This document shows positions 1 through 64,000 of a DNA stretch of 64,000 nt, piece after piece. Location: NCBI GenBank assembly GCA_003136315.1, contig PLDW01000518.1, positions 1-64,000 on the forward strand, given 5' to 3'. The translations under genes and the position numbers were made by a program. The notes under the pieces are model-generated. The model was not told the DNA's origin and made no database searches. It was given only the letters and a program-made list of their open reading frames with translations. Position 1 is the first letter of the stretch, and each line of letters begins with the position of its first letter. The stretch comes from Gemmataceae bacterium (GTDB lineage: Bacteria > Planctomycetota > Planctomycetia > Gemmatales > Gemmataceae).

Positions 1-63
1 CGGGCCGCCACGGAGGGCGTCCCGGCTCACCATGTAGTAGGGGCCGCCCTCCGTGGCGGCCCG
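1..63 (+). terminator. Hairpin terminator at the left edge
   Basis: Two perfect 19-nt inverted arms (1-19 and 45-63, CGGGCCGCCACGGAGGGCG and its complement) flank a 25-nt loop and are followed by GTTTTGC. This fits an intrinsic terminator for a plus-strand gene lying left of the window. The T-tract is short, so the assignment is probable and not certain. Confidence 0.65.
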
Positions 64-244
64 GTTTTGCGGAGCAATCCCATTCAACGCGATTGGATCA
101 GGCATCGCTCACTCGATGATCACAGCCTCTCCCACACCTCACACAACCCGGGGGCGGAGTTTCCCGCTGGACCGCACCAATAGGTTTCCTGTACTTTGAC
201 GGTATCGGGAGGCACTGGCCCATTCCCCCCCGGCGAGTGAACGG

Positions 245-1051
245 ATGTTCAAACATTTTGAAGAGTACGGGTATCTCGGGATCTTCACGGCCTTGATCGC
301 CTCCGGACTCGGGTTACCGATTCCCGAGGAGGTGCCGGTCCTCACGGCCGGGGCACTGGTCGGACACGAGGACACTCCATTCAAGTGGTACATTATGCTG
401 CCAGTGGTCATCACTGGGGTGGTGATCGGGGATGGCTTTTTGTACGGGCTGGGGCGTCTCTGGGGTGCCCGCTTCCTCGACTCGGCGTGGGTTCGACGCC
501 GCATAGTCACACCGGAGAAACGGGCCAAGATCGAGAAGAACTTTCATGAGCGGGGGATCGCGGTTCTGCTCGGCGCTCGTCTGTTGCCTGGGATCCGCAC
601 TCCGATTTTCATCATTGCCGGGGCCTTGCGGGTTCCGCTCGGTCGGTTCCTGCTGGCTGATGGACTCTATGCCATCCCCGGGGTCAACCTGCTCTTCTGG
701 CTCGCCTACCTCCTGACCGATCAGGTCGTCGAGATCGTCAAGAAGCTCGAGCAGTATCGCCCACTGGTTGTGGTCTTGGTTTTGTCCGGTGTCATTGGGG
801 CACTCCTCCAAAGGTATGCGTTCAACCGGAAAGTCTCCACCGGCGATCCACCCCACGTCCCGCAGATCATCGCCCGACCAGCCGAGGCTGTTGTCCATGT
901 CGTCGAGAAGGCGGCCGTGGCGGTGGCCCACGCTGCGCATGTCGGGCATCGTCACGACAAACCGGAAGATTCTCCACCAGATCCCGCGACCGCCACTCAA
1001 GCCCAGGTTGCACCGGTGGACGCCAGTCCGCCCGGCCCTACCGTCGGGTAG
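245..1051 (+). CDS. DedA-family integral membrane protein
   Basis: This is a DedA/SNARE-associated membrane protein of 268 aa. DedA proteins are inner-membrane proteins linked to lipid scrambling and membrane homeostasis, and the substrate of this one cannot be told. The hallmark PIPEE motif is at residues 25-29, and the conserved ARLLPGIRTP motif at about 111-120 is followed by a hydrophobic GALRVPLGRF segment. There are four or five hydrophobic stretches up to about residue 195. The tail after residue 200 is rich in Ala, Pro and His, is longer than usual for the family and looks disordered. It sits alone between a terminator-like hairpin and a repeat-rich spacer. The family call is firm and the physiological role is open. 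Confidence 0.9.
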   Translation: MFKHFEEYGYLGIFTALIASGLGLPIPEEVPVLTAGALVGHEDTPFKWYIMLPVVITGVVIGDGFLYGLGRLWGARFLDSAWVRRRIVTPEKRAKIEKNFHERGIAVLLGARLLPGIRTPIFIIAGALRVPLGRFLLADGLYAIPGVNLLFWLAYLLTDQVVEIVKKLEQYRPLVVVLVLSGVIGALLQRYAFNRKVSTGDPPHVPQIIARPAEAVVHVVEKAAVAVAHAAHVGHRHDKPEDSPPDPATATQAQVAPVDASPPGPTVG

Positions 1052-1133
1052 AGCCTGGACTGTTTTCTGTTCCGACTACGACGAACCAAATGGCTGATTG
1101 CCCTATGAATTTCCACACAAAACTTCTTAAACT

Positions 1134-1146
1134 GTAACCGTTCAAC
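1134..1146 (+). repeat. Solo IS66-type end, GTAACCGTTCA
   Basis: Bases 1130-1144 (AACTGTAACCGTTCA) match the outer edge of the IS66 element near 29 kb, read as the complement of 29034-29048, over 15 nt. No partner end or transposase is nearby. It is probably the relic of an IS66 or IS66-MITE end. Confidence 0.4.
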
Positions 1147-1194
1147 GAGACTTCTCGTTCGACGCGACTGCATCTTGCGCCGTTTGTTCCCCAT

Positions 1195-1337
1195 CTCCCT
1201 CGTTCCCACGCTCCGCGTCGTGGTCTGAACCGAACGGACGCTTGACCGGGGATACGATGGACGTCGTACCCAGCGAGTTGGCCCACCCCGCAGATCGGGG
1301 AAAGACCGGTTCCACGCGGAGCGTGGGAACCAGGGAG
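1195..1337. repeat. 143-bp element with about 25-bp inverted ends
   Basis: The arms 1195-1218 and about 1313-1337 are imperfect inverted repeats around the core TTCCCACGCTCCGCGT. The element is itself flanked by a 14-bp direct repeat, AAACTTCTTAAACT, at 1120-1133 and 1352-1365. It has no coding capacity. It looks like a small palindromic mobile repeat in the DedA-fabI spacer. Confidence 0.6.
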
Positions 1338-1350
1338 TGAATTGCCACTT

Positions 1351-1386
1351 TAAACTTCTTAAACTTTAAACTTTAAACTTTAAAAT
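1351..1386. repeat. Heptamer tandem repeat (TTTAAAC)n
   Basis: The sequence contains about four near-perfect copies of the 7-mer TTTAAAC just downstream of the fabI stop codon on the other strand. This AT-rich microsatellite is out of character with the GC-rich surroundings and may be length-variable. Confidence 0.75.
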
Positions 1387-1400
1387 CTATACTATCGAAA

Positions 1401-2285
1401 TCATGTCCCCATCACATTGTAGCCACAATCTACGAACAGGATCTGACCGGTGACGGCGGAGGCGAGTGGGCTGCACAGGTACAGGGTGGAGTTCGCCACC
1501 TCCTCCGGGCCGATCGGCCGACGAAGCGGTGAGTGGCTGGCGGCGTGTTCGATCAGTTTGTCGAAATCCTTGTTGATTGCTCGGGCGGCCCGGCTGGCGT
1601 ACGGACCCGCCGAGATCAGGTTCACACGGATATTCCTGTCGCCCACGAACCAGGCCAACTGCTTTGCATCCATCTGGAGTGCGGCCTTACAGGTGCCCAT
1701 TCCACCGCCGTAGTGAGGGACGACGCGATCCCCGGCGACATAGGTGAGCCCGACCACGCTCGCCCCACCCGGGCGATTCGCCATGTAGGGAGCTGCCGCC
1801 CGGATCAGGCTCACCAGTGAGTAGGAGCTGATCCCCATCGCCTCGTAGTAGGCTTTCCGACTCGTCTCGATCAGCGACTTGGTGATCTCCCGGCTGAACG
1901 CGATCGAGTGGATCAAGATGTCGATTCCGCCGAACTCTTTGCCGACCGCATCCACCGTACCCTGGATCGAGTACTCGGAGTACTTCGCGTACCGGCGATC
2001 GGTCCGGACCGTCTCCGGGACATCCTCCATCGTATCGTAGCTGGCGTCACAAGCGAAGATCTTCTCTGGCTTGAACTCGGTCTTCCCATCTGGCAGGAGG
2101 CGGCTCTCCCGGTCGGCCTCTCGCCCCAGGATCCCGTCGACGATCCCGACCATGCGGGGGTGACAGGCGAGGACAATTTTCGCCCCGGCGGCCTGGAGGG
2201 CCTTGGAGATGAACCAGGCGAAACTCTCGTTGTCCCCCACCCCGGTCACCAGTGCGATTTTGCCCGTCAGGTCGATCGGAATCAT
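1401..2285 (-). CDS. fabI: Enoyl-[acyl-carrier-protein] reductase (NADH), plant/Chlamydia type
   Basis: FabI is a cytoplasmic SDR enzyme that reduces trans-2-enoyl-ACP in the last step of each fatty-acid elongation round. The N-terminal Rossmann segment reads LTGKIALVTGVGDNES. The catalytic region has TY followed by YGGGMGTCK, which gives the Tyr/Lys pair. The C-terminus (SPLASAVTGQ, VDCGYNVMG) is typical. An insertion of about 30 residues containing EDVPETV and RRYA is the one I know from plant and chlamydial reductases, and it is absent from E. coli FabI. I chose the ATG at 2285 (MIPIDL, 294 aa) over the upstream start at 2312 because GGAGAG lies 7 nt before it. It is monocistronic. Confidence 0.92.
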   Translation of the reverse strand: MIPIDLTGKIALVTGVGDNESFAWFISKALQAAGAKIVLACHPRMVGIVDGILGREADRESRLLPDGKTEFKPEKIFACDASYDTMEDVPETVRTDRRYAKYSEYSIQGTVDAVGKEFGGIDILIHSIAFSREITKSLIETSRKAYYEAMGISSYSLVSLIRAAAPYMANRPGGASVVGLTYVAGDRVVPHYGGGMGTCKAALQMDAKQLAWFVGDRNIRVNLISAGPYASRAARAINKDFDKLIEHAASHSPLRRPIGPEEVANSTLYLCSPLASAVTGQILFVDCGYNVMGT

Positions 2286-2312
2286 CGGCGGACTCTCCAC
2301 AAGGAGGAACAC

Positions 2313-2694
2313 GAATACCGCGGACTCCGGCGGGGATCAACGCAGATCATGCGAGCGGCGTTCACCCCGGTGGGATCCTCACGTTATCCGCGAGCCGTTG
2401 TATGGACTGATCCAGGTTATGGCTTGGCAACCCGCTGCCAGATCACCACCTGTCCCGACGGGGCGGGTGTGGACGCGCTCGTCTCGCTCTTGCTGTTCCA
2501 GGCCGCGACCGAGGGATTCTTGTTCCGAACGGTTTTGACCCCCCCGAGCGTCCAGGCGGGAGGGATCGTGATCATCGACAGTCGGCTTTTCAGAAAAATT
2601 GGAAACTGTCGACTTGGCTGGTTGGCCCGATGCGTGAACTCATCTACAGTGGTCACATCCCATCGCCCCCGCGTCATTCTCGAATCGCGTGATC
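2313..2694. other. Divergent intergenic region, no gene seen
   Basis: This is about 380 bp between the divergent fabI and diadenylate cyclase genes. ORFs here, such as 2417-2677 on the minus strand, show no recognisable protein character. It presumably carries both promoters, but I cannot point to convincing -35/-10 pairs. Confidence 0.6.
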
Positions 2695-3660
2695 ATGAGT
2701 TTGCCCAGCCAAACCGTCGCCTTGTTGCAGGCCGCTCGGGATCTGGTCAAGACGCTCCCCGCGGACGCTGTCCTGATCCTGACCGAGACTTCCATCGACT
2801 GGGAAGAGGTCGGCCGCCTGCTCGGTGGGTGCAGGCTGTTCGTCGCGGCCGAGAACCCGGCACTCACCAAACCGTTGCGAGATCACCCAGACTGGACGGT
2901 CATCGACCTGGATCCGGAGCCCCATCCGACCCAGGAGCGGATGAACGACGCGCTGCTCAAGGCGGTCACTCAAAACCTCCTTCAACCCGGGTCACACATT
3001 GTCGCGCTTTACAACGGTATTGCAACACTGGATGACGCACCCGAACCGGTCGATAGCCTGAGCGTGATCCACCTTGGCGAACACCTGGAGCGGATGACCT
3101 CGCAGGATCTTCGGATACTTGGCACGTCGGTTCCGCTCGATGTCCTGCGAGCAGTGGTCGAATTGGCGACGGAGATCGGCCGGGAGGGTCGGGAGGGACA
3201 GCCCGTCGGGACGATTCTGGTGGTAGGGGACACGCGCAAAGTTCTGAGTCTGTCCCGATTCCAGAACTTCAATCCATTTCGGGGGTACACCCGGGCCGAG
3301 CGCGACATCCGGAACCGGGATGTCCGGGAGCAGATCAAGGAGATCTCGAAACTCGATGGGGCAATCCTGATCGGTCGGGATGGGATCGCAGAGGCCGCCT
3401 GCCTGCATCTGAGCGCTCGGGCCGACGGAGTCACGCTCCGGAAGGGGTTCGGTAGCCGTCACATGGCGGCAGCAGGTGTGAGCAAACAGACAAACGCAAT
3501 TGCGTTTGCGGTGAGCCAGTCGAGCGGGTCGGTCCGAGTTTTCCAGCGGGGTGAGGAGGTGCTCCACATCGAACCACTGGCCCGACCTCACGTCTGGCAG
3601 CCGTTCAAGTTGGAAACGCATGAACCCGAAAACGCGGAGCAGAAAGACGAACCGGAGTAG
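2695..3660 (+). CDS. Diadenylate cyclase (DisA_N/DAC domain) protein
   Basis: The DAC domain condenses two ATP into the second messenger c-di-AMP. The C-terminal half carries the paired motifs DGA (221-223) followed by ILIGRDG, and RHMAA (255-259) followed by AGVSKQTNAIAFAVS. These match the DGA and RHR motifs of the family, except that the third position of RHR is Met. The N-terminal 190 residues form a separate alpha/beta domain that I do not recognise by name. The last 20 residues are charged. No transmembrane segment (CdaA type) and no DisA helix-hairpin-helix module is visible. ATG 2695 and GTG 2689 are both possible starts. The gene lies just upstream of a tRNA gene on the same strand. 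Confidence 0.82.
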   Translation: MSLPSQTVALLQAARDLVKTLPADAVLILTETSIDWEEVGRLLGGCRLFVAAENPALTKPLRDHPDWTVIDLDPEPHPTQERMNDALLKAVTQNLLQPGSHIVALYNGIATLDDAPEPVDSLSVIHLGEHLERMTSQDLRILGTSVPLDVLRAVVELATEIGREGREGQPVGTILVVGDTRKVLSLSRFQNFNPFRGYTRAERDIRNRDVREQIKEISKLDGAILIGRDGIAEAACLHLSARADGVTLRKGFGSRHMAAAGVSKQTNAIAFAVSQSSGSVRVFQRGEEVLHIEPLARPHVWQPFKLETHEPENAEQKDEPE

Positions 3661-3781
3661 GGGCCGAGGTCGATTTCCAACTCCTGGAGCCACCGCTGAC
3701 GAGTGTGATCCACCGTGGCCCGACGGTGTCGCCCGCGATAAACTGAACCCCGCTCATCCGCAGAGTGTCTGGGAGAGTGGC

Positions 3782-3865
3782 GCGAGGGTGGCGGAACTGG
3801 CAGACGCACTGGACTTAGGATCCAGTGGCCGAAAGGCCGTGGGGGTTCAAGTCCCCCCTCTCGCA
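3782..3865 (+). tRNA. tRNA-Leu (anticodon UAG)
   Basis: The 84-nt sequence folds as a class II tRNA. Acceptor arms GCGAGGG/CTCTCGC (one G-T wobble) precede discriminator A. The anticodon stem CTGGA/TCCAG holds loop CTTAGGA, giving anticodon TAG. The variable arm is GGCCGAAAGGCC and the T arm is GGGGG-TTCAAGT-CCCCC. The CCA end is not encoded. Such genes are common integration sites, and the following 400 bp is gene-poor, but no integrase is seen. Confidence 0.97.
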
Positions 3866-4261
3866 CTCGATGGAAACCCTGAAATTGCAAGCGCTTCTGA
3901 CCACGCCCCTTTCGACCAGACCTACCTGCTATCAGCAGCCCACAAGAATTTGGTAGCAATTTGGTAGCAACACTTCGGTGATATTGGGGTAGGGTGGGCC
4001 CTCAGCTCAATTCACTGACTGATGACCCAATCGGAGATCAGGAGAAGGAACTTGGCAGACGCCTTGTCAGCCAAGAGCCACCAACGCCATCTGTTATCTC
4101 CAAACTTAACCATCGAGACGTCACTCCCCCGCTTTCGCGATGCTCCCTCGGCTCACCAAAAAGGACTCTCAACTCGACATCTTCCGCCGACATGTTTCGA
4201 TAGGGGTACTGACCGTACTCGGTAGTTGAATGGCTCCCGCGGACTGTGTTACGGGTAGGTC
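3866..4261. other. Gene-poor spacer after tRNA-Leu
   Basis: This 396-bp stretch has no supported gene. It contains a short direct repeat, ATTTGGTAGCA twice in tandem, near 3952-3971. The position just 3' of a tRNA would fit an old integration scar, but no second copy of the tRNA 3' end was found in the window. Confidence 0.5.
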
Positions 4262-4534
4262 ATGCTGATAGCTTGCGTCGGAGCCGCATCAAGCCAGGGG
4301 CTCGCCGTTCTCCAACCGGAGCGCGATGATACACTGTCACTGGTTCATCAGTGGATCCAAGATCGCCCACGACGGGTCGGATTCTGGGTAGTCCTCGGTG
4401 ACACGGACGCCCGATCCGTCCGAGCGTTGTTACTCGACGGTGCCCGAATGGAGGCGATGCTCCTGCTCGACCGATGCGCGAAAGACCTGGGACAGATCCT
4501 CCCTGGAGACCTTCGCCCGATCCACCCCCACTGA
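4262..4534 (+). CDS. Small hypothetical protein upstream of kptA
   Basis: The 90-aa ORF starts at an ATG preceded by GGGTAGGT and ends 32 nt before the kptA start, so the two could be co-transcribed. Codon choice looks coding (mostly C or G at third positions in Leu, Val, Asp and Arg codons). The N-terminus is mildly hydrophobic (MLIACVGAASSQGLAVL) and the rest is soluble-looking. I do not recognise a domain. It could be chance coding potential in GC-rich DNA. Confidence 0.45.
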   Translation: MLIACVGAASSQGLAVLQPERDDTLSLVHQWIQDRPRRVGFWVVLGDTDARSVRALLLDGARMEAMLLLDRCAKDLGQILPGDLRPIHPH

Positions 4535-4566
4535 CCCACTGCCTCTCGTCGCAGAAAGGGCCTGAC

Positions 4567-5166
4567 GTGGAACCCTTCATCGACCCGACCCGGTTACTCC
4601 GGACCCTGGCGTACGCCCTCCGACACAACCCCAGACAGTTCGGCGTTGCCCTCGACGAAGACGGGTTCGCCGACATCGACGAGCTCGTCATTGGCATCCG
4701 CTTCAGCAGCTACGATTGGGCTCTCCTCGACCGCCTCATCCTGGAGGCCGCGCTGCTCACGTCAAGCCCTGACCGGTTTGAGTGCCGGGACGGCCGAATC
4801 CGGGCGCGATACGGCCACACCATCCGACTCGCCTCACCCGGCGACAGGCTTACTCCGCCCGAAATCCTCTTCCACGGCACCCCCACTGCCGCCCTCCCGA
4901 TCATCACCCGTGACGGACTGAGGCCGATGAACCGGGCCTTCGTCCACCTGACAGCAAGCCTGGACTACGCCGCCCAGGTTGCCACATCCAAAGGCGGTGG
5001 TGTGGTCCTCCCCATTCGAGCAAAGGAAGCGAGCGACGCGGGCACCGAGTTCTTTCAGGCGAACCCACATGTCTGGCTCGTCCGGGAGTTGTCCCACCAG
5101 TTCATCAACCCGGTTGATCCCGCCACCGGTGTCTGTGAGAACACCGGAACCCCTGGGGCTTCCTGA
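4567..5166 (+). CDS. kptA: RNA 2'-phosphotransferase, KptA/Tpt1 family
   Basis: KptA/Tpt1 enzymes move a 2'-phosphate from RNA to NAD+, forming ADP-ribose 1''-2'' cyclic phosphate. In eukaryotes this finishes tRNA splicing, while the bacterial role is unsettled. The conserved tetrad is visible: R19-H20 in ALRHNP, an Arg in the RARYGHT motif (about 79-81), LFHGT, and the late Arg in NRAFVHL. The ORF track extends 31 codons upstream, but GTG 4567 has a good AGAAAGGG site 6 nt upstream and gives 199 aa, close to the family norm. It stands 3' of a small unknown ORF and upstream of a convergent toxin gene. Confidence 0.9.
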   Translation: MEPFIDPTRLLRTLAYALRHNPRQFGVALDEDGFADIDELVIGIRFSSYDWALLDRLILEAALLTSSPDRFECRDGRIRARYGHTIRLASPGDRLTPPEILFHGTPTAALPIITRDGLRPMNRAFVHLTASLDYAAQVATSKGGGVVLPIRAKEASDAGTEFFQANPHVWLVRELSHQFINPVDPATGVCENTGTPGAS

Positions 5167-5196
5167 TCGGAGAAGGGAGGAATGGACTTGTGTGAC

Positions 5197-5526
5197 TCAC
5201 TCGTCGTCCGCGAACTCATCCGGTCCGAGCAACTCCTGTCGGCCGTGCCGAATCCGGAGGATGTAGACTGTTTGCTTCCGAACTTCGAATAGGATGCGAT
5301 AGACGTGTCGCCGCTTGCCGTGAAGGAGTTGACGAAGGACACCGTCATACCACTCATCCTCCGGGGCGAGTGGGCATCGCTCCGGGTGATGTTGCAGCGA
5401 TTCAAACGCGGCCCGAAGCCGTTGATACCACCGGAGGGCAACGGGGCGAGAATTCCTCGACAGGAATTCGAACGTCTCCTCGATCTCGGCCAGTGCGGGG
5501 GAGGTGATCTCGACCGTGAAACTCAC
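5197..5526 (-). CDS. ParE/RelE-superfamily toxin
   Basis: A 109-aa type II toxin. The N-terminus (VEITSPALAEIEETFEFL) and the C-terminal RRHVYRILFEVRKQTVYILRIRHGR strand region are characteristic of the ParE/RelE fold. Proteins of this family either inhibit gyrase (ParE) or cleave mRNA on the ribosome (RelE), and the sequence alone does not decide which. Its ATG overlaps the antitoxin stop region by 4 nt, so the pair is translationally coupled. The motif suggests ParE rather than HigB. Confidence 0.86.
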   Translation of the reverse strand: MSFTVEITSPALAEIEETFEFLSRNSRPVALRWYQRLRAAFESLQHHPERCPLAPEDEWYDGVLRQLLHGKRRHVYRILFEVRKQTVYILRIRHGRQELLGPDEFADDE

Positions 5527-5822
5527 TTCTTCTTTCCTGTGAGCTTGTACTTCTTCGCGAGTGCGTCCAGGGCTTCGAGTGCCGGGAGGGTGCGGCCAGC
5601 GTCAATTTCTGCCTTGCCCTCGCGAAGGAACGCGAGCATCTCCGCCTGCTCGGCCAGTTCCACCAACCGCTGGTAGGCTGCCGCATCCTGTACAACCATT
5701 TCGGCCTTCCCATTTACCGTCAGGACAACCGGGCGGCCGGTCTTCTTGAGTTGCTCGGCCACCTTCGCCGTGTCTCGTTTGAATGTGGACAACGACTGGA
5801 TGTCGTTGGCGATGTCGAGCAT
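5523..5822 (-). CDS. Phd/YefM-type antitoxin
   Basis: A 99-aa antitoxin paired with the downstream ParE-like toxin. The N-terminal DNA-binding Phd fold shows SLSTFKRDTAKVAEQLKKTGRPVVLTVNGKAE followed by VVQDAAAYQRL. The Lys-rich C-terminal half would bind the toxin. I chose ATG 5822 and not the ORF-track start at 5912 because AGGAGGAGG precedes it by 7 nt. Autoregulation by the antitoxin or the toxin-antitoxin complex is expected for the family, and the AT-rich stretch 5835-5865 is the likely promoter/operator. Confidence 0.88.
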   Translation of the reverse strand: MLDIANDIQSLSTFKRDTAKVAEQLKKTGRPVVLTVNGKAEMVVQDAAAYQRLVELAEQAEMLAFLREGKAEIDAGRTLPALEALDALAKKYKLTGKKK

Positions 5823-6210
5823 GGTGCGCCCTCCTCCTATTGCTAAATTTGCACTCAATTGAATGCTACCAGTCTTTGCCACTCTCGGCAACCGGAAACG
5901 CCCCATCGTCACGGCGTTGAGGCATGCTCGGGGAATTGTCCTGCCGATGGTCCTTCGCAGGCATGGCGGTCGCGGGCCTATAGAGTGGCCTCAAAATCCG
6001 GGTCAGCCCCCACCTCGTCGCGTCTTGGCCACGTTCCGCCGCCGTGGTAGTGCCGGCCATATCGTAACTTTTTGTTCTTTTTCGACTCAAACTGGGCAGT
6101 GGAAACAGCCGGCCCACCGCGACTCTCCGTACGGGGGACCGCGGGAGGCCGGTGGTGTAATCCGGTTATTCACAGGTTCTTGTCAGACCCGACCAAGCGA
6201 GGAACTGAGC
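5823..6210. other. Divergent spacer between toxin-antitoxin operon and DUF932 gene
   Basis: About 390 bp with no supported gene. The plus-strand ORF reading from 5863 into the DUF932 gene has no protein-like character before residue M at 6211. Confidence 0.55.
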
Positions 6211-7242
6211 ATGAAGGCCCTGACCCGCGCGCGCAACGAGTTGTTTCGCCGCGCTCCCGACGAGTCGTTCCCCGATCTGACCTCACTCGTCGCCCACTGC
6301 CGGACCGCGAAAGCCGAGTCCGTCGACCGCTGGCATCCCCCTCGGGCCATCACACCGGCCCTGGGAGATGGGCGGCTGGACTTGTCTCTCGGCTCGGACG
6401 GCGATTTCACGCTCAATGACTGGAGTTTCAGTCAACTCTGCTCCCTGGCCCACGTGAACAAGGAGACCGTCACCCGGCTCACTCCAGGGACGGCTGCGCA
6501 GGTGTTTCGAGAGACGCTCCCAGGAGGGAACAAGCCACTCCAGGTATTCACTCGTGGGCAGGCCGTCCGGTCGGTCCACGGAGTCGGCTACACCCGACTT
6601 CACAATGCCGACCTGCTCGCTGCGGTCCAGGAATTCGTCACCGATTTCACCCCACCGCAGAAGGCTGCGTCGGGTGGCACAGGGCTCTACTGCGGGGAGC
6701 AAGACCTCTTCGCTTTCCTCATCGACCCAACAGGGTGGGCGGAGATCGACGGGGAGGCGTTCGCTCCTGGGTTCTTCGTCTGGAACTCCGAAGTCGGGAA
6801 GCGATCCCTCGGCGTCCAGTCGTTCTGGTTCCAGGCGGTCTGTGCCAACCACATCGTGTGGGACGCGGTCGAGGTTGTGGAGTTCACACGCAAGCACACG
6901 GCCAGTGTCGGCGATTCACTCGGCGAGATCCGGCAGATTATCGAACGGCTCGTCCAGCAGCGTGATGCTCGCCGAGATGGGTTTGTCACCACGATCCGTA
7001 AGGCGATGGGCACCACTCTGGGGACAGACACCGAGGAGGCACTCAAGGAACTGACCAAGCACGGTTTCCCGAAGGGGTTGGCCAAGGAGGCGTTGACGCT
7101 CGCCGAACAGAGGGGACGGTTCACGATCTTCGCTGTGGTGGACGCCCTCACGCGACTCTCCCAACAATTCGTGTACGCCGGAGAACGTGCCGAGGCCGAC
7201 ATGAAGGCGGCCCGGCTCTTTGAGTTGGCCCTCGCCGCTTGA
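6211..7242 (+). CDS. DUF932 phage/plasmid-like protein
   Basis: The 343-aa protein matches the DUF932 family, often annotated phage/plasmid-like, whose biochemical role is unknown. Visible family features are the ITPALGDGRLDL and LNDWSF strands, the central FVWNSEVGKRSLGVQSFWF and CANHIVWDA motif, and a helical C-terminus. ATG 6211 with GAGGA upstream is preferred to the ORF-track start at 5863. It heads a three-gene plus-strand cassette with the 93-aa and 145-aa genes. From base 7036 on, this cassette is duplicated at 49985-51481, where only the last 68 codons of this gene survive. DUF932 genes are frequent on plasmids and in mobile regions, which fits the duplication. Confidence 0.88.
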   Translation: MKALTRARNELFRRAPDESFPDLTSLVAHCRTAKAESVDRWHPPRAITPALGDGRLDLSLGSDGDFTLNDWSFSQLCSLAHVNKETVTRLTPGTAAQVFRETLPGGNKPLQVFTRGQAVRSVHGVGYTRLHNADLLAAVQEFVTDFTPPQKAASGGTGLYCGEQDLFAFLIDPTGWAEIDGEAFAPGFFVWNSEVGKRSLGVQSFWFQAVCANHIVWDAVEVVEFTRKHTASVGDSLGEIRQIIERLVQQRDARRDGFVTTIRKAMGTTLGTDTEEALKELTKHGFPKGLAKEALTLAEQRGRFTIFAVVDALTRLSQQFVYAGERAEADMKAARLFELALAA

Positions 7243-7556
7243 GCATCATGCTCCCGCGTGAGGGGAAGAGAAGCATCACATCGAGAGGTTTGCGTTGGTT
7301 GCACCACCAAGCCTCTCACGAACCGCCCACTATGGTGGCGAACCGCCTTGTATCTTCTCCCGACCGTGACCAGCGCAGAGGTTGCCCTCAACGGTTCCAT
7401 GTTCGGCCCACTGGTCGCGCAGGGGCCATGCGGACGCGGGGAAAGGGCTCGATCCGTCTCGAACGGGGAGTTGCTACCGCTCGTCGCGCCGGCGATCCGA
7501 GGGGCCGACAATCACCCCATCAGTCCCGGGCTGTAACCCCGAACCGAGGAGACCTC

Positions 7557-7838
7557 ATGACCCCTTCGGAACCAATCTCCGTCCCGCTTGGCAGCATCGT
7601 GGCGACCCCCGCCGTGCTGGAGACGCTTACGCGAGCCGACATTGTCACCGCCCTTCGCCGGCACGCGGCCAGTGACTGGGGCGATGTGACACCCGACGAC
7701 CGCAACGCCAACGACGAGGCGCTCCGGTCCGGCGACCGGCTGCTCTCGGTTTACTCCTCCGCTACCGGCACCAAGTTCTGGGTGCTCACCGAGGCCGACC
7801 GCTCCTCGACTACCGTGCTCCTACCTGACGATTACTGA
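7557..7838 (+). CDS. Small conserved cassette protein, 93 aa
   Basis: The 93-aa protein belongs to a widespread small family found with DUF932 genes on plasmids and in accessory regions. Databases sometimes mislabel it as a restriction subunit. Features are VPLGSIVATPAVLE at the N-terminus, a DWGDV core, and the C-terminal KFWVLTEADRSSTTVLLPDDY. The start is supported by GAGGAG 6 nt before ATG. The 314-bp leader upstream includes the hairpin-prone GAGAGGTTTG/CAAGCCTCTC pair. A near-identical copy lies at 50506-50787. Function is unknown. Confidence 0.87.
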   Translation: MTPSEPISVPLGSIVATPAVLETLTRADIVTALRRHAASDWGDVTPDDRNANDEALRSGDRLLSVYSSATGTKFWVLTEADRSSTTVLLPDDY

Positions 7839-7990
7839 CACCGGTTTTTATTCGGGATTATTGCACCACCGGGCCTCACTCATACAGGCGCTGAACATCG
7901 AGTAGACGAACCCATCCACTCCCCGGCGATCCCGAGGGGCGGACGACGCGAATCAGGTTTTCGCTTTCTGCCCCTCTCAGGAGGAAGCAC

Positions 7991-8428
7991 GTGAAAATCA
8001 TCAGTTCGTTCAGGGAGCTTGAACCGTTTGGGCTCATCATCCTGACGGGCGAGGCGTGTGGCCTTGGCTACCGGATTCTGTTCGACGTGACGGCCGCGGG
8101 GAAGAAGGTCGTCGAGAAGTGCTTCGGAATTCCGAACATGACGTTCGCCGAAGCTTGGAACCGCGGGACAGCGGAGACACCGCATGTCGGCTCGATCATG
8201 CTCAGCCAGGAGATGCTTGTCCCGATTGCCGTCTTCGCGTGCCTGGAGAACGGCTGCACCGAAGCCTACCGAATGGACGACTTCGTAATCGGCATCGAGC
8301 TGGGTGATCCGGCTGACAAGGCAGTCCAGATGGAGCAACTCTACCGCGTCCAGCGGGTCCGGCGGTTTCGTTACGCGGGCACGGCTGGCGACCGAAACGT
8401 TCACCAGATGACCGGACGGATTGAATGA
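7991..8428 (+). CDS. Hypothetical cassette protein, 145 aa
   Basis: The 145-aa protein starts at GTG 7991 behind AGGAGGAAG, a strong site that fixes the start. It looks soluble and compact, with no motif I can name. The middle holds GFGIPNMTF-like and SIMLSQEMLVPIAVFACLENG segments. Its last codons lie inside the duplicated block, and the second copy (51007-51444) is also intact. Conservation of both copies at the protein level suggests it is or was under selection. It could be a partner of the DUF932 protein, but that is only inferred from co-duplication. Confidence 0.8.
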   Translation: MKIISSFRELEPFGLIILTGEACGLGYRILFDVTAAGKKVVEKCFGIPNMTFAEAWNRGTAETPHVGSIMLSQEMLVPIAVFACLENGCTEAYRMDDFVIGIELGDPADKAVQMEQLYRVQRVRRFRYAGTAGDRNVHQMTGRIE

Positions 8429-8465
8429 GGTTGTCCAGAGGTTCTGCGTCGCCCGGAACCTCTCA

Positions 8466-8640
8466 CGGGCGCGGACCACGAAAGATGTCGACCTGTTGGT
8501 CAAGCACATCGTCGGGCCGATGTCGGCTGTACTCCGCGCGCAGCTTCCGGAGGCTGCCGACGTCGGACTCGGCGACCACCTAGTATTCCGCCTCCGGACA
8601 CCGAACTGCGAACTGACGAACGCGCCACAAGGCGGCGCTC
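8466..8640 (+). pseudogene. Fragment of an AbiEii-like nucleotidyltransferase
   Basis: Immediately right of the cassette edge, the plus-strand frame reads ARTTKDVDLLVKHIV, then AADVGLGDHLVFRL, then ELTNAPQGGA. This resembles the part of AbiEii-family nucleotidyltransferases around the DxD metal motif (K-D-V-D). The start is lost to the cassette and the reading ends after about 55 codons. It appears to be a relic of a type IV toxin gene truncated by cassette insertion. Confidence 0.55.
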
Positions 8641-8821
8641 CCAGCGACCTGCAAGACGCGCAGCCCTCATGCTCCGCCGAACACGCTCACAGCGCCCTCG
8701 GCGACGTGGGAGGCATACATCACAGGATTGGCGGAGGAAATGGGATCTCAACCCGCGACTACCTCGCGGCGTTCGCTAACCTCAATCGCCTTTGGACAGA
8801 CCATTCTCTGGGGGGAGCGGC

Positions 8822-9178
8822 TCAGACCGAAGAAATTTGAACGCGGAAACGTAAGCCGGTCCCGTGAGGTGCTACGGATTCGACTACGCTGTCCAATAAT
8901 TCTGGAGCTGTGAGAAGGTCTCGTAAATTTTCAGTTTGCTCCGAAAATCGATACGAACCAACTATCTCGCCACAAAGTGTGTAGATTTGATAAGCGTGCG
9001 CCTGGCTTTCAGATAAACGGTGGAGTAGTACACGGTCGCCCGCGACTAGAGGGATAGCAAGCGTCGTGGAGGTCGCGAAAGTGACTGACATATCACGTGC
9101 TGACCGAACGCCCGCACTGACCTGTCGGCTCAAACCAGTGATCGCCTCCCGAATCATCGCGAGGTCAGAGGCGTTCAT
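8822..9178 (-). CDS. Hypothetical protein, last gene of a minus-strand operon
   Basis: The 118-aa ORF overlaps the end of the upstream gene by 14 nt. GGAGG stands 8 nt before ATG 9178, which I prefer to the track start at 9193. The N-terminus looks helical (SDLAMIREAITGLSRQVSAGV) and the rest is beta-rich. No known motif was seen. Overlap with the upstream gene and a consistent strand suggest co-transcription with the 9165-9407 and 9409-10062 genes. Confidence 0.6.
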   Translation of the reverse strand: MNASDLAMIREAITGLSRQVSAGVRSARDMSVTFATSTTLAIPLVAGDRVLLHRLSESQAHAYQIYTLCGEIVGSYRFSEQTENLRDLLTAPELLDSVVESVAPHGTGLRFRVQISSV

Positions 9179-9407
9179 CCCTCGATCCTCCACCCGCTCT
9201 CACCATAATAGGCTCGGCCATGTCCACCCAGCCTCCTTTCCCCGTTGTTGCTGATGCGATCAAATTCAGCCACGCTCCTGTCACGGGGTCGAGTCGGAAG
9301 ACGGAGACGTTCCGCCCGATCTCGATCCCTTCCAGGTGGAAACGAGGAATGATGCGGTCGTCTGCGAAGCGGAATGTGAAGTGCGATTCACGGTAAAGCG
9401 ACATCAT
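9165..9407 (-). CDS. Hypothetical protein, about 80 aa
   Basis: A short beta-rich ORF with HFTFRFADDRIIPRFHLEG, VFRLDPVTGAW and GKGGWVDM. The ATG at 9407 has AAGGA 10 nt upstream. GTG 9416 in the same frame would overlap the preceding stop. It lies between two minus-strand ORFs with almost no gap, so it is probably part of one operon. I do not recognise the family. Confidence 0.58.
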   Translation of the reverse strand: MMSLYRESHFTFRFADDRIIPRFHLEGIEIGRNVSVFRLDPVTGAWLNLIASATTGKGGWVDMAEPIMVRAGGGSRDERL

Positions 9408-9408
9408 C

Positions 9409-10062
9409 TCAACCACGTCCTTGGACGGGTGCCACGGCAGATGGGTGGACGGCGGGTGCGTACCCGGCCCGGATCGTTTTCACTGTCGCCCCCGGCGTCA
9501 GCACCATGACTTCCTCGCCTGGAGGTCGCTGACGCCGCTTGGCATAACCGCCCGGCGACCAGGCCAACAGGTGATCGCCCCACACCAGGTACGCCTGCCG
9601 CCTGTCACCCGTCGTCGTCACGAACACCCCGTCCGGCAAGTCGTCCAGCGCAGCCACGAACGAGCGGCGAGAACGGTCGGGTGCCAGGCGGTCGGCGTGG
9701 AGGCGGTCGTCGATCACGAAAGCGCTTGGTTTCGCCTGCTCGTCTTCACCTGGATGGGATTTCTTCCAGGCGGCACAGAAGTCGAGGAACCGGGGACGGC
9801 GGTACTCCGCACACGGGCGGTGCCCGGCAGCCAGGGCCGTCGCTTCATCCAGGAAGAAGAGTTGCGTGTAACAGTCCGGCTTCATGACTTCCTGTTTTCG
9901 TCCCTTAAAGTCGAGGAGGCAGATAATCCATCGGGTTCCTTTCCAGTTCCGCCTGATCGCCCCGTGCCTATCATGGAGGACGCCTCGGTTGCCCATGAGC
10001 GTGCCCCGCTCCGGTGTGGCGATGACCTCGCCGAACGGGGTGACACGGTTCTGCCTCGGCAT
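9409..10062 (-). CDS. Conserved hypothetical protein, 217 aa
   Basis: The 217-aa protein has an N-terminal MGNRGVLHD segment with RNWKGTRWIICLLDFKGR, and a middle FFLDEATALAAGHRPCAEYRR motif. It belongs to a family I have seen only as conserved hypothetical. The start ATG 10062 follows GGAAGGCGG. It sits 18 bp downstream of the ancestral cupin stop codon (10081) and upstream of two small ORFs, so it is the core of a four-gene minus-strand operon. The role is unknown. Confidence 0.75.
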   Translation of the reverse strand: MPRQNRVTPFGEVIATPERGTLMGNRGVLHDRHGAIRRNWKGTRWIICLLDFKGRKQEVMKPDCYTQLFFLDEATALAAGHRPCAEYRRPRFLDFCAAWKKSHPGEDEQAKPSAFVIDDRLHADRLAPDRSRRSFVAALDDLPDGVFVTTTGDRRQAYLVWGDHLLAWSPGGYAKRRQRPPGEEVMVLTPGATVKTIRAGYAPAVHPSAVAPVQGRG

Positions 10063-10080
10063 CGGCGATCCGCCTTCCGT

Positions 10081-10440
10081 TCAGAGACGTTCTGGCACGT
10101 CCACCGTGCGCTCGTTCCGCACGTCGCCGGTGTTGAGGATGGTTGCTGGCTAGAACAGCATGACGTGGGCCTCATCGTCGGCCACCGAGCGGTGTTCGAC
10201 CTCACGGGGGACGATCAGGAACTCGCCCTCTTCGAGCGAAACCTGACGGTCCCGGAACTCCATGCGGAACCGCCCCTTCACGACCAGGAACAGTTCGTCC
10301 TCGTGGTCGTGTTTGTGCCACACGAACTCGCCGACGAACTTGACCAGCTTGACGTGCTGGCCGTTCAGTTCGCCCATTACCTTCAGACTCCAGTGGTCGG
10401 CGAACAGCGCCAGCTTCTCGCCCAAGTTGACCTTCTCCAT
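10081..10440 (-). pseudogene. Cupin-domain protein with in-frame TAG near the C-terminus
   Basis: The intact part (10150-10440, 96 aa) is a small cupin with the metal-site strand FVWHKHDHEDELFLV and the second cupin motif EGEFLIVPREVEHR. After VMLF comes TAG. The same frame continues as PATILNTGDVRNERTVDVPERL and ends at TGA 10081. That tail is the normal end of these cupins, where position 97 is usually Glu (GAG), so one base change explains the stop. Losing about 20 C-terminal residues might be tolerated because the metal ligands are upstream, so this may be either a pseudogene or a shortened functional protein. A sequencing error is also possible. Confidence 0.8.
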
Positions 10441-10654
10441 CCCCGCCGCCTCGTGCCCGCACCGGGAACCGCATTCGACGGAATAGAAGATTGGTGGCGA
10501 CTTCCCGTTCCGCTGTTCGTAACCCCGCATTCCGCTAGTCTTTCATTATCCTTTCGACGGTCAAAAGCCCCTAATCTTGCCGGACTCGTGGCCTGGGCCG
10601 CTGACGCTGGAACGGGACACGTCGGAACGGTTGGAAACGGAAGAACAACGGGGC

Positions 10655-13600
10655 GTGAACACTTTGCCGACTGAACGACCCGATCCGAGCGCCGCCGAGT
10701 CCCCCGCCTTCCTCTCCGGGGGCGGCGAGATGGGCGAGCGCACCCGCTCCTTCGACTGGTCACAGACCGCCCTCGGCCCGGTCGCCGGGTGGCCGCAGAG
10801 TTTGCGCTCGGCCCTGAGCATCTGCCTCAACTCCAGCTTCCCCATCGCCCTCTATTGGGGGGCCGACCTCACCCTGCTGTACAACGACGATTGGAGTCCG
10901 ATCCCCGGCACCAAGCACCCGTGGGCGCTGGGCCGACCGGCCCGTGAAGCGTGGCCCGAAATCTGGCACATCATCGAACCCCTGTTCCGGCACGTCCTGG
11001 CGACGGGCGAGGCCACCCGGAGCAAGGACCAACTCCTGCCGATGCACCGCCACGGGTTCACCGAGGAGTGCTACTTCGACTACACGTTCAGCCCGATCCG
11101 GGGCGAGAGCGGGGCCGTCGAGGGGGTGTTCAACGCCGTCCTCGAAACCACCGCACGGGTGGTTGGCGAGCGCCGCCTGCGCACCCTGCGGGAACTGGCG
11201 GCGTGGACGGCGGGCGGGGACGGGTCGGAAGCGGACGCCTGCCGCACCGCCGCCCGCATCCTCGACGGCAACCCGCACGACCTGCCGTTCGCCCTCATCT
11301 ACCTCACGGACGAGAGCGGGCGACGGGCGGTTCTGGGCGGACAGTCTCGGTTGGAACGAGACACGCACGCCAGCCCCGCCGTCGTCGACCTGGACGCCCC
11401 GGACGTCCCGTGGCCGCTGCACCGGGCGGTCGAGACGGGCCGGGCCGTCGAGGTCGCCGACCTGCCGTCCACGTTCGGCCCTCTCCCCGGTGGGGCGTGG
11501 CCCGAACCGGCGCACCGTGCCGTCGTCCTGCCTCTGGTGAAGCCGGGCCAGCCGCCGACCGGGTTCGTGGTGGCCGGGGTCAGCCCCCGGCTGCCGTTCA
11601 ACGACGAGTACCGGGGGTTCATGGACCTGCTGGCCGGTCATGTCGCCGCCGCCGTCGCCAGCGCACGGGCCTACGAGGAGGAGAGGCGGCGGGCGGAGAC
11701 TTTAGCCGAACTGGACCGAGCCAAGACCGCCTTCTTCTCGAACGTGAGCCACGAGTTCCGCACCCCGCTGACGCTCCTGCTCGGCCCGGTCGAGGGGCTG
11801 TTGGCCCGGAGTGACGGCCTGGCCCCTGCCGAAGTCAGAAGTGAACTCGAAGTCGTCAACCGCAACGGGCTGCGGCTGTTGCGGCTCGTGAACTCCCTGC
11901 TGGACTTCTCACGCATTGAGGCGGGCCGGGTCCGGGCCGTGTACCAGCCGACCGACCTCGCCGCCCTCACCGCTGATCTTGCCAGCGTGTTCCGGTCGGC
12001 GTGCGAGCGGGCCGGGCTGAACCTGGAGGTCGATTGCCCGCCGCTCGGCGAGCCGGTGTTCGTGGACCCGGAGATGTGGGAGAAGGTCGTCCTCAACCTG
12101 CTGTCCAACGCCCTCAAGTTCACATTCGAGGGCGGGATCGGCGTATCCGTGCGGCGGGCCGGGGACGCCGCCGAACTGCGGGTCCGGGACACCGGCACGG
12201 GCGTCCCCGCCGAGGAGATGCCCCGGCTGTTCGAGCGGTTCCACCGGGTCGAGGGCGCACGGGGCCGCACCCACGAGGGCAGCGGGATCGGGCTGGCGCT
12301 GGTGCAGGAGTTGGTGAAGTTGCATGGCGGGTCCGTCACCGCCGAGAGCGTCGTCGGGGCGGGAACGACGTTCACCGTGTCCGTGCCGCTGGGGTCGGCG
12401 CACCTGCCCGCCGACCGGATCGTGGGGAGCCGGACCACAACGCCGGTATCGTCCCAGGCCACACCCTTCATCGAGGAGGCGTTCCGGTGGCTCCCGGACG
12501 GCCCGACAGAAGCAAGCACCGATCCCACGCCGTACCCGGAAACGCCCTCTCCGAATTCTCAGGCGACAACCGCCCCGGACGACCGCCCCCATGTGCTGGT
12601 GGCCGACGACAACGCCGACATGCGGCAGTACGTCGTGCGGCTGCTGGCCGGGGCGTACCAGGTCGAGGCCGTAGCGGACGGCGAGGCGGCACTGGCGGCG
12701 GCACGGGAGCGGACGCCCGATCTGGTCCTGACCGACGTGATGATGCCCCAGTTGGACGGGTTCGGGCTTTTGCAGGAACTTCGGGCCGACCCCCGCACCC
12801 GTAGCGTACCGGTCATAATGTTGTCGGCCCGTGCCGGGGAGGAGAGCCGGGTCGAGGGCATTCAGTCCGGGGCCGACGACTACCTGGTCAAGCCGTTCGG
12901 GGCCAGGGAACTGCTGGCCCGTGTGTCGGCCCACCTGCAAATGGCCCGGATGCGGCGGGATGCGGGCGAGGCGATCCGGGCCAGCGAGGAGCGGTTCCGC
13001 ACCCTGTTCGAGTCGATGGACGAGGCGTTCTGCGTGGTGGAGATGCTGTACGACGCCGCCGACCGGCCCGCCGACTACCGCTTCCTGGAGGCGAACCCGA
13101 CCTTCGAGCGGCACACCGGGTTCACGAACGCCCTGGGCCGGACGATCCGGGAACTGGTCCCGGACCACGACGCCCACTGGTTCGAGATTTACGGGCGGGT
13201 GGCGGCGACCGGGGAGCCAACCCGGTTCGTGAACGAGGCGAAGGCGATGGGGCGGTGGTACGACGTGTACGCCTACCGGGTGGGCGGGGCCGGGAGCCGG
13301 AAGGTCGGCATCCTGTTCACCGACATCACGGAGCGGAAGCGGGCCGAGGATGCGACCCGCAAGCAGTCGGAACAACTGCGCCGCCTGGCCGAGATCGCCA
13401 CCCGGTTGAACGCCGCCCCGGATGTCGCCTCGATCACCGGCCTCGTCACCGAGGAGGCCCGGTCCCTGATCGGGGCGCACCAGGCGGTCACTGGCTTCAC
13501 CACGGACCAGAATTGGGGCCAGGCGATCAACACCGTGTCCCTGTCCGAGAAGTACGCCGCCTGGCGGGGGTACGAGGCGGGGCCGGACGGGTCGGGCGTG

Positions 13601-14998
13601 TACTCGCTGGTCTGCCGCACGAACAGGCCGATGCGCATGACGCAGGCCGAGTTGGAGGGCCACCCGGCGTACTTGGGATTCGGCGCACACGCCCGGAGGC
13701 ACCCGCCGATGCGGAGCTGGCTCGCCGCCCCGCTGGTGGGGCGGGACGGGCGGAACCTGGGCCTGATCCAGCTTTCCGACCGGCACGAGGGGGAGTTCAC
13801 CGCCGAGGACGAGAACATCCTCGTGCAACTGGCGCAGATGGCCTCCGTCGCCATCGAGAACGCCCGCCTCGTGCAAGACCTACTCGCCGCCGACCGGCGC
13901 AAGGACGAGTTCTTGGCGACCCTGGCCCACGAACTGCGCAACCCGCTGGCCCCGATCCGCACCGGCCTCCAACTCCTGCGGCTGTCGGGCGGCGATGTCG
14001 TCACCGGGGACAAGGCCCGAACCATGATGGAGCGACAGTTGGGCCAGATGGTGCGGCTGGTCGATGACCTGATGGACGTGAGCCGCATCAACCAGGGCAA
14101 GCTCGAACTGCGCAAGGAGCGGATCGACCTGGCGGCGGTGCTAACCAGCGCCGTCGAAACCAGCCGTCCACTCGTCGAGCAGATGGGGCACCACCTGGAG
14201 GTCGTCCTCCCGACCCAGCCGATCATGGTCGAGGCCGACCTGACCCGGTTGGCCCAGGTGTTCTCGAACCTGCTGACCAACGCCGCCAAGTATACGGAGC
14301 GGGGCGGGCGGCTCACGCTCACCGCCGAGCGGCGCGGGGGCGACGTGATAGTGGCGGTAAAGGACACGGGCATCGGGATCGCCGCCGACCAGTTGCCCCG
14401 CATCTTCGAGATGTTCTCGCAGGTGAAGACGGCCCTGGAGCGGTCGCAGGGCGGGCTGGGCATCGGGTTGGCCCTGGTGAAGCGGCTGGTGGAAATGCAC
14501 GGGGGGCGGATCGAGGCCCGGAGCGGCGGATTGGGGAACGGTTCGGAGTTCGTCGTGACTTTGCCGGTCGTGGTCGAGGAGTCCCGACCGCAACCGGAAG
14601 CGGGCGACGACGGGAGTGACCCGAAGACCTCCCTCCGCATCCTGGTGGTGGACGACAACCGGGACGGTGCGGACAGTCTGGCCGACATGCTGGGGTTCAT
14701 GGGCGGCGACACCCGCACCGCCTACGACGGCGAGGAGGCGGTAGCGGCGGCGGTCGAGTTCCGGCCCGACGTGATCCTGCTGGACATCGGGCTGCCGAAA
14801 TTGAACGGTTATGAAGCGTGCCGCCGCATCCGGGCGCAGGCGAACGGCAGGAAGGTGGTGTTGATCGCCCAAACCGGCTGGGGCCAAATCGAGGACCGCC
14901 AGCGGACACAGGAGGCCGGGTTCGACCACCACCTGGTCAAGCCGGTGGGCCCCGCCGCCCTCATGAAGCTGCTGGCGGCTCTATCGGCGAAGACGTGA
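10655..14998 (+). CDS. Hybrid histidine kinase with two kinase cores and two receivers
   Basis: This giant sensor protein (1,447 aa from GTG 10655; the track uses TTG 10577) has two complete phosphotransfer units. In track numbering the order is as follows: N-terminal PAS-like domain (FDWSQTALGPVAGWP, about 55-195), GAF (about 210-370), HisKA with H in VSHEFRTP (about 390) and HATPase, receiver ADDNADM (about 672-790), PAS (about 808-925), GAF (about 938-1095), second HisKA AHELRNP (about 1115) and HATPase, and a terminal receiver VVDDNRDGAD with [11 protein letters not shown] (about 1353-1470). There is no transmembrane segment, so it should be cytoplasmic, and no DNA-binding output. It is divergent from the cupin operon. 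The ligand is unknown. Confidence 0.9.
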   Translation: MNTLPTERPDPSAAESPAFLSGGGEMGERTRSFDWSQTALGPVAGWPQSLRSALSICLNSSFPIALYWGADLTLLYNDDWSPIPGTKHPWALGRPAREAWPEIWHIIEPLFRHVLATGEATRSKDQLLPMHRHGFTEECYFDYTFSPIRGESGAVEGVFNAVLETTARVVGERRLRTLRELAAWTAGGDGSEADACRTAARILDGNPHDLPFALIYLTDESGRRAVLGGQSRLERDTHASPAVVDLDAPDVPWPLHRAVETGRAVEVADLPSTFGPLPGGAWPEPAHRAVVLPLVKPGQPPTGFVVAGVSPRLPFNDEYRGFMDLLAGHVAAAVASARAYEEERRRAETLAELDRAKTAFFSNVSHEFRTPLTLLLGPVEGLLARSDGLAPAEVRSELEVVNRNGLRLLRLVNSLLDFSRIEAGRVRAVYQPTDLAALTADLASVFRSACERAGLNLEVDCPPLGEPVFVDPEMWEKVVLNLLSNALKFTFEGGIGVSVRRAGDAAELRVRDTGTGVPAEEMPRLFERFHRVEGARGRTHEGSGIGLALVQELVKLHGGSVTAESVVGAGTTFTVSVPLGSAHLPADRIVGSRTTTPVSSQATPFIEEAFRWLPDGPTEASTDPTPYPETPSPNSQATTAPDDRPHVLVADDNADMRQYVVRLLAGAYQVEAVADGEAALAAARERTPDLVLTDVMMPQLDGFGLLQELRADPRTRSVPVIMLSARAGEESRVEGIQSGADDYLVKPFGARELLARVSAHLQMARMRRDAGEAIRASEERFRTLFESMDEAFCVVEMLYDAADRPADYRFLEANPTFERHTGFTNALGRTIRELVPDHDAHWFEIYGRVAATGEPTRFVNEAKAMGRWYDVYAYRVGGAGSRKVGILFTDITERKRAEDATRKQSEQLRRLAEIATRLNAAPDVASITGLVTEEARSLIGAHQAVTGFTTDQNWGQAINTVSLSEKYAAWRGYEAGPDGSGVYSLVCRTNRPMRMTQAELEGHPAYLGFGAHARRHPPMRSWLAAPLVGRDGRNLGLIQLSDRHEGEFTAEDENILVQLAQMASVAIENARLVQDLLAADRRKDEFLATLAHELRNPLAPIRTGLQLLRLSGGDVVTGDKARTMMERQLGQMVRLVDDLMDVSRINQGKLELRKERIDLAAVLTSAVETSRPLVEQMGHHLEVVLPTQPIMVEADLTRLAQVFSNLLTNAAKYTERGGRLTLTAERRGGDVIVAVKDTGIGIAADQLPRIFEMFSQVKTALERSQGGLGIGLALVKRLVEMHGGRIEARSGGLGNGSEFVVTLPVVVEESRPQPEAGDDGSDPKTSLRILVVDDNRDGADSLADMLGFMGGDTRTAYDGEEAVAAAVEFRPDVILLDIGLPKLNGYEACRRIRAQANGRKVVLIAQTGWGQIEDRQRTQEAGFDHHLVKPVGPAALMKLLAALSAKT

Positions 14999-15012
14999 CG
15001 GCGTGGGCCCCA

Positions 15013-15465
15013 TCAGACCGACTCGTAATTCGTCCGGTGTTCCGCCTTCTGCCGGACGTATTCGGCGTGCTGGCGGGCGGCGACGTACCGTTCGTAGAAG
15101 ACCGCCGCTGCCGCCGCCTTCTCCCCATCTTCCGCCCTGGGCAACGGCTCACCGGTCTTCTTGTCGTACTTCCGCCCGCCCTTGCGGTTGGTGTACCGCC
15201 TCACCCGTGTCCACCCCATCTGGAGGAACTTGCGGGCCATGTCCGCACCGGGGAAATCGTCGGCCTTCAGGTACGCCAGGAACATCTTGTAGATCGTGGT
15301 CGACGACTTCTTCGCTTCGGCAACCGTCTTGAACCTCCAGTGCGGCAGCATCTCGCCCTTGTACGGCTCGACCAGCAGCACGCCCTGCTCGCCCTTGCCG
15401 ATGCGGTCAAGCTCCGGGTGCTGGCGGAAGTCGGTGTTCTTGAAGTCGAGTGTGTAGTCGAACAT
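15013..15465 (-). CDS. DUF4385 family protein
   Basis: The 150-aa protein (ATG 15465) matches DUF4385 along its length: FDYTLDFKNTDFRQHPELDRIG, then GEQGVLLVEPYK, LPHWRFKT, and the very typical ARKFLQMGWTRVRRYTNRKGGRKYD. The function of the family is unknown. It is a small soluble basic protein. It lies between two large convergent kinase genes, 14 bp from the stop of the first. The longer track start (15513) adds 16 low-complexity residues and is less likely. Confidence 0.9.
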   Translation of the reverse strand: MFDYTLDFKNTDFRQHPELDRIGKGEQGVLLVEPYKGEMLPHWRFKTVAEAKKSSTTIYKMFLAYLKADDFPGADMARKFLQMGWTRVRRYTNRKGGRKYDKKTGEPLPRAEDGEKAAAAAVFYERYVAARQHAEYVRQKAEHRTNYESV

Positions 15466-15529
15466 GGCCGGTGTCGGCGGTCGGTTCGCTGGTCGATTTG
15501 TTCTCACAGGCACGGCGTTCCGCCTTCGA

Positions 15530-18500
15530 TTACCGCACGTCCGGTCGCTTCAACTCGGCAAGCACACTGTCCACCACCTTCGGCTCTGGCGGCTTCACCA
15601 GATGGTGGTTGAACCCGGCTTCCGCCGTGCGGCGGCGGTCTTCCTTCTGCCCCCACCCGGTCAGCGCTGCCAGCACGACCTTCCCCAATCCCGGTTGCTC
15701 CCGTATGCGACGAGCCGCTTCGTACCCGTCCATCCCCGGCATCCCGATGTCCATGAACACCACATCCGGGGTGTAGGTCTTCGTCATCTCCAGTGCCGCC
15801 ATCCCGCTGTAGGCCACCCGGACCTCGTGCCCCTGGAGCCGGAGCAGCATGGCGAGGCTGTCGGCGGCGTCCTGGTTGTCGTCCACGACCAACAGCCGAT
15901 TGCCGGAACGTGAAGGCAGTTGGTCGGCTTGCGCAGGACCCTCCGGCCCGTGATCCGGGTCAACCGCCTGGGCCACCAGGGGCAGCCGCACCACGAACTC
16001 GCTGCCCCGGCCCAACCCCTCGCTGTGGGCCTCGACCGTCCCGTTGTGCATCTCCACGAGGTTCTTCACCAGGGTCAGCCCGATGCCCAGCCCACCCTGG
16101 GCTTTCGTGGAGGCGTGGTCCACCTGGACGAACAACTCGAAGATGCGGGGGAGCATGTGCGGGGCGATGCCGATGCCGTTGTCCCGCACCCGCAACACCG
16201 CCCCGCCGCCCTCCCGTTCGGCGGTCAGCCAAATGCGACCGTGCGGCTCCGTGTATTTGGCGGCGTTGGTCAGGAGGTTGCCGACGACCTGCGCCAGTCG
16301 CACGGGGTCGGCGTCCATGGGCAGCGATTCGGTCGGGAGGCGAACGGTCAACTGATGCCCTTGGGCGTCCACGAGCGGCTGGACCGTCTCGACCGCACGA
16401 GCGACGACCGTGGCAAGTTCGACTCGCTCCCGGCGTAGCTCGATCTTGCCCCGCATCACTCGTGACACGTCCAGGAGGTCGTCCACCAGCCGGACCAGAT
16501 GTTCCACCTGCCGCTCCATCATGTCCCGTGACCGCCCGACCATTGCCGCATCGACCCTCGGCATCTTGAGGATTTGCAGGGCGTTGCGGATCGGGGCCAG
16601 CGGGTTGCGGAGTTCGTGGGCCAACGTCGCCAGGAACTCGTCCTTGCGCCGGTCGGCGTCCCGCAGCGCCTGGTACAGTTGCGTGTTCTCGACAGCGACC
16701 GCCGCCCGGTTTGCCAAGTCCATCGCCAGTTCGAGGTCGGACTCAGAGTACCGGCGACTCGATTCGGCGGTGGCGAAGGTGAGGACGCCGAGCGGGTTGC
16801 CGGAGACGGTCAGCGGCACGCAGATGTAGGACTTCAGGCCCAACGAGCGGATCAGGCCCAGATGTCGCTCGTCCCTCGCCCCTTTCACGAGCATGTGGTC
16901 GGTGATCTCGGCGACGATCTCCGGCTTGCCGGTGCGGAGGACGGCGACGACCCCGCCCGCCGCTTCCGGGTCGGGCGGATAGTCCCGCATCAACTCGTGG
17001 GCGAGGGCGACCTTGGCGGCGTCCTGGTGGGCCACCGCCAGCCGCCGCAGCTTGCCGTCGCCGTCCGCCACGTCCACGGCGGACCAGTCGGCGAAGTGCG
17101 GGACCGCCAGGTTCGCCACCTTCTGCAACGTGCTTTCGTAATCGACCACGCCCGCCAGGGCAGCGCTCGCCTCGGCCAGATAGCGGGACGATTCCTCGGC
17201 CCGCTTCTGGTGGTGGATGTCGGTGGCGGTCCCGAACCAGCGGACGATCGCCCCCGCCTCGTCCCGGACGGCGACGGTGCGGACGAGATGCCAGCGATAG
17301 GACGGCCTCTCCCGCTCCCGCAGCCTCAACTCCATGTCGAACGGTGCGCCGCTGCTCAGGGACGCCCCCCAGCGCTCGCTGGCGGACGTGGCGTCGTCGG
17401 GGTGAAGGATTTGTCCCCAGCCGTCGTTGCCAACCGTCTCCGGCAGCCCGGTAAACTCGGTCCACTGGCGGTTCAGGTAGTCGATCTGGCCGTCCGGTCG
17501 GGCGGACCACACGATCTGCGGCATGGCGTCGGCAAGCTGGCGGGACCGCTGCTCGCTCTCCCGGAGCCGGGCTTCGGACCTCTTCCGCTCGCTGATGTCC
17601 CGCAAGTAGGCCGTGAACAGCGGCGGGCCGTCCATCGGAATGCAGGTGATCGCAAGTTCGACGGGGAACTCCGAGCCGTCCGCACGCAGGGCGGGGAGTT
17701 CGAGCCGCTGACCGAGAACCGGCCCTTCGCCCGTGGCGAGGAAGTGTGCCATCCCCTTGCGGTGTTGCTCCCGTAGCGGGTGGGGGATGATGAAGTCGGC
17801 CAGCACCTTCCCGACGATCTCCGACCGGGCGTAGCCGAACGTCCGTTCGGCTGCCGGGTTGAACTCGACCACCTTTCCCTCGTGGTTCATCGTGATGATA
17901 CCGTCGAGGGCCGTCTCCACGATGGCGCTCTTGCGGGCCTCGCTCGCCCGCACTTCCTTTTCCGCCCGCCGCTGCTCCGTCACGTCCCGGAAGATCAGGA
18001 CAACGCCGATGAGCTTGCCCGCCGAGTCCCGGATCGGTGCGGCGCTGTCGTCAATCGGGCGCTCCGTCCCGCCCCTGGCGACCAGAACCGTGTGATTCGC
18101 CAGTCCGACGATGACCCCTTCTCGCAACACCTTCTCGACCGGGTTCTTCACCGGCTGACGGGTTTGTTCGTTGATGATGGTGAACACGGCCTCAAGCGGT
18201 TGCCCCGCCGCATCAACCAACGTCCACCCGGTCATCTCCTGCGCTACACCGTTTAGGAACGTCACCCGCCCGTTGGTGTCGGTGGTAATCACCGCATCGC
18301 CGATGCTGGCGAGAGTGACCGACAGCCACTCCCGCTGCTGGTGCAACCGTTCCTCGCCGACCTTCCGCTCGATCCCCACGGCGATCTCGTCCGCCACCGA
18401 CGCCATCGCATCGAGCGTCATCTCCGACAGGTGTTGGCGGGCGAACATCGCCATCACCCCCACGAGCCGGTCGTCCACGACGAGCGGGTATCCGGCGAAG

Positions 18501-20101
18501 GCGACCATACCTTCTTGCCTCGCCCACTCCTGGTCGCCCACACGGGGATCGCCGACCACGGCGTTGGTCAGGTGCGGCTTCCGCTCCTGGGCGATCAGGC
18601 CGATCTTGTACTTACCGACCGGAACCCGGCTGTGCGGGCCGTCCAGGTGCGTGTATATCCCGGCGCTGGCCCGCAGTTCGAGAACATCGTCCTGCTGGTT
18701 CAGAGTCCAGATGCGTGCAAACGCCGCATCGAGATGTTCGACCAATCCCTCGGCGCACCGCTGGAGCATCGCTCCAAGGCCGTTGCCCTGAACGAGTGCT
18801 TCGCCAACCGCCGCATTCAGAGCGAGCAGGCGCACCCGCTCGTTCAGTGCTGCTTCGGAGCGCTTCCGCTGGCTGATGTCCCGGAAGACCAGCACGCTTC
18901 CGACGACCTTGCCTTCGGTGTCTCGAATGGGGGCGGCGGAATCGTCAATCGGTCGCTCAGTCCCGTCCTTCGAGATCAATACGGTGTGGTTCGCCAGCCC
19001 GACGATCTTGCCCTCCTTGAGCGCCCGCAGCGCCGGGTTCTCGACCGGCTGGCGGGTGTCTTCGTTGACAATGCGGAACACGTCATCGAGCGTCCGCCCG
19101 GATGCCTCGCTCGAATTCCAACCAACCAATTCTTCGGCGATCGGATTCAGGAAATCGACCCGACCGCTGGCGTCGGTGCTGATGACGGCATCGCCGATGC
19201 TCGCCAGCGTAACGTGCAGGCGCTCCCTCTGCTCATGAGCCACTTGGCGGGCAGCGGCTTCTTCCGCCAAGCGGCGAGCATTCTCTTCGGCGAGCTTGCG
19301 CTCCGTCATGTCCCGTGTGATCTTGGAAAAGCCGAGCAGTTCGCCCCGCTCGTCCTTGAGGGCCGTGATGACGACGTTCGCCCAAAACTGCGTGCCGTCC
19401 TTGCGAAGCCGCCAGCCTTCGTCCTCGAATCGGCCCTCGGCTGCTGCCACCTTCAGTTCGTGTTCCGGCCAGCCCCGGTCCAGTGCGTCCTGGGGGTAGA
19501 ACTTCGAGAAGTGCTGGCCGATGATCTCGCCAGCCTTGTAGCCCTTGAATCGTTCGGCCCCGGCATTCCAGGTGACGACTCGCCCCTGTGGGTCGAGCAT
19601 GAAAATGGCGTAATCCGTGGTTCCTTGCACGAGCAATCGAAGCTGATCGGCCTCGTGCCTAGCCCGTTGCTTGTCCAGGAACAATTCAACGAGACTACGC
19701 ACCTTGGCTCGGAGAGCGACCGGCAGGAGCGGCTTTACGAGGAAGTCCACTGCGCCGAGGCGGTACGCCTCTTCCGTTTGGGAGCGGTCGATGTCGCTGG
19801 CAGTGAGAAAGATGACGGGCGTATGCCGGGAACGCTCGTGGCCCCGGATCACCCTGGCCGTCTCGAAGCCACTAATCCCCGGCATCAGCACGTCGAGCAG
19901 GACGACGGCGAACTCCTGGGCCTCGACACGCTCTAACGCCTCCTCGCCGGAACGGGCTTCCACGAGGTTCTGGCCGAGTTCGTCGAGAATGGCACGCAAC
20001 GAAATCAGGTTGGCCGGGGTGTCATCGACCAGGAGAATGCTGGCCCTCGACTCGGACGGCTCGCTCCGAGTAAGGGCCAGGGATTCCGACTCGTCCGCCA
20101 T
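15530..20101 (-). CDS. Hybrid histidine kinase, REC-PAS/GAF array-HisKA-HATPase-REC
   Basis: This 1,523-aa protein is one of the largest in the window. Approximate order: receiver (21-140, LLVDDTPANL, phosphoacceptor in VVLLDVLMPG), PAS (148-270), PAS (290-415), GAF (420-590), PAS (590-715), PAS (720-845), PAS (850-970), GAF (975-1140), His[12 protein letters not shown] (about 1154), HATPase with NLLTNAAKY and GGLGIGL, and receiver LVVDDNQDAAD/FMDIGMPGMDG (1400-1515). It has no membrane segment. Two PAS repeats share the string ERPIDDSAAPIRD, so internal duplication is likely. The leading receiver suggests it can be controlled by another kinase. Confidence 0.92.
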   Translation of the reverse strand: MADESESLALTRSEPSESRASILLVDDTPANLISLRAILDELGQNLVEARSGEEALERVEAQEFAVVLLDVLMPGISGFETARVIRGHERSRHTPVIFLTASDIDRSQTEEAYRLGAVDFLVKPLLPVALRAKVRSLVELFLDKQRARHEADQLRLLVQGTTDYAIFMLDPQGRVVTWNAGAERFKGYKAGEIIGQHFSKFYPQDALDRGWPEHELKVAAAEGRFEDEGWRLRKDGTQFWANVVITALKDERGELLGFSKITRDMTERKLAEENARRLAEEAAARQVAHEQRERLHVTLASIGDAVISTDASGRVDFLNPIAEELVGWNSSEASGRTLDDVFRIVNEDTRQPVENPALRALKEGKIVGLANHTVLISKDGTERPIDDSAAPIRDTEGKVVGSVLVFRDISQRKRSEAALNERVRLLALNAAVGEALVQGNGLGAMLQRCAEGLVEHLDAAFARIWTLNQQDDVLELRASAGIYTHLDGPHSRVPVGKYKIGLIAQERKPHLTNAVVGDPRVGDQEWARQEGMVAFAGYPLVVDDRLVGVMAMFARQHLSEMTLDAMASVADEIAVGIERKVGEERLHQQREWLSVTLASIGDAVITTDTNGRVTFLNGVAQEMTGWTLVDAAGQPLEAVFTIINEQTRQPVKNPVEKVLREGVIVGLANHTVLVARGGTERPIDDSAAPIRDSAGKLIGVVLIFRDVTEQRRAEKEVRASEARKSAIVETALDGIITMNHEGKVVEFNPAAERTFGYARSEIVGKVLADFIIPHPLREQHRKGMAHFLATGEGPVLGQRLELPALRADGSEFPVELAITCIPMDGPPLFTAYLRDISERKRSEARLRESEQRSRQLADAMPQIVWSARPDGQIDYLNRQWTEFTGLPETVGNDGWGQILHPDDATSASERWGASLSSGAPFDMELRLRERERPSYRWHLVRTVAVRDEAGAIVRWFGTATDIHHQKRAEESSRYLAEASAALAGVVDYESTLQKVANLAVPHFADWSAVDVADGDGKLRRLAVAHQDAAKVALAHELMRDYPPDPEAAGGVVAVLRTGKPEIVAEITDHMLVKGARDERHLGLIRSLGLKSYICVPLTVSGNPLGVLTFATAESSRRYSESDLELAMDLANRAAVAVENTQLYQALRDADRRKDEFLATLAHELRNPLAPIRNALQILKMPRVDAAMVGRSRDMMERQVEHLVRLVDDLLDVSRVMRGKIELRRERVELATVVARAVETVQPLVDAQGHQLTVRLPTESLPMDADPVRLAQVVGNLLTNAAKYTEPHGRIWLTAEREGGGAVLRVRDNGIGIAPHMLPRIFELFVQVDHASTKAQGGLGIGLTLVKNLVEMHNGTVEAHSEGLGRGSEFVVRLPLVAQAVDPDHGPEGPAQADQLPSRSGNRLLVVDDNQDAADSLAMLLRLQGHEVRVAYSGMAALEMTKTYTPDVVFMDIGMPGMDGYEAARRIREQPGLGKVVLAALTGWGQKEDRRRTAEAGFNHHLVKPPEPKVVDSVLAELKRPDVR

Positions 20102-20260
20102 GTTCCGCCTTCTTGGGTAAAATCATCTCTGAACCAGCATTGATGCAGGCGTCCGCTCACAGGGCGAAGGCGCAAGGGGTCATTGTACCGAAGGATGCGG
20201 CTGCCGACAGGCAGGGCGATTGAACGCCGACGCCTGAGTAATGGGAAGCGAGAGGCAATC

Positions 20261-20470
20261 ATGCCCGTCCACGTCCGTAACAGCTTCGAGAACCTGTACG
20301 CCGGGCAGTCCCGCTGGGAAATCGGCAGGCCGTAGCGGGCGCTCCTCGGCGTGGCCGACCGGATTACGGGGTCGGTTCTGGACGCCGGGTGCGGCAGGGG
20401 AAAGAACACCCGATACGAGGTCCGACCAAACCCGAACGACAGCAGTTTCGCAGAGGGCGGGCCGAAAGCG
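20261..20470 (+). pseudogene. 5' fragment of a SAM-dependent methyltransferase
   Basis: From ATG 20261 the frame reads MPVHVRNSFENLYAG, SRWEIGRP, TAG, then RALLGVADRITG and SVLDAGCGRGKNT. VLDAGCGRG is motif I of class I methyltransferases. The leading FENLYAG..PWDIGRP-type segment is typical of a small methyltransferase family. An in-frame TAG interrupts it, and similarity stops after motif I, so it is a 5' relic. Confidence 0.65.
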
Positions 20471-20531
20471 TGGTTCGTGGTGGCGAGGAGGTCGGGGTCA
20501 GCAGCGTCACTTCCGACAGGGGAGAATGACG

Positions 20532-20630
20532 ATGGCGAACGACTTGAAGGGCGAGGTCGCTCTGGTAATAGGGTCGGCGCAAGGCATGGGCGGACCGTTG
20601 CACTGCGGCTGACGACTCCTCCGGGCCGCT
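20532..20630 (+). pseudogene. 5' fragment of a short-chain dehydrogenase
   Basis: ATG 20532, with GGGGAG just upstream, opens MANDLKGEVALVIGSAQGMGG. This is the NAD(P)-binding GxxxGxG segment of an SDR enzyme. A frameshift follows: the next residues in the neighbouring frame read RTVALRL, as expected for SDRs. Nothing SDR-like continues beyond. It lies about 60 bp after the methyltransferase relic, giving a mosaic of gene starts. Confidence 0.6.
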
Positions 20631-20786
20631 TCCTGGCAGGAAAACCCGATCGACGCGAAATGCGGTCTCTAATCTCGACTCGTGGCCTCATAGATGTGGA
20701 AAACGCACGGGTCGCATGCGCAACTCCTGGTAGATTCGCAGTTTCCGCCGTTTTTCCAGTACCCAATGCGGAACTCCAGCCATCCA

Positions 20787-20824
20787 ATTTTCCCGTAAAT
20801 TGCTATTTTCTTAATTGGGAAAAT
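20787..20824. promoter_or_regulatory. Inverted repeat, possible AbiE-type operator
   Basis: ATTTTCCC (20787-20794) and GGGAAAAT (20817-20824) are perfect 8-bp inverted arms with a 22-bp spacer, ending 50 bp before the AbiEi-like start codon. GGAAAAT recurs at 20838-20844. AbiEi antitoxins are known to bind inverted repeats upstream of their operon, so this is a reasonable operator candidate. Confidence 0.4.
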
Positions 20825-20874
20825 CGCCGATAATAGGAAAATAGATCCAGAAGCAGCTAGCGCCCGGTGTTGCA

Positions 20875-21957
20875 ATGTCCCGACTTCCACTGCCGACCGA
20901 GGAAGAACTCGAAACCCGCCTCCGCCGCGGCGAGATCGCGTTTCCGCCGTTGCGCCTCACTTGGACGGCATCGCCTGCAAAGGAGATCGACGGCGTTCTA
21001 CGCATCACTTGGAAAGACCAGACGGTGCCATTCGCCGTGCAGTGCAAGCGCGCCACGAGCCCAAAATCGCTCGCAGACGCGGCGGAGAAATCCCGGCAGC
21101 GTGCGAGCGCTGCGAAGTTGCAACCGCTCATCGTGGTCCCGTTCCTGAATGAAGAGGCACTCGACACGCTTGAAGCGAAAGAGGTCAGCGGGATCGACCA
21201 GTGCGGTAACGGGCTCGTGATCGCGCCCGGCGGGTGGTTCATTCGCAAAGCCGGAAGCCCCAACTTGTTCCGCCCGGACGGCGTCATCAAGAACGTCTAC
21301 CGCAACACGAGTTCGGTGGTCTCCCGTCTCTTCCTCGCGAGGCCCGCTTTCGACTCCGTGCAAGAGGCGCTCGAAGAGATCCGCCGACGCGGCGGACGTG
21401 TCACCCTACCCACTGTCTCCAAAGTGTGCAAGGAACTCGAAAACGATCTCGTCATCGAGCGGAGCCGCGGCGGCGTGACCAAACTCCGGCTGATCCAGCC
21501 CGAAAAACTTCTTGCCGAGCTTGCAGCGAATTTCTCCTCGCCGACCGTCTCCAGACGCGTCACGGGGAAACTCCGCGGCATCGAAGCGGCCGAGCTCCGT
21601 AAGTTTCTGAAAGAGTGGGCAGAGAAGTCGGACAACCAGATCGTGCTCAGCGGGGCGAGTTCCGTCTCTGCCTACGCCGTGATGGCGCGAAGCGGAGTCG
21701 AAGAATATTACTGCTCCGATGTGTTCGGTGCCGTACGTGCCCTCGGCGAAAGGTTCCAGGAGACGGACCGGTTTGCCGCTGTCAGTTTTCTTGAAACCCG
21801 GGACGACACGGTGTACTTCGACTGTCGGGATAACCTTACCGCTTCTCCGGTGCAGACGTTTCTCGAACTCTCAAGCGGCGACAAGCGGGACCAAGAGACC
21901 GCGGACCAGGTGCGGAAGCTGGTGCTGAATGCTGGTGCGCCGGCTGGCCGAAAATAG
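20875..21957 (+). CDS. AbiEi-like antitoxin/regulator with nuclease-fold-like N-terminus
   Basis: The 360-aa protein appears to have two or three parts. Residues about 40-130 (VPFAVQCKRATS with a Q-x-K pair, then QPLIVVPFLNEEALDTLE and GIDQCGNGLVI) resemble a PD-(D/E)XK-like fold seen in some AbiEi-type proteins. Residues about 150-205 (VSRLFLAR, TLPTVSKVCKELENDLVIERS) form a winged helix. The C-terminal part (GASSVSAYAVMARSGVEEYYCSD) is typical of AbiEi-like antitoxins. It is 91 bp upstream of an AbiEii-like nucleotidyltransferase on the same strand. I infer a type IV toxin-antitoxin or abortive-infection pair. The family call rests on motif shape, not on a search. Confidence 0.68.
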   Translation: MSRLPLPTEEELETRLRRGEIAFPPLRLTWTASPAKEIDGVLRITWKDQTVPFAVQCKRATSPKSLADAAEKSRQRASAAKLQPLIVVPFLNEEALDTLEAKEVSGIDQCGNGLVIAPGGWFIRKAGSPNLFRPDGVIKNVYRNTSSVVSRLFLARPAFDSVQEALEEIRRRGGRVTLPTVSKVCKELENDLVIERSRGGVTKLRLIQPEKLLAELAANFSSPTVSRRVTGKLRGIEAAELRKFLKEWAEKSDNQIVLSGASSVSAYAVMARSGVEEYYCSDVFGAVRALGERFQETDRFAAVSFLETRDDTVYFDCRDNLTASPVQTFLELSSGDKRDQETADQVRKLVLNAGAPAGRK

Positions 21958-22048
21958 TTCTCTTGCAATCGGCGAGACGGCGTGACGATGATCGTCACTA
22001 CGGATGAGGAGACCGGTCGTCGAAACCGGCCCCACGGATGGGGGAAGC

Positions 22049-22906
22049 ATGGACCCGCTACGGACGAGCCTACTCGACCTGCTCTACGAGATCCGCGATG
22101 AGGACATGCCGCTCACCGTCGGCGGCGGGTTCGGCCTGTTCCTCAAGCGAATGCACCTCGTCGACCGGAGAGCGCGGACGCTGTTCACGGAACTGCCCGA
22201 GGCACGCGCGACTAACGACATCGACGTGTACCTCCGTGTGGACCTGCTGACCAATTCGTCCCGCACTGCGACGCTCGTCGAGGCAATTCACCGCCTCGGG
22301 TACGTCGTCGTGGAGGAAGCGAAATACTTTCAGTGGAAACGCGCGCTCGACGTGAACGGCGTGCCGCAGGAGGTCAAGCTCGACGCGCTCGTCGGCCCGC
22401 TCGGCACGAGCAGGCAGAAACTCCAAGTGAAGCCGCCCCGCGTGCGGCCGAAGGGAAAGAGCGTCGGGTTGCACGCGCACCAAACAGACGAGGCGCTGTT
22501 CCTTGAAGACGCGCCGATCGCAGTAGAGTTAACCGGCTATCGGTCGAGTGGGGAAGAATACGCCGCCACGGTCTTCGTCCCGGAAGCGTTTCCATACCTG
22601 TTGATGAAGCTCACAGCGTTTGCGGACCGGAAAGTCGACACAAACAAAGACCTCGGCAGGCACCACGCGCTCGACGCGTACACCATCGTCGGCATGATGA
22701 CCGAGGCGGAGTATGATCGGGCGAGGGCGCTGGCCGAGCGGAGCCGCTCCGATCCGCATTTCGTTCGGGCGTGTGAGATCGTGGCCGCCGATTTCGGAAC
22801 GCAGACCTCGCTGGGGATCCTCCGGATGCGCGAGCACCAACTGTTTCGCGACGGCCTTCGTGTGGGCGAGTTTTCAGCTGTGCTGAAGGAGATATTTGAC
22901 AGATAG
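22049..22906 (+). CDS. AbiEii-like nucleotidyltransferase (toxin)
   Basis: The 285-aa protein (ATG 22049, GGGGGAAG upstream, preferred to the track start at 22004) has the nucleotidyltransferase signature. It shows GGG at 25-27, D57-x-D59 in ATNDIDVYL, and a third acidic strand VKLDALVG near 107. AbiEii-type enzymes of type IV systems block growth by NTP-dependent modification, for example of tRNA, and this one may do the same. A helical C-terminal half follows. It forms an operon with the preceding AbiEi-like gene. A different AbiEii fragment lies at 8466-8640. Confidence 0.75.
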   Translation: MDPLRTSLLDLLYEIRDEDMPLTVGGGFGLFLKRMHLVDRRARTLFTELPEARATNDIDVYLRVDLLTNSSRTATLVEAIHRLGYVVVEEAKYFQWKRALDVNGVPQEVKLDALVGPLGTSRQKLQVKPPRVRPKGKSVGLHAHQTDEALFLEDAPIAVELTGYRSSGEEYAATVFVPEAFPYLLMKLTAFADRKVDTNKDLGRHHALDAYTIVGMMTEAEYDRARALAERSRSDPHFVRACEIVAADFGTQTSLGILRMREHQLFRDGLRVGEFSAVLKEIFDR

Positions 22907-23010
22907 GGATGGTCTGCTGGGCTGGCAGGCAAGAGCGTCGGAGACGCGGGATAAATGTCAGGAACCAGACAACGCAGATAACCACGCGGACTTACAGGAA
23001 AAATCACACT

Positions 23011-23033
23011 CCCGATAAGACCGCTCATCGGGC
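23011..23033. repeat. GATAAGACC palindrome, copy 1
   Basis: CCCGATAAGACCGCTCATCGGGC pairs CCCGAT with ATCGGG. It is one of four related copies in the window (also 52609, 59245 and 60514). Here it sits between the AbiE-like operon and a convergent kinase gene, where it could act as a bidirectional terminator or be a mobile-element scar. Confidence 0.55.
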
Positions 23034-23126
23034 GTCGCGGGTCAGTCCAAGTGCGGAGAAGGCCCAGGGATGCTGGAAAATTGATTTGGCGACGAATGCG
23101 ACCATTTGTCGGCGAAGCGAGCTAGA

Positions 23127-24689
23127 TCAAGACGGGAACATCAATAACCCCGCCAGCAGTTTCTCAAGCGCAGCAGGGTCCACCGGCTTGACCATGTGAA
23201 AGTTGAACCCGGCTTCCTTTGACCGGCACTTGTCCTCATCCTGCCCCCAACCGGTCAGGGCGATGATAACCACGGCCTCGCCCCGCGGCTGTTCCCGAAT
23301 GCGACGGCAGGCATCGTAGCCATTCAACTTGGGCAGCCCGATGTCGAGGAGCACTACCTCGGGACGGAACGCCGTTGCCGTTGTCACGGCTTCAAATCCG
23401 TCGTAGGCCGTGCGCGTGTCGTGACCCATCAGTTCGAGCAACATACTCAGGCTGTCCGCGGAGTCCCTGTTGTCGTCCACGACGAGTATCCGGTACGAAG
23501 AGGGACAGCGGGAACAACCGTCTTTGCCATCCTGCCGGTGTTCCCGACCCGGCGTCAGCGAGACCGGCAAACGCACGACGAACTCACTCCCAGTTCCGGG
23601 GCCGTCGCTATTGACTTCAACCCGGCCGCCGTGCATTTCAACCAATCCTCGCACCAAATTCAGCCCGATTCCCAACCCGCCCTGCGACCGCTCCAGCGAG
23701 TGATCGACCTGCGTGAACATGTCGAAAATCGTAGACAACATATCCACGGGTATGCCGACGCCGTTATCACAGACTTTTACGACCACGTCGCTGCCCTGTT
23801 GTTCGACGGCAAGTCGGACATGCCCCCCATGCGGGGTGAACTTGGCGCTGTTGTTTAGAAGGTTGGCGAACACTTGGGCCAGTCGGGTTCGATCGGCCTC
23901 GACATAGACCGGCCGGGGCGGCACCGAGACCGTGAACTCGTGGCCTGCGGCTTCGATGAGCTGGCCACTGGTCTCCACGGCGTCCTGAACTGCGGACATC
24001 AGGTCGATCCGCTGTTTGCGGAGCTCGATCTTGCCGTTCGCGATCCGGGACAGATCGAGCAGATCGTCAATGAGCCGCGCCATCTGCCCGAGTTGCCTCT
24101 CCATCATGGCGCGGGCCATTGCCCCTGCTGCCTTGTCGTCCTCGGCCAGCCGCATGATTTGCAACCCGTTGCGGATCGGGGCCAGCGGGTTGCGCAATTC
24201 GTGCGCCAGGATTGCCAGAAATTCGCTCTTGCGGCGGCTTGCGTCCCGTTCGGCTGCTTCGGCCCGTTTGCGGTCGGTGATGTCCACGAGGATGTTCACC
24301 GCCCCAATCAGGCGATCGCTCTCGTCGTAAATGGGGTTCGCGTAAGCCAGGACAGTACATTGGGTTCCGTCTGGGCGTTCGACGACGACTTCTCGCTCGT
24401 TGAATCCCTGGTTCTTCTGGAGAGCCATTGCCATCCAGCACTCGTTATGCGGCATGAGTGACCCGTCGGTCGAAAACAGCCTGAACGAGCCGCAGAAGTG
24501 GTCGGCCGGGTCATTCAATTTGGGTTCACGGCCCCATGCTGCTGCCGCCAGTTCATTGAAGAACGTGATGAGTCCTTCGGCGTCACAGGTGTACGCCGCC
24601 AGTGGAATCACCTCCAGCAATCGGCGGAACTGGGGGTCGTTCCCGCCACGCGCGGACGCGGCCAGAAGCCGGTTTTCCGGGAGGGGCAT
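23127..24689 (-). CDS. Hybrid histidine kinase, PAS-HisKA-HATPase-REC
   Basis: A 520-aa cytoplasmic hybrid kinase. One PAS domain (about 20-145; [19 protein letters not shown]) is followed by HisKA with [10 protein letters not shown] (about 160), HATPase with [16 protein letters not shown] and GGLGIGL (about 215-365), and a terminal receiver [12 protein letters not shown] with [11 protein letters not shown] (about 395-515). The whole C-terminal module closely resembles those of the other hybrid kinases here, so recent paralogy is likely. A 40-bp sequence just upstream of the start codon is shared with the receiver gene at 25806. Confidence 0.92.
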
Positions 24690-25057
24690 GGTGGCACTCG
24701 CGGTAGCAGTCCGGCTAAGCGGACGTTAGGCGCAAGGTGCCCAAGGCAGCTGAGGCGGATAACGTGGGGGTATTCTACGCATCGGGGCTGAGGTTGCGCG
24801 GCTTTGTACTGGCCCGCACTGGAGGACAGCGGAAAAGAGCCACAGTTTCAGTTTTCCGGCTTGGGATGCACGGCGGAGTGATGTGGGAGGAGAGCAGGCC
24901 AACGCCCGCAACGGGATCAGAACCCGGTCAGGAAGACTTTCTGGTGCGGCTTGAGGCGTGACGAGATATGACAGCACTTCGGCACGGATGATGCATGAGA
25001 TTATCCGTCTTCGATCAACTGGATCGAGATCAGATCAATCTCATGGAGGCTTATCTT
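24690..25057. other. Spacer with shared upstream element; no gene seen
   Basis: This 368-bp spacer holds the repeated element at 24721-24770 and the start region of the YflT-like gene. No supported ORF was found. Confidence 0.55.
24721..24770 (-). promoter_or_regulatory. Shared upstream element A
   Basis: GGACGTTAGGCGC, then AAGGCAGCTGAGGCGG and ATAACGTGGGGG, starts 32 bp upstream of the hybrid kinase start at 24689. It closely matches 26242-26283, which has the same position relative to the receiver gene at 26216. A common promoter or binding site for two signalling genes is the simplest reading. Confidence 0.55.
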
Positions 25058-25573
25058 ATGCCGAAAACTACAGTCAAGGCAGTTACAGTCGGTGTGTTTT
25101 CAACCCACGAGGCGGCGGACAGAGCCATCGCAGACCTGAAGAAGGCTGGATACCGAGACGACCAGATCGGGCTGGTCGGCAAGAATGCGAGTGGCAAGAC
25201 GGTGAAAACAGATGGCGCTGGGCACACTCATGCCGGTGAAGGTGCAGCGATCGGTGCGGCTGCTGGGGCCGGTGCGATGGCCCTGGGGTCGCTCGCAGTT
25301 TCGTTCGGGGTAATCCCTGTGATCGGCCCGATCCTCGCCGTTGGCCCGCTCGCGGCAGCACTGATTAGCGCAGTGGGCGGTGCAGCAGTTGCAGGTGTTG
25401 CAGGAGCGTTGATCGGGTGGGGAATTCCCGAAGAGGACGCCAAGTATTACGAGGGCGAGGTGAAGGCTGGGCGGTATCTGGTGACCGTAGATCGCGGTGA
25501 CAGGAAGGATGATGTTGTGGAGGTCTTCTCACGACATGGCGGCTACGACCGGCACACGACTCCAGCTGTGTGA
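25058..25573 (+). CDS. YflT-like general stress protein with glycine-zipper segment
   Basis: The 171-aa protein has an N-terminal YflT/general-stress-17M-type fold (TVGVFSTHEAADRAIADLKKAGYRDDQIGLV). A long Gly/Ala-rich hydrophobic stretch follows (about 65-130), typical of glycine-zipper membrane-associated segments, and then a C-terminal GRYLVTVDRGDRKDDVVEVF strand pair. ATG 25058 is chosen because GGAGG lies 8 nt upstream. The track start at 24995 has no such site. The family is induced in general stress in other bacteria, with unclear biochemistry. A terminator hairpin follows. Confidence 0.85.
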   Translation: MPKTTVKAVTVGVFSTHEAADRAIADLKKAGYRDDQIGLVGKNASGKTVKTDGAGHTHAGEGAAIGAAAGAGAMALGSLAVSFGVIPVIGPILAVGPLAAALISAVGGAAVAGVAGALIGWGIPEEDAKYYEGEVKAGRYLVTVDRGDRKDDVVEVFSRHGGYDRHTTPAV

Positions 25574-25601
25574 AGAGGAGAACCAAAGCCGTTTCAAGTC
25601 G

Positions 25602-25623
25602 CGAGCCGGGCTTACCCGGCTCG
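25602..25623 (+). terminator. Intrinsic terminator after the YflT-like gene
   Basis: CGAGCCGGG-CTTA-CCCGGCTCG is a perfect 9-bp stem with a 4-nt loop, followed by TTATTCGTT, 29 bp after the stop codon. Confidence 0.8.
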
Positions 25624-25805
25624 TTATTCGTTGGAGTGACGGAAGATGAGGTCGTCCAGGAGCAGTGCAGACGGAGCTAGTTGTTAGGTCTGGAGATGTG
25701 GCGGTCGCGGAGACCACTCCCGCTTGGGTCAGCGCAAGATGCGAAGGCGCCGATGCGGGAATCGCGAGGGGTATTGTAAGAGTGTGGAAGCTCGCGCACC
25801 CACGA

Positions 25806-26216
25806 TCAGTTGATAACCCGGTCGAACCGTTCCAGCACCTCTTTCAGAACAACAGGATCAGCTGGTTTGACCAAGTGGAGGTCGATACCCACCTGCTCCG
25901 AGCGGCGGCGGTCATCTTTCGATGAGCAGGTTGTGATGGCGATGAAAACCGGTCGTTTGATCGCCGGTCGCGCTCGCATCCACCGGACCACTTCCCAACC
26001 GTTTAGCACGGTCAGCCGAAGTTCCAGAATAATTACGTCTGACGGGTCGGCGTCCAGGGCGGCCTCTGCACCGTAGGCAGTCCGAACATCATACCCGTAG
26101 AGGCCGATGAGATCGGCCGTGGAGTCGGCCACATCTTGGTTGTCGTCCACGATTAGGACGGAGAGCCTATTCGAATCGCGCGATGGCATCCGCAAGGCCA
26201 GATGGGGGTACGTCAT
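25806..26216 (-). CDS. Stand-alone receiver protein with Glu in place of the phosphoacceptor Asp
   Basis: A 136-aa single receiver domain. The acidic pair is present (VLIVDDNQDVAD), as is the late Lys in LHLVKPAD. At the phosphorylation strand the sequence is DVIILELRLTVLNG, where other receivers in the window read LLDIGLP. The codon is GAA, so Glu replaces the Asp that accepts phosphate. Asp-to-Glu changes can mimic the phosphorylated state in some receivers, so this may be a constitutively active or pseudo-receiver adaptor. It has no output domain. Its upstream element is shared with the kinase gene at 23127-24689. ATG 26189 is an alternative start. Confidence 0.85.
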   Translation of the reverse strand: MTYPHLALRMPSRDSNRLSVLIVDDNQDVADSTADLIGLYGYDVRTAYGAEAALDADPSDVIILELRLTVLNGWEVVRWMRARPAIKRPVFIAITTCSSKDDRRRSEQVGIDLHLVKPADPVVLKEVLERFDRVIN

Positions 26217-26241
26217 TGATCTCTCGCGTTTTGTCCAGGGA

Positions 26242-26283
26242 GGACGTCAGGCGCGAAGGCAACTGAGGCGGGTAACGTGAGGT
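26242..26283 (-). promoter_or_regulatory. Shared upstream element B
   Basis: GGACGTCAGGCGC, then GAAGGCAACTGAGGCGG and GTAACGTGAGG, lies 26 bp upstream of the receiver gene start (26216). It aligns with 24721-24770, with one 8-bp gap. Confidence 0.55.
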
Positions 26284-26698
26284 AGTTATACCGACAGGTA
26301 ACGTGGTGGTCGTCGGGAAATCGAAGAAAGGTGCGTCAGGGAATTCCCTTCAGAATCAGCTTTCATTCCAATCGGTGCGGTCATTCAGCACTCGTTACTG
26401 CTGCGACCCGTGTTCTGTAACTTTCGATGCCACACACCTGCTGCCAGTCCGCCCGATGTGGATTCAGGGAGGAATCCATTCTTTTCACAAAACACCTCAT
26501 TCAAAACAGTTTTCTGGATATTCTCCCCCGCGACGTCGAAGGCTTCCTATTTGCTCCACAATTGTCGCCCGTCCTGATCTGCCTCAGTGACTGGCAGTCT
26601 CGAATAGCGAGGCAATCGCCGCTGGGGCTGGGAAAGTCACCACGCTGGCTGGGGATGAGGCCAGCGATAGGCACGAATATCTTCCCGGGAGTATTACA
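26284..26698. other. Spacer upstream of the secreted protein gene
   Basis: About 415 bp with lower GC than its surroundings in places and no ORF that looks protein-like on either strand. Confidence 0.5.
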
Positions 26699-27388
26699 AT
26701 GCGATTCAAGTATGTTCTCGGCTTGGCCTGCGGCCTGGCGTGGTCTCCTTCGCTCTCTGCACAGCCGACCAAGACTCCAAAACCTCCTCCGCAAGCGCCC
26801 CCCAATCGGTTTCAAGCCGCACCGGCTACCCTTTATCCGATACCGCTGTACCGGATGAACGACGTGAGTAAGTCACTGAACCTCACAGAGAATCAAATCG
26901 GCAACCTGAATAAGCTGACCGATCAAACGCAAGCCCGCTATCACGATGACTACACGAAAATCGGGACACTCAACGAGACCGAGCGAGCCGCTCGCCTCCA
27001 GGATTTGCACCGCCAATACAACACTGACTGGAACAAGGGTGCCCAGGGCATCTTCAACGATACTCAGCGGAGCCGCTACCAGCAGGTCAGCCACCAGTAC
27101 GGCGGCTTCAACACCTTCTACGATCCGGAAGTGCAGAAGCGATTAAATCTGACTGCTGCTCAGATGAACGGGCTGGGCGAGCAAGCGGAATGGAGTAACC
27201 AGCAGATGCAGGATATTAATCGCATGGGAGCTATGGACGCCACCAAGGGCACACAGATGTACCGTGATTACTGGACGCAACGTCAGGAACGCTTCAACAA
27301 GTTTCTGACTCCGGAACAGCAGAAGGCATGGGGCGAGATGACCGGGGAACAGTACACTTTCCAGCCGACATTCGTTCCGTCTCGCTGA
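26699..27388 (+). CDS. Secreted hypothetical protein with helical repeats
   Basis: The 229-aa protein starts at ATG 26699 after GGGAG. Residues 1-21 form a signal peptide (MRFKYVLGLACGLAW.., cleavage likely after SLSA). A Pro-rich linker is followed by two Gln-rich helical segments that each begin with a similar motif, VSKSLNLTENQIGNLNKL and VQKRLNLTAAQMNGLGEQ. This resembles periplasmic Spy/LTXXQ-like proteins, which bind unfolded proteins or metals. That link is only a resemblance. It stands alone just before the mobile elements. Confidence 0.72.
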   Translation: MRFKYVLGLACGLAWSPSLSAQPTKTPKPPPQAPPNRFQAAPATLYPIPLYRMNDVSKSLNLTENQIGNLNKLTDQTQARYHDDYTKIGTLNETERAARLQDLHRQYNTDWNKGAQGIFNDTQRSRYQQVSHQYGGFNTFYDPEVQKRLNLTAAQMNGLGEQAEWSNQQMQDINRMGAMDATKGTQMYRDYWTQRQERFNKFLTPEQQKAWGEMTGEQYTFQPTFVPSR

Positions 27389-27429
27389 GGCGGCAAATTT
27401 CATTCGTACTGGAGCCAGGAGAATTTTTT

Positions 27430-27562
27430 GTAACCGTTCACGGGTCGAAGCCACATGATTTCAAGGCGTTTTCCGTGACACACGGGTGTCAATTGGCCCA
27501 AAAACAGGGTATCGCTCGTGGAAAAGCCTTGTTTTCAAGCAGTTCGACCCGTGAACGGTTAC
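27430..27562. mobile_element. 133-bp IS66-type MITE with 8-bp target duplication
   Basis: The element has perfect 20-bp inverted ends (GTAACCGTTCACGGGTCGAA) and is flanked on both sides by AATTTTTT (27422-27429 and 27563-27570). That is the 8-bp target duplication expected of IS66-type transposition. Inside, TTTCAAGGCGTTTTCC and its imperfect complement extend the palindrome. It encodes nothing. It lies 12 bp from the end of a full-size IS66 element with related ends. Confidence 0.85.
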
Positions 27563-27574
27563 AATTTTTTTCTG

Positions 27575-29044
27575 GTAACCGTCCAGGGCCCTGATCAGTA
27601 GTCAACTTGCCGGCAGCGGATCATTTCGCCAATTTCTCCCTATGATTTCGTCACCGCCAATACCGGAGTCGCTGTGGGCCGAGCTATCGCCAGCCGCCCG
27701 AGCGGCCGTATTGACATTGGTCTCGACCTTCGAAGCTCGGATCGCCGGTCTCGAAGCCCGGTTGAATCAGAACTCCTCGAACTCATCGATCCCTCCGTCG
27801 GCTAATCCGTCGCATGCCAAGCCGGCCCCGCCCAAGACACCCCCTGGTCGCACCAAGGGCGGGCAAGTTGGCCACTCCAAAGCTGAGCGTGTTCTGCTGC
27901 CCCCGGATGTGATCGTCCCCTCAAGCCGACCCGGTGCCACTGCTGTCGGCATCGCTTGGCTGGAGACGACCCCGAACCATTGGTTCACCAGGTCCACGAG
28001 ATTCCTCAAATCCGTCCGCACGTGACCGAGTATCGCCAGCACCGCTTGCCCTGCCCTGAGTGTGGGACTCTCACAACGGCTGAACTCCCGGTGGAGGTGG
28101 ACGGAGGGTTCGGACCAAGAACCCAAGCCGTCGTCGCTCCGTTGGGTGGCTCCTGCCGACTGGGCAAGCGGGCCATCAGCCAGATACTCGCCGATGTGTG
28201 CGGGATGCCCATTAGTCCGGCCGCTGTGTGCCCTCGAACGCAAGACAGCGGCGGCGTTGGAGCCGATCGCGTCCGAGGCACTGACGTACACACGCTCTCA
28301 GCCGGCGAACGTGGACGAGACCGGCTGGAGGGAGGGGGTGGACCGGGCCTGGTTGTGGGTCGCGGTGACCGCCTTGGTGACTGCCTTCCTGATCCGCCTG
28401 ACACGGGGACGGGCGGCGTACGATGACCTGGCCGGGGGTTCATCGTCGATCAAGACGACTGACCGATACGGGGTGTACACTCACCTGCCGGCCGACCAAC
28501 GCCAGGTGTGCTGGGCTCATCTGCGTCGAGATTTCCAGGCGATGATCGATCGGAACAATGCGGGGTCGAAGGTTGGTGAGGAGTTGCTCATCCATGCAGA
28601 TATCCTCTTCGACCAGTGGAACCGGGTCCGGGACGGGACGCTGACCCGTCGGGGGTTCTGGTCCCACTACGGCTCGTATCTCCAGGCAGAGGTGTGCGCC
28701 TTGCTGGACCTTGGGACAAAGTGTGGCTGCCTCAAGACGGCCGGTGTGTGCCGAGAGATCCTGGCAGTTGAGGCATCGTTGTGGACTTTCGCCCGAGTCG
28801 ATGGGGTGGAGCCGACCAACAACGCTGCCGAGCGGGCTCTGCGTCATGCGGTCTGCTGGCGAAAGACGAGTTACAGGACCGACTCCGAGGGAGGGAGTCG
28901 TTTTGTCGAGCGAATCCTGACAGTGATTGCCTCCTGCCGTCAGCAAAAGCGAAATGTTCTCTCATTCCTCTGCGATGCGGTTCTGGCCGCTCGGGCCGGG
29001 ACGAAGCCACCCTCGCTACTCCCGCAGGTGGCGTGAACGGTTAC
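27575..29044 (+). mobile_element. IS66-family insertion sequence
   Basis: The left end GTAACCGTCCAGGGCCC and the complement of the right end GTAACCGTTCACGCCAC match at 13 of 17 positions. The only gene is an interrupted transposase (tnpC-like); the accessory tnpA/tnpB genes are absent. Flanking 8-mers do not match, so the target duplication is lost or the element recombined. It truncates a YihY-like gene on its right. Confidence 0.82.
27642..29036 (+). pseudogene. IS66 transposase, twice frameshifted
   Basis: The first frame gives the IS66 N-terminus (LEARLNQNSSNSSIPPSANPSHAKP). The middle, in another frame, has the zinc-finger-like LPCPECGTLT and the AISQILADVCGMPIS segment. The original frame then resumes with NVDETGWREG, QVCWAHLRRDFQAM and TNNAAERALRHAVCW, which cover the DDE catalytic core. 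Shifts lie near 27920 and 28230 and compensate each other. No slippery heptamer was noticed at either point, so decay is more likely than programmed frameshifting. Confidence 0.85.
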
Positions 29045-29047
29045 AGT

Positions 29048-29262
29048 TCAACGACCGTGTTTGCCGTAAGGAGGAGCAGCGTGATACCTGGTATAAACCG
29101 GCCAAGGTCGTTGCTGAATGTTGCCAGGGCAGTGGTGACTTCGAGCAAGAGCAAGAAGAGAATCCAAACACCAGTACCAGGCTGAAGGACAGGAACGGAT
29201 CCCGGTTAATGCCCAAGACCCCTCGGACGGGCTTCGGTTTGACGTCTCCTCTCGTGTTCCGC
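29048..29262 (-). pseudogene. YihY/BrkB fragment cut by the IS66 element
   Basis: On the minus strand the frame reads EFQDGRNTRGDVKPKPVRG and DPFLSFSLVLVFGF. After a shift, LEVTTALATFSNDLGRFIP follows, and a stop codon is formed where IS66 begins. This aligns with ELQDALNTAWGVQPKPGRG, DRFLSFGMVLVVGF and TTALAAFSGYLGG of the intact YihY protein at 38004-38903. Both ends of the gene are missing. Confidence 0.75.
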
Positions 29263-29527
29263 CCATCTTGGAACTCCTTGGGCTGGAGATCATGACGACG
29301 GTGGCACTCCATCAGCAAGCCGCGCGGCTCGTGGGCAGGGCATGGCAACACAGATATCGCGGGCCGATTCAGAACTCCCCTGGCGTCGCAATTCGACCCG
29401 ACTTATGCTGATACTACCGCAGGCTGGCCAGGTCCGGAGTACTCCACTATGTTGAGGCGAGCGCAATCGGTTGCGCCCGCTGCCGGACCGTGTTTACAGT
29501 GATGCACGAACGTCCACGAGCGACCGC
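29263..29527. other. Spacer upstream of RsbRD-like kinase
   Basis: No supported gene. It contains the faded upstream flank of the YihY relic and the 5' region of the kinase at 29528. Confidence 0.5.
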
Positions 29528-31132
29528 ATGAGCACCAAGCCCGCGCAGCTCCGGTCCGAGCCTCACAACATTGTCGGGACGGCGATACTCCGGGACACCG
29601 GGGTCATTATCGAGCGGTGGGCACGCCGGGCCGCCGAAGAGCAGCCGTCCGCGCAGCGCGTCCACCACGACGTCCTACTCGACCACCTGCCGACTTTTCT
29701 CTGGGAACTCGGTCGTGGACTCGCCGAAGCGCACGGCCAGGATCCCTTCCGTCACTGCCGGACGGCTAACGCCCACGGCGACCAGCGATGGGAGACAGGG
29801 TGGTCGGTCGAGGAGGTGGTCCGGGACTATCAACTCCTCCGGGTCGTCGTGACCGAATACCTCGACGAGACAATCGGCCGGCCGCTCCACACCCGGGAAG
29901 TAATGGCCCTCGGCGTGTTCATCGACGATGCCATCGCCTCAAGTGTCGCGGCCTATCTCGGGTGCCAGAACGCCGTCGGTGCCCCCGGCGAATTGGCTGG
30001 ATCGTCCGGGGATCCCGACTTGGAAGACCTCCTCGGAGTCCTCGCAGTTCTGGGACACGAGCTCCGGAACCCCCTGGCCCCGCTCGGCAACGCGCTCCAG
30101 ATCCTGAAACTCTCCGGGGGTGACCAGACCACTGTCGAGCAGGCAAGGCTCCTGATGGAACGACAGTTCCACGTCATGACGCGGTTAGTGGATGACCTCC
30201 TGGATCTCCCTCGGCTCGTCCGCGGAAAAATGCGGCTCCAACCGGAACGGCTCGATCTCGTCCGCCTCGCACGGGATGTCGTCGATGACCGCCGGGGGGC
30301 GTTCGAGGAGGCGGAGATCGGAATCACTCTCGATGCCCCGGCCGGGCCAGTGTGGACCACGGGTGACATCTCGCGACTGAGTCAGGTGCTGGGGAACCTT
30401 CTTGGCAACGCCCAAAAGTTCACCAACCGGGGCGGAGAGGTTCGGGTGTGGCTCGCGTCCGAGGTGGACCGGAGGGTCGCGATACTCGGGGTTCAGGATA
30501 CCGGCATCGGCATCGACCCCGTCGTACTCCCCAACGTGTTCGACGCCTTCGTCCAGGCAGACCGATCGGTCGAACGAAGCCGTGGCGGGCTCGGCCTGGG
30601 CCTGGCCTTGGTGAAGGGGATCGTCGAGTTGCACGGCGGGGCGGTGCGAGCGTCGAGTCGGGGACCGGGGACTGGGTCCGAGTTCGTGGTCGAACTTCCC
30701 CTGATCGACCTCTCCACTGGCGATCCCGTTCCTCAGCGCCCAGGTGGTGACGCGATTGCGTCGCGGCGGATAATGGTGATCGAGGACAATCGGGACTCGG
30801 CAGAGAGTCTCAAACTGTTGCTGGAGATCTACGGACATCAGGTGGCGGTCGCGGGCTCGGGGTCCGAGGGGGTGGCTCTCGCGACGGCCACGGCTCCGGA
30901 CGTCGTGATCTGCGATATCGGTTTACCTGGGATGAGCGGACACATGGTGTGCGCTGAGTTGAGAAAACTCTCTGCGCTCGCCAAGACGCTCTTTGTTGCC
31001 CTGTCGGGACATCCGCCGGACGGGGTCGAGGCGGAAGTCAGCGGTGGATTTGATATCTACCTGCTTAAGCCCGTCGAACCGGCCCGCTTGGCCGAAGTGA
31101 TTAGCACCCACCCGGCCCGGGACGGCCAATGA
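29528..31132 (+). CDS. Hybrid histidine kinase with RsbRD-like N-terminal sensor
   Basis: The 534-aa protein (ATG 29528) begins with a helical domain (IIERWARRAAEEQ, HHDVLLDHLPTFLWELGRGL, about 20-150) that resembles the RsbRD N-terminal sensor fold of stressosome-type proteins. HisKA ([13 protein letters not shown], about 180), HATPase (NLLGNAQKF, DTGIGID, GGLGLGLAL) and a terminal receiver (VIEDNRDSAES with VICDIGLPGMSG, about 415-530) follow. The HisKA H and receiver D are both present, so intramolecular relay is possible. The protein is cytoplasmic. A receiver gene (31184-31639) lies convergent, 51 bp away. Confidence 0.9.
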   Translation: MSTKPAQLRSEPHNIVGTAILRDTGVIIERWARRAAEEQPSAQRVHHDVLLDHLPTFLWELGRGLAEAHGQDPFRHCRTANAHGDQRWETGWSVEEVVRDYQLLRVVVTEYLDETIGRPLHTREVMALGVFIDDAIASSVAAYLGCQNAVGAPGELAGSSGDPDLEDLLGVLAVLGHELRNPLAPLGNALQILKLSGGDQTTVEQARLLMERQFHVMTRLVDDLLDLPRLVRGKMRLQPERLDLVRLARDVVDDRRGAFEEAEIGITLDAPAGPVWTTGDISRLSQVLGNLLGNAQKFTNRGGEVRVWLASEVDRRVAILGVQDTGIGIDPVVLPNVFDAFVQADRSVERSRGGLGLGLALVKGIVELHGGAVRASSRGPGTGSEFVVELPLIDLSTGDPVPQRPGGDAIASRRIMVIEDNRDSAESLKLLLEIYGHQVAVAGSGSEGVALATATAPDVVICDIGLPGMSGHMVCAELRKLSALAKTLFVALSGHPPDGVEAEVSGGFDIYLLKPVEPARLAEVISTHPARDGQ

Positions 31133-31183
31133 CCTGGATAGAATGAAACCTGAAGCGCGTCGCTATTAACCTTCCACGGAATA

Positions 31184-31639
31184 TCACAACAACTCGGCGC
31201 GGCGGAGGGACTGCTCGAAATGCGTGAGGGCCTCGCGTAGTTCCTCCCAATCGATCGGTTTCACAAGGTGGAGGTCGAACCCCGACGAAGTGGTCATTTC
31301 CCGAACTGAGTCCACTCCGTGCGCGGTTACGGCGACGAGGTAACACGCCCGACCGCGCTGCCATGCCCGCAGTCGTCGCGCGACCTCGCACCCGTCCATT
31401 CCCGGCATGTTAAAGTCGATCAGACAGACGTCCGGCCCAAACCGTAGTGCCCCAGCGAGCGCAGACACGCCGTCATAACACGCCACCGCCTCATATCCGT
31501 ACAGGCTGAGTACCATAGCTGCCGAGTCGGCCGCGTCACGATGATCATCGACGCACAAAACCCGTACGGGTCTGGCAGGAATCTCACGAATTTCGTCCCC
31601 GACCTGAGCCCGTGGCCGGCCGTCCTGCGGGGCGAACAT
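31184..31639 (-). CDS. Stand-alone receiver-domain response regulator
   Basis: A 151-aa single receiver. The start ATG 31639 has GGAGGT 6 nt upstream and is preferred to the track start at 31702. Motifs are VLCVDDHRDAAD, the phosphoacceptor strand DVCLIDFNMPGMDG, and LHLVKPID. It is close in sequence to the receiver at 46421-46897 (shared ACYDGVSALA and LIDxNMPGM). No output domain is present, so it is probably a phosphorelay intermediate or protein-interaction switch for the nearby orphan hybrid kinases. Confidence 0.88.
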   Translation of the reverse strand: MFAPQDGRPRAQVGDEIREIPARPVRVLCVDDHRDAADSAAMVLSLYGYEAVACYDGVSALAGALRFGPDVCLIDFNMPGMDGCEVARRLRAWQRGRACYLVAVTAHGVDSVREMTTSSGFDLHLVKPIDWEELREALTHFEQSLRRAELL

Positions 31640-32345
31640 CGCTCGACCTCCAACGTCCCGCAGGACGGCCTCTCCTCCGCCACAGCGTTTTCTCATCCCC
31701 ACGGCGGGGGAGAGTGGCAGCGCAGAATCGATTTCACATCCTGTTGACTTCCGGGGCCGGGGGCAGGGTCCAACCCGAGCATATCCTTACTGGCAGATGG
31801 TCTCCGCAAAACGGAGGCCGCGATGGGGGCTCTTTCAAGAATCCCCTCTCGCTTGCTCCGATCGGGTGGCTCCCCTGAGATGAAGCCGCTCGCACTCGTC
31901 TTGTCACCCCACCCCTGATGCGGCATGTTGGCCGACAGGAGTTGGGAGAGGTTGGGTGGTCACGACCACCCGTTTTCGGATTGCGCTCGTATGATTCAAG
32001 TGGACCGACCCTGTGCGAGACTTCTATCGACTGCCTGGCGGTTCCCTGCCATCAAACATGCAGGTCAGGGACTCGATCCACCGGTCATCGCTTCCCTACA
32101 GCCCTGGGTGTGCCCGATCGGCCCAGGATCGAGGAAACTTATGGTTGGGCGGGCAGACGCGTTAACAGTCAATTGCAGATACCTAGTAAAGTTTTGGGGG
32201 ACAACGGCTTGCGACGAATCGGTGGCTTCACCCCGGAGTCGTACACTTCCGGGCTCAAAGCTCCATCCTCCTGAAAATCCAGGGGATCATGTGAAACATC
32301 CGTAAATCTGTCTGATTGACCCGCGGTGTACTGTTAGGGAACCCG
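31640..32345. other. 700-bp gene-free region
   Basis: This spacer between the divergent receiver gene and the hybrid kinase holds several overlapping ORFs with no protein-like character. I see no repeat or RNA gene in it. Confidence 0.5.
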
Positions 32346-35300
32346 ATGAGCGGCGAGACGGCCAAGATCCTCATAGTCGACGATGACCCAGCGAACCTCC
32401 TGGCCCTGGAGGCCATTCTCGGGAACCTGGGCGAGCCCCTCGTCAGGGCGAACTCGGGGGAAGAAGCGCTGCGGTGCATCCTGGCCGACGACTTCGCAGC
32501 TATTCTCCTGGACGTCCGGATGAGTGGTATGGACGGGTTTGAGACCGCCCGGCTCATCCGTGGTCGTTCCCGCTCGCGGCACACCCCGATCATCTTCTTG
32601 ACCGCCTGGGAGAGCCCGAATTTTCAGCTCCGGGAGGCCTATGAGCTCGGAGCCGTGGACTATCTGGTGAAACCACTCATCCCGGAGGTGCTGCGTGCTA
32701 AGGTCGCGTTCTTCGTCGAGTTCTTTCGCCAAGCCAGAGCCCTCAGACGGGCCGAGCGAGACGCCGCCGAGGCGGCCGTAGCCCGTCGGCAAAGGTTCCT
32801 CTCCGACCTCGGGGACGCCATCCAGCCACTCTCTGATCCTGCCGAGGTGATGGCCGTGACGGCCAGGCTCCTTGGCCGATATCTGACTGCCAGTCGGTGT
32901 GCATTCGCCCAGGTCGAGGCCGACTCCGACCGGTTCGTCATCCGCCACGACTATTTCGACGGGTGCCGGTCGGCGGCCGGAGATTATCCCTTATCCCTCT
33001 TCGCCCCTCAAGCGGTGGCCGTCTTGCGGACCGGGCGTACGCTGGTGGTCCGGGATGCGGACCGAGAGCTCGAGCCAGGCGACGGGGCCGAGATGTTCAA
33101 CGCTGTCGGGGCCAAGGCGATGGTCTGCTGCCCACTCGTGAAGTCTGGGCAACTCACTGTGATAATGGCCATCCACCAGACTACGCCCAGGAACTGGACG
33201 GCCGAGGAGATCAGTGTCGTCGAGATGGTCGTCGAGCGGTGCTGGGCATACCTGGGGCGGGTCCAGGCCGAGCGACGGTTGCGGGAGAGTGAAGAGAAAT
33301 ATCGGGCCATCGTCGAATCCACCCCCGAGTGCGTGAAAATCGTCTCCCCCGACGGGACGCTCCTCGACATGAACCCGGCCGGTCTGCGAATGATCGGGGC
33401 GGATGGGCCGGGAGAGGCCGTTGGACGGTGCGTCTATGACTTGATCGCCCCCGAGTACCGGGACGCCTTTCGGGTGTTGAACGAACAGGTTTGCCAGGGC
33501 AAGAATGGCCTCCTGGAGTATGAGATCGTGGGGCTCCGCGGCACCCGCCGGTCGGTCGAGACCCACGCCGTCCCGCTCCGTGATGCCTCGGGAAGCATAA
33601 CCCAACTGGCGGTCACTCGTGACGTCACTGCCCGGCGCCGGGCCGAGGCTGAACTACGCCAGAAACAGGCGGAACTCACCGACTTTGTGGAGAACGCGAC
33701 CGTCGGCCTCCACTGGGTCGGGCCGGACGGCACGATCCTCTGGGCGAACAAGGCAGAGTTCGCGCTTCTCGGGTATGACCTGGACGAGTACATCGGGCAC
33801 AACATCGCCGAGTTCCACGCCGACCCACCGGTCATTGAGGACATCCTTTGTCGGCTCACGAATAATGAATCGCTCGATTCGTACGAGGCGCGCCTGCGGT
33901 GTAAGGATGGATCCGTCCGGCACGTGCTTATTAGTTCGAGCGTCTATCGTGCGGACGGGGAGTTCCGCCACACTCGTTGCTTCACTCGCGACATCACCGA
34001 CCGCAAGCGGGCGGAGGAGGCCCTCGTCGAGAGCGAGGATCGGTTCCGGACGCTTGCCAACTCGATCCCCCAACTCGCCTGGATGGCCCGCCCCGACGGG
34101 CACATTTTTTGGTATAACACGCGGTGGTATGAATACACCGGAACAACGGCGGCGGAGATGGAGGGGTGGGGCTGGCAGAGCGTCCACGATCCGTCCGTAC
34201 TCCCGGGCGTACTGACCCGATGGACCGCATCCATCGCCAGCGGGGAGCCCTTCGACATGGTCTTCCCGCTGCGGGGTAAGGACGGCCGGTTTCGCCCGTT
34301 CTTGACCCTGGTGATGCCCTTACGGGACGCGACCGGACAGATAATTCGGTGGTTCGGCACGAACACAGACATCACCGTCCAGAAAGCTGCCGAGGAGTTC
34401 TTGCGGGAGGAGGGTCATCGGAAGGACGAATTCATCGCCATGTTCGCCCACGAATTGAGGAACCCCCTGGCCCCGATCGCAAATGCCGTTCAACTTCTGA
34501 CCCGACGCCAGGACGGAGTCACCCTGGAGCGCGCCAGGCAGATCATCGACAGGCAGGTACGACAACTTTCCCACATTGTGGACGACCTCCTGGATCTCTC
34601 CCGAGTGTCGCGCGGTAAGATCGTGCTGCGGCGGGAGCGGGTGGACCTTGCCGATTTGGCCCGGACGGTTGCGGGAGACGCGGCCGGTGGGTTTGAAGCG
34701 GCGGGGCTCGCGCTCACGATCGATACCCCCGAAACCCCTGTCTGGGTCGAGGGCGATCGAACCAGGCTCACGCAGGTATTCGGGAATTTGCTTGGGAACG
34801 CCCAGAAGTTCACCCCAGTTGGGGGGCGTGTGTCGGTCAACGTGTCGGCGCAGGGCGCGGAGGCAGTCGTTACAGTCCGGGATACGGGGACGGGAATTGA
34901 CCCGGATCTGCTCCCCCGCCTGTTCGTGCCATTTTCCCAGGCCGACCAGGGGCTCGCGCGGAGCAGTGGGGGGCTCGGGCTCGGGCTTGCTCTCGTGAAG
35001 GGGTTGGTCGAACTCCACGGCGGAGCGGTGAAGGCTGAGAGCAGTGGAGTCGGTAGGGGCGCACTGTTCACTGTTTTTCTGGCTCGGGCCGACGAGCCAG
35101 GGGCTGTCGCCAGAACCGTCCCAAGCGTGAGTCAGGTGCCGAAGGTGGCTCGGCGGCTCCACGTGCTGGTCATTGAGGACAACCGGGATTCGGCGGACAG
35201 TCTGAAGATCCTTCTGGAACTCTGCGGTTGCGAGGTGACCGTCGCCTACACGGGACCAGACGGGCTTGCAGCGGCCAAGGCCATCCGGCCCGACCTCGTG

Positions 35301-35513
35301 CTCTGCGACATCGGGTTACCCGGAATGAGCGGATACGAGATCGCGCGTGAACTCAGTTCCACTCGAACGGATAAGGAGCCATTTCTGGCTGCCCTGACGG
35401 GGTACGGTCGGGACGAGGATCGAGAACGGGCCGAGGCGTCGGGGTTCGACTGTCACTTTGTCAAACCAATGGACCCCGCGGCCCTCAATCGTCTCCTCGC
35501 AGGAGTAGGGTGA
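32346..35513 (+). CDS. Hybrid histidine kinase, REC-GAF-PAS-PAS-PAS-HisKA-HATPase-REC
   Basis: A 1,055-aa protein from ATG 32346. The leading receiver (7-120; ILIVDDDPANL, AAILLDVRMSGMDG, YLVKPLIPEVLRAKV) is a clear paralogue of the leading receiver in the 1,523-aa kinase. A GAF (about 150-310), three PAS domains (about 320-445, 450-570 and 575-700), His[12 protein letters not shown] (about 708), HATPase (NLLGNAQKF, GGLGLGL) and receiver VIEDNRDSAD/LCDIGLPGMSG (about 940-1055) follow. Its kinase-receiver end is closest to the kinase at 29528. It is cytoplasmic with no effector domain. Confidence 0.92.
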   Translation: MSGETAKILIVDDDPANLLALEAILGNLGEPLVRANSGEEALRCILADDFAAILLDVRMSGMDGFETARLIRGRSRSRHTPIIFLTAWESPNFQLREAYELGAVDYLVKPLIPEVLRAKVAFFVEFFRQARALRRAERDAAEAAVARRQRFLSDLGDAIQPLSDPAEVMAVTARLLGRYLTASRCAFAQVEADSDRFVIRHDYFDGCRSAAGDYPLSLFAPQAVAVLRTGRTLVVRDADRELEPGDGAEMFNAVGAKAMVCCPLVKSGQLTVIMAIHQTTPRNWTAEEISVVEMVVERCWAYLGRVQAERRLRESEEKYRAIVESTPECVKIVSPDGTLLDMNPAGLRMIGADGPGEAVGRCVYDLIAPEYRDAFRVLNEQVCQGKNGLLEYEIVGLRGTRRSVETHAVPLRDASGSITQLAVTRDVTARRRAEAELRQKQAELTDFVENATVGLHWVGPDGTILWANKAEFALLGYDLDEYIGHNIAEFHADPPVIEDILCRLTNNESLDSYEARLRCKDGSVRHVLISSSVYRADGEFRHTRCFTRDITDRKRAEEALVESEDRFRTLANSIPQLAWMARPDGHIFWYNTRWYEYTGTTAAEMEGWGWQSVHDPSVLPGVLTRWTASIASGEPFDMVFPLRGKDGRFRPFLTLVMPLRDATGQIIRWFGTNTDITVQKAAEEFLREEGHRKDEFIAMFAHELRNPLAPIANAVQLLTRRQDGVTLERARQIIDRQVRQLSHIVDDLLDLSRVSRGKIVLRRERVDLADLARTVAGDAAGGFEAAGLALTIDTPETPVWVEGDRTRLTQVFGNLLGNAQKFTPVGGRVSVNVSAQGAEAVVTVRDTGTGIDPDLLPRLFVPFSQADQGLARSSGGLGLGLALVKGLVELHGGAVKAESSGVGRGALFTVFLARADEPGAVARTVPSVSQVPKVARRLHVLVIEDNRDSADSLKILLELCGCEVTVAYTGPDGLAAAKAIRPDLVLCDIGLPGMSGYEIARELSSTRTDKEPFLAALTGYGRDEDRERAEASGFDCHFVKPMDPAALNRLLAGVG

Positions 35514-35684
35514 GACTGATCGCTTCGGAGAACCTCGACCTTCTCAAGGTGCCCGGCCGAATCGGTTGCGTCGAAGAGAGCCCCTCCTTTGCCTGCATGC
35601 CCGTCATCTTATCCACATCGGCGGTGTGGTCCCCTGGCCAATTGGGCCGGTGCCGTCTGGTAAACAGTGGCACATCGTGGCACA

Positions 35685-36467
35685 TCAGGGAGTTTTCGTC
35701 TTGGGATTCTTCCTCGGCATAGTCGAATTGCCGGTGCCGCCCGACCTCTTCCCACTCCCACCGCGAGCACGCTTGTTCGCCGGGCTCCCCCCGACTGCCC
35801 CGCCGGATGTCCCTGAATACGCCTCGACTTCCTCCTCGCCGGCCTCGTCCAGCGGCTCCATTTCTGGGCCGCCCGCTGACTGTTCCAGGTTCACTCGATC
35901 GGGTGCCCCGCCCCCGATGTTGGTTCCCGCAAGGCCACCCACGGCGGTGCCCCCGCCCGGTGTGCCTGCGGCGTGAACGTCGTCCGACGCGCTGCCCAAC
36001 TCCTGGCCGACAACCCGGTCACCCTTCAGGCTCAGACCCTCGTGTCCCGATGCACCAAGCCATCCCGTGGGACGACCATCGTTCAAGTTGACAAGCCGTC
36101 CCGATTGAACCCGCGTTGCGCAGGCCACGCAATGGCGAGCATAAGGGAGGGCATCGAGCCGCTCGGGGACGATGCCCTTGCCACATCCCTCGCATGTCCC
36201 AAAGACTCCGCGGTCGAGGCGGTCCAATGCCGCCGCGACCTCGTCGCTGAGGTAGGACTCGTTCTCCAACAGGGTTGCCCCGAGTTCCTGGTTATACGCC
36301 TCGCTCCCCACGTCCGCGAGGTGGACCGGGGCGTTCGATAGACCACCGGCGGCCTCGCCTCCGGTTGGGGTGCTGACTTGATCGATGAGGCCCGCGACCG
36401 TTCCCCCGAGGCGGGTTGCCATCGCCTGGAGGCTGTTCCGATACCTCTTGATGTTCGCGCCAGTCAT
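35685..36467 (-). CDS. TraR/DksA-type zinc-finger protein with Gly-rich tail
   Basis: The 260-aa protein has a helical N-terminus and a C4 zinc finger with C92, C95, C113 and C116 in the TraR/DksA arrangement (TCEGCGKGIVPERL, ARHCVAC). Classical DksA binds the RNA polymerase secondary channel. Here the coiled-coil tip residues cannot be assigned, so an RNA polymerase role is uncertain. The C-terminal 120 residues are Gly/Ser/Pro-rich, acidic then basic, and likely disordered, unlike the roughly 150-aa standard DksA. It stands alone and is convergent with the preceding kinase. Confidence 0.8.
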   Translation of the reverse strand: MTGANIKRYRNSLQAMATRLGGTVAGLIDQVSTPTGGEAAGGLSNAPVHLADVGSEAYNQELGATLLENESYLSDEVAAALDRLDRGVFGTCEGCGKGIVPERLDALPYARHCVACATRVQSGRLVNLNDGRPTGWLGASGHEGLSLKGDRVVGQELGSASDDVHAAGTPGGGTAVGGLAGTNIGGGAPDRVNLEQSAGGPEMEPLDEAGEEEVEAYSGTSGGAVGGSPANKRARGGSGKRSGGTGNSTMPRKNPKTKTP

Positions 36468-36983
36468 CGCACCGCTCCTCTCATGAAGTCATTCCCGAAG
36501 CGGCGGGTCAGTACAGCATCCCCCGTGCCAGGTCACTTGGCCATCATTCGCATACCCTTCCTATTCCTCTGGCAAGAGATAACTTTTCCCGGCTGTGGGA
36601 ATCTGTATGCCCGGCGGGAAACGTGCCAGCCTCGACTCTCTTGCTATCCCCTGCAAATTCCTGTTTTCATCGCTTCGGTATGAAGAGTGGAAACCTCTCG
36701 GTCCGAACGGAACCCCTCTCGCCCGCGGGAGGTCACGAAGAACGCCACGCAACACCCTCCTCGTCGGAATACTGTCCAGAAGACTCGGCCAGCCCCTCCT
36801 CGCCCGGTTCCCGAACTGCTTCTGGAAATTGCGTACCAGCTCCACGTAACGAAGGTCGTGAAGAGGCCGGTTGCCTCCGGCCGCCTGCTCCGAAGTTGAC
36901 TTCAGGCACGCCCCTTGCTTCTCACTTCGAGAGCCGGGTCAATAAACCCGGCAATAGGATACGATCATTTACGGAGAGACGTC
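36468..36983. other. Spacer, no gene seen
   Basis: 516 bp between the zinc-finger gene and the LEA-like gene. The ORFs here are low-complexity and overlapping, and none is convincing. Confidence 0.5.
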
Positions 36984-37172
36984 ATGGCCGATACGATCCG
37001 AGAAAAGATTGAGGATGCCGGACAGGCTGCGAAGGACGCAACCAAGAAGGCGGGCGAGAAGATCAAGGAGGGGGCTGAGACCGTTGCCGAGAAGGCCAGT
37101 AATGCGGCCCACTCCGCAGGTCAAGCGGTGAAGGACGCAGGTCAGAAGCTGAAGGACAAGAGCGGCGCGTAA
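36984..37172 (+). CDS. Small LEA-like/apolipoprotein-like amphipathic helix protein
   Basis: The 62-aa protein from ATG 36984 (GGAGAG 5 nt upstream) is almost wholly an amphipathic helix. It has repeating Ala/Lys/Glu 11-mers such as AGQAAKDATKKAGEKIKEGAE and AGQAVKDAGQKLKDKSGA. This is the pattern of group 3 LEA-like and CsbD-like stress proteins, which protect proteins or membranes in desiccation. It is followed by a terminator hairpin, so it is monocistronic. The track start at 36915 lacks a ribosome-binding site. Confidence 0.8.
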   Translation: MADTIREKIEDAGQAAKDATKKAGEKIKEGAETVAEKASNAAHSAGQAVKDAGQKLKDKSGA

Positions 37173-37192
37173 CGCCCAATGACAACCCAACA

Positions 37193-37219
37193 CGGGCCGC
37201 TCCAGTTTGGGGCGGCCCG
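37193..37219 (+). terminator. Terminator hairpin after the LEA-like gene
   Basis: CGGGCCGC (37193-37200) pairs with GCGGCCCG (37212-37219). It lies 20 bp after the stop codon and is followed by ATACGTTTATG. Confidence 0.7.
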
Positions 37220-38003
37220 ATACGTTTATGTCCAGCATCAGATGACTTAGGTTTCCGAGGTTCTCGACCATTGCCGGGGGGGAGAGGCGCGAGTGCGGGG
37301 TCGTGGATGCGTGCCATAGGAAGCAGCAGCCCTGACCGAGGCGGCCATCATTCCCCCTCGATCCCCACCCGAGTGTTACTGTGCAAATGCGGTTTGGAGC
37401 GACCGTTGCCACAAAAAATCCATCAATCTGACCTCAATATCGGTGAATGGGCTTGGCCTTGATTGCTGCCAGGGTGACCAACTACCAACCTGGCATCCCC
37501 GTTCGTCCGGATGCCTCCAGGGGGGCGGTCGAACTCGGCTACCGGCGACTTTCCCGGCTTAGGCACACGACAATCACCAAGAGAGTCGTCATTGGTCCGT
37601 TGGGGGGCTGTTAGCCAACCGCACTTAACATCTTCGCTCGACGTAAGTCCTTTGTCGAAACGACTTGGGGCGATGAAACTCAGTGTTTTTGATGTCTGGT
37701 GATCTGGCTGGTTTTCCAGGTCACCGAGGGGTTTCACTGGGTTTCATAGGGATTTTTACCCTCCCCAAGATGTTAAGTCGGGTTGGCTGTTAGCCCGAGG
37801 GAAACAAACGCCAGCAGGCCAACTGTCGTGTCGAACAGCTTCGCATGAAGTGGAGTCTCATCTTCCCATCCGGTTATGGCTCCCACCAGCGGAAGCGTGG
37901 CGTCCCAGAACGCCACTCGCAGATGCTGCACCCAAATAACAGAAGAAGCCGACGGTCCGCGCCCTGGGCTTCCGGTGATGGCGATGTCGCCTACCAACTT
38001 TCG
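37220..38003. other. 780-bp gene-free region
   Basis: Nothing supported was found. A 74-codon minus-strand ORF (37773-37997) directly follows the YihY gene but has no recognisable features and no ribosome-binding site. Confidence 0.5.
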
Positions 38004-38903
38004 TCAGACTTTCATCCCGCCCTCTTCCGACTTCGCTGGCTCGGCGTTCGCCGCTGGCCGGATCTGCCGCCCGGCATGTTGGGCCGTTACCTTGGTCAGT
38101 TCGGCCCCGAAGAACAGGATCAGACCGGAGTAATAGACCCAGACGATGAACGCCACTAACGACCCTGCTGCCCCAAACGGAGTCGAAACTCCACCATGAC
38201 CTAAATAGATGCTGATCAGGTACTTTCCAACGGTGAATAGCGCCGCCGTGACCGCCGCTCCGAACCACACATCCCGCCAACCAATTTCCGCATCCGGAAG
38301 GAACTTGAAGATCAGGGCGAACAGGGCCATCACGATCAGATAGCCGAAGAGGAAATTCGCCGCCTGCATGAGAGCCGGTAGGACCGGAACAATTCCCCCC
38401 AGATACCCGCTGAACGCCGCCAAGGCGGTGGTGATCACCAGGCTGACCAGGAGCAGGAACCCGACCACCAGGACCATACCGAACGACAGAAATCGGTCGC
38501 GCACCATAACCCAGATTCCCCGTCCGGGTTTTGGCTGCACGCCCCACGCGGTGTTGAGGGCATCCTGTAACTCGCCAAATACTCCGGACGCGCCGAACAG
38601 TAGTGTGGCGATCCCGATGATCGTCGCCACCACCCCTTCTTTGGGCCTATTCGCACGTTCGACCGTCGTTTTCGCAACCTCCGCTCCGGCGTCGCCGACC
38701 AGGTCGCGCAGTTGATCCGTCAGTGCCCCGGTCGCGGCCTCCGGGCCGAACACCGCTCCGGCAATGGCGATGGCGATCATAAAGAGTGGGGCGAGTGACA
38801 GAAGAGTATAGAAGGCGACCGCGGCGGAAAGCCGTGTGGCCTTGTCATCGACCCAGTCCGAGGCGGCCTCACGAACGATTGACCAGGTGCTGCGCAGGGT
38901 CAT
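38004..38903 (-). CDS. YihY/virulence factor BrkB family membrane protein
   Basis: The 299-aa protein has six predicted membrane segments and the family signatures RLSAAVAFYTLLSLAPLF, LFGASGVFGELQDALNTAW, and FGAAGSLVAFIVWVYYSGLILFFGAELT. The YihY family, formerly mistaken for RNase BN, consists of inner-membrane proteins of unsettled transport function. A soluble charged tail ends the protein. A broken second copy of the family lies at 29048-29262. A convergent small ORF downstream was not accepted. Confidence 0.92.
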   Translation of the reverse strand: MTLRSTWSIVREAASDWVDDKATRLSAAVAFYTLLSLAPLFMIAIAIAGAVFGPEAATGALTDQLRDLVGDAGAEVAKTTVERANRPKEGVVATIIGIATLLFGASGVFGELQDALNTAWGVQPKPGRGIWVMVRDRFLSFGMVLVVGFLLLVSLVITTALAAFSGYLGGIVPVLPALMQAANFLFGYLIVMALFALIFKFLPDAEIGWRDVWFGAAVTAALFTVGKYLISIYLGHGGVSTPFGAAGSLVAFIVWVYYSGLILFFGAELTKVTAQHAGRQIRPAANAEPAKSEEGGMKV

Positions 38904-38984
38904 TTCGGCCTCATTGTTCGTTACGATCTCTTCGCATGGTCGGTTTTCATCATCAATTCGTATCCTTCCTCACTCGTGAGCCCG

Positions 38985-39465
38985 GGCAAGTCCGTCTTGG
39001 AAAGCTTGCTGCCCTCAAGGAGAAGGCCAGGTAGTTGGTGTCCCCCGTCATCTACGCCAACGACAACTTTGGGCGGTGGCGGTCGGACCTCGCAGCATGG
39101 TCGAGCGTTGCCTGGAACCGGAGTGCCCTGGGAAGTTGGACGCGGAACTTCTCCGGCCTGGGCCAGCAGACGACTGTGTGCTCAAGCCGAAGCACTCGAC
39201 ATTCTTCTCGACCACCCTCGACACGTTGCTTCGCTATCTGGGCACCGAAATGGTGGTGATCGGAAGTTTCGTCGCCGACATCTGCGTTCTGTTCACCGCC
39301 AACGATGCGTACATGCGGGACCTGCGGAATGTCATCGCCTCTGACGGCGTCGCCTCGAACAACCCTGCTGATCGCGATGCGGCCCTCGCTCTGGTGCGGC
39401 GAGTCCTGATAGGGGCAACGCCGCGATCAGGGAAGGTGGACTTCACGGCTCTGGCCTCACTATAG
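38985..39465 (+). pseudogene. Isochorismatase-family hydrolase relic
   Basis: The sequence reads GKLAALKEKAR, TAG, then VSPVIYANDNFGRWRSDL. After a frame change near 39100 it continues as LRPGPADDCVLKPKHSTFFSTTLDTLLRYLG and FVADICVLFTANDAYMRDL. That is the body of a cysteine hydrolase of the isochorismatase family, with the catalytic Cys in ADICVLF. The N-terminal strand carrying the catalytic Asp is missing, so it is truncated, stopped and frameshifted. Confidence 0.8.
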
Positions 39466-39553
39466 CTCGCTGCCCCCAGGGTGCGGCCCGCGAATTGCAT
39501 GCATGCCTCGTGCCGAGGATTTCTCCAGCAAACACCCCTCCCGGAGCCCCGAC

Positions 39554-40138
39554 ATGCCCTTGGACTCACTCCACAGCCTCTACGTGGACGAATTGAAGGA
39601 TCTTTACAGCGCTGAGAACCAGCTTCTGAAGGCCCTTCCACGAATGGCGAAGAAGGCGTCTGCACCGGAACTGAAGACGGCGTTCACCGAGCATTTGGAG
39701 GTGACCCGCAAGCAGGTCGAGCGGCTGGACCAGATCTTCACCGCCCTTGGAGCCAGTCCCAAGGGGAAAAAGTGCAAGGCGATGGAGGGGCTAATCGCGG
39801 AGGGCAAGGAGGTACTCGACGAGGACGGTGAGCCAGCCGTGATCGACGCCGCGCTCATCGCCTGCGGCCAGCGGGTCGAGCACTACGAGATGGCCGGGTA
39901 CGGGTGCGTCCGGACGTTCGCCAAACTCCTCGGGTACGAGGATGCGGCCTCTCTTCTCCAAGAGACGCTGAATGAGGAAGGGGAGGCCGACAAGAAGCTG
40001 ACCGCGTTGGCGGAAACCGTGATCAACGTCAAGGCCGAGAGCGGTAAAGGGGACGATGGCGGAAATCCGCCTGCCGCAGGAGCCAAGACCGGCGTGGCAA
40101 AACCACGAGCGAAAGGGAAACAATCCGCTCGCACTTGA
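39554..40138 (+). CDS. DUF892 (YciE/YciF) ferritin-like protein
   Basis: The 194-aa protein from ATG 39554 is a ferritin-like four-helix protein of the DUF892/YciF family. It shows LYVDELKDLYSAENQLLKALPRMAKKA, HLEVTRKQVERLDQIF, and a second half with EHYEMAGYG and AKLLGYEDAASLLQETLNEE. The regular E, EH and E positions could hold a di-metal site. These proteins are stress-linked in enterics, with no settled activity. The last 35 residues are Lys/Ala-rich and disordered. The track start at 39503 adds 17 unconvincing residues. Confidence 0.9.
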   Translation: MPLDSLHSLYVDELKDLYSAENQLLKALPRMAKKASAPELKTAFTEHLEVTRKQVERLDQIFTALGASPKGKKCKAMEGLIAEGKEVLDEDGEPAVIDAALIACGQRVEHYEMAGYGCVRTFAKLLGYEDAASLLQETLNEEGEADKKLTALAETVINVKAESGKGDDGGNPPAAGAKTGVAKPRAKGKQSART

Positions 40139-40219
40139 CTCGTCACAGTTGCAGAAAACTCATACCGTCTCTCTTCGGCTGAAGTATCTTGAGACTACCA
40201 CCTGCTGGCCCATACTCGC

Positions 40220-41065
40220 ATGGTCGCTTCGCTCATAATCAGTTGTTTTCCACGTACCCAAAGCCTGTATCGGCATGAGACCACGCATCGGCGTGCAGTC
40301 CTTAGCTATGTGCTCCTGGTCATTGCCATTCCCGGGTGTGAACGGCCCACCCCAGGTGATCCTGATGTCGGCCCAGGCGGGCGCCAGCAACACCTCGCCT
40401 TGTCGCCCCGGCAGGAACTAGCCACCGGGAGACGGGTCTATCAGCAGGTGCTGGACGAATTTCGCGGCAAGATCCTGGTGGACGACAGTTCCGAATCGCG
40501 GCGGGTTGACGTAGTGATCAACCGTCTTGCCCAGGCGACCGAGATCGAACCACTCCAACGGGAGATCCTTCTGCGGGTAAGGGGCTATCGATTTGAATGG
40601 GAATGGCATGTCATCCGGGAACCCCAGGTCAACGCCTTTTGCCTCCCGGCCGGCAAGATGGTGGTGTTCACAGCGATCCTTCCCATCGCTGAGAACGATG
40701 ACCAATTAGCCACTGTTCTGGGCCACGAGATGGCTCACGCTCTGGCCCACCACGCCAGCGAGCGGGTGGCCCGCGAGCAGTCGGGGGCGAACATCCTTCG
40801 CAGCCTGTCGTACGACCGAATGCAGGAGTCGGAGGCCGACCACATCGGCCTATTTCTCATGACGTTTTCTGGTTACGACCCAGAGCAGGCGGTCGCATTC
40901 TGGGAGCGGATGCACTCGGCGGCAGGTACTCATGGCAAGCCGCCCGAGTTCCTTTCTGATCACCCGAGCGACGAGCATCGGGTTAGGGATCTCCAGGAGT
41001 GGGTACCGAAGGCGAAGGCGGCGAAGAAAGCATTCGATGAAGGTCGGATCGCTTCAGGTCGGTGA
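40220..41065 (+). CDS. M48-family zinc metallopeptidase, probable lipoprotein
   Basis: The 281-aa protein has the zinc motif HEMAH (169-173) and the third ligand in ESEADHIGL (about 208), which define an M48 peptidase of the LoiP/YcaL/BepA kind. These act in outer-membrane protein quality control. The N-terminal hydrophobic VLSYVLLVIAIPGC ends in a plausible lipobox, so it is likely membrane-anchored in the periplasm. The stretch between the HEMAH helix and LSYDRMQESEAD is only about 25 residues, roughly 35-40 shorter than I expect, so a helix may be missing. The exact start is unsure. Confidence 0.82.
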   Translation: MVASLIISCFPRTQSLYRHETTHRRAVLSYVLLVIAIPGCERPTPGDPDVGPGGRQQHLALSPRQELATGRRVYQQVLDEFRGKILVDDSSESRRVDVVINRLAQATEIEPLQREILLRVRGYRFEWEWHVIREPQVNAFCLPAGKMVVFTAILPIAENDDQLATVLGHEMAHALAHHASERVAREQSGANILRSLSYDRMQESEADHIGLFLMTFSGYDPEQAVAFWERMHSAAGTHGKPPEFLSDHPSDEHRVRDLQEWVPKAKAAKKAFDEGRIASGR

Positions 41066-41110
41066 TAGATACGAGATCAATGTTCAGAATAACCATCAAG
41101 GGAGATTTCG

Positions 41111-41278
41111 ATGAGTACGGATGGCGGGTTGGGCGGCGGCGGATTCTTCGGACGATCTGGACTTGGAGCGGGTGGGCAGTATGGGGCGTGGCCGGGATGC
41201 GGATGCAGTAGTCTGTTTATCATTCTTGCCGGGGTTCTCTTGGTGTTCGGGGGTTGCCTCCGGACGATCGGGATGTGA
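41111..41278 (+). CDS. Small Gly-rich membrane protein, 55 aa (below ORF-track cutoff)
   Basis: ATG 41111, 10 nt after AAGGGAG, opens a 55-codon ORF. A glycine-rich soluble head (STDGGLGGGGFFGRSGLGAGG) is followed by CGC and a single hydrophobic helix, SSLFIILAGVLLVFGGCL. Its position 45 bp after the M48 gene and 47 bp before another small membrane protein suggests an operon. No family was recognised. Good ribosome-binding site placement and a clean membrane helix support it. Confidence 0.6.
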   Translation: MSTDGGLGGGGFFGRSGLGAGGQYGAWPGCGCSSLFIILAGVLLVFGGCLRTIGM

Positions 41279-41325
41279 TCCGACACCCCAGCAATTCAAC
41301 TTACTCAATTAAGAGGTTAATCGAC

Positions 41326-41628
41326 ATGCGAGCACTCTGTGGTGCGATCATAACGGCTGGAGCACTGATCGGGCTGGGACTGACCTCGATCGGGATCGGC
41401 CAACGCTACACGATGGAGAAAGCCGTCACCCCAGGTGGTGAACCCGTACTGGTCCGGCTGTCACAGATGGACAGCCCCCTCATCTTCATCCTGGTTTTCT
41501 TGACTTCGCTTGCGGTGATCGGTTTGGCCGTATCGTTCCTGGGGTTGGCATACCATCATCACCGCCGGGAGCGAGAACACCTTCTAAGACAGAAGGCGAA
41601 TGTCCCGCCCGCTCGGTTAGTCACGTAA
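41326..41628 (+). CDS. Small two-helix membrane protein, 100 aa
   Basis: The ORF from ATG 41326 (AAGAGG 9 nt upstream) encodes two transmembrane segments, about residues 4-24 (ALCGAIITAGALIGLGLTSIG) and 51-75 (PLIFILVFLTSLAVIGLAVSFLGLAY). They are joined by a polar loop, and a basic His/Arg-rich tail follows (HHHRREREH). I do not recognise the family. It ends a plus-strand run of peptidase and small membrane proteins. Confidence 0.72.
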   Translation: MRALCGAIITAGALIGLGLTSIGIGQRYTMEKAVTPGGEPVLVRLSQMDSPLIFILVFLTSLAVIGLAVSFLGLAYHHHRREREHLLRQKANVPPARLVT

Positions 41629-41687
41629 TACGCCTGATCAGGTGCCCGTCTCGTTAGAATGAGTTCCCTCCTGCTCACTGTCTTGGG

Positions 41688-42668
41688 TCACTTCCGAGCC
41701 AGGAAGAGCGTAGTCAAGCACGTGAGTTCGGCGTCTGGACGACAGAACAGGGACATCGGATTACCCGGATCGATCGCCCGATCAAAAGCAGCAAGTACAG
41801 AATTTGACAAATAATCAGCGATAAATATTCGTTTTTCCTTCAGGTGAATCCGCAGATACCGCCGCACTGCGGGGTTGAAGGGGGCATGACGGTCGGCAGC
41901 GAATGTCTTCCGCCACTCCAATCGCAGTCCGGCATCGAGTAAGAACCGGTACACTCGTCGGGACGGCGACACTCCCGCACATGATCCGTACCTCTTCCGG
42001 GCAGCCTCTGCGACAGCTCGGTGGACATCGAGTTCGAGGTCCACCGGTCCGTTCAACACGACTCGATGGAATTCGTCGTCCTCCAGCACGGTCACGATCC
42101 CACCTGGCCGAACAACCCGCCGCATCTCTTTCAGTGCGGCGACGGGATCATTCAGGCTGATCAGGCTCCTGGCACACCAGACCACATCGAACAGGTCGTC
42201 ATCGAAGGGCAGGTGATAGGAATCCGCTTTCACGCATTTGACCGAGGAAAGCCGTACTCGTCGGCCAACAGCCGTCCGGGCACGGTCGAGATAGGCGTCG
42301 GACAGGTCAGACGCGGTGACCGTTCCGAACGGATACAGGCGACGTGCAAGGGCGACTGAATAGAAACCGTCCCCACAAGGAGCGTCGAGCACCTGGCTTC
42401 CCATCGGCAGGGGAATGGACCGGATGGCTTGATGGAGTTCGCGGCCAAACGCCCTGTGAAACGCCAGCAGCGAAGAAGAGTCATCGGGCGAAGGGTCGGG
42501 TGACTCGGTGGAAGGCATAAAGTGGCATTGCAGAATTTGGAATGTGGGTGGGTCCCAGAGAGACAGGTGCAGCCACCGTGCCATGCTCTCGCCCAGCGCC
42601 GTAAACAATCTGCACGAGGTGACCGGTGGAGCGGACAGTAACTGCGCCATGATAGCCCGCCGGATCAA
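41688..42668 (-). CDS. Class I SAM-dependent methyltransferase
   Basis: The 326-aa ORF has motif I VLDAPCGDGFYSVALARRL, an acidic motif II at the end of strand 2 (TASDLSDAYLDRAR), motif IV FDVVWCARSLISLNDPVAAL and post-motif MRRVVRPGGIVTVLEDD. This is the pattern of small-molecule methyltransferases of the UbiE/Methyltransf_11 group. The substrate is unknown. The first 50 residues contain alternative starts (M28 and M51, the latter at 42518), and the real start is undecided. It is convergent with the small membrane protein gene. Confidence 0.85.
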   Translation of the reverse strand: MIRRAIMAQLLSAPPVTSCRLFTALGESMARWLHLSLWDPPTFQILQCHFMPSTESPDPSPDDSSSLLAFHRAFGRELHQAIRSIPLPMGSQVLDAPCGDGFYSVALARRLYPFGTVTASDLSDAYLDRARTAVGRRVRLSSVKCVKADSYHLPFDDDLFDVVWCARSLISLNDPVAALKEMRRVVRPGGIVTVLEDDEFHRVVLNGPVDLELDVHRAVAEAARKRYGSCAGVSPSRRVYRFLLDAGLRLEWRKTFAADRHAPFNPAVRRYLRIHLKEKRIFIADYLSNSVLAAFDRAIDPGNPMSLFCRPDAELTCLTTLFLARK

Positions 42669-43058
42669 CCGAAGTCACACATGAGAGAGGGTTTCCCCAA
42701 GGTATTACTGGAACAGCGATTCGGGAAATAGTGCCAGCAGCCGGCCAACACAGTCCGTGCCACCAAACGCTCGAATCCGAGAGTTTGAGTCCCCTGGGCA
42801 CGATGTTCTACCCCGCAGAACACCCGACGAGAGCCGACTGGTAGGATCTGCTAGACCCCTCTAAAATGACCGCTTCCATCGTGGACGTACTTGAATCTCA
42901 GCGATGAGGTGGCGGAGTCGGCAACAAAGGATGCAAAACCGGCCGTACCGATTGGGGTTCTCGCTCCAAGGTCCATTGAGTTTCTGATTTGGGTTCAATC
43001 GACTTCTCTGGCCCGCGGTGGAGACTCAACAGCCGATGGCAGCAAATAAGGTGCAGGA
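42669..43058. other. Divergent spacer, no gene seen
   Basis: 390 bp between the methyltransferase and the CHASE3 kinase. Nothing on either strand looks coding. Confidence 0.5.
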
Positions 43059-46000
43059 ATGCGTCACGGTCTGGATCGAGGCGTGAGCATCGGGATCGTG
43101 CTACTCGCCACAATGATTGTGGGAATCGCTGCAACCTCTTACCTCAATACGCGGAAATTGCGTGATGACAACGCTCGGGCTTCCCAGAGCCGAAATGTGA
43201 TCGATGCCGTTGCGACGATCCGAGCCGATGTGAGGAAACTCCAGGCCGGTCAGCGAGCGTACATTATCTCAGGAGTCGAAGACTGGCTGGCCCCTTACCA
43301 CGAGGCGTCGTCCGCCCTCAAGGCTGAGTCCTCCACACTCAAATCCCTCACCGCCGACGACTCGGATCAGCGATCACGGGCAGAAACCGTGTCGAGGGAG
43401 ATCGAGAGCGGAATTCACAGTCTGAATCAGGTCATCGCACTCCGCCGGAAGGACGGTTATGAGGCTGTGCTCGCATTCTCACTGAAGCGGGGGAGCCGGA
43501 GTTTCGTCGATCCACTCCTCGAAACTCTCACAGAAATGGACCGAGACGAGCGAACCCGGCTTGCCGCCTGGGAGTTCCAGGCCCAGGAGGCCTACGCCAG
43601 ATCGGTTCTCTATGGTCTTGCTGCTGCTGTCCTCGGCTTGGTCGCAGTGGGTTTGTTCGTCGCGGTACTCAGGCGCAGCATCCTCAGACGGATCCGTGAT
43701 GCTTCTCGCCTCGAAGCCCAGCGGGAATTGCTCTCGACGACCTTGTCGAGTATCGGGGACGCCGTCATCGCGACCGACGCTGCTGGCCGTGTCACTTTCC
43801 TGAACCCTGTCGCCCAGAAATTGACGGGATGGGCTCAAGGCGATGCAGTCGGTCATCCTCTGACCGAAATCTTCCCGATTATCAACGAGACAACGCGGCT
43901 GCCGGTGGAGAATCCTGCGTTTCGGGCGTTGAAAGAGGGAGTGGTCGTCGGCCTGGCCAACCATACCCTCCTAATCGCAAGGGATGGAACTGAGCGACCA
44001 ATCGATGACAGCGCTGCTCCGATGCGAGACGGTGCCGGTGTCATCATCGGAACGGTCCTGGTCTTCCGCGATGTCACCGAGAGGAAGCAAGCAGAAGAAG
44101 CCCTCCGCGGGAGCGAGGCTCGGTATCGGGCAATTGTCGAGGCCACGCCTGAATGCGTGAAACTCGTCAGTCCGAATGGCACGTTGCTCCAAATGAACCC
44201 TGCGGGTTTGGGCATGGTCGAAGCGGATCATGCGGACTCCGTCCTGGGCCAGTGCATTTACCATGTGCTCTCGCCGACATCTCGTGGGGAATACCAGGCG
44301 TTCAATGAGCGGGTCTGCCGGGGTGAAGGAGGGAGACTCGAATTCGACATCATCGGACTGAAGGGCACCCTCCGACATATGGAGACCACGGCAGTTCCGC
44401 TCCCCACCCCTGGGGGCGGGTTTAACCACCTGGCGGTGACCAGAGACGTCACGGACCGTCGACAGGCCGAGGCTGACAAGCAGCGGCTGCTGCGTGAGGT
44501 GGAAGCCGAACGCGAGCAGCTCGCGCAGGTCTTCCAAATGGCACCGTCATTCATGTGCGTCTTGCGAGGCCCGGACCATGTCTACGAGCGCGCCAACGAG
44601 CGGTACTTCGAGCTGGTTGGTCGTCGCGATTTCATCGGTCGGAGGCCCCGGGAGGCGTTCCCGGAAGTGGCGAGGCAAGGGTTCTTCGAGATCCTCGACA
44701 CCGTCTATAAGACCGGCGAGCCGTTTGTTGGGAAAGATATGCCCATCGTCATCTGCCGAGGCGGGACGATGGAAGAGCGTTATCGGGAGTTCGTCTACCA
44801 GCCGCTTCGCGACGGTAACGGGGCCGTCTCGGGGATCCTCGTCAACGGTATTGACCTGACCGATCGCAAGCGCGTTGAGGCGGAGAGAGCGCGGGACGCG
44901 ATTCTGCTCGCCAATGTGCATGATGCCGTGGTCGTGACCAACCTCGACGGAATTGTCACTTACTGGAATGATGGTGCCACGCGGCTTTTCGGCTGGACTG
45001 TGGAAGAGATGCTGGGGCGCCCCTACGCCGATCGATTCCCTGAGCCGGTGCGGTCCTGGGTGGCAGCTGAGATCCGGTCGCGAGCGGAGGGATCGGAATG
45101 GACGGGGGAATATGAGGACTACCGAAAAGATGGCTCTCGGGTCTGGATCGACGCCCGGGTCACCAGGGTGAGCGACACGGATGGTCGAATGGTCGGCATC
45201 CTCGGCCTCTCCCACGACATTACTGAGCGCAAGAGAGCAGAGGCCGCGCTGAAGGAGATGGACCGGAGGAAAGACGATTTCATCGCCCTTCTGGCGCATG
45301 AACTCCGGAATCCGCTGGCCCCTATTCGCAACGGCCTTCAGGTGATGCAACTCTCGGACGATCCGGCAAACCGAGAGAGAGTGCAAGCGATGATGAGTCG
45401 CCAGCTCTCGCACATGGTGCGACTGGTCGACGACCTCCTCGATGTGTCTCGGATCGGCCGCAACAAGATGGAGTTGCGGAGGGCAACGATCTCATTGGCC
45501 GAGATGGTCGAAAGTGCCGTGGAGACGGCCCGACCGGTCATTGACGAAGCCGGTCACGAGTTGACCGTTTCACTTCCCTCGCGGGAGATCCTTCTCAATG
45601 CGGATTTGACCCGATTGGCACAAGTGTTCAGCAACCTACTCACGAACAGCGCCAAGTATACCGAACGAGGCGGTCGAATCGAGCTATCGGCTGAGCAGAG
45701 AGACGGGATCGTGGTCGTGACAGTGCGAGACACGGGAATCGGTATCCCAGCCGAGGCCCTTCCGACCATCTTCGACATGTTCTCCCAGGTGGACCGGCCG
45801 ATCGAACGGAGCGGCGGCGGGCTTGGGATCGGGTTGGCGCTGGTCAAAGGGTTGGTGGAAATGCACGGCGGGACGGTAACGGCCTGGAGTGATGGCCAGG
45901 GGATGGGGAGTTCGTTCACAGTCAATCTGCCGATTTTGGCCGAGCCGCCGGAACTCATGCCGACGACGCTGTCCGACGGGGATCGGGGAGCAGCAGGCAT

Positions 46001-46373
46001 GGGCCATCGCATTCTCGTTGTGGATGACAATCCGGACGGAGCGGAGAGCCTGGCCCTCATGCTCGAACTTCTCGGAAACGAGGTTCAAACGGCGAATGAT
46101 GGTCTCGCCGCGGTGGATCTGGCCGAAGCGTTCAGGCCCGAGGTGATCCTTATGGACGTGGGGATGCCGAAACTCGACGGTCTTGAAGCAACGCGGCGGA
46201 TCCGCGAGGAGCCGTGGGGCAAGACGATCACCATTTTCGCTCTGACGGGCTGGGGACAGGAGGGAGATAAGGAACGGTCGCGGGAGGCGGGGTGCGATGG
46301 GCATCTGGTCAAGCCGGTCGCCCGACGTGATCTTGAGACCCTACTGGGCGAATTCGGGAGGAAGCCAGAGTAA
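43059..46373 (+). CDS. Membrane hybrid histidine kinase with CHASE3 sensor
   Basis: A 1,104-aa protein from ATG 43059. It is the only kinase here with membrane anchors, at about residues 9-28 and 187-208. Between them is a helical CHASE3-type extracytoplasmic sensor (RKLQAGQRAYIISGVEDWLAPYHEA). Four PAS domains follow (about 225-350, 355-475, 485-605 and 615-735; the second has ECVKLVSPNGTLLQMNPAG). Next come His[12 protein letters not shown] (about 748), HATPase (NLLTNSAKY, GGLGIGL) and receiver VVDDNPDGAE/LMDVGMPKLDG (about 980-1100). Fifty base pairs downstream is a convergent stand-alone receiver, a likely partner. Confidence 0.93.
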   Translation: MRHGLDRGVSIGIVLLATMIVGIAATSYLNTRKLRDDNARASQSRNVIDAVATIRADVRKLQAGQRAYIISGVEDWLAPYHEASSALKAESSTLKSLTADDSDQRSRAETVSREIESGIHSLNQVIALRRKDGYEAVLAFSLKRGSRSFVDPLLETLTEMDRDERTRLAAWEFQAQEAYARSVLYGLAAAVLGLVAVGLFVAVLRRSILRRIRDASRLEAQRELLSTTLSSIGDAVIATDAAGRVTFLNPVAQKLTGWAQGDAVGHPLTEIFPIINETTRLPVENPAFRALKEGVVVGLANHTLLIARDGTERPIDDSAAPMRDGAGVIIGTVLVFRDVTERKQAEEALRGSEARYRAIVEATPECVKLVSPNGTLLQMNPAGLGMVEADHADSVLGQCIYHVLSPTSRGEYQAFNERVCRGEGGRLEFDIIGLKGTLRHMETTAVPLPTPGGGFNHLAVTRDVTDRRQAEADKQRLLREVEAEREQLAQVFQMAPSFMCVLRGPDHVYERANERYFELVGRRDFIGRRPREAFPEVARQGFFEILDTVYKTGEPFVGKDMPIVICRGGTMEERYREFVYQPLRDGNGAVSGILVNGIDLTDRKRVEAERARDAILLANVHDAVVVTNLDGIVTYWNDGATRLFGWTVEEMLGRPYADRFPEPVRSWVAAEIRSRAEGSEWTGEYEDYRKDGSRVWIDARVTRVSDTDGRMVGILGLSHDITERKRAEAALKEMDRRKDDFIALLAHELRNPLAPIRNGLQVMQLSDDPANRERVQAMMSRQLSHMVRLVDDLLDVSRIGRNKMELRRATISLAEMVESAVETARPVIDEAGHELTVSLPSREILLNADLTRLAQVFSNLLTNSAKYTERGGRIELSAEQRDGIVVVTVRDTGIGIPAEALPTIFDMFSQVDRPIERSGGGLGIGLALVKGLVEMHGGTVTAWSDGQGMGSSFTVNLPILAEPPELMPTTLSDGDRGAAGMGHRILVVDDNPDGAESLALMLELLGNEVQTANDGLAAVDLAEAFRPEVILMDVGMPKLDGLEATRRIREEPWGKTITIFALTGWGQEGDKERSREAGCDGHLVKPVARRDLETLLGEFGRKPE

Positions 46374-46420
46374 TGGATTCAAGCGAGTTACAGGGAATAT
46401 CTGGGTCAGCGACTCACACT

Positions 46421-46897
46421 TCACTCCCTGCTCTCACCACTCCTCTTGCCACCGGCATTTGGCAGATCTGACTGACATGACCCCGGCATCGCGTAACGCC
46501 ACGCTTGCCAGAGTCGATCCACGATGGAGAGCAAGTTGTGTGGGTTCACCGGCTTGATGAGATGCATGTCGAATCCGGCAGCTCGGATCCGGTCGGAACT
46601 CTCCTCGTTACTCATGGCCGTCACAGCCACCAGGACCAAGGGCAGCCCTTTTACCTGCTCCCTGATCCGGACTGCGACCTCATCCCCTCCCATCCCGGGC
46701 ATATTGAGATCGATCAGGCACACCGCAGGTAGGAAACGGATGGCTTCAGCAAGTGCGGAGACGCCGTCATAACATGCACGAGCTTCAAACCCGACGATTC
46801 GCAGGAGTTGAGCAGTAGAGTCAGCGATATCCGGATGATCGTCAATGCAGAGAACCCGGAGAGGAGGCGCCATTTCGTCCTGTGGAATGGCGCTCAC
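46421..46897 (-). CDS. Stand-alone receiver-domain response regulator
   Basis: A 158-aa receiver with VLCIDDHPDIAD, the phosphoacceptor strand VCLIDLNMPGMGG and MHLIKPVN. It is a paralogue of the receiver at 31184-31639. About 35 residues follow the receiver fold, with no DNA-binding motif. GTG 46897 and ATG 46873 (AGGA just upstream) are both possible starts. The arrangement, a receiver convergent with a hybrid kinase, repeats that of 29528-31639. Confidence 0.88.
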   Translation of the reverse strand: MSAIPQDEMAPPLRVLCIDDHPDIADSTAQLLRIVGFEARACYDGVSALAEAIRFLPAVCLIDLNMPGMGGDEVAVRIREQVKGLPLVLVAVTAMSNEESSDRIRAAGFDMHLIKPVNPHNLLSIVDRLWQAWRYAMPGSCQSDLPNAGGKRSGESRE

Positions 46898-47116
46898 GGC
46901 TAAAACCCTGATGTCGGTAGACCGACGGATTAGGAGAGAGGGAACAAAATAACGGGAAGAACGTCTTCCTGTTTTCTCGCCTTACCTGCGATGCCAAATG
47001 TGAGTCAAGCAAATCGGGTGCCATAGGGGGAGTGGGATGTTGATACCGTGGTAACCCGGCAAGCAGCAATTTGAAGCCAGTGCCTGGTTCACCCATTGAC
47101 ACCGGTCGGTGATCGA

Positions 47117-48289
47117 TTACGGTTTGAGCACGACCTTGATACAACCGTCCTTCTTGTCCCGGAAAGTCTTGTACGCTTCGGGGGCATCGGCCAGTTTCAG
47201 CCGGTGAGTAATTACGAATGAGGGGTCGATCTCCCCTTTCTCAATCTTATCCAACAGAGGCCGTGTGTATCGCTGCACATGCGTCTGGCCCGATTTCAGT
47301 GTCAATCCTTTGTTCATGAATGCTCCGAAGGGAATCTTGTCCGGGAACCCGACATACACTCCGGGAACAGAGATCGTACCCGCCTTTCGGCAGCACATGA
47401 TGGCTTCCCGGAGGACGTGTGCCCTGTCGGTTGTTAGCCCGACAGTCGCCTTGGCCTTGTCCAGTACCGCATCGATCGCCCCGCCCGCATGAGCCTCGCA
47501 GCCGACCGCGTCAATGCACCGGTCTGGTCCCCGTCCCTGAGTCATCTCCTGGAGCCGGTCGTAAACGCTGACCTTGTCGAAGTTGATCGTCTCAGCCTTC
47601 CCCTGCTCTTCCGCCATCTTTAGCCGCTCCGGCACCCGATCAATGGCGATCACTCGCCCGGCTCCAAGCATCCACGCACTCTTGATGGCAAACTGCGCGA
47701 CAGGCCCGCACCCCCAGACCGCCACGGTATCCCCTTTCTCGATGTCGGCATTCTCAGCGGCCATATATCCGGTGGGGAATATGTCCGAGAGGAACAGCAC
47801 CTTCTCATCGGGCAGGCCGGACTCGATCTTGATCGGGCCGATATCGGCGTGCGGCACCCGCAGAAACTCCGCCTGGCCCCCGGCGTATCCGCCTACCAGG
47901 TGGGAGAACCCGAATAACCCTGCGGGGGAGTGGCCCATTGCCTTTTCCGCGAGTTTGGCGTTCGGGTTGGTGGTGTCACAGCAGGAGAAGAGCGTCTTCT
48001 TGCAGAACCAACAAGAGCCGCACGAGATGGTGAAGGGGACCACAACTCGGTCCCCTTTTTTCAGCATTCTAACGGCTGAACCGACCTCGACCACGACGCC
48101 CATCGGCTCGTGCCCGAGGATGTCACCCTTTTCCATCGTCGGCTGGTAGCCGTCAAGGAGATGCAGGTCCGACCCGCAAATCGCGGTCGAGGTGATCTGG
48201 ATGACGACATCAGTCGGCTGCTCAATCTTGGCGTCGGGAACAGTATCGACACGGACATCGCCGGTCCCGTGCCAACAAAGGGCTTTCAT
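47117..48289 (-). CDS. Zinc-dependent alcohol dehydrogenase, formaldehyde-dehydrogenase-like
   Basis: The 390-aa protein from ATG 48289 (track start GTG 48307) is a medium-chain dehydrogenase. Catalytic zinc ligands are in AICGSDLH and GHEPMG. The structural zinc loop [15 protein letters not shown] has clustered Cys. The Rossmann motif is [22 protein letters not shown]. The long loop [42 protein letters not shown] is typical of glutathione-independent formaldehyde dehydrogenase-like enzymes, which oxidise aldehydes or alcohols with NAD. The true substrate is not decided by sequence. It is monocistronic. Confidence 0.9.
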
Positions 48290-48517
48290 TACGGATTTCG
48301 CTTTCACCTTGAGGGAGCCACCCGTTCACGGGGGGGAAAAGAGGCAAGACATACGGCCGGTGCAAGCAATGCAACTCGCATACCAGGATAGCCGACCTTT
48401 GCAGTGGCTCAGAGGATGGTTTTGGTCGACGCGAGCTTTGGAAGGAATAGGCACAAGATTTGCTCCCGTACTTCAGGGGTGAGCGTTTTCGACAGCAAGC
48501 GTTGGAGGTGATCAATC

Positions 48518-48766
48518 ATGCGTGGTCTATACTTCCTTTTCTTGCTGGCTTTTTCGGGTGCTTCGGGGCTTTTGGCCTACGAAAACCAACAGGAAGTTAC
48601 TCTGACCGTCTTCAAGAGCACTTTCACAACTAATGTGCCGATCTTGGTGGGACTAACCTATCTGGCTGGAATGCTGAGCGGTTGGACCGTCGTCGGGATC
48701 CTCCGGCGTTCACTTCACAGAGTCCTTCAGGATCCACTCCCAGGCGAGTATTCCCGAACCCGTTGA
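48518..48766 (+). CDS. LapA-domain (DUF1049) small membrane protein
   Basis: The 82-aa protein has two transmembrane segments, residues 3-20 and about 41-63, around the short ENQQEVTLTVFKSTFTTNVP hairpin. This is the LapA/YciS-like pattern linked to lipopolysaccharide assembly in enterics. GGAGGTGAT 8 nt before ATG 48518 is an almost perfect ribosome-binding site. It is divergent from the alcohol dehydrogenase, and no LapB partner is adjacent. Confidence 0.8.
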   Translation: MRGLYFLFLLAFSGASGLLAYENQQEVTLTVFKSTFTTNVPILVGLTYLAGMLSGWTVVGILRRSLHRVLQDPLPGEYSRTR

Positions 48767-49118
48767 TTATTCGATTCATGCGGATGAATTGGCCACCACG
48801 ACCGAAACGTCGTCGATTGATGGACCAAAGCATTCGTCTCCGGTCATCACCGAGTCAGTTCGAGTGTCGTCTCTTTCTTCCGCGGTGAATTCCCCTGTGT
48901 GCGTCTGTGCTACGTCCATCCCATATCCTTGGTTGACTTGCCGGTAGTGTTGAAGGAAAAATCTTTCGCCTGCCTCGCTGCTTGTACGGCCATCTTCTTC
49001 ATTTGGGGAAGCAGGTGATGGTGAATGGGAACTGGATCAGGGGCATCTTCAAGTCAGGGTGCGGACGGTCCCCCCATGATCCCAACGGGTTTTGTATTGC
49101 CCAGCACACAGGCTGGGG
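48767..49118. other. Spacer between lapA-like gene and poxB relic
   Basis: 352 bp with no supported gene. A 23-codon minus-strand reading ending DDVSVVVANSSA was noticed but is too short to assign. Confidence 0.5.
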
Positions 49119-49983
49119 TTACCGGAACAGGTTGGTGCGGGCCAGGTCGATGACCTCGTCGCCCCGGCCGTTGAGTACGGCTCTGATCATGTACAGGCTG
49201 AACCCCACCGCCTGCGCCACATCGATTGTCGGCGGCATTGCCAGTTCCTGACGGTTCACAACCACGTCCACCAGTGCCGGACCCGGGTGGGCCAGGGCTT
49301 GTGCGATCATTGGCTTCACCTGCTCCGAGTCTTCCACCCGCAGCCCAAGCAACCCGGCCGCCTCAGCGAGCCTCGCACAATTCGGGTTGTGCAGATCGGT
49401 CGCGAAGTCGAGGATCCTCGCCGCCTTCATCTCCAGTTCCACGAACCCCAGCGACCCGTTGTTGAAAACGACCAACTTCACCGGAAGATCGAGTTGTCGG
49501 AGCGACAAGAGGTCGCCCAGGAGCATAGCCAGACCGCCGTCCCCGGAGAGAGTCGACTTGCCTTCCGGAGTATGCGAACTGGGCTCCAATCGCTTGCAGT
49601 AGGGCACTGGCCATCGACCCATGAGTGAATGATCCTACTGAACGCTGCTTTCCGTTCATTTGCAGATGGCGGGCAGCCCAGATCGTGGGCGTGCCGACAT
49701 CGCAGGTAAAAACGGCATTATCCGCGGCTGCCTCATTGAACATCCTGGCGACATATTGAAGGTGAATCGGTTTGCGCCCGGGCGTACCCGTTGCCAGATC
49801 GTTCAGTTCTTGACACGCTTTCTAGTAGTGACGGATCGAGTCATCGAGATGGGATGCATCCGTTTTTTCGGTCAACGACGGCAGCACTGCCCGGATCGTT
49901 TCCCCGATGTCGCCTACGAGGCCGAGGTTGACCCGAGTCCGACGGCCGATTTGTTCGCCACGTATATCGACCTGGATGATCTT
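49119..49983 (-). pseudogene. poxB: Pyruvate dehydrogenase (quinone)/PoxB-like relic, 3' half
   Basis: Starting right at the cassette edge, the minus strand reads KIIQVDIRGEQIGRRT, ETIRAVLPSLTEKTDASHLDD, an in-frame TAG, then PGRKPIHLQYVARMFNE, SVGSFTHGSMASAL, and, after a 1-nt frameshift near 49560, LSGDGGLAMLLGDLL and FNNGSLGFVELEMKAA. The GDGG...NN segment is the thiamine-diphosphate binding motif. This is the C-terminal half of a PoxB-type enzyme, which oxidises pyruvate to acetate at the membrane. The 5' half was not found on the other side of the cassette, so insertion came with deletion. Confidence 0.88.
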
Positions 49984-49984
49984 A

Positions 49985-50191
49985 GAGGCACTCAAGGAAC
50001 TGACCAAGCACGGGTTCCTGAAGGGGCTGGCGAAGGAGGCGTTGGCCTTTACCGAACAGAAGGGACGGTTCACGATCTTCGCTGTGGTGGACGCCCTGAC
50101 GCGACTCTCCCAACAATTCGTGTACGCCGGAGAGCGTGCCGAGGCCGACATGAAAGCGGCCCGGCTCTTTGAGCTGGTCCCCGCCGCTTGA
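49985..50191 (+). pseudogene. DUF932 3' fragment
   Basis: The last 68 codons of the DUF932 gene (EALKELTKHGFLKGLAKEAL to FELVPAA) in the same frame as the intact copy at 6211-7242, without a start or the conserved core. It cannot encode a functional DUF932 protein. Confidence 0.9.
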
Positions 50192-50505
50192 GCATCGTGC
50201 TCCCGAGTGGGAGAAAGTGATGCATCACATCGAGAGGTTTGCGTCGCTTGCACCACCAAGCCTCTCACCAGACGCCCACTATGGTGGCGAACCGCCTTGT
50301 AGCTCCCCCCCGACCGTGACCGACGAAGCGTCGCCCTCAACGGTTCCATGTTCGGCCTGGTGGTCGCACAGGGGCCATGCTGACGCGGGAAAAGGGCTCG
50401 ATCCGTCTCGGACGGGGAGTTGCTCCCGCTCGTCGCGCCGGCGATCAGAGGGGCCGGCAATCACCCTTTCAGTCCCGAGCCGTAACCCCGAACCGAGGAG
50501 ACCTC

Positions 50506-50787
50506 ATGACCCCTTCGGAACGAATCTCCGTCCCGCTCGGCAGCATCGTGGCGACCCCTGCCGTGCTGGAGGCACTTACGCGGGCCGACATCGTCACCGC
50601 CCTTCGCCGGCACGCGGTCGGTGACTGGGGCGATGTGACGCCTGACGACCGCAACGCCAACGACGAGGCGCTCCGGTCCGGCGACCGGCTGCTCTCGGTT
50701 TACTCCTCCGCTACCGGCACCAAGTTCTGGGTGCTCACCGAAGCCGACCGCTCCTCGACTACCGTGCTCCTACCTGACGATTACTGA
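50506..50787 (+). CDS. Small conserved cassette protein, 93 aa, copy 2
   Basis: Near-identical to the product of 7557-7838, differing at about four residues (for example R for P at position 6 and AVGDW for AASDW). The ribosome-binding site GAGGAG and the 314-bp leader are also conserved. It has no intact DUF932 partner here, so any function requiring that protein would depend on copy 1. The family role is unknown. Confidence 0.85.
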   Translation: MTPSERISVPLGSIVATPAVLEALTRADIVTALRRHAVGDWGDVTPDDRNANDEALRSGDRLLSVYSSATGTKFWVLTEADRSSTTVLLPDDY

Positions 50788-51006
50788 CACCGGTTTTTCT
50801 TCGGGATTATTGCACCACCGGGCCTCACTCATACAGGTGCTGAACCATGATGCCCACGTTCCTCAACCAGTGGACCGGGCAAAGCATCGGGGCGAAGGTG
50901 TGGTAGATCCAGATCGAGTAGACGAACCCATCCACTCCCCGGCGATCCCGAGGGGCGGACGACGCGAATCAGGTTTTCGCTTCCTGCCCCTCTCAGGAGG
51001 AAGCAC

Positions 51007-51444
51007 GTGAAAATCATCAATTCGTTCAGAGAGCTTGAACCGTTTGGGCTCATCATCCTGACGGGCGAGGCGTGTGGCCTTGGCTACCGGATTCTGTTCG
51101 ACGTGACGGCCGCGGGGAAGAAGGTCGTCGAGAAGTGCTTCGGAATTCCGAACATGACGTTCGCCGAAGCTTGGAACCGCGGGACAGCGGAGACACCGCA
51201 TGTCGGCTCGATCATGCTCAGCCAGGAGATGCTTGTCCCGATTGCCGTCTTCGCGTGCCTGGAGAACGGCTGCACCGAAGCCTACCGAATGGACGACTTC
51301 GTAATCGGCATCGAGCCGGGTGATCCGGCTGACAAGGCAGTCCAGATGGAGCAACTCTACCGCGTCCAGCGGGTCCGGCGGTTTCGTTACTCGGGCACTG
51401 CTGGCGACCGAACCGTTCACCAGATGACCGGTCGGGTTGAATAA
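51007..51444 (+). CDS. Hypothetical cassette protein, 145 aa, copy 2
   Basis: Near-identical to the product of 7991-8428, with about five substitutions (N for S at 5, P for L in IEPGD, SGTAGDRT for AGTAGDRN, V for I in GRVE). It starts at GTG 51007 behind AGGAGGAAG. The 67-bp segment unique to this copy lies about 95 bp upstream of the start, so only copy 2 may retain the original leader. Confidence 0.8.
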   Translation: MKIINSFRELEPFGLIILTGEACGLGYRILFDVTAAGKKVVEKCFGIPNMTFAEAWNRGTAETPHVGSIMLSQEMLVPIAVFACLENGCTEAYRMDDFVIGIEPGDPADKAVQMEQLYRVQRVRRFRYSGTAGDRTVHQMTGRVE

Positions 51445-51572
51445 GGTTGTCCAGAGGTTCTGCGTCGCCCGGAACCTCTCAGAGTATGCAAGAGAGGGGC
51501 GGGATGTTAACCCAGCGGTGGTTGGTCAAGTTCATTTTGACCTGTTCCACAGTCGGATGGTAAGCTGAATGC

Positions 51573-51848
51573 ATGGCGACTGACATCACCCAAACCCTAA
51601 TTCCACAGACACTCGACCTAAGTGGGCTCCCTGAGTCCGTGGTTCGGGACATTCGGCGCCTCGTCGAGACACTCCGCGTGAAACTTGGGAGTGCTGAGGC
51701 TATACCTCCCACGACGGAACGCCGGCCGCTTAGGGGCATCTTCACTGAACCGGGGCTTTCCGTCCCCAGGGAACTAATCGACGAAGCCCAGCGGGAAGTG
51801 TGGGCCGGGTTTCCGCGTGACTTCCCCAAACACCACAAGGGGTCATGA
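51573..51848 (+). CDS. Probable antitoxin of a PIN-toxin pair
   Basis: The 91-aa ORF overlaps the start of a PIN-domain gene by ATGA, which is the usual toxin-antitoxin coupling. The N-terminal part (LSGLPESVVRDIRRLVETLR) looks like a short dimerisation or DNA-binding helix pair, and the C-terminus (PRELIDEAQREVWAGFPRDF) like a toxin-binding tail. It is not AbrB-like, unlike the antitoxins of the two other PIN modules nearby. The antitoxin role is inferred from position. Confidence 0.72.
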   Translation: MATDITQTLIPQTLDLSGLPESVVRDIRRLVETLRVKLGSAEAIPPTTERRPLRGIFTEPGLSVPRELIDEAQREVWAGFPRDFPKHHKGS

Positions 51849-52261
51849 GCGACGTTCTCGCGGACACGCACGCTGTCTTGTGGTATCTCTTTGACCCCGC
51901 TCGCCTGTCGCCCCCTGCCGACGTAGCACTTACCAGTGCAACTCTATTGGGACAGCTTTTCATCTCGACCATCACCCTTGTCGAGGTGAATTACCTGACC
52001 GGAAAAAAGAGCTTTCCCTACACCTGGGCGTTACCCCGGCTCTTTGCCCTTCTGGCTGACCCTACTCAGCCGCTTAACATTCTCCCACTTGACCTGGCCG
52101 TTGTTTTGGCAATGGACCAGGTGCCGAGAGACGAAGTCCCTGACATGCCCGACCGCATTGTTGCGGCAACTGCTGTCGCCCATCGTCTTCCACTTGTCTC
52201 GGCCGATACAGATATTCACGACTCAGTAAGTCTAAAATCTCTAGCCCAAGTCATCTGGTAA
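51845..52261 (+). CDS. vapC: PIN-domain toxin (VapC family)
   Basis: The 138-aa protein has the PIN acidic residues: D7 in VLADTHAVLWYL, Glu in TLVEVNYL, and the C-terminal DRIVAATAVAHRLPLVSADTDI with two Asp. VapC toxins are Mg-dependent RNases that cut initiator tRNA or rRNA. The partner antitoxin overlaps upstream. The module lies 90 bp from the right edge of the DUF932 cassette and 700 bp from the Argonaute operon. Confidence 0.88.
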   Translation: MSDVLADTHAVLWYLFDPARLSPPADVALTSATLLGQLFISTITLVEVNYLTGKKSFPYTWALPRLFALLADPTQPLNILPLDLAVVLAMDQVPRDEVPDMPDRIVAATAVAHRLPLVSADTDIHDSVSLKSLAQVIW

Positions 52262-52816
52262 TTAACTCGGTATCTCGGCCAGCGCGGATCGCATTTGAAC
52301 AGTCATCGGGTGGATAATTCCCGGACCCTCCGGCCTGGACTCCAGAGGATACAATGGTTCGGGTGAGGGAGGCTCATGGGAAGGGGTCTGTCCGGATGGC
52401 AAGTCTCAAGACTGTGACCGTAGGACTTGGGGCGTTCCGGCTGCCGATCGCTGTGGCAATCACTCCCGGAGATTCTTTTCGCATCGATCGGCATTCAAGC
52501 GGTCTGTAGGCTTGGCCGCCTCCGCGTGATGTGCGATCACAATCGATGCGAGGAAACGAAGGGGCTGAGGAGGCCCAAGTGGCTGGATTTGCTGAAATAA
52601 ATCCTGGACCGATAAGACCAGTTATCGGGCAATCGTCACGGCTCTCTTGCTCCTCGGGCTCCCCACGACGAGGTCACGCCGCGGTTTGCGCGCGGATCAG
52701 TGGAATCCAAGCAAAACCCTTGAATTCCGCTGGGTGAGTTGAGGTTTCTTGTCGTGAAGGTCGCAGCGACCGGGTGCAGCGAATCTCCGGAAGATAAATC
52801 TGGATAATGATTTGCG
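52262..52816. other. Spacer upstream of the Argonaute operon
   Basis: About 555 bp with no supported CDS. It contains a GATAAGACC palindrome (52609-52630). GATAAT at 52803-52808 lies close before the small ORF start and could be a -10 box. Confidence 0.45.
52609..52630. repeat. GATAAGACC palindrome, copy 2
   Basis: CCGATAA-GACCAG-TTATCGG is a perfect 7-bp stem followed by GC. It is the best-preserved member of a four-copy family in the window. Confidence 0.6.
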
Positions 52817-52963
52817 ATGGTCAAGCCACTTGGCAAATGTGCTCTCTGCAAACCGCGGCGTGACCTCGCCACACGACCTATCGATGCTGCTTGCATTCCC
52901 AAAGCCGTTGGTGCTCGGGTACACTTGGTTGATTGCCCTGTGACGCCGCCGAGAATGCCATGA
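52817..52963 (+). CDS. 48-aa Cys-rich ORF overlapping the Argonaute start (below ORF-track cutoff)
   Basis: ATG 52817 opens a 48-codon frame whose TGA (52961-52963) overlaps the Argonaute ATG (52960) as ATGA. The N-terminus KCALCKPRRDL and later IPKAV resemble the start of CALC..SHxIPKAV zinc-finger/HNH-like proteins, but the usual His is absent and the frame is short. It may be a small coupled zinc-binding protein, a leader peptide, or a relic. There is no clear ribosome-binding site; the GATAAT at 52803 would fit near-leaderless expression. Confidence 0.42.
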   Translation: MVKPLGKCALCKPRRDLATRPIDAACIPKAVGARVHLVDCPVTPPRMP

Positions 52964-55293
52964 GCAATGCTGTTCCCTTCCAGACAGGCCACGTGCTCAA
53001 CGTCGCACCGATGGAACTGGCCGGTGGCCCGGTCCAGGCGGAACGCCTGCGATTCATTGATGCCGACTGGCTCCGAGAGCTGCACATCCACACCCGCGAA
53101 ACGCATGTGGTTCGGCGCGAGGGTGAGACCGTCGTTTGTGTCCCCCTGAAGTCAGACGCCACTTCACTCGGTGGGGCAACCGAGATTATCGATTTAAATG
53201 AAAATCTTTACCTGTCTGCGAGTCTGGTACGGAACGCCCTTCTCGCCTACCTAAACCGCATCAAGCGGACCGTCCTCCACCTCCGCCCCGTCACCTTTTT
53301 GGCAAGTGGTGATAACGATGACTACCTCGCAGCGGCTCTGCCCCAAGGAGTGACGAACCAAGGTCAGTTACGGGTGAGTCCGGTCTTCGAACTCGATGTG
53401 CGAGTCATCGCCCCGGAGGACCAGCCCGCTTACGTGGCGATCATTTTTGACGGGTTCGTCTCTCGCCGCATTCTCGCGAGTTGTGCGGACCTGATCCGAG
53501 GTGGGGTCGATGTCCGCGGCGTGTACGTAAAGCGTATCGCCGAAACGAGCGACCAGCGGCTTGCTCCGAAGCTCGAAACCGTCGGTCAAGTCGCGTCAGT
53601 TGACGGCGACACTCTGGCGCTCGCAGATCACCGAGAATCGACACCGACGATTCTGGCGAACGAAGCCTACCCGCAGGCTCGCGGTGACTTCTTCGCCCAC
53701 TGCGTCGAGGTTCTCTTCCCACGGCATGCGAGCACGATACTCGCGAGCATCGAACAGGCGATGGCCAACTTTCGGCAAGGAGGACAACTGCTCGATCGGC
53801 TCAGTTCGGTGCGCGAGCACATTGGAAAGCAGAAGCTTCCCCTCCCACAGGGCGTTACCTGCACGGTCGATTATTTCCTGGCGAGCGTTGCCAAGGACGA
53901 CCCGCACCCGTTTCCGAAAATACACCGCGCGAAGAGTGCGGTGTACCTCTTCGACCCAGCTACGACGAGCAAGGCGTGCGAGTGGCCGGTTGACGCTGGC
54001 ATCACCAGATACGGCCCCTATTCAAGCCGCAGCTTCACCCCCAATCGGCCGAGGGTGTGCGTGCTATGCCAGAAAGCCAAAAAAGGGCAGGTCGAGCAGT
54101 TCCTCGTGAAATTCAAGGACGGCGTGGCGGCCGGGGGAGACGGCATCCAGCCCTTTGAAAATGGGTTCCTCGACAAGTATCACCTCGGAGGGATCGACTT
54201 CGAGTTCTTCGTCACCGAGAACAACTCGGCCGCTGCCTACCGAAAGGCGGCCCGCAACGCGATCATGAGCATTGGGCCGGCGGGGCAGAAATGGGACCTC
54301 TGCTTTGTCCAAATCGAAGAGCGGTTCCGGAACCTTCCGAATGCCGAAAATCCGTACCTGGTTTGCAAGTCCGAGCTGCTGACACACCAGATTCCAGTCC
54401 AGGCGTTCACCGGGGAGACGATGGAACTGTCCACCTACTCCCTTCAGTTCGCACTGAACAACTTCGCTCTCGCCTGTTACGCGAAGATGAACGGGACGCC
54501 GTGGCTTCTGAAATCGGACCAACCGCTCTTGCAGGAGATGGTGATCGGCCTTGGCAGTGCTCGGATCGGTGACTCTCGACTGGGGTCAGGGCAGCGGGTC
54601 GTGGGAATCACGACAGTGTTCACGGGCGATGGGAATTACTGCCTCTCAAACCTCTCCCGAGCCGCATCGTTCGAGACGTACCGGGAGGAACTGCTCGACA
54701 CCCTGCGTCTCGCTGTGCGGCAGGTGCGGACGGATACGAACTGGCAGAGTGCTCGCCCGGTCCGACTCGTGTTTCATGCCTTCAAGCCGTTCCGGGATGC
54801 CGAGATCACGGCCGTGAAGCAGGTCATGGCGGACCTCGGCGAGTTTAACGCCGAATTCGCATTCGTCCACGTTGTCGAAGACCATCCGTACCGGATCTTC
54901 GACCTCGACCAGGGCGGGAAGCCGGACAAGAGGACTCGCTCGACTAAAGGAGTTCTGGGTCCTAACCGTGGCCTCTTCATGCTCCTCTCGGAGCGTGAGG
55001 TGCTTCTTACCCTCACTGGCTTCAAGGAGGTGAAGCGGCCAGAGGACGGAGTACCCCGGCCGGTACTGCTACGGATCCACGAGGATTCCACCTTCACCGA
55101 TCCCGTCTACTTGGCCCGCCAGGTGTACGCCTTCGCCGGCCACTCGTGGCAGGGCTTCTTTCCATGCGATATGCCGGTTACGATCGAGTACTCCGCGATG
55201 ATCGCAAGGCTCCTCGGGAATCTCGCCACCTTACCTGGGTGGAACCCGTCGGCGCTCATCGGCAACATCGGCTGGACGAGGTGGTTTCTGTGA
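52960..55293 (+). CDS. Long prokaryotic Argonaute, catalytically inactive (long-B/RsAgo-like)
   Basis: A 777-aa pAgo from ATG 52960. Long Argonautes use a small nucleic-acid guide to find complementary DNA or RNA. The MID domain has Y466 and K470 (PYLVCK), Q481 (IPVQ) and K509 (YAKMNG), the residue set that holds a guide 5'-phosphate. The PIWI domain follows with IGLGSARIGDSRLG (529-), RVVGITTVFTGDGNY, RLVFHAFKPF, KGVLGPNRGL and the C-terminal RWFL. The DEDX nuclease residues are absent: the first Asp is G532, and the RLVFHAFKPF and TIEYSAMIARLLG strands lack Asp. It should therefore bind but not cut. An N/PAZ region fills about residues 1-400. It overlaps the next gene by GTGA. Confidence 0.88.
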   Translation: MSNAVPFQTGHVLNVAPMELAGGPVQAERLRFIDADWLRELHIHTRETHVVRREGETVVCVPLKSDATSLGGATEIIDLNENLYLSASLVRNALLAYLNRIKRTVLHLRPVTFLASGDNDDYLAAALPQGVTNQGQLRVSPVFELDVRVIAPEDQPAYVAIIFDGFVSRRILASCADLIRGGVDVRGVYVKRIAETSDQRLAPKLETVGQVASVDGDTLALADHRESTPTILANEAYPQARGDFFAHCVEVLFPRHASTILASIEQAMANFRQGGQLLDRLSSVREHIGKQKLPLPQGVTCTVDYFLASVAKDDPHPFPKIHRAKSAVYLFDPATTSKACEWPVDAGITRYGPYSSRSFTPNRPRVCVLCQKAKKGQVEQFLVKFKDGVAAGGDGIQPFENGFLDKYHLGGIDFEFFVTENNSAAAYRKAARNAIMSIGPAGQKWDLCFVQIEERFRNLPNAENPYLVCKSELLTHQIPVQAFTGETMELSTYSLQFALNNFALACYAKMNGTPWLLKSDQPLLQEMVIGLGSARIGDSRLGSGQRVVGITTVFTGDGNYCLSNLSRAASFETYREELLDTLRLAVRQVRTDTNWQSARPVRLVFHAFKPFRDAEITAVKQVMADLGEFNAEFAFVHVVEDHPYRIFDLDQGGKPDKRTRSTKGVLGPNRGLFMLLSEREVLLTLTGFKEVKRPEDGVPRPVLLRIHEDSTFTDPVYLARQVYAFAGHSWQGFFPCDMPVTIEYSAMIARLLGNLATLPGWNPSALIGNIGWTRWFL

Positions 55294-56585
55294 ACACCGG
55301 TCGCGAACGATTGCTCTCGGATTCCCGGATCGCCCTTGAACGGCAGATCCAGGCCACGGGGGACATTGATTTTGCGGACCGACTGTTTGCTGCTTGGTTG
55401 CTCGGAATTGACAAATTTTCATTCGATGACACGACTGAACTTAGCACACTCGTCGGCGAGCGAACTCGGAGCTATCGCGCGGTGGCAGCGCTTGGGTACG
55501 CTGCCCAGCGGACTAGCCCCGCGTGTCCTTTCCGCACAGAACTCTGTGAATCGCTCATATGGCTCAGCCAACGGCCAATGACCATCGTCAACACGATGGC
55601 CGGATTCGTTCTCGATCCGGTGGCGCTTCTGGGAATCGCAAACGGCGCTCGCTGCTCTGGTGATCCGGAAGTCGAAAAAGCGATATCAGGTTGGATGACT
55701 CGGGTTCTGGCGACCCGCGCGGGTCTGCCCATTGCTGACCTGTGGGAGCGATGCTTGATTGCCGCAGTCGGATTCCGGCTTCGACTGCCGAATACTCCAG
55801 AAGTACCCAGCACTCCGAAGGTCGCCGATTGCCGACTCGTCCTTCGAGCTAGGGGAGCGTTACCAGCAACACATGCTGCCGACAGCCACGCAGATGAAGC
55901 CAGTCTTCTCCCCCTGCTCCTAGACGACACCTCGGAGGATTTGGGTTTCACCCGTATGGTCATTCGCGCTGCGGCGTTCGATGTCTTGAAAAACGTTACA
56001 GTTGCCTCGGGCGTCGTCGGGGGACTGAACGCCGAAAAGGGACACTTGACGATAGTGGAAGGAGTAAAGGCCATGAAGAAGGTTTTTGTAAGCTACTCGT
56101 GGGACTCGGAGGAGCACCAGCAACGGGTTCGTCAATTGGTGGATGACCTCCGGGGATATGGGTTCGCGGCGACGATGGACCTCTACGAGCCGAACCCGCC
56201 TAAGGGCTTAGCCGCATGGATGCTCGAAAGCATCCGCAACTCGGATTTCGTGCTGGCGGTCATTACTGAGACCTACCGGAAGCGGTGCGAAGGTGAGGAG
56301 GAACAGGGTAAAGGCAACGGGGTGAAGTGGGAAACTGGGCTCATGATCCGCAAAATATACCAGGACGGGTTCGCAAACGAAAAGTTCATTCCCGTCATCC
56401 TGAACAAAAGCGACGCGAAGTCGATGCCAACTGTATTCCTCGGAAACGTTTACTATGACGTGTCGGACCCGGCTCGGCTTTTAGGACTCGTGCGGCTCAT
56501 CTCGGATCAACCAGAATACGTCCCGCCTCCGATTGGTCGCACGCCGGTGCTCCCGCCTCGCAACGCTGGACCCGGATCTGACTAG
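55290..56585 (+). CDS. SEFIR/TIR-like effector partner of the Argonaute
   Basis: The 431-aa protein starts at GTG 55290, overlapping the Argonaute stop by 4 nt (GTGA), so the two are translationally coupled. Residues 1-260 are mostly helical and match no domain I know. Residues 262-400 form a SEFIR domain, a TIR relative: KKVFVSYSWDSEEHQQRV, GYGFAATMDLYEP, NSDFVLAVITETY, and KWETGLMIRKIYQ with the likely catalytic Glu at E348. Bacterial SEFIR/TIR proteins act in antiphage defence, commonly by consuming NAD+. An ATG at 56073 preceded by GGAAGGAG could also start a free SEFIR domain. The N-terminal part probably contacts the Argonaute. Both points are inference. Confidence 0.85.
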   Translation: MNTGRERLLSDSRIALERQIQATGDIDFADRLFAAWLLGIDKFSFDDTTELSTLVGERTRSYRAVAALGYAAQRTSPACPFRTELCESLIWLSQRPMTIVNTMAGFVLDPVALLGIANGARCSGDPEVEKAISGWMTRVLATRAGLPIADLWERCLIAAVGFRLRLPNTPEVPSTPKVADCRLVLRARGALPATHAADSHADEASLLPLLLDDTSEDLGFTRMVIRAAAFDVLKNVTVASGVVGGLNAEKGHLTIVEGVKAMKKVFVSYSWDSEEHQQRVRQLVDDLRGYGFAATMDLYEPNPPKGLAAWMLESIRNSDFVLAVITETYRKRCEGEEEQGKGNGVKWETGLMIRKIYQDGFANEKFIPVILNKSDAKSMPTVFLGNVYYDVSDPARLLGLVRLISDQPEYVPPPIGRTPVLPPRNAGPGSD

Positions 56586-57323
56586 TCCGTTCACAGCAGA
56601 AAAGCGGACAACATTCTGCGATAGGCAAATCCCCCTTTCGGACGGCACGAAGACGACTCTGCCCGGACAAGACGAAATCCAGCGGGAATTAACCGCCGAG
56701 TCTCCGGGAGCCTACTACGACTGTAATTGAATGGTATTAGCAACGGGTACTGCAAACGGTGGGTACAAGAAAAAGGGAGCTGGGCGATCAAGACCCTTGA
56801 GGTGAACCTCCAAGATGCCAGTCGCACATCACCCACCCCTTTGCCGCCGCGGTTACGCCACAGAACACGATTCCGCGACACGAGGGCCGGAGCTAATCGC
56901 GACACTGAGCAGACCGCATGCGGCGAGCAGCAAATGCAGGCCTGCAAGCTCTCGCGGTTCGCTATTGGGCAAGCCGTCGGTTCAGATATCTGTCCAAATG
57001 ACAAGGTCGAAAGCTAGCACAATCGCCACCAATCTGGCGACATGAACCCCGTCGACGAACATACGGGTGAGTATAAGGAAGCTCCTTTCTACTTGATGCC
57101 CCATGCTCGGGGAACATTATGTGTCAGTTTGGGTAGAATGTGCCACACTCCGTCAACGGAAATCGTTAAGCACGGTCAACTTCGGCTTCATGTGTTCGAT
57201 CCCACAGCAGGTGGCATCACGAAGAGAATGTCAGATAAATTTGGCAGATAGTTGTCATATAATTTGATCAATAATTCGACAACATGACAAAAAACCGTGC
57301 GAGACAAACTCAAGCGTGCCATC
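56586..57323. other. 740-bp gene-free region downstream of the Argonaute operon
   Basis: No supported gene on either strand. The last 100 bp is AT-rich (from about 57230). ORFs at 56727-57017 and 56591-57004 look like shadows. Confidence 0.5.
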
Positions 57324-57707
57324 CTAACGGATAAGCTCGATCTTAACGTCTACAGGTAGATCAGACCATTGGCGATCAGCAGTTAGAACAGGAAAATCCA
57401 TTCGCTTCCCTAACGCGAGGCAACTTCGGTCGCCGAGCGAAAGTCCAGCAGCTCGCGTAGGCCCACGTAGTGCGGCGGCAACTCGGGCATCTTCCGAAGT
57501 GAAAGCAAGGATCTCAAGTTGAAGTCGATGGAGTTGGCGTTCGACTTCAGTTCCCTGCCGGCCGAAGTCGGTCATCTTGGCAATCACCTCGCTGAAATTG
57601 ACGGCTGAAATTGCTGCCTCCCCCAGAACGGCACGTACTCGGTCCCCGCCTGGCTCATCTTTGATGAATGCAATCAAAGCCGAGGCGTCGAATACTATCC
57701 TACTCAC
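57324..57707 (-). CDS. vapC: PIN-domain toxin (VapC family), AbrB-type module 1
   Basis: The 127-aa PIN protein has D7 in IVFDASALIAFIKDEPG, Glu in VNFSEVIAKM, and LGDRSCLALGKRMDFPVLTADRQW with two Asp. It is a likely RNase toxin. It ends in KIELIR, almost the same as the LEILLIR end of the paralogue at 59721-60104. Its start overlaps the antitoxin stop by 8 nt. It lies downstream of and convergent to the Argonaute operon. Confidence 0.9.
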   Translation of the reverse strand: MSRIVFDASALIAFIKDEPGGDRVRAVLGEAAISAVNFSEVIAKMTDFGRQGTEVERQLHRLQLEILAFTSEDARVAAALRGPTRAAGLSLGDRSCLALGKRMDFPVLTADRQWSDLPVDVKIELIR

Positions 57708-57972
57708 ACTCCTCCCGAGCAGCTTCAGCTCGTCGGTCTTTAATCAGCTCGTCCGAGAGATATTCTCCCGGCGGGCCCACATCTTTGAAATAGTCTTGAA
57801 CTTCAGCGAGAACCCGGTTCCAGTTCCTCAACCGAACCCCACTACCGTCAGCTTCTATCACGACCTGCTCGCCAGGGGTCAATCCGAGTTGTTTCCGGAG
57901 AACCGCCGGGATCACAACCCGTCCGTCGTCCCCCACGGTGGTATGGAATACGTCGCCCATCATGTCACCCAT
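57700..57972 (-). CDS. AbrB/MazE-type antitoxin, module 1
   Basis: The 90-aa protein has an N-terminal swapped-hairpin AbrB domain (VGDDGRVVIPAVLRKQLGLTPGEQVVIEADG) that binds DNA and autoregulates. A helical toxin-binding tail ending DELIKDRRAEAAREE follows. The tail is nearly identical in pattern to DELIAERRAEAAKEDAE of the antitoxin at 59426-59728, so the two modules share origin. MGDM and MMGD are alternative starts. The AT-rich segment upstream (TATGAATATATAA) is the probable promoter. Confidence 0.87.
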   Translation of the reverse strand: MGDMMGDVFHTTVGDDGRVVIPAVLRKQLGLTPGEQVVIEADGSGVRLRNWNRVLAEVQDYFKDVGPPGEYLSDELIKDRRAEAAREECE

Positions 57973-58087
57973 ATTTCGTTAGCACAGAATTATGAATATA
58001 TAACAGATTGGCAGACAGTGTCAAGAAAATGGAGTTCAGCCGGGGAGAGGAAGGTCTGCGAGGTTATCGCTGGGCTGGCAGATTGAG

Positions 58088-58135
58088 TTCCCCGATAAAT
58101 GTCACCATTTTCTCCCCGCTATTTGTCACCCTGAC
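58088..58135 (+). repeat. IS21-type end repeat, left orientation, copy 1
   Basis: TTCCCCGATAAATGTCACC, then CTATTTGTCACCCTGAC. It shares the bipartite ATAAATGTCACC...CTATTTGTCACC layout with the repeats at 58994-59211. No transposase genes are present. Confidence 0.7.
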
Positions 58136-58264
58136 AGACCTTCATTTTCAACGATTTTGTCAAATGGCAATTCAGAGATTGGATGGCGGCACTTCGCTCC
58201 CAGGGAGTGTCCTTCGACAAAACCTAGGGAGACGATGGGCGATTTTTGACTGCTTGGAGAATGG

Positions 58265-58522
58265 TTACTTCTTGGAACACGCCTCGCATCCTGCGGCATG
58301 CATCAACGTGGCTCCGTCCAGTTGGGTGAACAACAGATAGTCGTGCCCATCCTGGGCTCGAATAAGCCGAATGGATTGATAGTGCTCCACCTGCTTTGGG
58401 GCAACGTCGAGGAACTCGGAGGAGGCGGAGTTCGGTGCGGCTGGGGGCAGGCGATTGGCTGCGAAGCCACCCACTATCAGGACCGAGACGATCACGGCCG
58501 TCGCGATTATTAATCGGGTCAA
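58265..58522 (-). CDS. Small exported or membrane-anchored hypothetical protein
   Basis: The ORF encodes a hydrophobic N-terminus (TRLIIATAVIVSVLIVGGFAANRL) that is a signal anchor or signal peptide. A soluble part follows with HYQSIRLIRAQDGHDYLLFTQLDGATLMHAAGCEACSKK. The track starts at ATG 58528, but AAGGAG abuts that ATG directly. TTG 58522, six nt after AAGGAG, has normal spacing and is the likelier start, giving 85 aa. The gene is enclosed by IS21-type end repeats (58088 and 59044), so it may have travelled as cargo or be an inserted host gene. No family was recognised. Confidence 0.6.
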   Translation of the reverse strand: MTRLIIATAVIVSVLIVGGFAANRLPPAAPNSASSEFLDVAPKQVEHYQSIRLIRAQDGHDYLLFTQLDGATLMHAAGCEACSKK

Positions 58523-58993
58523 TTGCATCTCCTTGAGAACCGTTTCGGGTAGCGAAGTGCTACGCCCGTCAACCGCGTCCCGCGGGAGATGGCCGTAGCT
58601 TCTATTGCCGTCTACTCTGAGGAGATTGAAAATATCTGTTGGAAGATGTGCCGAAATAAAAACTCAATAGAACAGACTTGCATCTCCACTGAGTTATTCC
58701 CAGAATTAATATCCGCGTGCTAGAAATTGTTGAGTAATAGCTCATTAGTTCTGGCTGCTGTTGAGCAGACGGTTCCGCTGCTTCATCCATTCAAACCGAT
58801 CACAGAGCACAATCCGGCGAGCAGCCGTTCACGCGATGCCTAATCCCGATCAAAATACCGTCTTGTACTATTAATGCCGATGATTTAAACTGTTAAGTGA
58901 CTCGCTATTTGTCACTCTTTTTACCCTGGTAGTTGTCACTGCGCTTGAGTGACAGTCACCAAATCAAGGTCTTCGCTTCCTCCTGACGACCAA

Positions 58994-59044
58994 GGGTGAC
59001 AAATAGCAGGGAAAAAAGACTGTCATTTATCGGGGAAATTAACA
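58994..59044 (-). repeat. IS21-type end repeat, right orientation, copy 1
   Basis: GGGTGACAAATAGCAGGG, then TGTCATTTATCGGGGAAATTAACA. This is the complement of the left-type ends. Together with 58088-58135 it brackets about 960 bp. A partial subrepeat, GCTATTTGTCAC, lies near 58912. Confidence 0.75.
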
Positions 59045-59049
59045 AGAAG

Positions 59050-59211
59050 TGTTAATTTCCGCAGTAAATGTGACCATCTTCTCCTCACTATTTGTCACCC
59101 TGACGGCCCATACTGCCCAAAGGTTTGTCGAAGGGCAACGCCGAGAACGAAGTACCAACGGAGTGACAAATAGCAGGGAAAGAAAGGTGACATTTATCGG
59201 GGAAATTAACA
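59050..59211. mobile_element. 162-bp non-autonomous element with about 50-bp IS21-type inverted ends
   Basis: The left end TGTTAATTTCCGCAGTAAATGTGACC...CTATTTGTCACCC (59050-59104) and the complement of the right end TGTTAATTTCCCCGATAAATGTCACC...CTATTTGTCACT (59162-59211) align across about 50 bp with some mismatches. There is no coding capacity. It stands 5 bp from another right-type end, so two elements or deletion derivatives lie back to back. No clear target duplication was seen. Confidence 0.75.
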
Positions 59212-59244
59212 AGTTGGCTCGGTGCTCAGGTTTCATGGTAGCGC

Positions 59245-59266
59245 ATCATAAGACCCCTTATCGGGC
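59245..59266. repeat. GATAAGACC palindrome, copy 3
   Basis: ATCATAAGACCCCTTATCGGGC keeps ATAAGACCnnTTATCGGGC, with one arm degraded. Confidence 0.5.
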
Positions 59267-59363
59267 GAATGTTAATAATAGCTCTAAACCACCTGCCCTT
59301 CTGAGGTGGCCTGAAACATCGACAAGATTTGTCCCATCGAGTAAAACTGGAGTCAAATTATGT

Positions 59364-59392
59364 TTGACATATTAAAATATATTGCGTATCTT
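59364..59392 (+). promoter_or_regulatory. Sigma-70-like promoter of AbrB-PIN module 2
   Basis: TTGACA (59364-59369), a 17-nt spacer and TATCTT (59387-59392) lie 33 bp upstream of the antitoxin ATG. The surrounding region is strikingly AT-rich compared with the rest of the window. Confidence 0.6.
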
Positions 59393-59425
59393 TAAGAAAG
59401 TGTAACGAAATAAATAAAATGAAAA

Positions 59426-59728
59426 ATGTTAAAATCCTTTCATGTACGAATTGCCAATGACGGGCGGGTGATGATACCAGCCACACTACGAAAGCGATTG
59501 GGCCTCCACCCTGGCGACACAGTCGTCATAGAGGAGGAAGACAACTCGGCCAGGCTCTCGGGCTACGCCCAAGTGCTCCGGGAAGTGCAAACAGCATTCG
59601 CCCCTTACCGGGTATCCGGGCTAAACGTCGTGGACGAATTGATCGCGGAGCGCCGCGCCGAAGCCGCGAAGGAAGACGCCGAACTGGACGAGTGGCTGGA
59701 CGGACGAGGCCTATCGGGAAATGCGTAG
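59426..59728 (+). CDS. AbrB/MazE-type antitoxin, module 2
   Basis: The 100-aa protein has the AbrB swapped-hairpin domain (IANDGRVMIPATLRKRLGLHPGDTVVIEEED) and a helical tail (VVDELIAERRAEAAKEDAELDEWL) for toxin binding. It overlaps its PIN partner by 8 nt, the same arrangement as module 1 on the opposite strand. The start at ATG 59426 has no recognisable ribosome-binding site. A good promoter lies directly upstream. Negative autoregulation is expected for the family. Confidence 0.88.
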   Translation: MLKSFHVRIANDGRVMIPATLRKRLGLHPGDTVVIEEEDNSARLSGYAQVLREVQTAFAPYRVSGLNVVDELIAERRAEAAKEDAELDEWLDGRGLSGNA

Positions 59729-60104
59729 CTGCGTCCTCGACGCTTCCGCGTTGGTGGCGTTCCTGCTCGACGAGCCGGGGGCGGAGTCCGTGGCCCCCTA
59801 TCTCCGTGCCGGCCTCATCTCGTCCGTCAACTACACTGAAACACTGACCCGCTTCCTCGACCTCGGGAAACCACTCGCCGACGCTGTTATCGCGATCGGA
59901 CGGTTGGAAGTGGCGGTTGTACCTCATGACGCCGATCTGGCGGCGGTGGCCACGTCCCTTCGGCCGGCCACCAGGACTCTTGGATTGAGCCTTGCAGATC
60001 GATGTTGCCTCGCCCTGGCGGTCTCCCGCCGATTACCGGTCCTGACCGGCGACCGGCAGTGGCAGAAGGCTGGAATCGACCTGGAAATCCTTCTCATCCG
60101 CTGA
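59721..60104 (+). CDS. vapC: PIN-domain toxin (VapC family), AbrB-type module 2
   Basis: The 127-aa protein has D6 in CVLDASALVAFLLDEPG, Glu in VNYTETLTRFLDLG, and LADRCCLALAVSRRLPVLTGDRQW, completing the PIN acidic site. It has the same length as the module 1 toxin and a similar end (LEILLIR). The sequences are otherwise well diverged, so cross-neutralisation by the other antitoxin is doubtful. It is a likely RNase toxin. Confidence 0.9.
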   Translation: MRSCVLDASALVAFLLDEPGAESVAPYLRAGLISSVNYTETLTRFLDLGKPLADAVIAIGRLEVAVVPHDADLAAVATSLRPATRTLGLSLADRCCLALAVSRRLPVLTGDRQWQKAGIDLEILLIR

Positions 60105-60527
60105 TGGGTAGGTACCAGGCTAACGCGGCTGGGTCATAGAAAACGCAGTCATCTCCGGCTTCCAAGGTATATACCGACCCAGCGGGGGACTCGGTCGGGC
60201 GGATCCGCTCACCGCCAGTATACTTCCCTGTCCTGTCCCCATTGGACGACCATTGGACGACCGGGTCACCGATGCGATCGCCCCGTTCGGTTCAACAGCC
60301 ACCAAATCACTACCCCGCTCCTCCGGCGTGATCTTCTGCAGCCGGGACATGACCAACTTCCTGTCGGGTGCCCAGTCGAACTCGCCACGCTCGACGTTCT
60401 CGGGCCAACCGCGATTGCGGCCACCGCCCCCAGCTTGCCTGCCTGCCCTGGTGAACGATCGGTACTCGCATTCCGCCTGGCAACTGATGGGATTCCTTCA
60501 AGAAATCGTCAACACGATAAGACCAGT
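60105..60527. other. Spacer left of IS630, possible coding relic
   Basis: No supported gene. A minus-strand reading of about 65 residues (GWPENVERGEFDWAPDRK, SRLQKITPEERGSDL) looks protein-like and may be a gene relic. I cannot name it. Confidence 0.4.
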
Positions 60528-60530
60528 TAT
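60514..60530. repeat. GATAAGACC palindrome, copy 4, cut by IS630
   Basis: CGATAAGACCAGTTAT is identical to the left 16 nt of copy 2, and the remaining TCGGGC is replaced by the IS630 end. The other side of IS630 does not continue the palindrome, so a deletion accompanied the insertion. Confidence 0.5.
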
Positions 60531-61702
60531 ACTTCGCTTGGGGATGAATGAGCCATTTTGACTGTATGTCGTGTCGGGATACAAAATCTCCGCGAACTGC
60601 CTGTGACGTTTGTCTGACCCGGAGAGTTTTGGATGGCATGGTATCGGATCGCCTTGCCGACCAAAGAGCAAGAAGTGGTGAACGCCGAACGCGATTCCCA
60701 CCCTGATGTCCATGTCCGTCGCAAGATGCTCGTCCTCTGGTTGCTCCACTGCGGGCTCACCCGCGAACTGGCTGCCACCATCGCTGGCCTCGGCCGCGTG
60801 ACCGTTCAGCGATACGTCGCGGCGTACCGCAACGGCGGCTTGGATGGGCTGCGGCAATGGGATGTGAGCGGCCCAGTCAGCGATCTGGCCGCTCACACTG
60901 ACGCGATCCGCGACTCCCTCACCACGACTCCGGTTCGAACCGTGGCCGAAGCGTGTGAGCGGATCGAGAAACTGCCGGCCTGAGCCGCCGTCCGAGTCAG
61001 GTCCGCGTGTTCCTCAAGGGGCTGGGCTTCAAGTGGCGGCGGACCCGGGCCATCCCAATCCCGCCCAAAAAAACTTACCCGAGCACATCCGAGATCAAAA
61101 AGCGTTCCTGGACACCGAACTGAGGCCGCGGTTGGATGAGGCGGTTACTGGGAAGCGGAACGTCCTGTTCGTGGACGCCGCCCATTTCGTCTTCGGGACG
61201 TTTTTGTGTTCCCTGTGGTCGATCGCCCGAATCGTGGTGCGGGCGACGTCGGGACGGCAGAGGTTCAATGTCCTCGGGGCGTGGAACGCCTGCACTCAGG
61301 AGTTGATCTCGATCACCAATATCACCGTCGTCAACACCGACACGATGTGCGAGTTGTTGAAAGCCGTGGCCAGTCGGGGGTTGGTCGGGCCAATCACCCT
61401 GATCCTGGACAACGCCCGGTATCAGCGAAACGACATCGTGAAGGGACTGGCCAAGGTGTTGGGAATCGAATTGTTGTTTTTGCCCTCGTACTCCCCGAAT
61501 CTGAACCTGATCGAAAGGTTATGGCGGTTCACCAAGCGGCAGGCTGCATACGGGAAATATTACCCGAGTTTCGCGGATTTTCGGGCGGCCATCCAGAATG
61601 TTCTGGAGGGCGTCCCCGCGAAACACGCCAGCGACCTACAATCGCTGATGACGCTCAATTTCCAGGTGTTTGACGATGTCTCACTCCTGGCCGCGTAGAG
61701 TA
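60530..61702 (+). mobile_element. IS630-family insertion sequence
   Basis: It is flanked by TA on both sides (60528-60529 and 61703-61704), as expected for IS630/mariner elements. The ends TATACTTCGCTTGGGGATGA and, complemented, TATACTCTACGCGGCCAGGA are imperfect inverted repeats. It carries one transposase split over three frames. Confidence 0.7.
60633..61698 (+). pseudogene. IS630 transposase, frameshifted
   Basis: The first frame encodes the helix-turn-helix part (LTRELAATIAGLGRVTVQRYVAAYRNGGLDGL). After a probable 1-nt deletion near 60975 the frame is GLSRRPSQVRVFLKGLGFKWRR. At CCCAAAAAAAC (about 61065) it must shift -1 to reach the catalytic part, with FVDAAHFVFG, LILDNARYQRND and LPSYSPNLNLIERLW as the DDE residues. 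The A7 run could support programmed frameshifting, but the first shift has no such signal, so the gene is probably inactive. Confidence 0.82.
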
Positions 61703-61704
61703 TA

Positions 61705-62824
61705 GCACACGGCGGTGACGACGCGCTCGAACGAGCCGGAATACACCGGTCGGCAGGTGAGCAGATGTTCGACCGCTTCCCCCCGGATACCACTGCGCGG
61801 CCACAGCACCCAGCCGGCCGAAGTTCCAGTCGCTCAGGAAGTATTCCGGCAACTGCGCGGGAAGCAACTCGCAGTAACGGTAAGCGTTCGGGTTCGGGTT
61901 GGCGTGGCTGTGCTCGAAAACCAACTCGGTTGCGCCGCCGGCCTCGCGTACTCCAGTCAGCCGCCACTGGAAGTCATCTCCGAGCCACGTCACCACAACG
62001 ACGCGGAGGCACTCTGCGTCGATCAGAACAGTGGGTCGGTCGTTGCCCGCCGGCACCGTCGCCTCGACGAACGGGGGTGACTGCGAGTCCGACTTCACCA
62101 TCCCCAAGTACGTGGCGAACGAGCGCTCCACCCAGGAAGGATTAGACTTGAAGATGCGACCGGGGAACACCCGCTCGAGGATCGCGAACGTGCGGAAGTG
62201 CTCGTTCCGCTGGTAATGGTCGCTGATGGGGTACACACGGCATGTGCCCTCGTGACAGAGCAACTCGACCGCCAGCGCGGGGCACTCATTGGACGCGTCG
62301 TCAGCCGAGCCGAGTTTCACGTCGATGAGAAAGCGCACCGGCCAGCGGGTGCCGGCACCGCGGGCGAGTGCAACGAACTGCGTTCGGAGGGCACGGCATT
62401 CGTCACCGTGGCGGCCGGCGAAGGTGCTGCGGTACGGGATCGCGACCGTCCACACCGACTCGTCCGCCGCTCGGCTGAACGGGGTGTCGATCTTACTCAA
62501 TCGCTTCTCGCCGTCGTCAAGGACGACGACCCGCGGGTACGCATACGCGGCGAACATGCCAAGCAACACGTCTCACGCGCCCCACGGGTCGGCGGGCAGC
62601 GTGCAATTGCGAGGTTCTGTCCAGTGCACATCGGCCGCTGCCGGGCGAGCCCGATAGTCGTCCACGAATAGCACCGGCAGTTTCGGGGAGCGCAGATATA
62701 AGTCCGACAACCAGCTTCGGACGGTCGCTTTGTCCGTGTCGGTTGTCACGGTCGCGAACACTACAATATGCAATGAATCGTTCGGATACAGCGTCGCGAA
62801 TGCCTCATCATAGAACACCAGCAC
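61705..62824 (-). pseudogene. Disrupted gene of unknown family
   Basis: Two track ORFs (62573-62824 and 61655-62569) are in the same frame, separated only by TGA-GAC, so they are one gene of about 370 codons with an in-frame TGA. Reading through gives LPADPWGA, stop, DVLLGMFAAYAYPRVVVLDDGEKR. Near 61810 another frameshift is likely: the neighbouring frame reads WVLWPRSGIRGEAVEHLLTCRPVYSGSFERVVTAVCY and runs into the IS630 end. I do not recognise the family. It lies downstream of the sigma-54 activator gene on the same strand. Confidence 0.65.
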
Positions 62825-62909
62825 TAGTTTGATTTAGGCGTTTGCATGCTCGTCCCCGAGCGCGCACCGCGGTATCATGGATGACAGTCACCTTGAGCAT
62901 CGGGCGTCC

Positions 62910-64000
62910 TCAGTCGTCGTCCGGGTAGTAACTCGTCAGCGTCGGGTAAGCTTTCCATAGCTCGGGGTATAGTTCACGGAGTCGCTTGGCATTCCGCCGC
63001 ATGGTCGAGCGGTCGGCGAAGCCGAGGAGTTGCCGCGCCGCCTCCTTGGAACCGCGGGCGCGGTCGAGTGCTTCGGCGAACACTTCGATCTGGGCGTGCG
63101 CCGCCCTGCGATCGAAGTCCAGCCCGCAGGCCGCCGGTTCCACCGGCGCACTCAGGAGCCACGGCCCGACCAGCTCGGCCGGGATCACTTCAGTCGGGCA
63201 CAGCGTCGCGGCCCGCTGCACGATGTTGTCCAACTCGCGCACGTTGCCCGGCCACGCATACCCGATCAGGCGATCCACCGCCACTGGGTCGAAGCGGCGG
63301 GCAGCGCACGGCACGCGGTCGCGGAACCGGTCGAGGCAATGCTGTGCTAGCAGCGGCACGTCCAGCAGGCGCTCGCGCAGCGGCGGAACTGACAGCCGCA
63401 GGACGTTCAACCGGTAGTACAGGTCGGACCGAAACCGCTGGTCGCGAACCGCCGCTTCCGGGTCGCGGTTGGACGCGGCGATCACCCGCACGTCGATACC
63501 GCGCTCGCTCGTACCGCCGATCCGCCGCACCCGTCGTTCCTGCAAGACTCGCAGCAGCTTTGCCTGCGACTCGAGCGGCAACTCGGTCACTTCGTCAAGA
63601 AGGAGCGTACCGCCGTGAGCCTGCTCGAACAGCCCCGGTCGCATCCGGTCGGAGCCGGTGTACGCACCCTTTTCCGCACCAAACAGCTCCGCCTCCACCA
63701 ACGACCCAGGCAGCGCCGCGCAGTTCACGGCGACGAACGGGCCGTCCTTCCGCGGGCTGGCGCGGTGAATTCCCTGCGCCACGACCTCCTTACCTGCGCC
63801 CGATTCGCCTGTGATAAAGACCGTCGCCTCGCTGGCCGCGTATGCCAAGAGCATCGCCTTTAACGACCGCATCGGCTCGGACTCGCCGACCAGTTCCGAC
63901 CCTTCGTAGCGGTCCAGCCGGTCGCGCAACACCACCGTTTGCGAACGGAGGCGGCGACGCTCGAGGAGCGCCTCCACCTTCGCGACGAGCAGGTCGATTC
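62910..64000 (-). CDS. NtrC-type sigma-54-dependent activator (5' end outside window)
   Basis: The visible part covers the AAA+ domain: GESGAGKEVVAQGIH (Walker A), LFGAEKGAYTGSDRMRPG (sigma-54 contact loop, GAYTGS instead of the usual GAFTGA), GGTLLLDEVTELP (Walker B), and the WPGNVRELDNIV sensor II region. A C-terminal segment with RGSKEAARQLLGFADRSTMRRNAKRL is probably the Fis-type DNA-binding helix. The frame stays open to the window edge, reading DLLVAKVEALLERRRLRSQ, which is how a receiver-to-linker junction looks, so an N-terminal receiver is likely. The target genes are unknown. Confidence 0.88.
   Translation of the reverse strand, partial: IDLLVAKVEALLERRRLRSQTVVLRDRLDRYEGSELVGESEPMRSLKAMLLAYAASEATVFITGESGAGKEVVAQGIHRASPRKDGPFVAVNCAALPGSLVEAELFGAEKGAYTGSDRMRPGLFEQAHGGTLLLDEVTELPLESQAKLLRVLQERRVRRIGGTSERGIDVRVIAASNRDPEAAVRDQRFRSDLYYRLNVLRLSVPPLRERLLDVPLLAQHCLDRFRDRVPCAARRFDPVAVDRLIGYAWPGNVRELDNIVQRAATLCPTEVIPAELVGPWLLSAPVEPAACGLDFDRRAAHAQIEVFAEALDRARGSKEAARQLLGFADRSTMRRNAKRLRELYPELWKAYPTLTSYYPDDD

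Follow-up and report, generated by a model that had tools for sequence, protein, structure and literature searches.

Complementary 5′ and 3′ stem-loops bracket plasmid-type DUF932, p97, p93 and p145 units in planctomycetes and may pair within the mRNA

The 64,000-nucleotide stretch of Gemmataceae DNA analysed here (contig PLDW01000518.1; "the window" denotes this whole stretch) carries a cassette of small genes twice, some 43 kb apart, which raises the question of whether a defined mobile unit was recently duplicated or whether some other structure gives the two blocks their limits (Table 1). End-to-end alignment confirmed that the blocks at 7036–8465 and 49985–51481 are collinear and that a 67-bp segment of copy 2 is their only net length difference, two 1-bp gaps cancelling each other. 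As originally predicted, the 93-aa (p93) and 145-aa (p145) genes are intact in both copies, and the DUF932 gene is whole in copy 1 only (start at 6211, 343 aa), copy 2 retaining residues 275–342. Divergence between the copies is mosaic, with ~92% identity in the left part and ~98% in the right: mismatches occupy 62 of 802 positions left of the p93 stop codon versus 12 of 627 right of it (Fisher test, P = 4e-7), and the two non-coding leaders repeat the left–right contrast (34/313 versus 3/152, P = 4e-4). Counts of synonymous and non-synonymous changes (Nei–Gojobori), proposed with the original prediction as a check, gave dS values between copies 1 and 2 of 0.20 for the DUF932 C-terminus, 0.11 for p93 and 0.03 for p145; over the copy comparisons the range was 0.11–0.20 for the DUF932 C-terminus and p93 (0.08 in one pair) and 0.03–0.06 for p145. 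Because dS is lower in p145 than in these two genes, the p145 part may have been either homogenised or copied later than the rest of the block. Since dN/dS between copies is mainly <0.25 (~0.5 in some p145 and DUF932 comparisons), the block genes are mostly maintained under selection. The predicted recent duplication is thus a true, non-chance duplication, but a single recent event is not supported, since dS differs between the left genes and p145.

Table 1 Positions in the window of the repeated block, its genes, its paired elements and its flanks
Feature	Position	Strand	Remark
ParE toxin/Phd antitoxin pair	5197–5822	−	common to copy 1 and third copy on C128
Leader stem-loop, DUF932 unit	6109–6152	+	CCGGCC...GGCCGG, into GGTGGTGTA at 6151
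DUF932-type gene	6211–7242	+	343 aa, intact; below Pfam and TIGRFAM curated cut-offs
Copy 1 of repeated block	7036–8465	+	DUF932 3′ end, p93, p145; block alignment
3′ stem-loop, DUF932 unit	7283–7317	+	loop includes TGCACCACC
p93 gene, copy 1	7557–7838	+	93 aa; plasmid-related small protein
3′ element after p93, copy 1	7862–7879	+	TGCACCACCGGGCCTC; local stem weak
p145-unit leader element, copy 1	7910–7949	+	GGACGACGC at 7941 replaces GGTGGTGCA; partly by eye
p145 gene, copy 1	7991–8428	+	145 aa, intact
p145-unit 3′ stem-loop, copy 1	8437–8463	+	variant loop GCGTCGCCC at 8446; repeat edge 8465 is the outer end
AbiEii gene remnant	8466–8840	+	right flank of copy 1; full version on C132
Decayed pyruvate oxidase/dehydrogenase (PoxB-like) gene	49119–49984	−	left flank of copy 2
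Copy 2 of repeated block	49985–51481	+	DUF932 truncated to residues 275–342; block alignment
3′ stem-loop of DUF932 remnant, copy 2	50232–50266	+	
p93 gene, copy 2	50506–50787	+	
3′ element after p93, copy 2	50811–50828	+	
67-bp segment	50846–50912	+	copy 2 only; absent from copies 1 and 3
p145-unit leader element, copy 2	50926–50965	+	GGACGACGC at 50957
p145 gene, copy 2	51007–51444	+	intact
p145-unit 3′ stem-loop, copy 2	51453–51479	+	GCGTCGCCC at 51462

The host genome (11.6 Mb in 524 contigs) holds the gene set of the block in about three copies. Searching it for further copies, as had been suggested, recovered a third that is split over two contig ends, contig C128 ending with DUF932 and p93 and contig C97 beginning with p145; these ends presumably form one single copy, broken at the p145 start codon by inverted insertion-sequence-like termini on both contig ends. 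The element that interrupts it has ends CAACTTGGTAACTACTGA and is hidden by the contig break (L011 end/L012 start). With the 67 bp missing from copy 1 as well as from copy 3, they are more simply read as an insertion in copy 2; a genome search found no other occurrence of the segment in the host. Copies 1 and 3 are homologous leftward to at least 5196, across the ParE/Phd pair, and the left edge of copy 2 (49985) falls inside DUF932, beside the decayed PoxB-like gene. On the right, copy 1 ends at 8465 against the AbiEii remnant, of which contig C132 carries a full version, and ~35–40 bp beyond this edge are common to copies 2 and 3. Since the left edges differ and copies 2 and 3 extend past the right edge of copy 1, the block is no unit with two fixed edges, and searches turned up neither direct repeats nor an associated recombinase. 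Of the mobile unit originally proposed, a mobile-derived origin stands, from the plasmid-borne relatives of p93 and DUF932, and the fixed unit with two defined edges does not. The best explanation of the block is a plasmid-derived DUF932/p93/p145 set that entered this planctomycete and is present in about three mosaic copies, copy 2 being truncated beside a decayed gene.

One edge nevertheless has structure: position 8465 is the outer base of the 3′ stem-loop of the 145-aa unit, and the "abrupt edge" becomes the boundary of a known structure. Homology also ends at the 3′ stem-loop edge in the locus pairs L152/L153, L152/L169 and L174/L175, though not in all pairs of loci, and this edge is either a genuine recombination boundary or merely the end of a conserved unit. 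In one complete genome (L172/L173), two DUF932 units that are 99.8% identical over 2.3 kb lie >4 Mb apart on the same chromosome, and one of them carries a 1.3-kb insertion between two homologous parts.

The genes themselves point towards plasmids. The intact DUF932 gene resembles the DUF932/TIGR03299 phage–plasmid proteins distantly, in their central domain, and differs from both families in scoring below their curated cut-offs (Pfam PF06067: 17.5 bits, E = 0.0037, cut-off 23 bits; NCBIfam TIGR03299: 19.1 bits, cut-off 110.7 bits); its match to phrog_1362 is better than that to PF06067 (E = 4e-13). Within the class, 47 of 298 genomes carry its subfamily, with up to 7 matches per genome, and relatives are borne on plasmids. 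A kinship with RAD52, seen in weak rows only (E = 0.6–1.8), was set aside; nothing significant emerged when the p145 and DUF932 models were compared with PDB structures, and a PDB sequence search found no match. For p145, a single-protein search of the contig set returned nothing and an alignment query was required to find relatives; the gene was found only in planctomycetes (5 of 99 relatives searched, host counted; 13 planctomycete contigs) and on one metagenomic viral-collection contig, and in no phage record. p93 matches no Pfam, PHROG or NCBIfam family and is found on 175 plasmids from many phyla. On two Isosphaeraceae plasmids, the p93 gene and a small upstream gene (in one case a p97 relative) share an operon with ParB, one planctomycete plasmid with a p93-type gene in a ParB operon is typed conjugative, and a Phycisphaera plasmid has p93 and p97 relatives near ArdC-like and RadC genes. 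The DUF932/p97/p93/p145 group looks like plasmid establishment or maintenance genes. The planctomycete plasmids L192, L193 and L206 carry p93/p97-like gene sets (ParB adjacent in two), and the leaders of L192 and L193 form other hairpins, with no GGTGGTG element. A KptA/Tpt1 RNA 2′-phosphotransferase lies near DUF932 in three genomes (window 4474–5166; L033 894–1526; L037 2445–3107).

The structure at the block edge belongs to a wider pattern, first spotted upon comparing the leaders of p145 and DUF932 relatives, where CCGGTGGTGCA lies upstream and its reverse complement in a downstream stem-loop. Across planctomycetes, a leader stem-loop ending in CCGGTGGTGCA sits 50–185 nt upstream of DUF932/p97/p93/p145 units, and a 3′ stem-loop with the loop TGCACCACCGG lies downstream of the same units. 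Presence, position and strand specificity were evident in a hold-out set of 29 DUF932 loci chosen solely for protein similarity, after the motif had been seen at p145 and DUF932 loci: GGTGGTG occurred within 180 nt upstream in 20 of 29 (shuffles 0.4, maximum 3), CACCACC, the wrong orientation, in none of the 29 upstream regions, and CACCACC within 900 nt downstream in 16 of 29 (shuffles 1.9, maximum 8). About one third of DUF932 loci are without the elements, as are the plasmid and viral-collection relatives. The resulting catalogue comprises 49 5′ and 52 3′ elements in one fixed orientation, and these bracket transcription units and not single genes (DUF932 alone; DUF932 with p97; p97 with p93; p145). 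When 30 DUF932 genomes were searched whole, the clear pattern matches fell at DUF932-group genes and the others resembled chance; a general 3′ hairpin pattern run over 392 genomes stayed at background level. Furthermore, a GGTAGA box is present in 12 of 38 cases, mostly 54–66 nt upstream of the 5′ motif (shuffles 0.2); it is promoter-like, and the leader would lie downstream of it. Our literature search found no description of units bracketed by complementary 5′ and 3′ hairpins. A group II intron (reverse transcriptase, maturase, HNH; Rfam Intron_gpII) sits between DUF932 and the 3′ stem-loop at L152 (3046–5262) and L153, which belong to two other Gemmataceae genomes; a 738-aa ORF within two bracketed units proved to encode the reverse transcriptase of a group II intron.

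Both elements fold better than shuffled sequence (z = −2.31 for the 5′ and −2.46 for the 3′ element, against −0.08 to −0.74 for neighbouring stretches). The opposite DNA strand, at z ≈ −2.0, folds almost equally well, so folding does not tell RNA apart from single-stranded DNA. The leader forms a bulged stem-loop, which has CCGG at its end and runs on as TGGTGCA; in an alignment and structure fitted by hand, the alignment being fitted to the structure, 82% of cells in its stem are paired compared to 35–50% when the alignment is slid (1 of 500 shuffles was as high), and the stem covaries, with double changes in 7 of 10 pairs. The 3′ stems vary by unit (GAGAGG/CCTCTC, AGGCCC/GGGCCT, TTGAGGTCCA/TGGACCTCAA, GAGAGATGC/GCATCTCTC) around a constant CACCACC loop. 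Rfam 15 recognised only a tRNA in the window, and only group II introns and one tRNA at 17 element-bearing loci, no family matching the elements. The elements resemble Rfam candidate structured leader motifs in their covarying structure upstream of genes of unknown function, and differ from them in matching no Rfam 15 family and in having a 3′ partner. A covariance model (R1), itself without a positive control and so uninformative here, found no match in the host genome, whose copies have diverged.

Complementarity between the two elements of a unit exceeds that between mismatched elements. Among 25 non-redundant units, own pairs form 3.92 pairs beyond the core compared to 2.98 for mismatched 5′ and 3′ elements (P = 0.0011); the excess persisted after clustering (P = 0.0007) and within families (P = 0.004 and 0.024), in a test that corrects for relatedness in part only, and in several units own pairing is no greater than with chance partners. 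The host p145 unit is the strongest single case of compensated 5′/3′ pairing. Its leader has GGACGACGC where GGTGGTGCA is usual, its 3′ loop has GCGTCGCCC where TGCACCACC is usual, and five of the six leader changes are compensated in the loop; eight of nine positions pair within the unit, against three of nine with the usual partner. Because the copies in the genome carry the same change, the variant counts as one lineage and not as several events.

We propose that the paired 5′ and 3′ UTR elements base-pair within the mRNA and regulate these plasmid-derived genes, a reading to which we give an even chance. The elements would be transcribed, pair in the cell and change regulation, the leader and 3′ stem-loops most likely both acting in the mRNA. 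The 3′ loop would pair with the leader and thereby compete against the hairpin that the leader forms by itself, and such pairing would close the message end to end and so alter translation or decay. As leader and loop sequences hardly vary from unit to unit, the 3′ loop of one unit could also target the leader of another. Counting against this mechanism, 5′/3′ pairing would face competition from a strong 3′ hairpin formed locally. The nearest known case is the icaR mRNA of Staphylococcus aureus, in which the 3′ UTR pairs with its own leader and can alter translation and decay (PMC3868564). The two share complementary sequences in leader and 3′ UTR, whose co-location in one transcript is assumed for the planctomycete units. 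Regulation of the icaR type works through a pairing that obstructs ribosome binding and generates an RNase III site. In contrast, icaR is a single mRNA in which a short C-rich motif faces the Shine–Dalgarno sequence (PMC3868564), and the stem-loop pairs described here are found repeatedly, at four gene families across planctomycetes, with the leader sequence tens of nt upstream of the start. Rather more tentatively, at somewhat under even confidence, the pairs may represent a new class of paired bacterial mRNA elements, with complementary near-universal loops, self-closing or inter-message pairing, a shared transferable regulatory code and occasional private codes such as that of the host p145 unit. 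End-to-end pairing of bacterial mRNAs has so far been described in isolated examples, icaR among them; if true, a covarying pair that recurs at four gene families would turn it into a general mechanism open to testing, with the element pair as a predictive marker for poorly understood plasmid-derived genes.

The elements might instead act separately, the leader as an RNA working alone or protein-bound and the 3′ hairpin as an intrinsic terminator or stability hairpin, their complementarity arising from one protein or small RNA that recognises both. We regard this as possible but rather unlikely: each hairpin is well supported by itself, a near-constant loop is expected for a trans factor and the 3′ hairpin is placed where a terminator would be, yet a T run seldom follows it, complementarity is higher in own pairs than in mismatched ones, and the compensated changes of the host p145 unit stand against independent action. 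An ordinary segmental duplication followed by decay, with nothing further, would make the truncation, the decayed flanking gene, the insertion-sequence interruption and the mosaic divergence all commonplace; it accounts for the two blocks but not for elements at unrelated genes in many genomes, and as a full account it is very improbable indeed.

Two further readings place the elements at the level of DNA, and these lose weight because target duplications are absent and homology passes the ends in several pairs. It is improbable that a mobile gene cassette is involved, with the elements as its terminal inverted repeats or as recombination sites in inverse orientation. In favour of this, the outer 5′ and 3′ sequences are inverted repeats of each other over as much as 18 bp, the order of the genes is variable, DUF932 reaches seven matches per genome and, in several pairs, inter-copy homology stops where the 3′ stem-loop ends; against this, the flanks carry no direct repeats and own flanks are no more alike than mismatched ones (P = 0.11), 5′ homology continues 40–95 bp beyond the element and other pairs exceed both ends, no recombinase or transposase with the same ends was seen in the loci examined, and the stems vary around constant loops. 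A transposon with terminal inverted repeats was rejected on the same flank comparison, target-site duplications not being found. Integron cassettes likewise consist of small genes in variable order, each with a folded element (attC) at its 3′ side; they differ in that the planctomycete ends are inverted, with arms GAGG(TT)...(A)CCTC, and no integrase was seen in the loci examined. The attC candidate was rejected on the inverted, not direct, orientation of the two ends, core sites being judged by eye. Less probable again is that the leader stem-loop is an Frpo-type single-stranded-DNA promoter for incoming conjugative DNA, the genes being former leading-region genes. Frpo/ssi promoters are folded elements upstream of plasmid establishment genes (PMC11541004), a likeness strengthened by the p93-type genes in ParB operons on planctomycete plasmids and by a conjugative plasmid on which p93 and p97 neighbour ArdC-like and RadC genes. 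However, those plasmid relatives are without the motif, the GGTAGA box, with its promoter-like character, precedes the hairpin and is not part of it, where an Frpo promoter has its −35 and −10 elements inside the folded strand, and the complementary 3′ partner, a point of difference from Frpo/ssi elements, is left unexplained.

Beyond the repeated blocks, the window holds several other loci. Between the copies (10577–46373) lie several very large PAS/GAF hybrid histidine kinases. Immediately right of copy 2 is a VapBC-like pair of a small gene and a PIN-domain gene (51573–52261), followed shortly by a class II prokaryotic Argonaute and then a SEFIR-domain/helical-REase partner (52933–56585); the Argonaute locus and the surrounding toxin–antitoxin pairs look like a defence island. 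Farther on, at 58083–59213, a family of short direct and inverted repeats with TTTGTCACC has an IS630-type transposase and a MazE/PIN pair close by.
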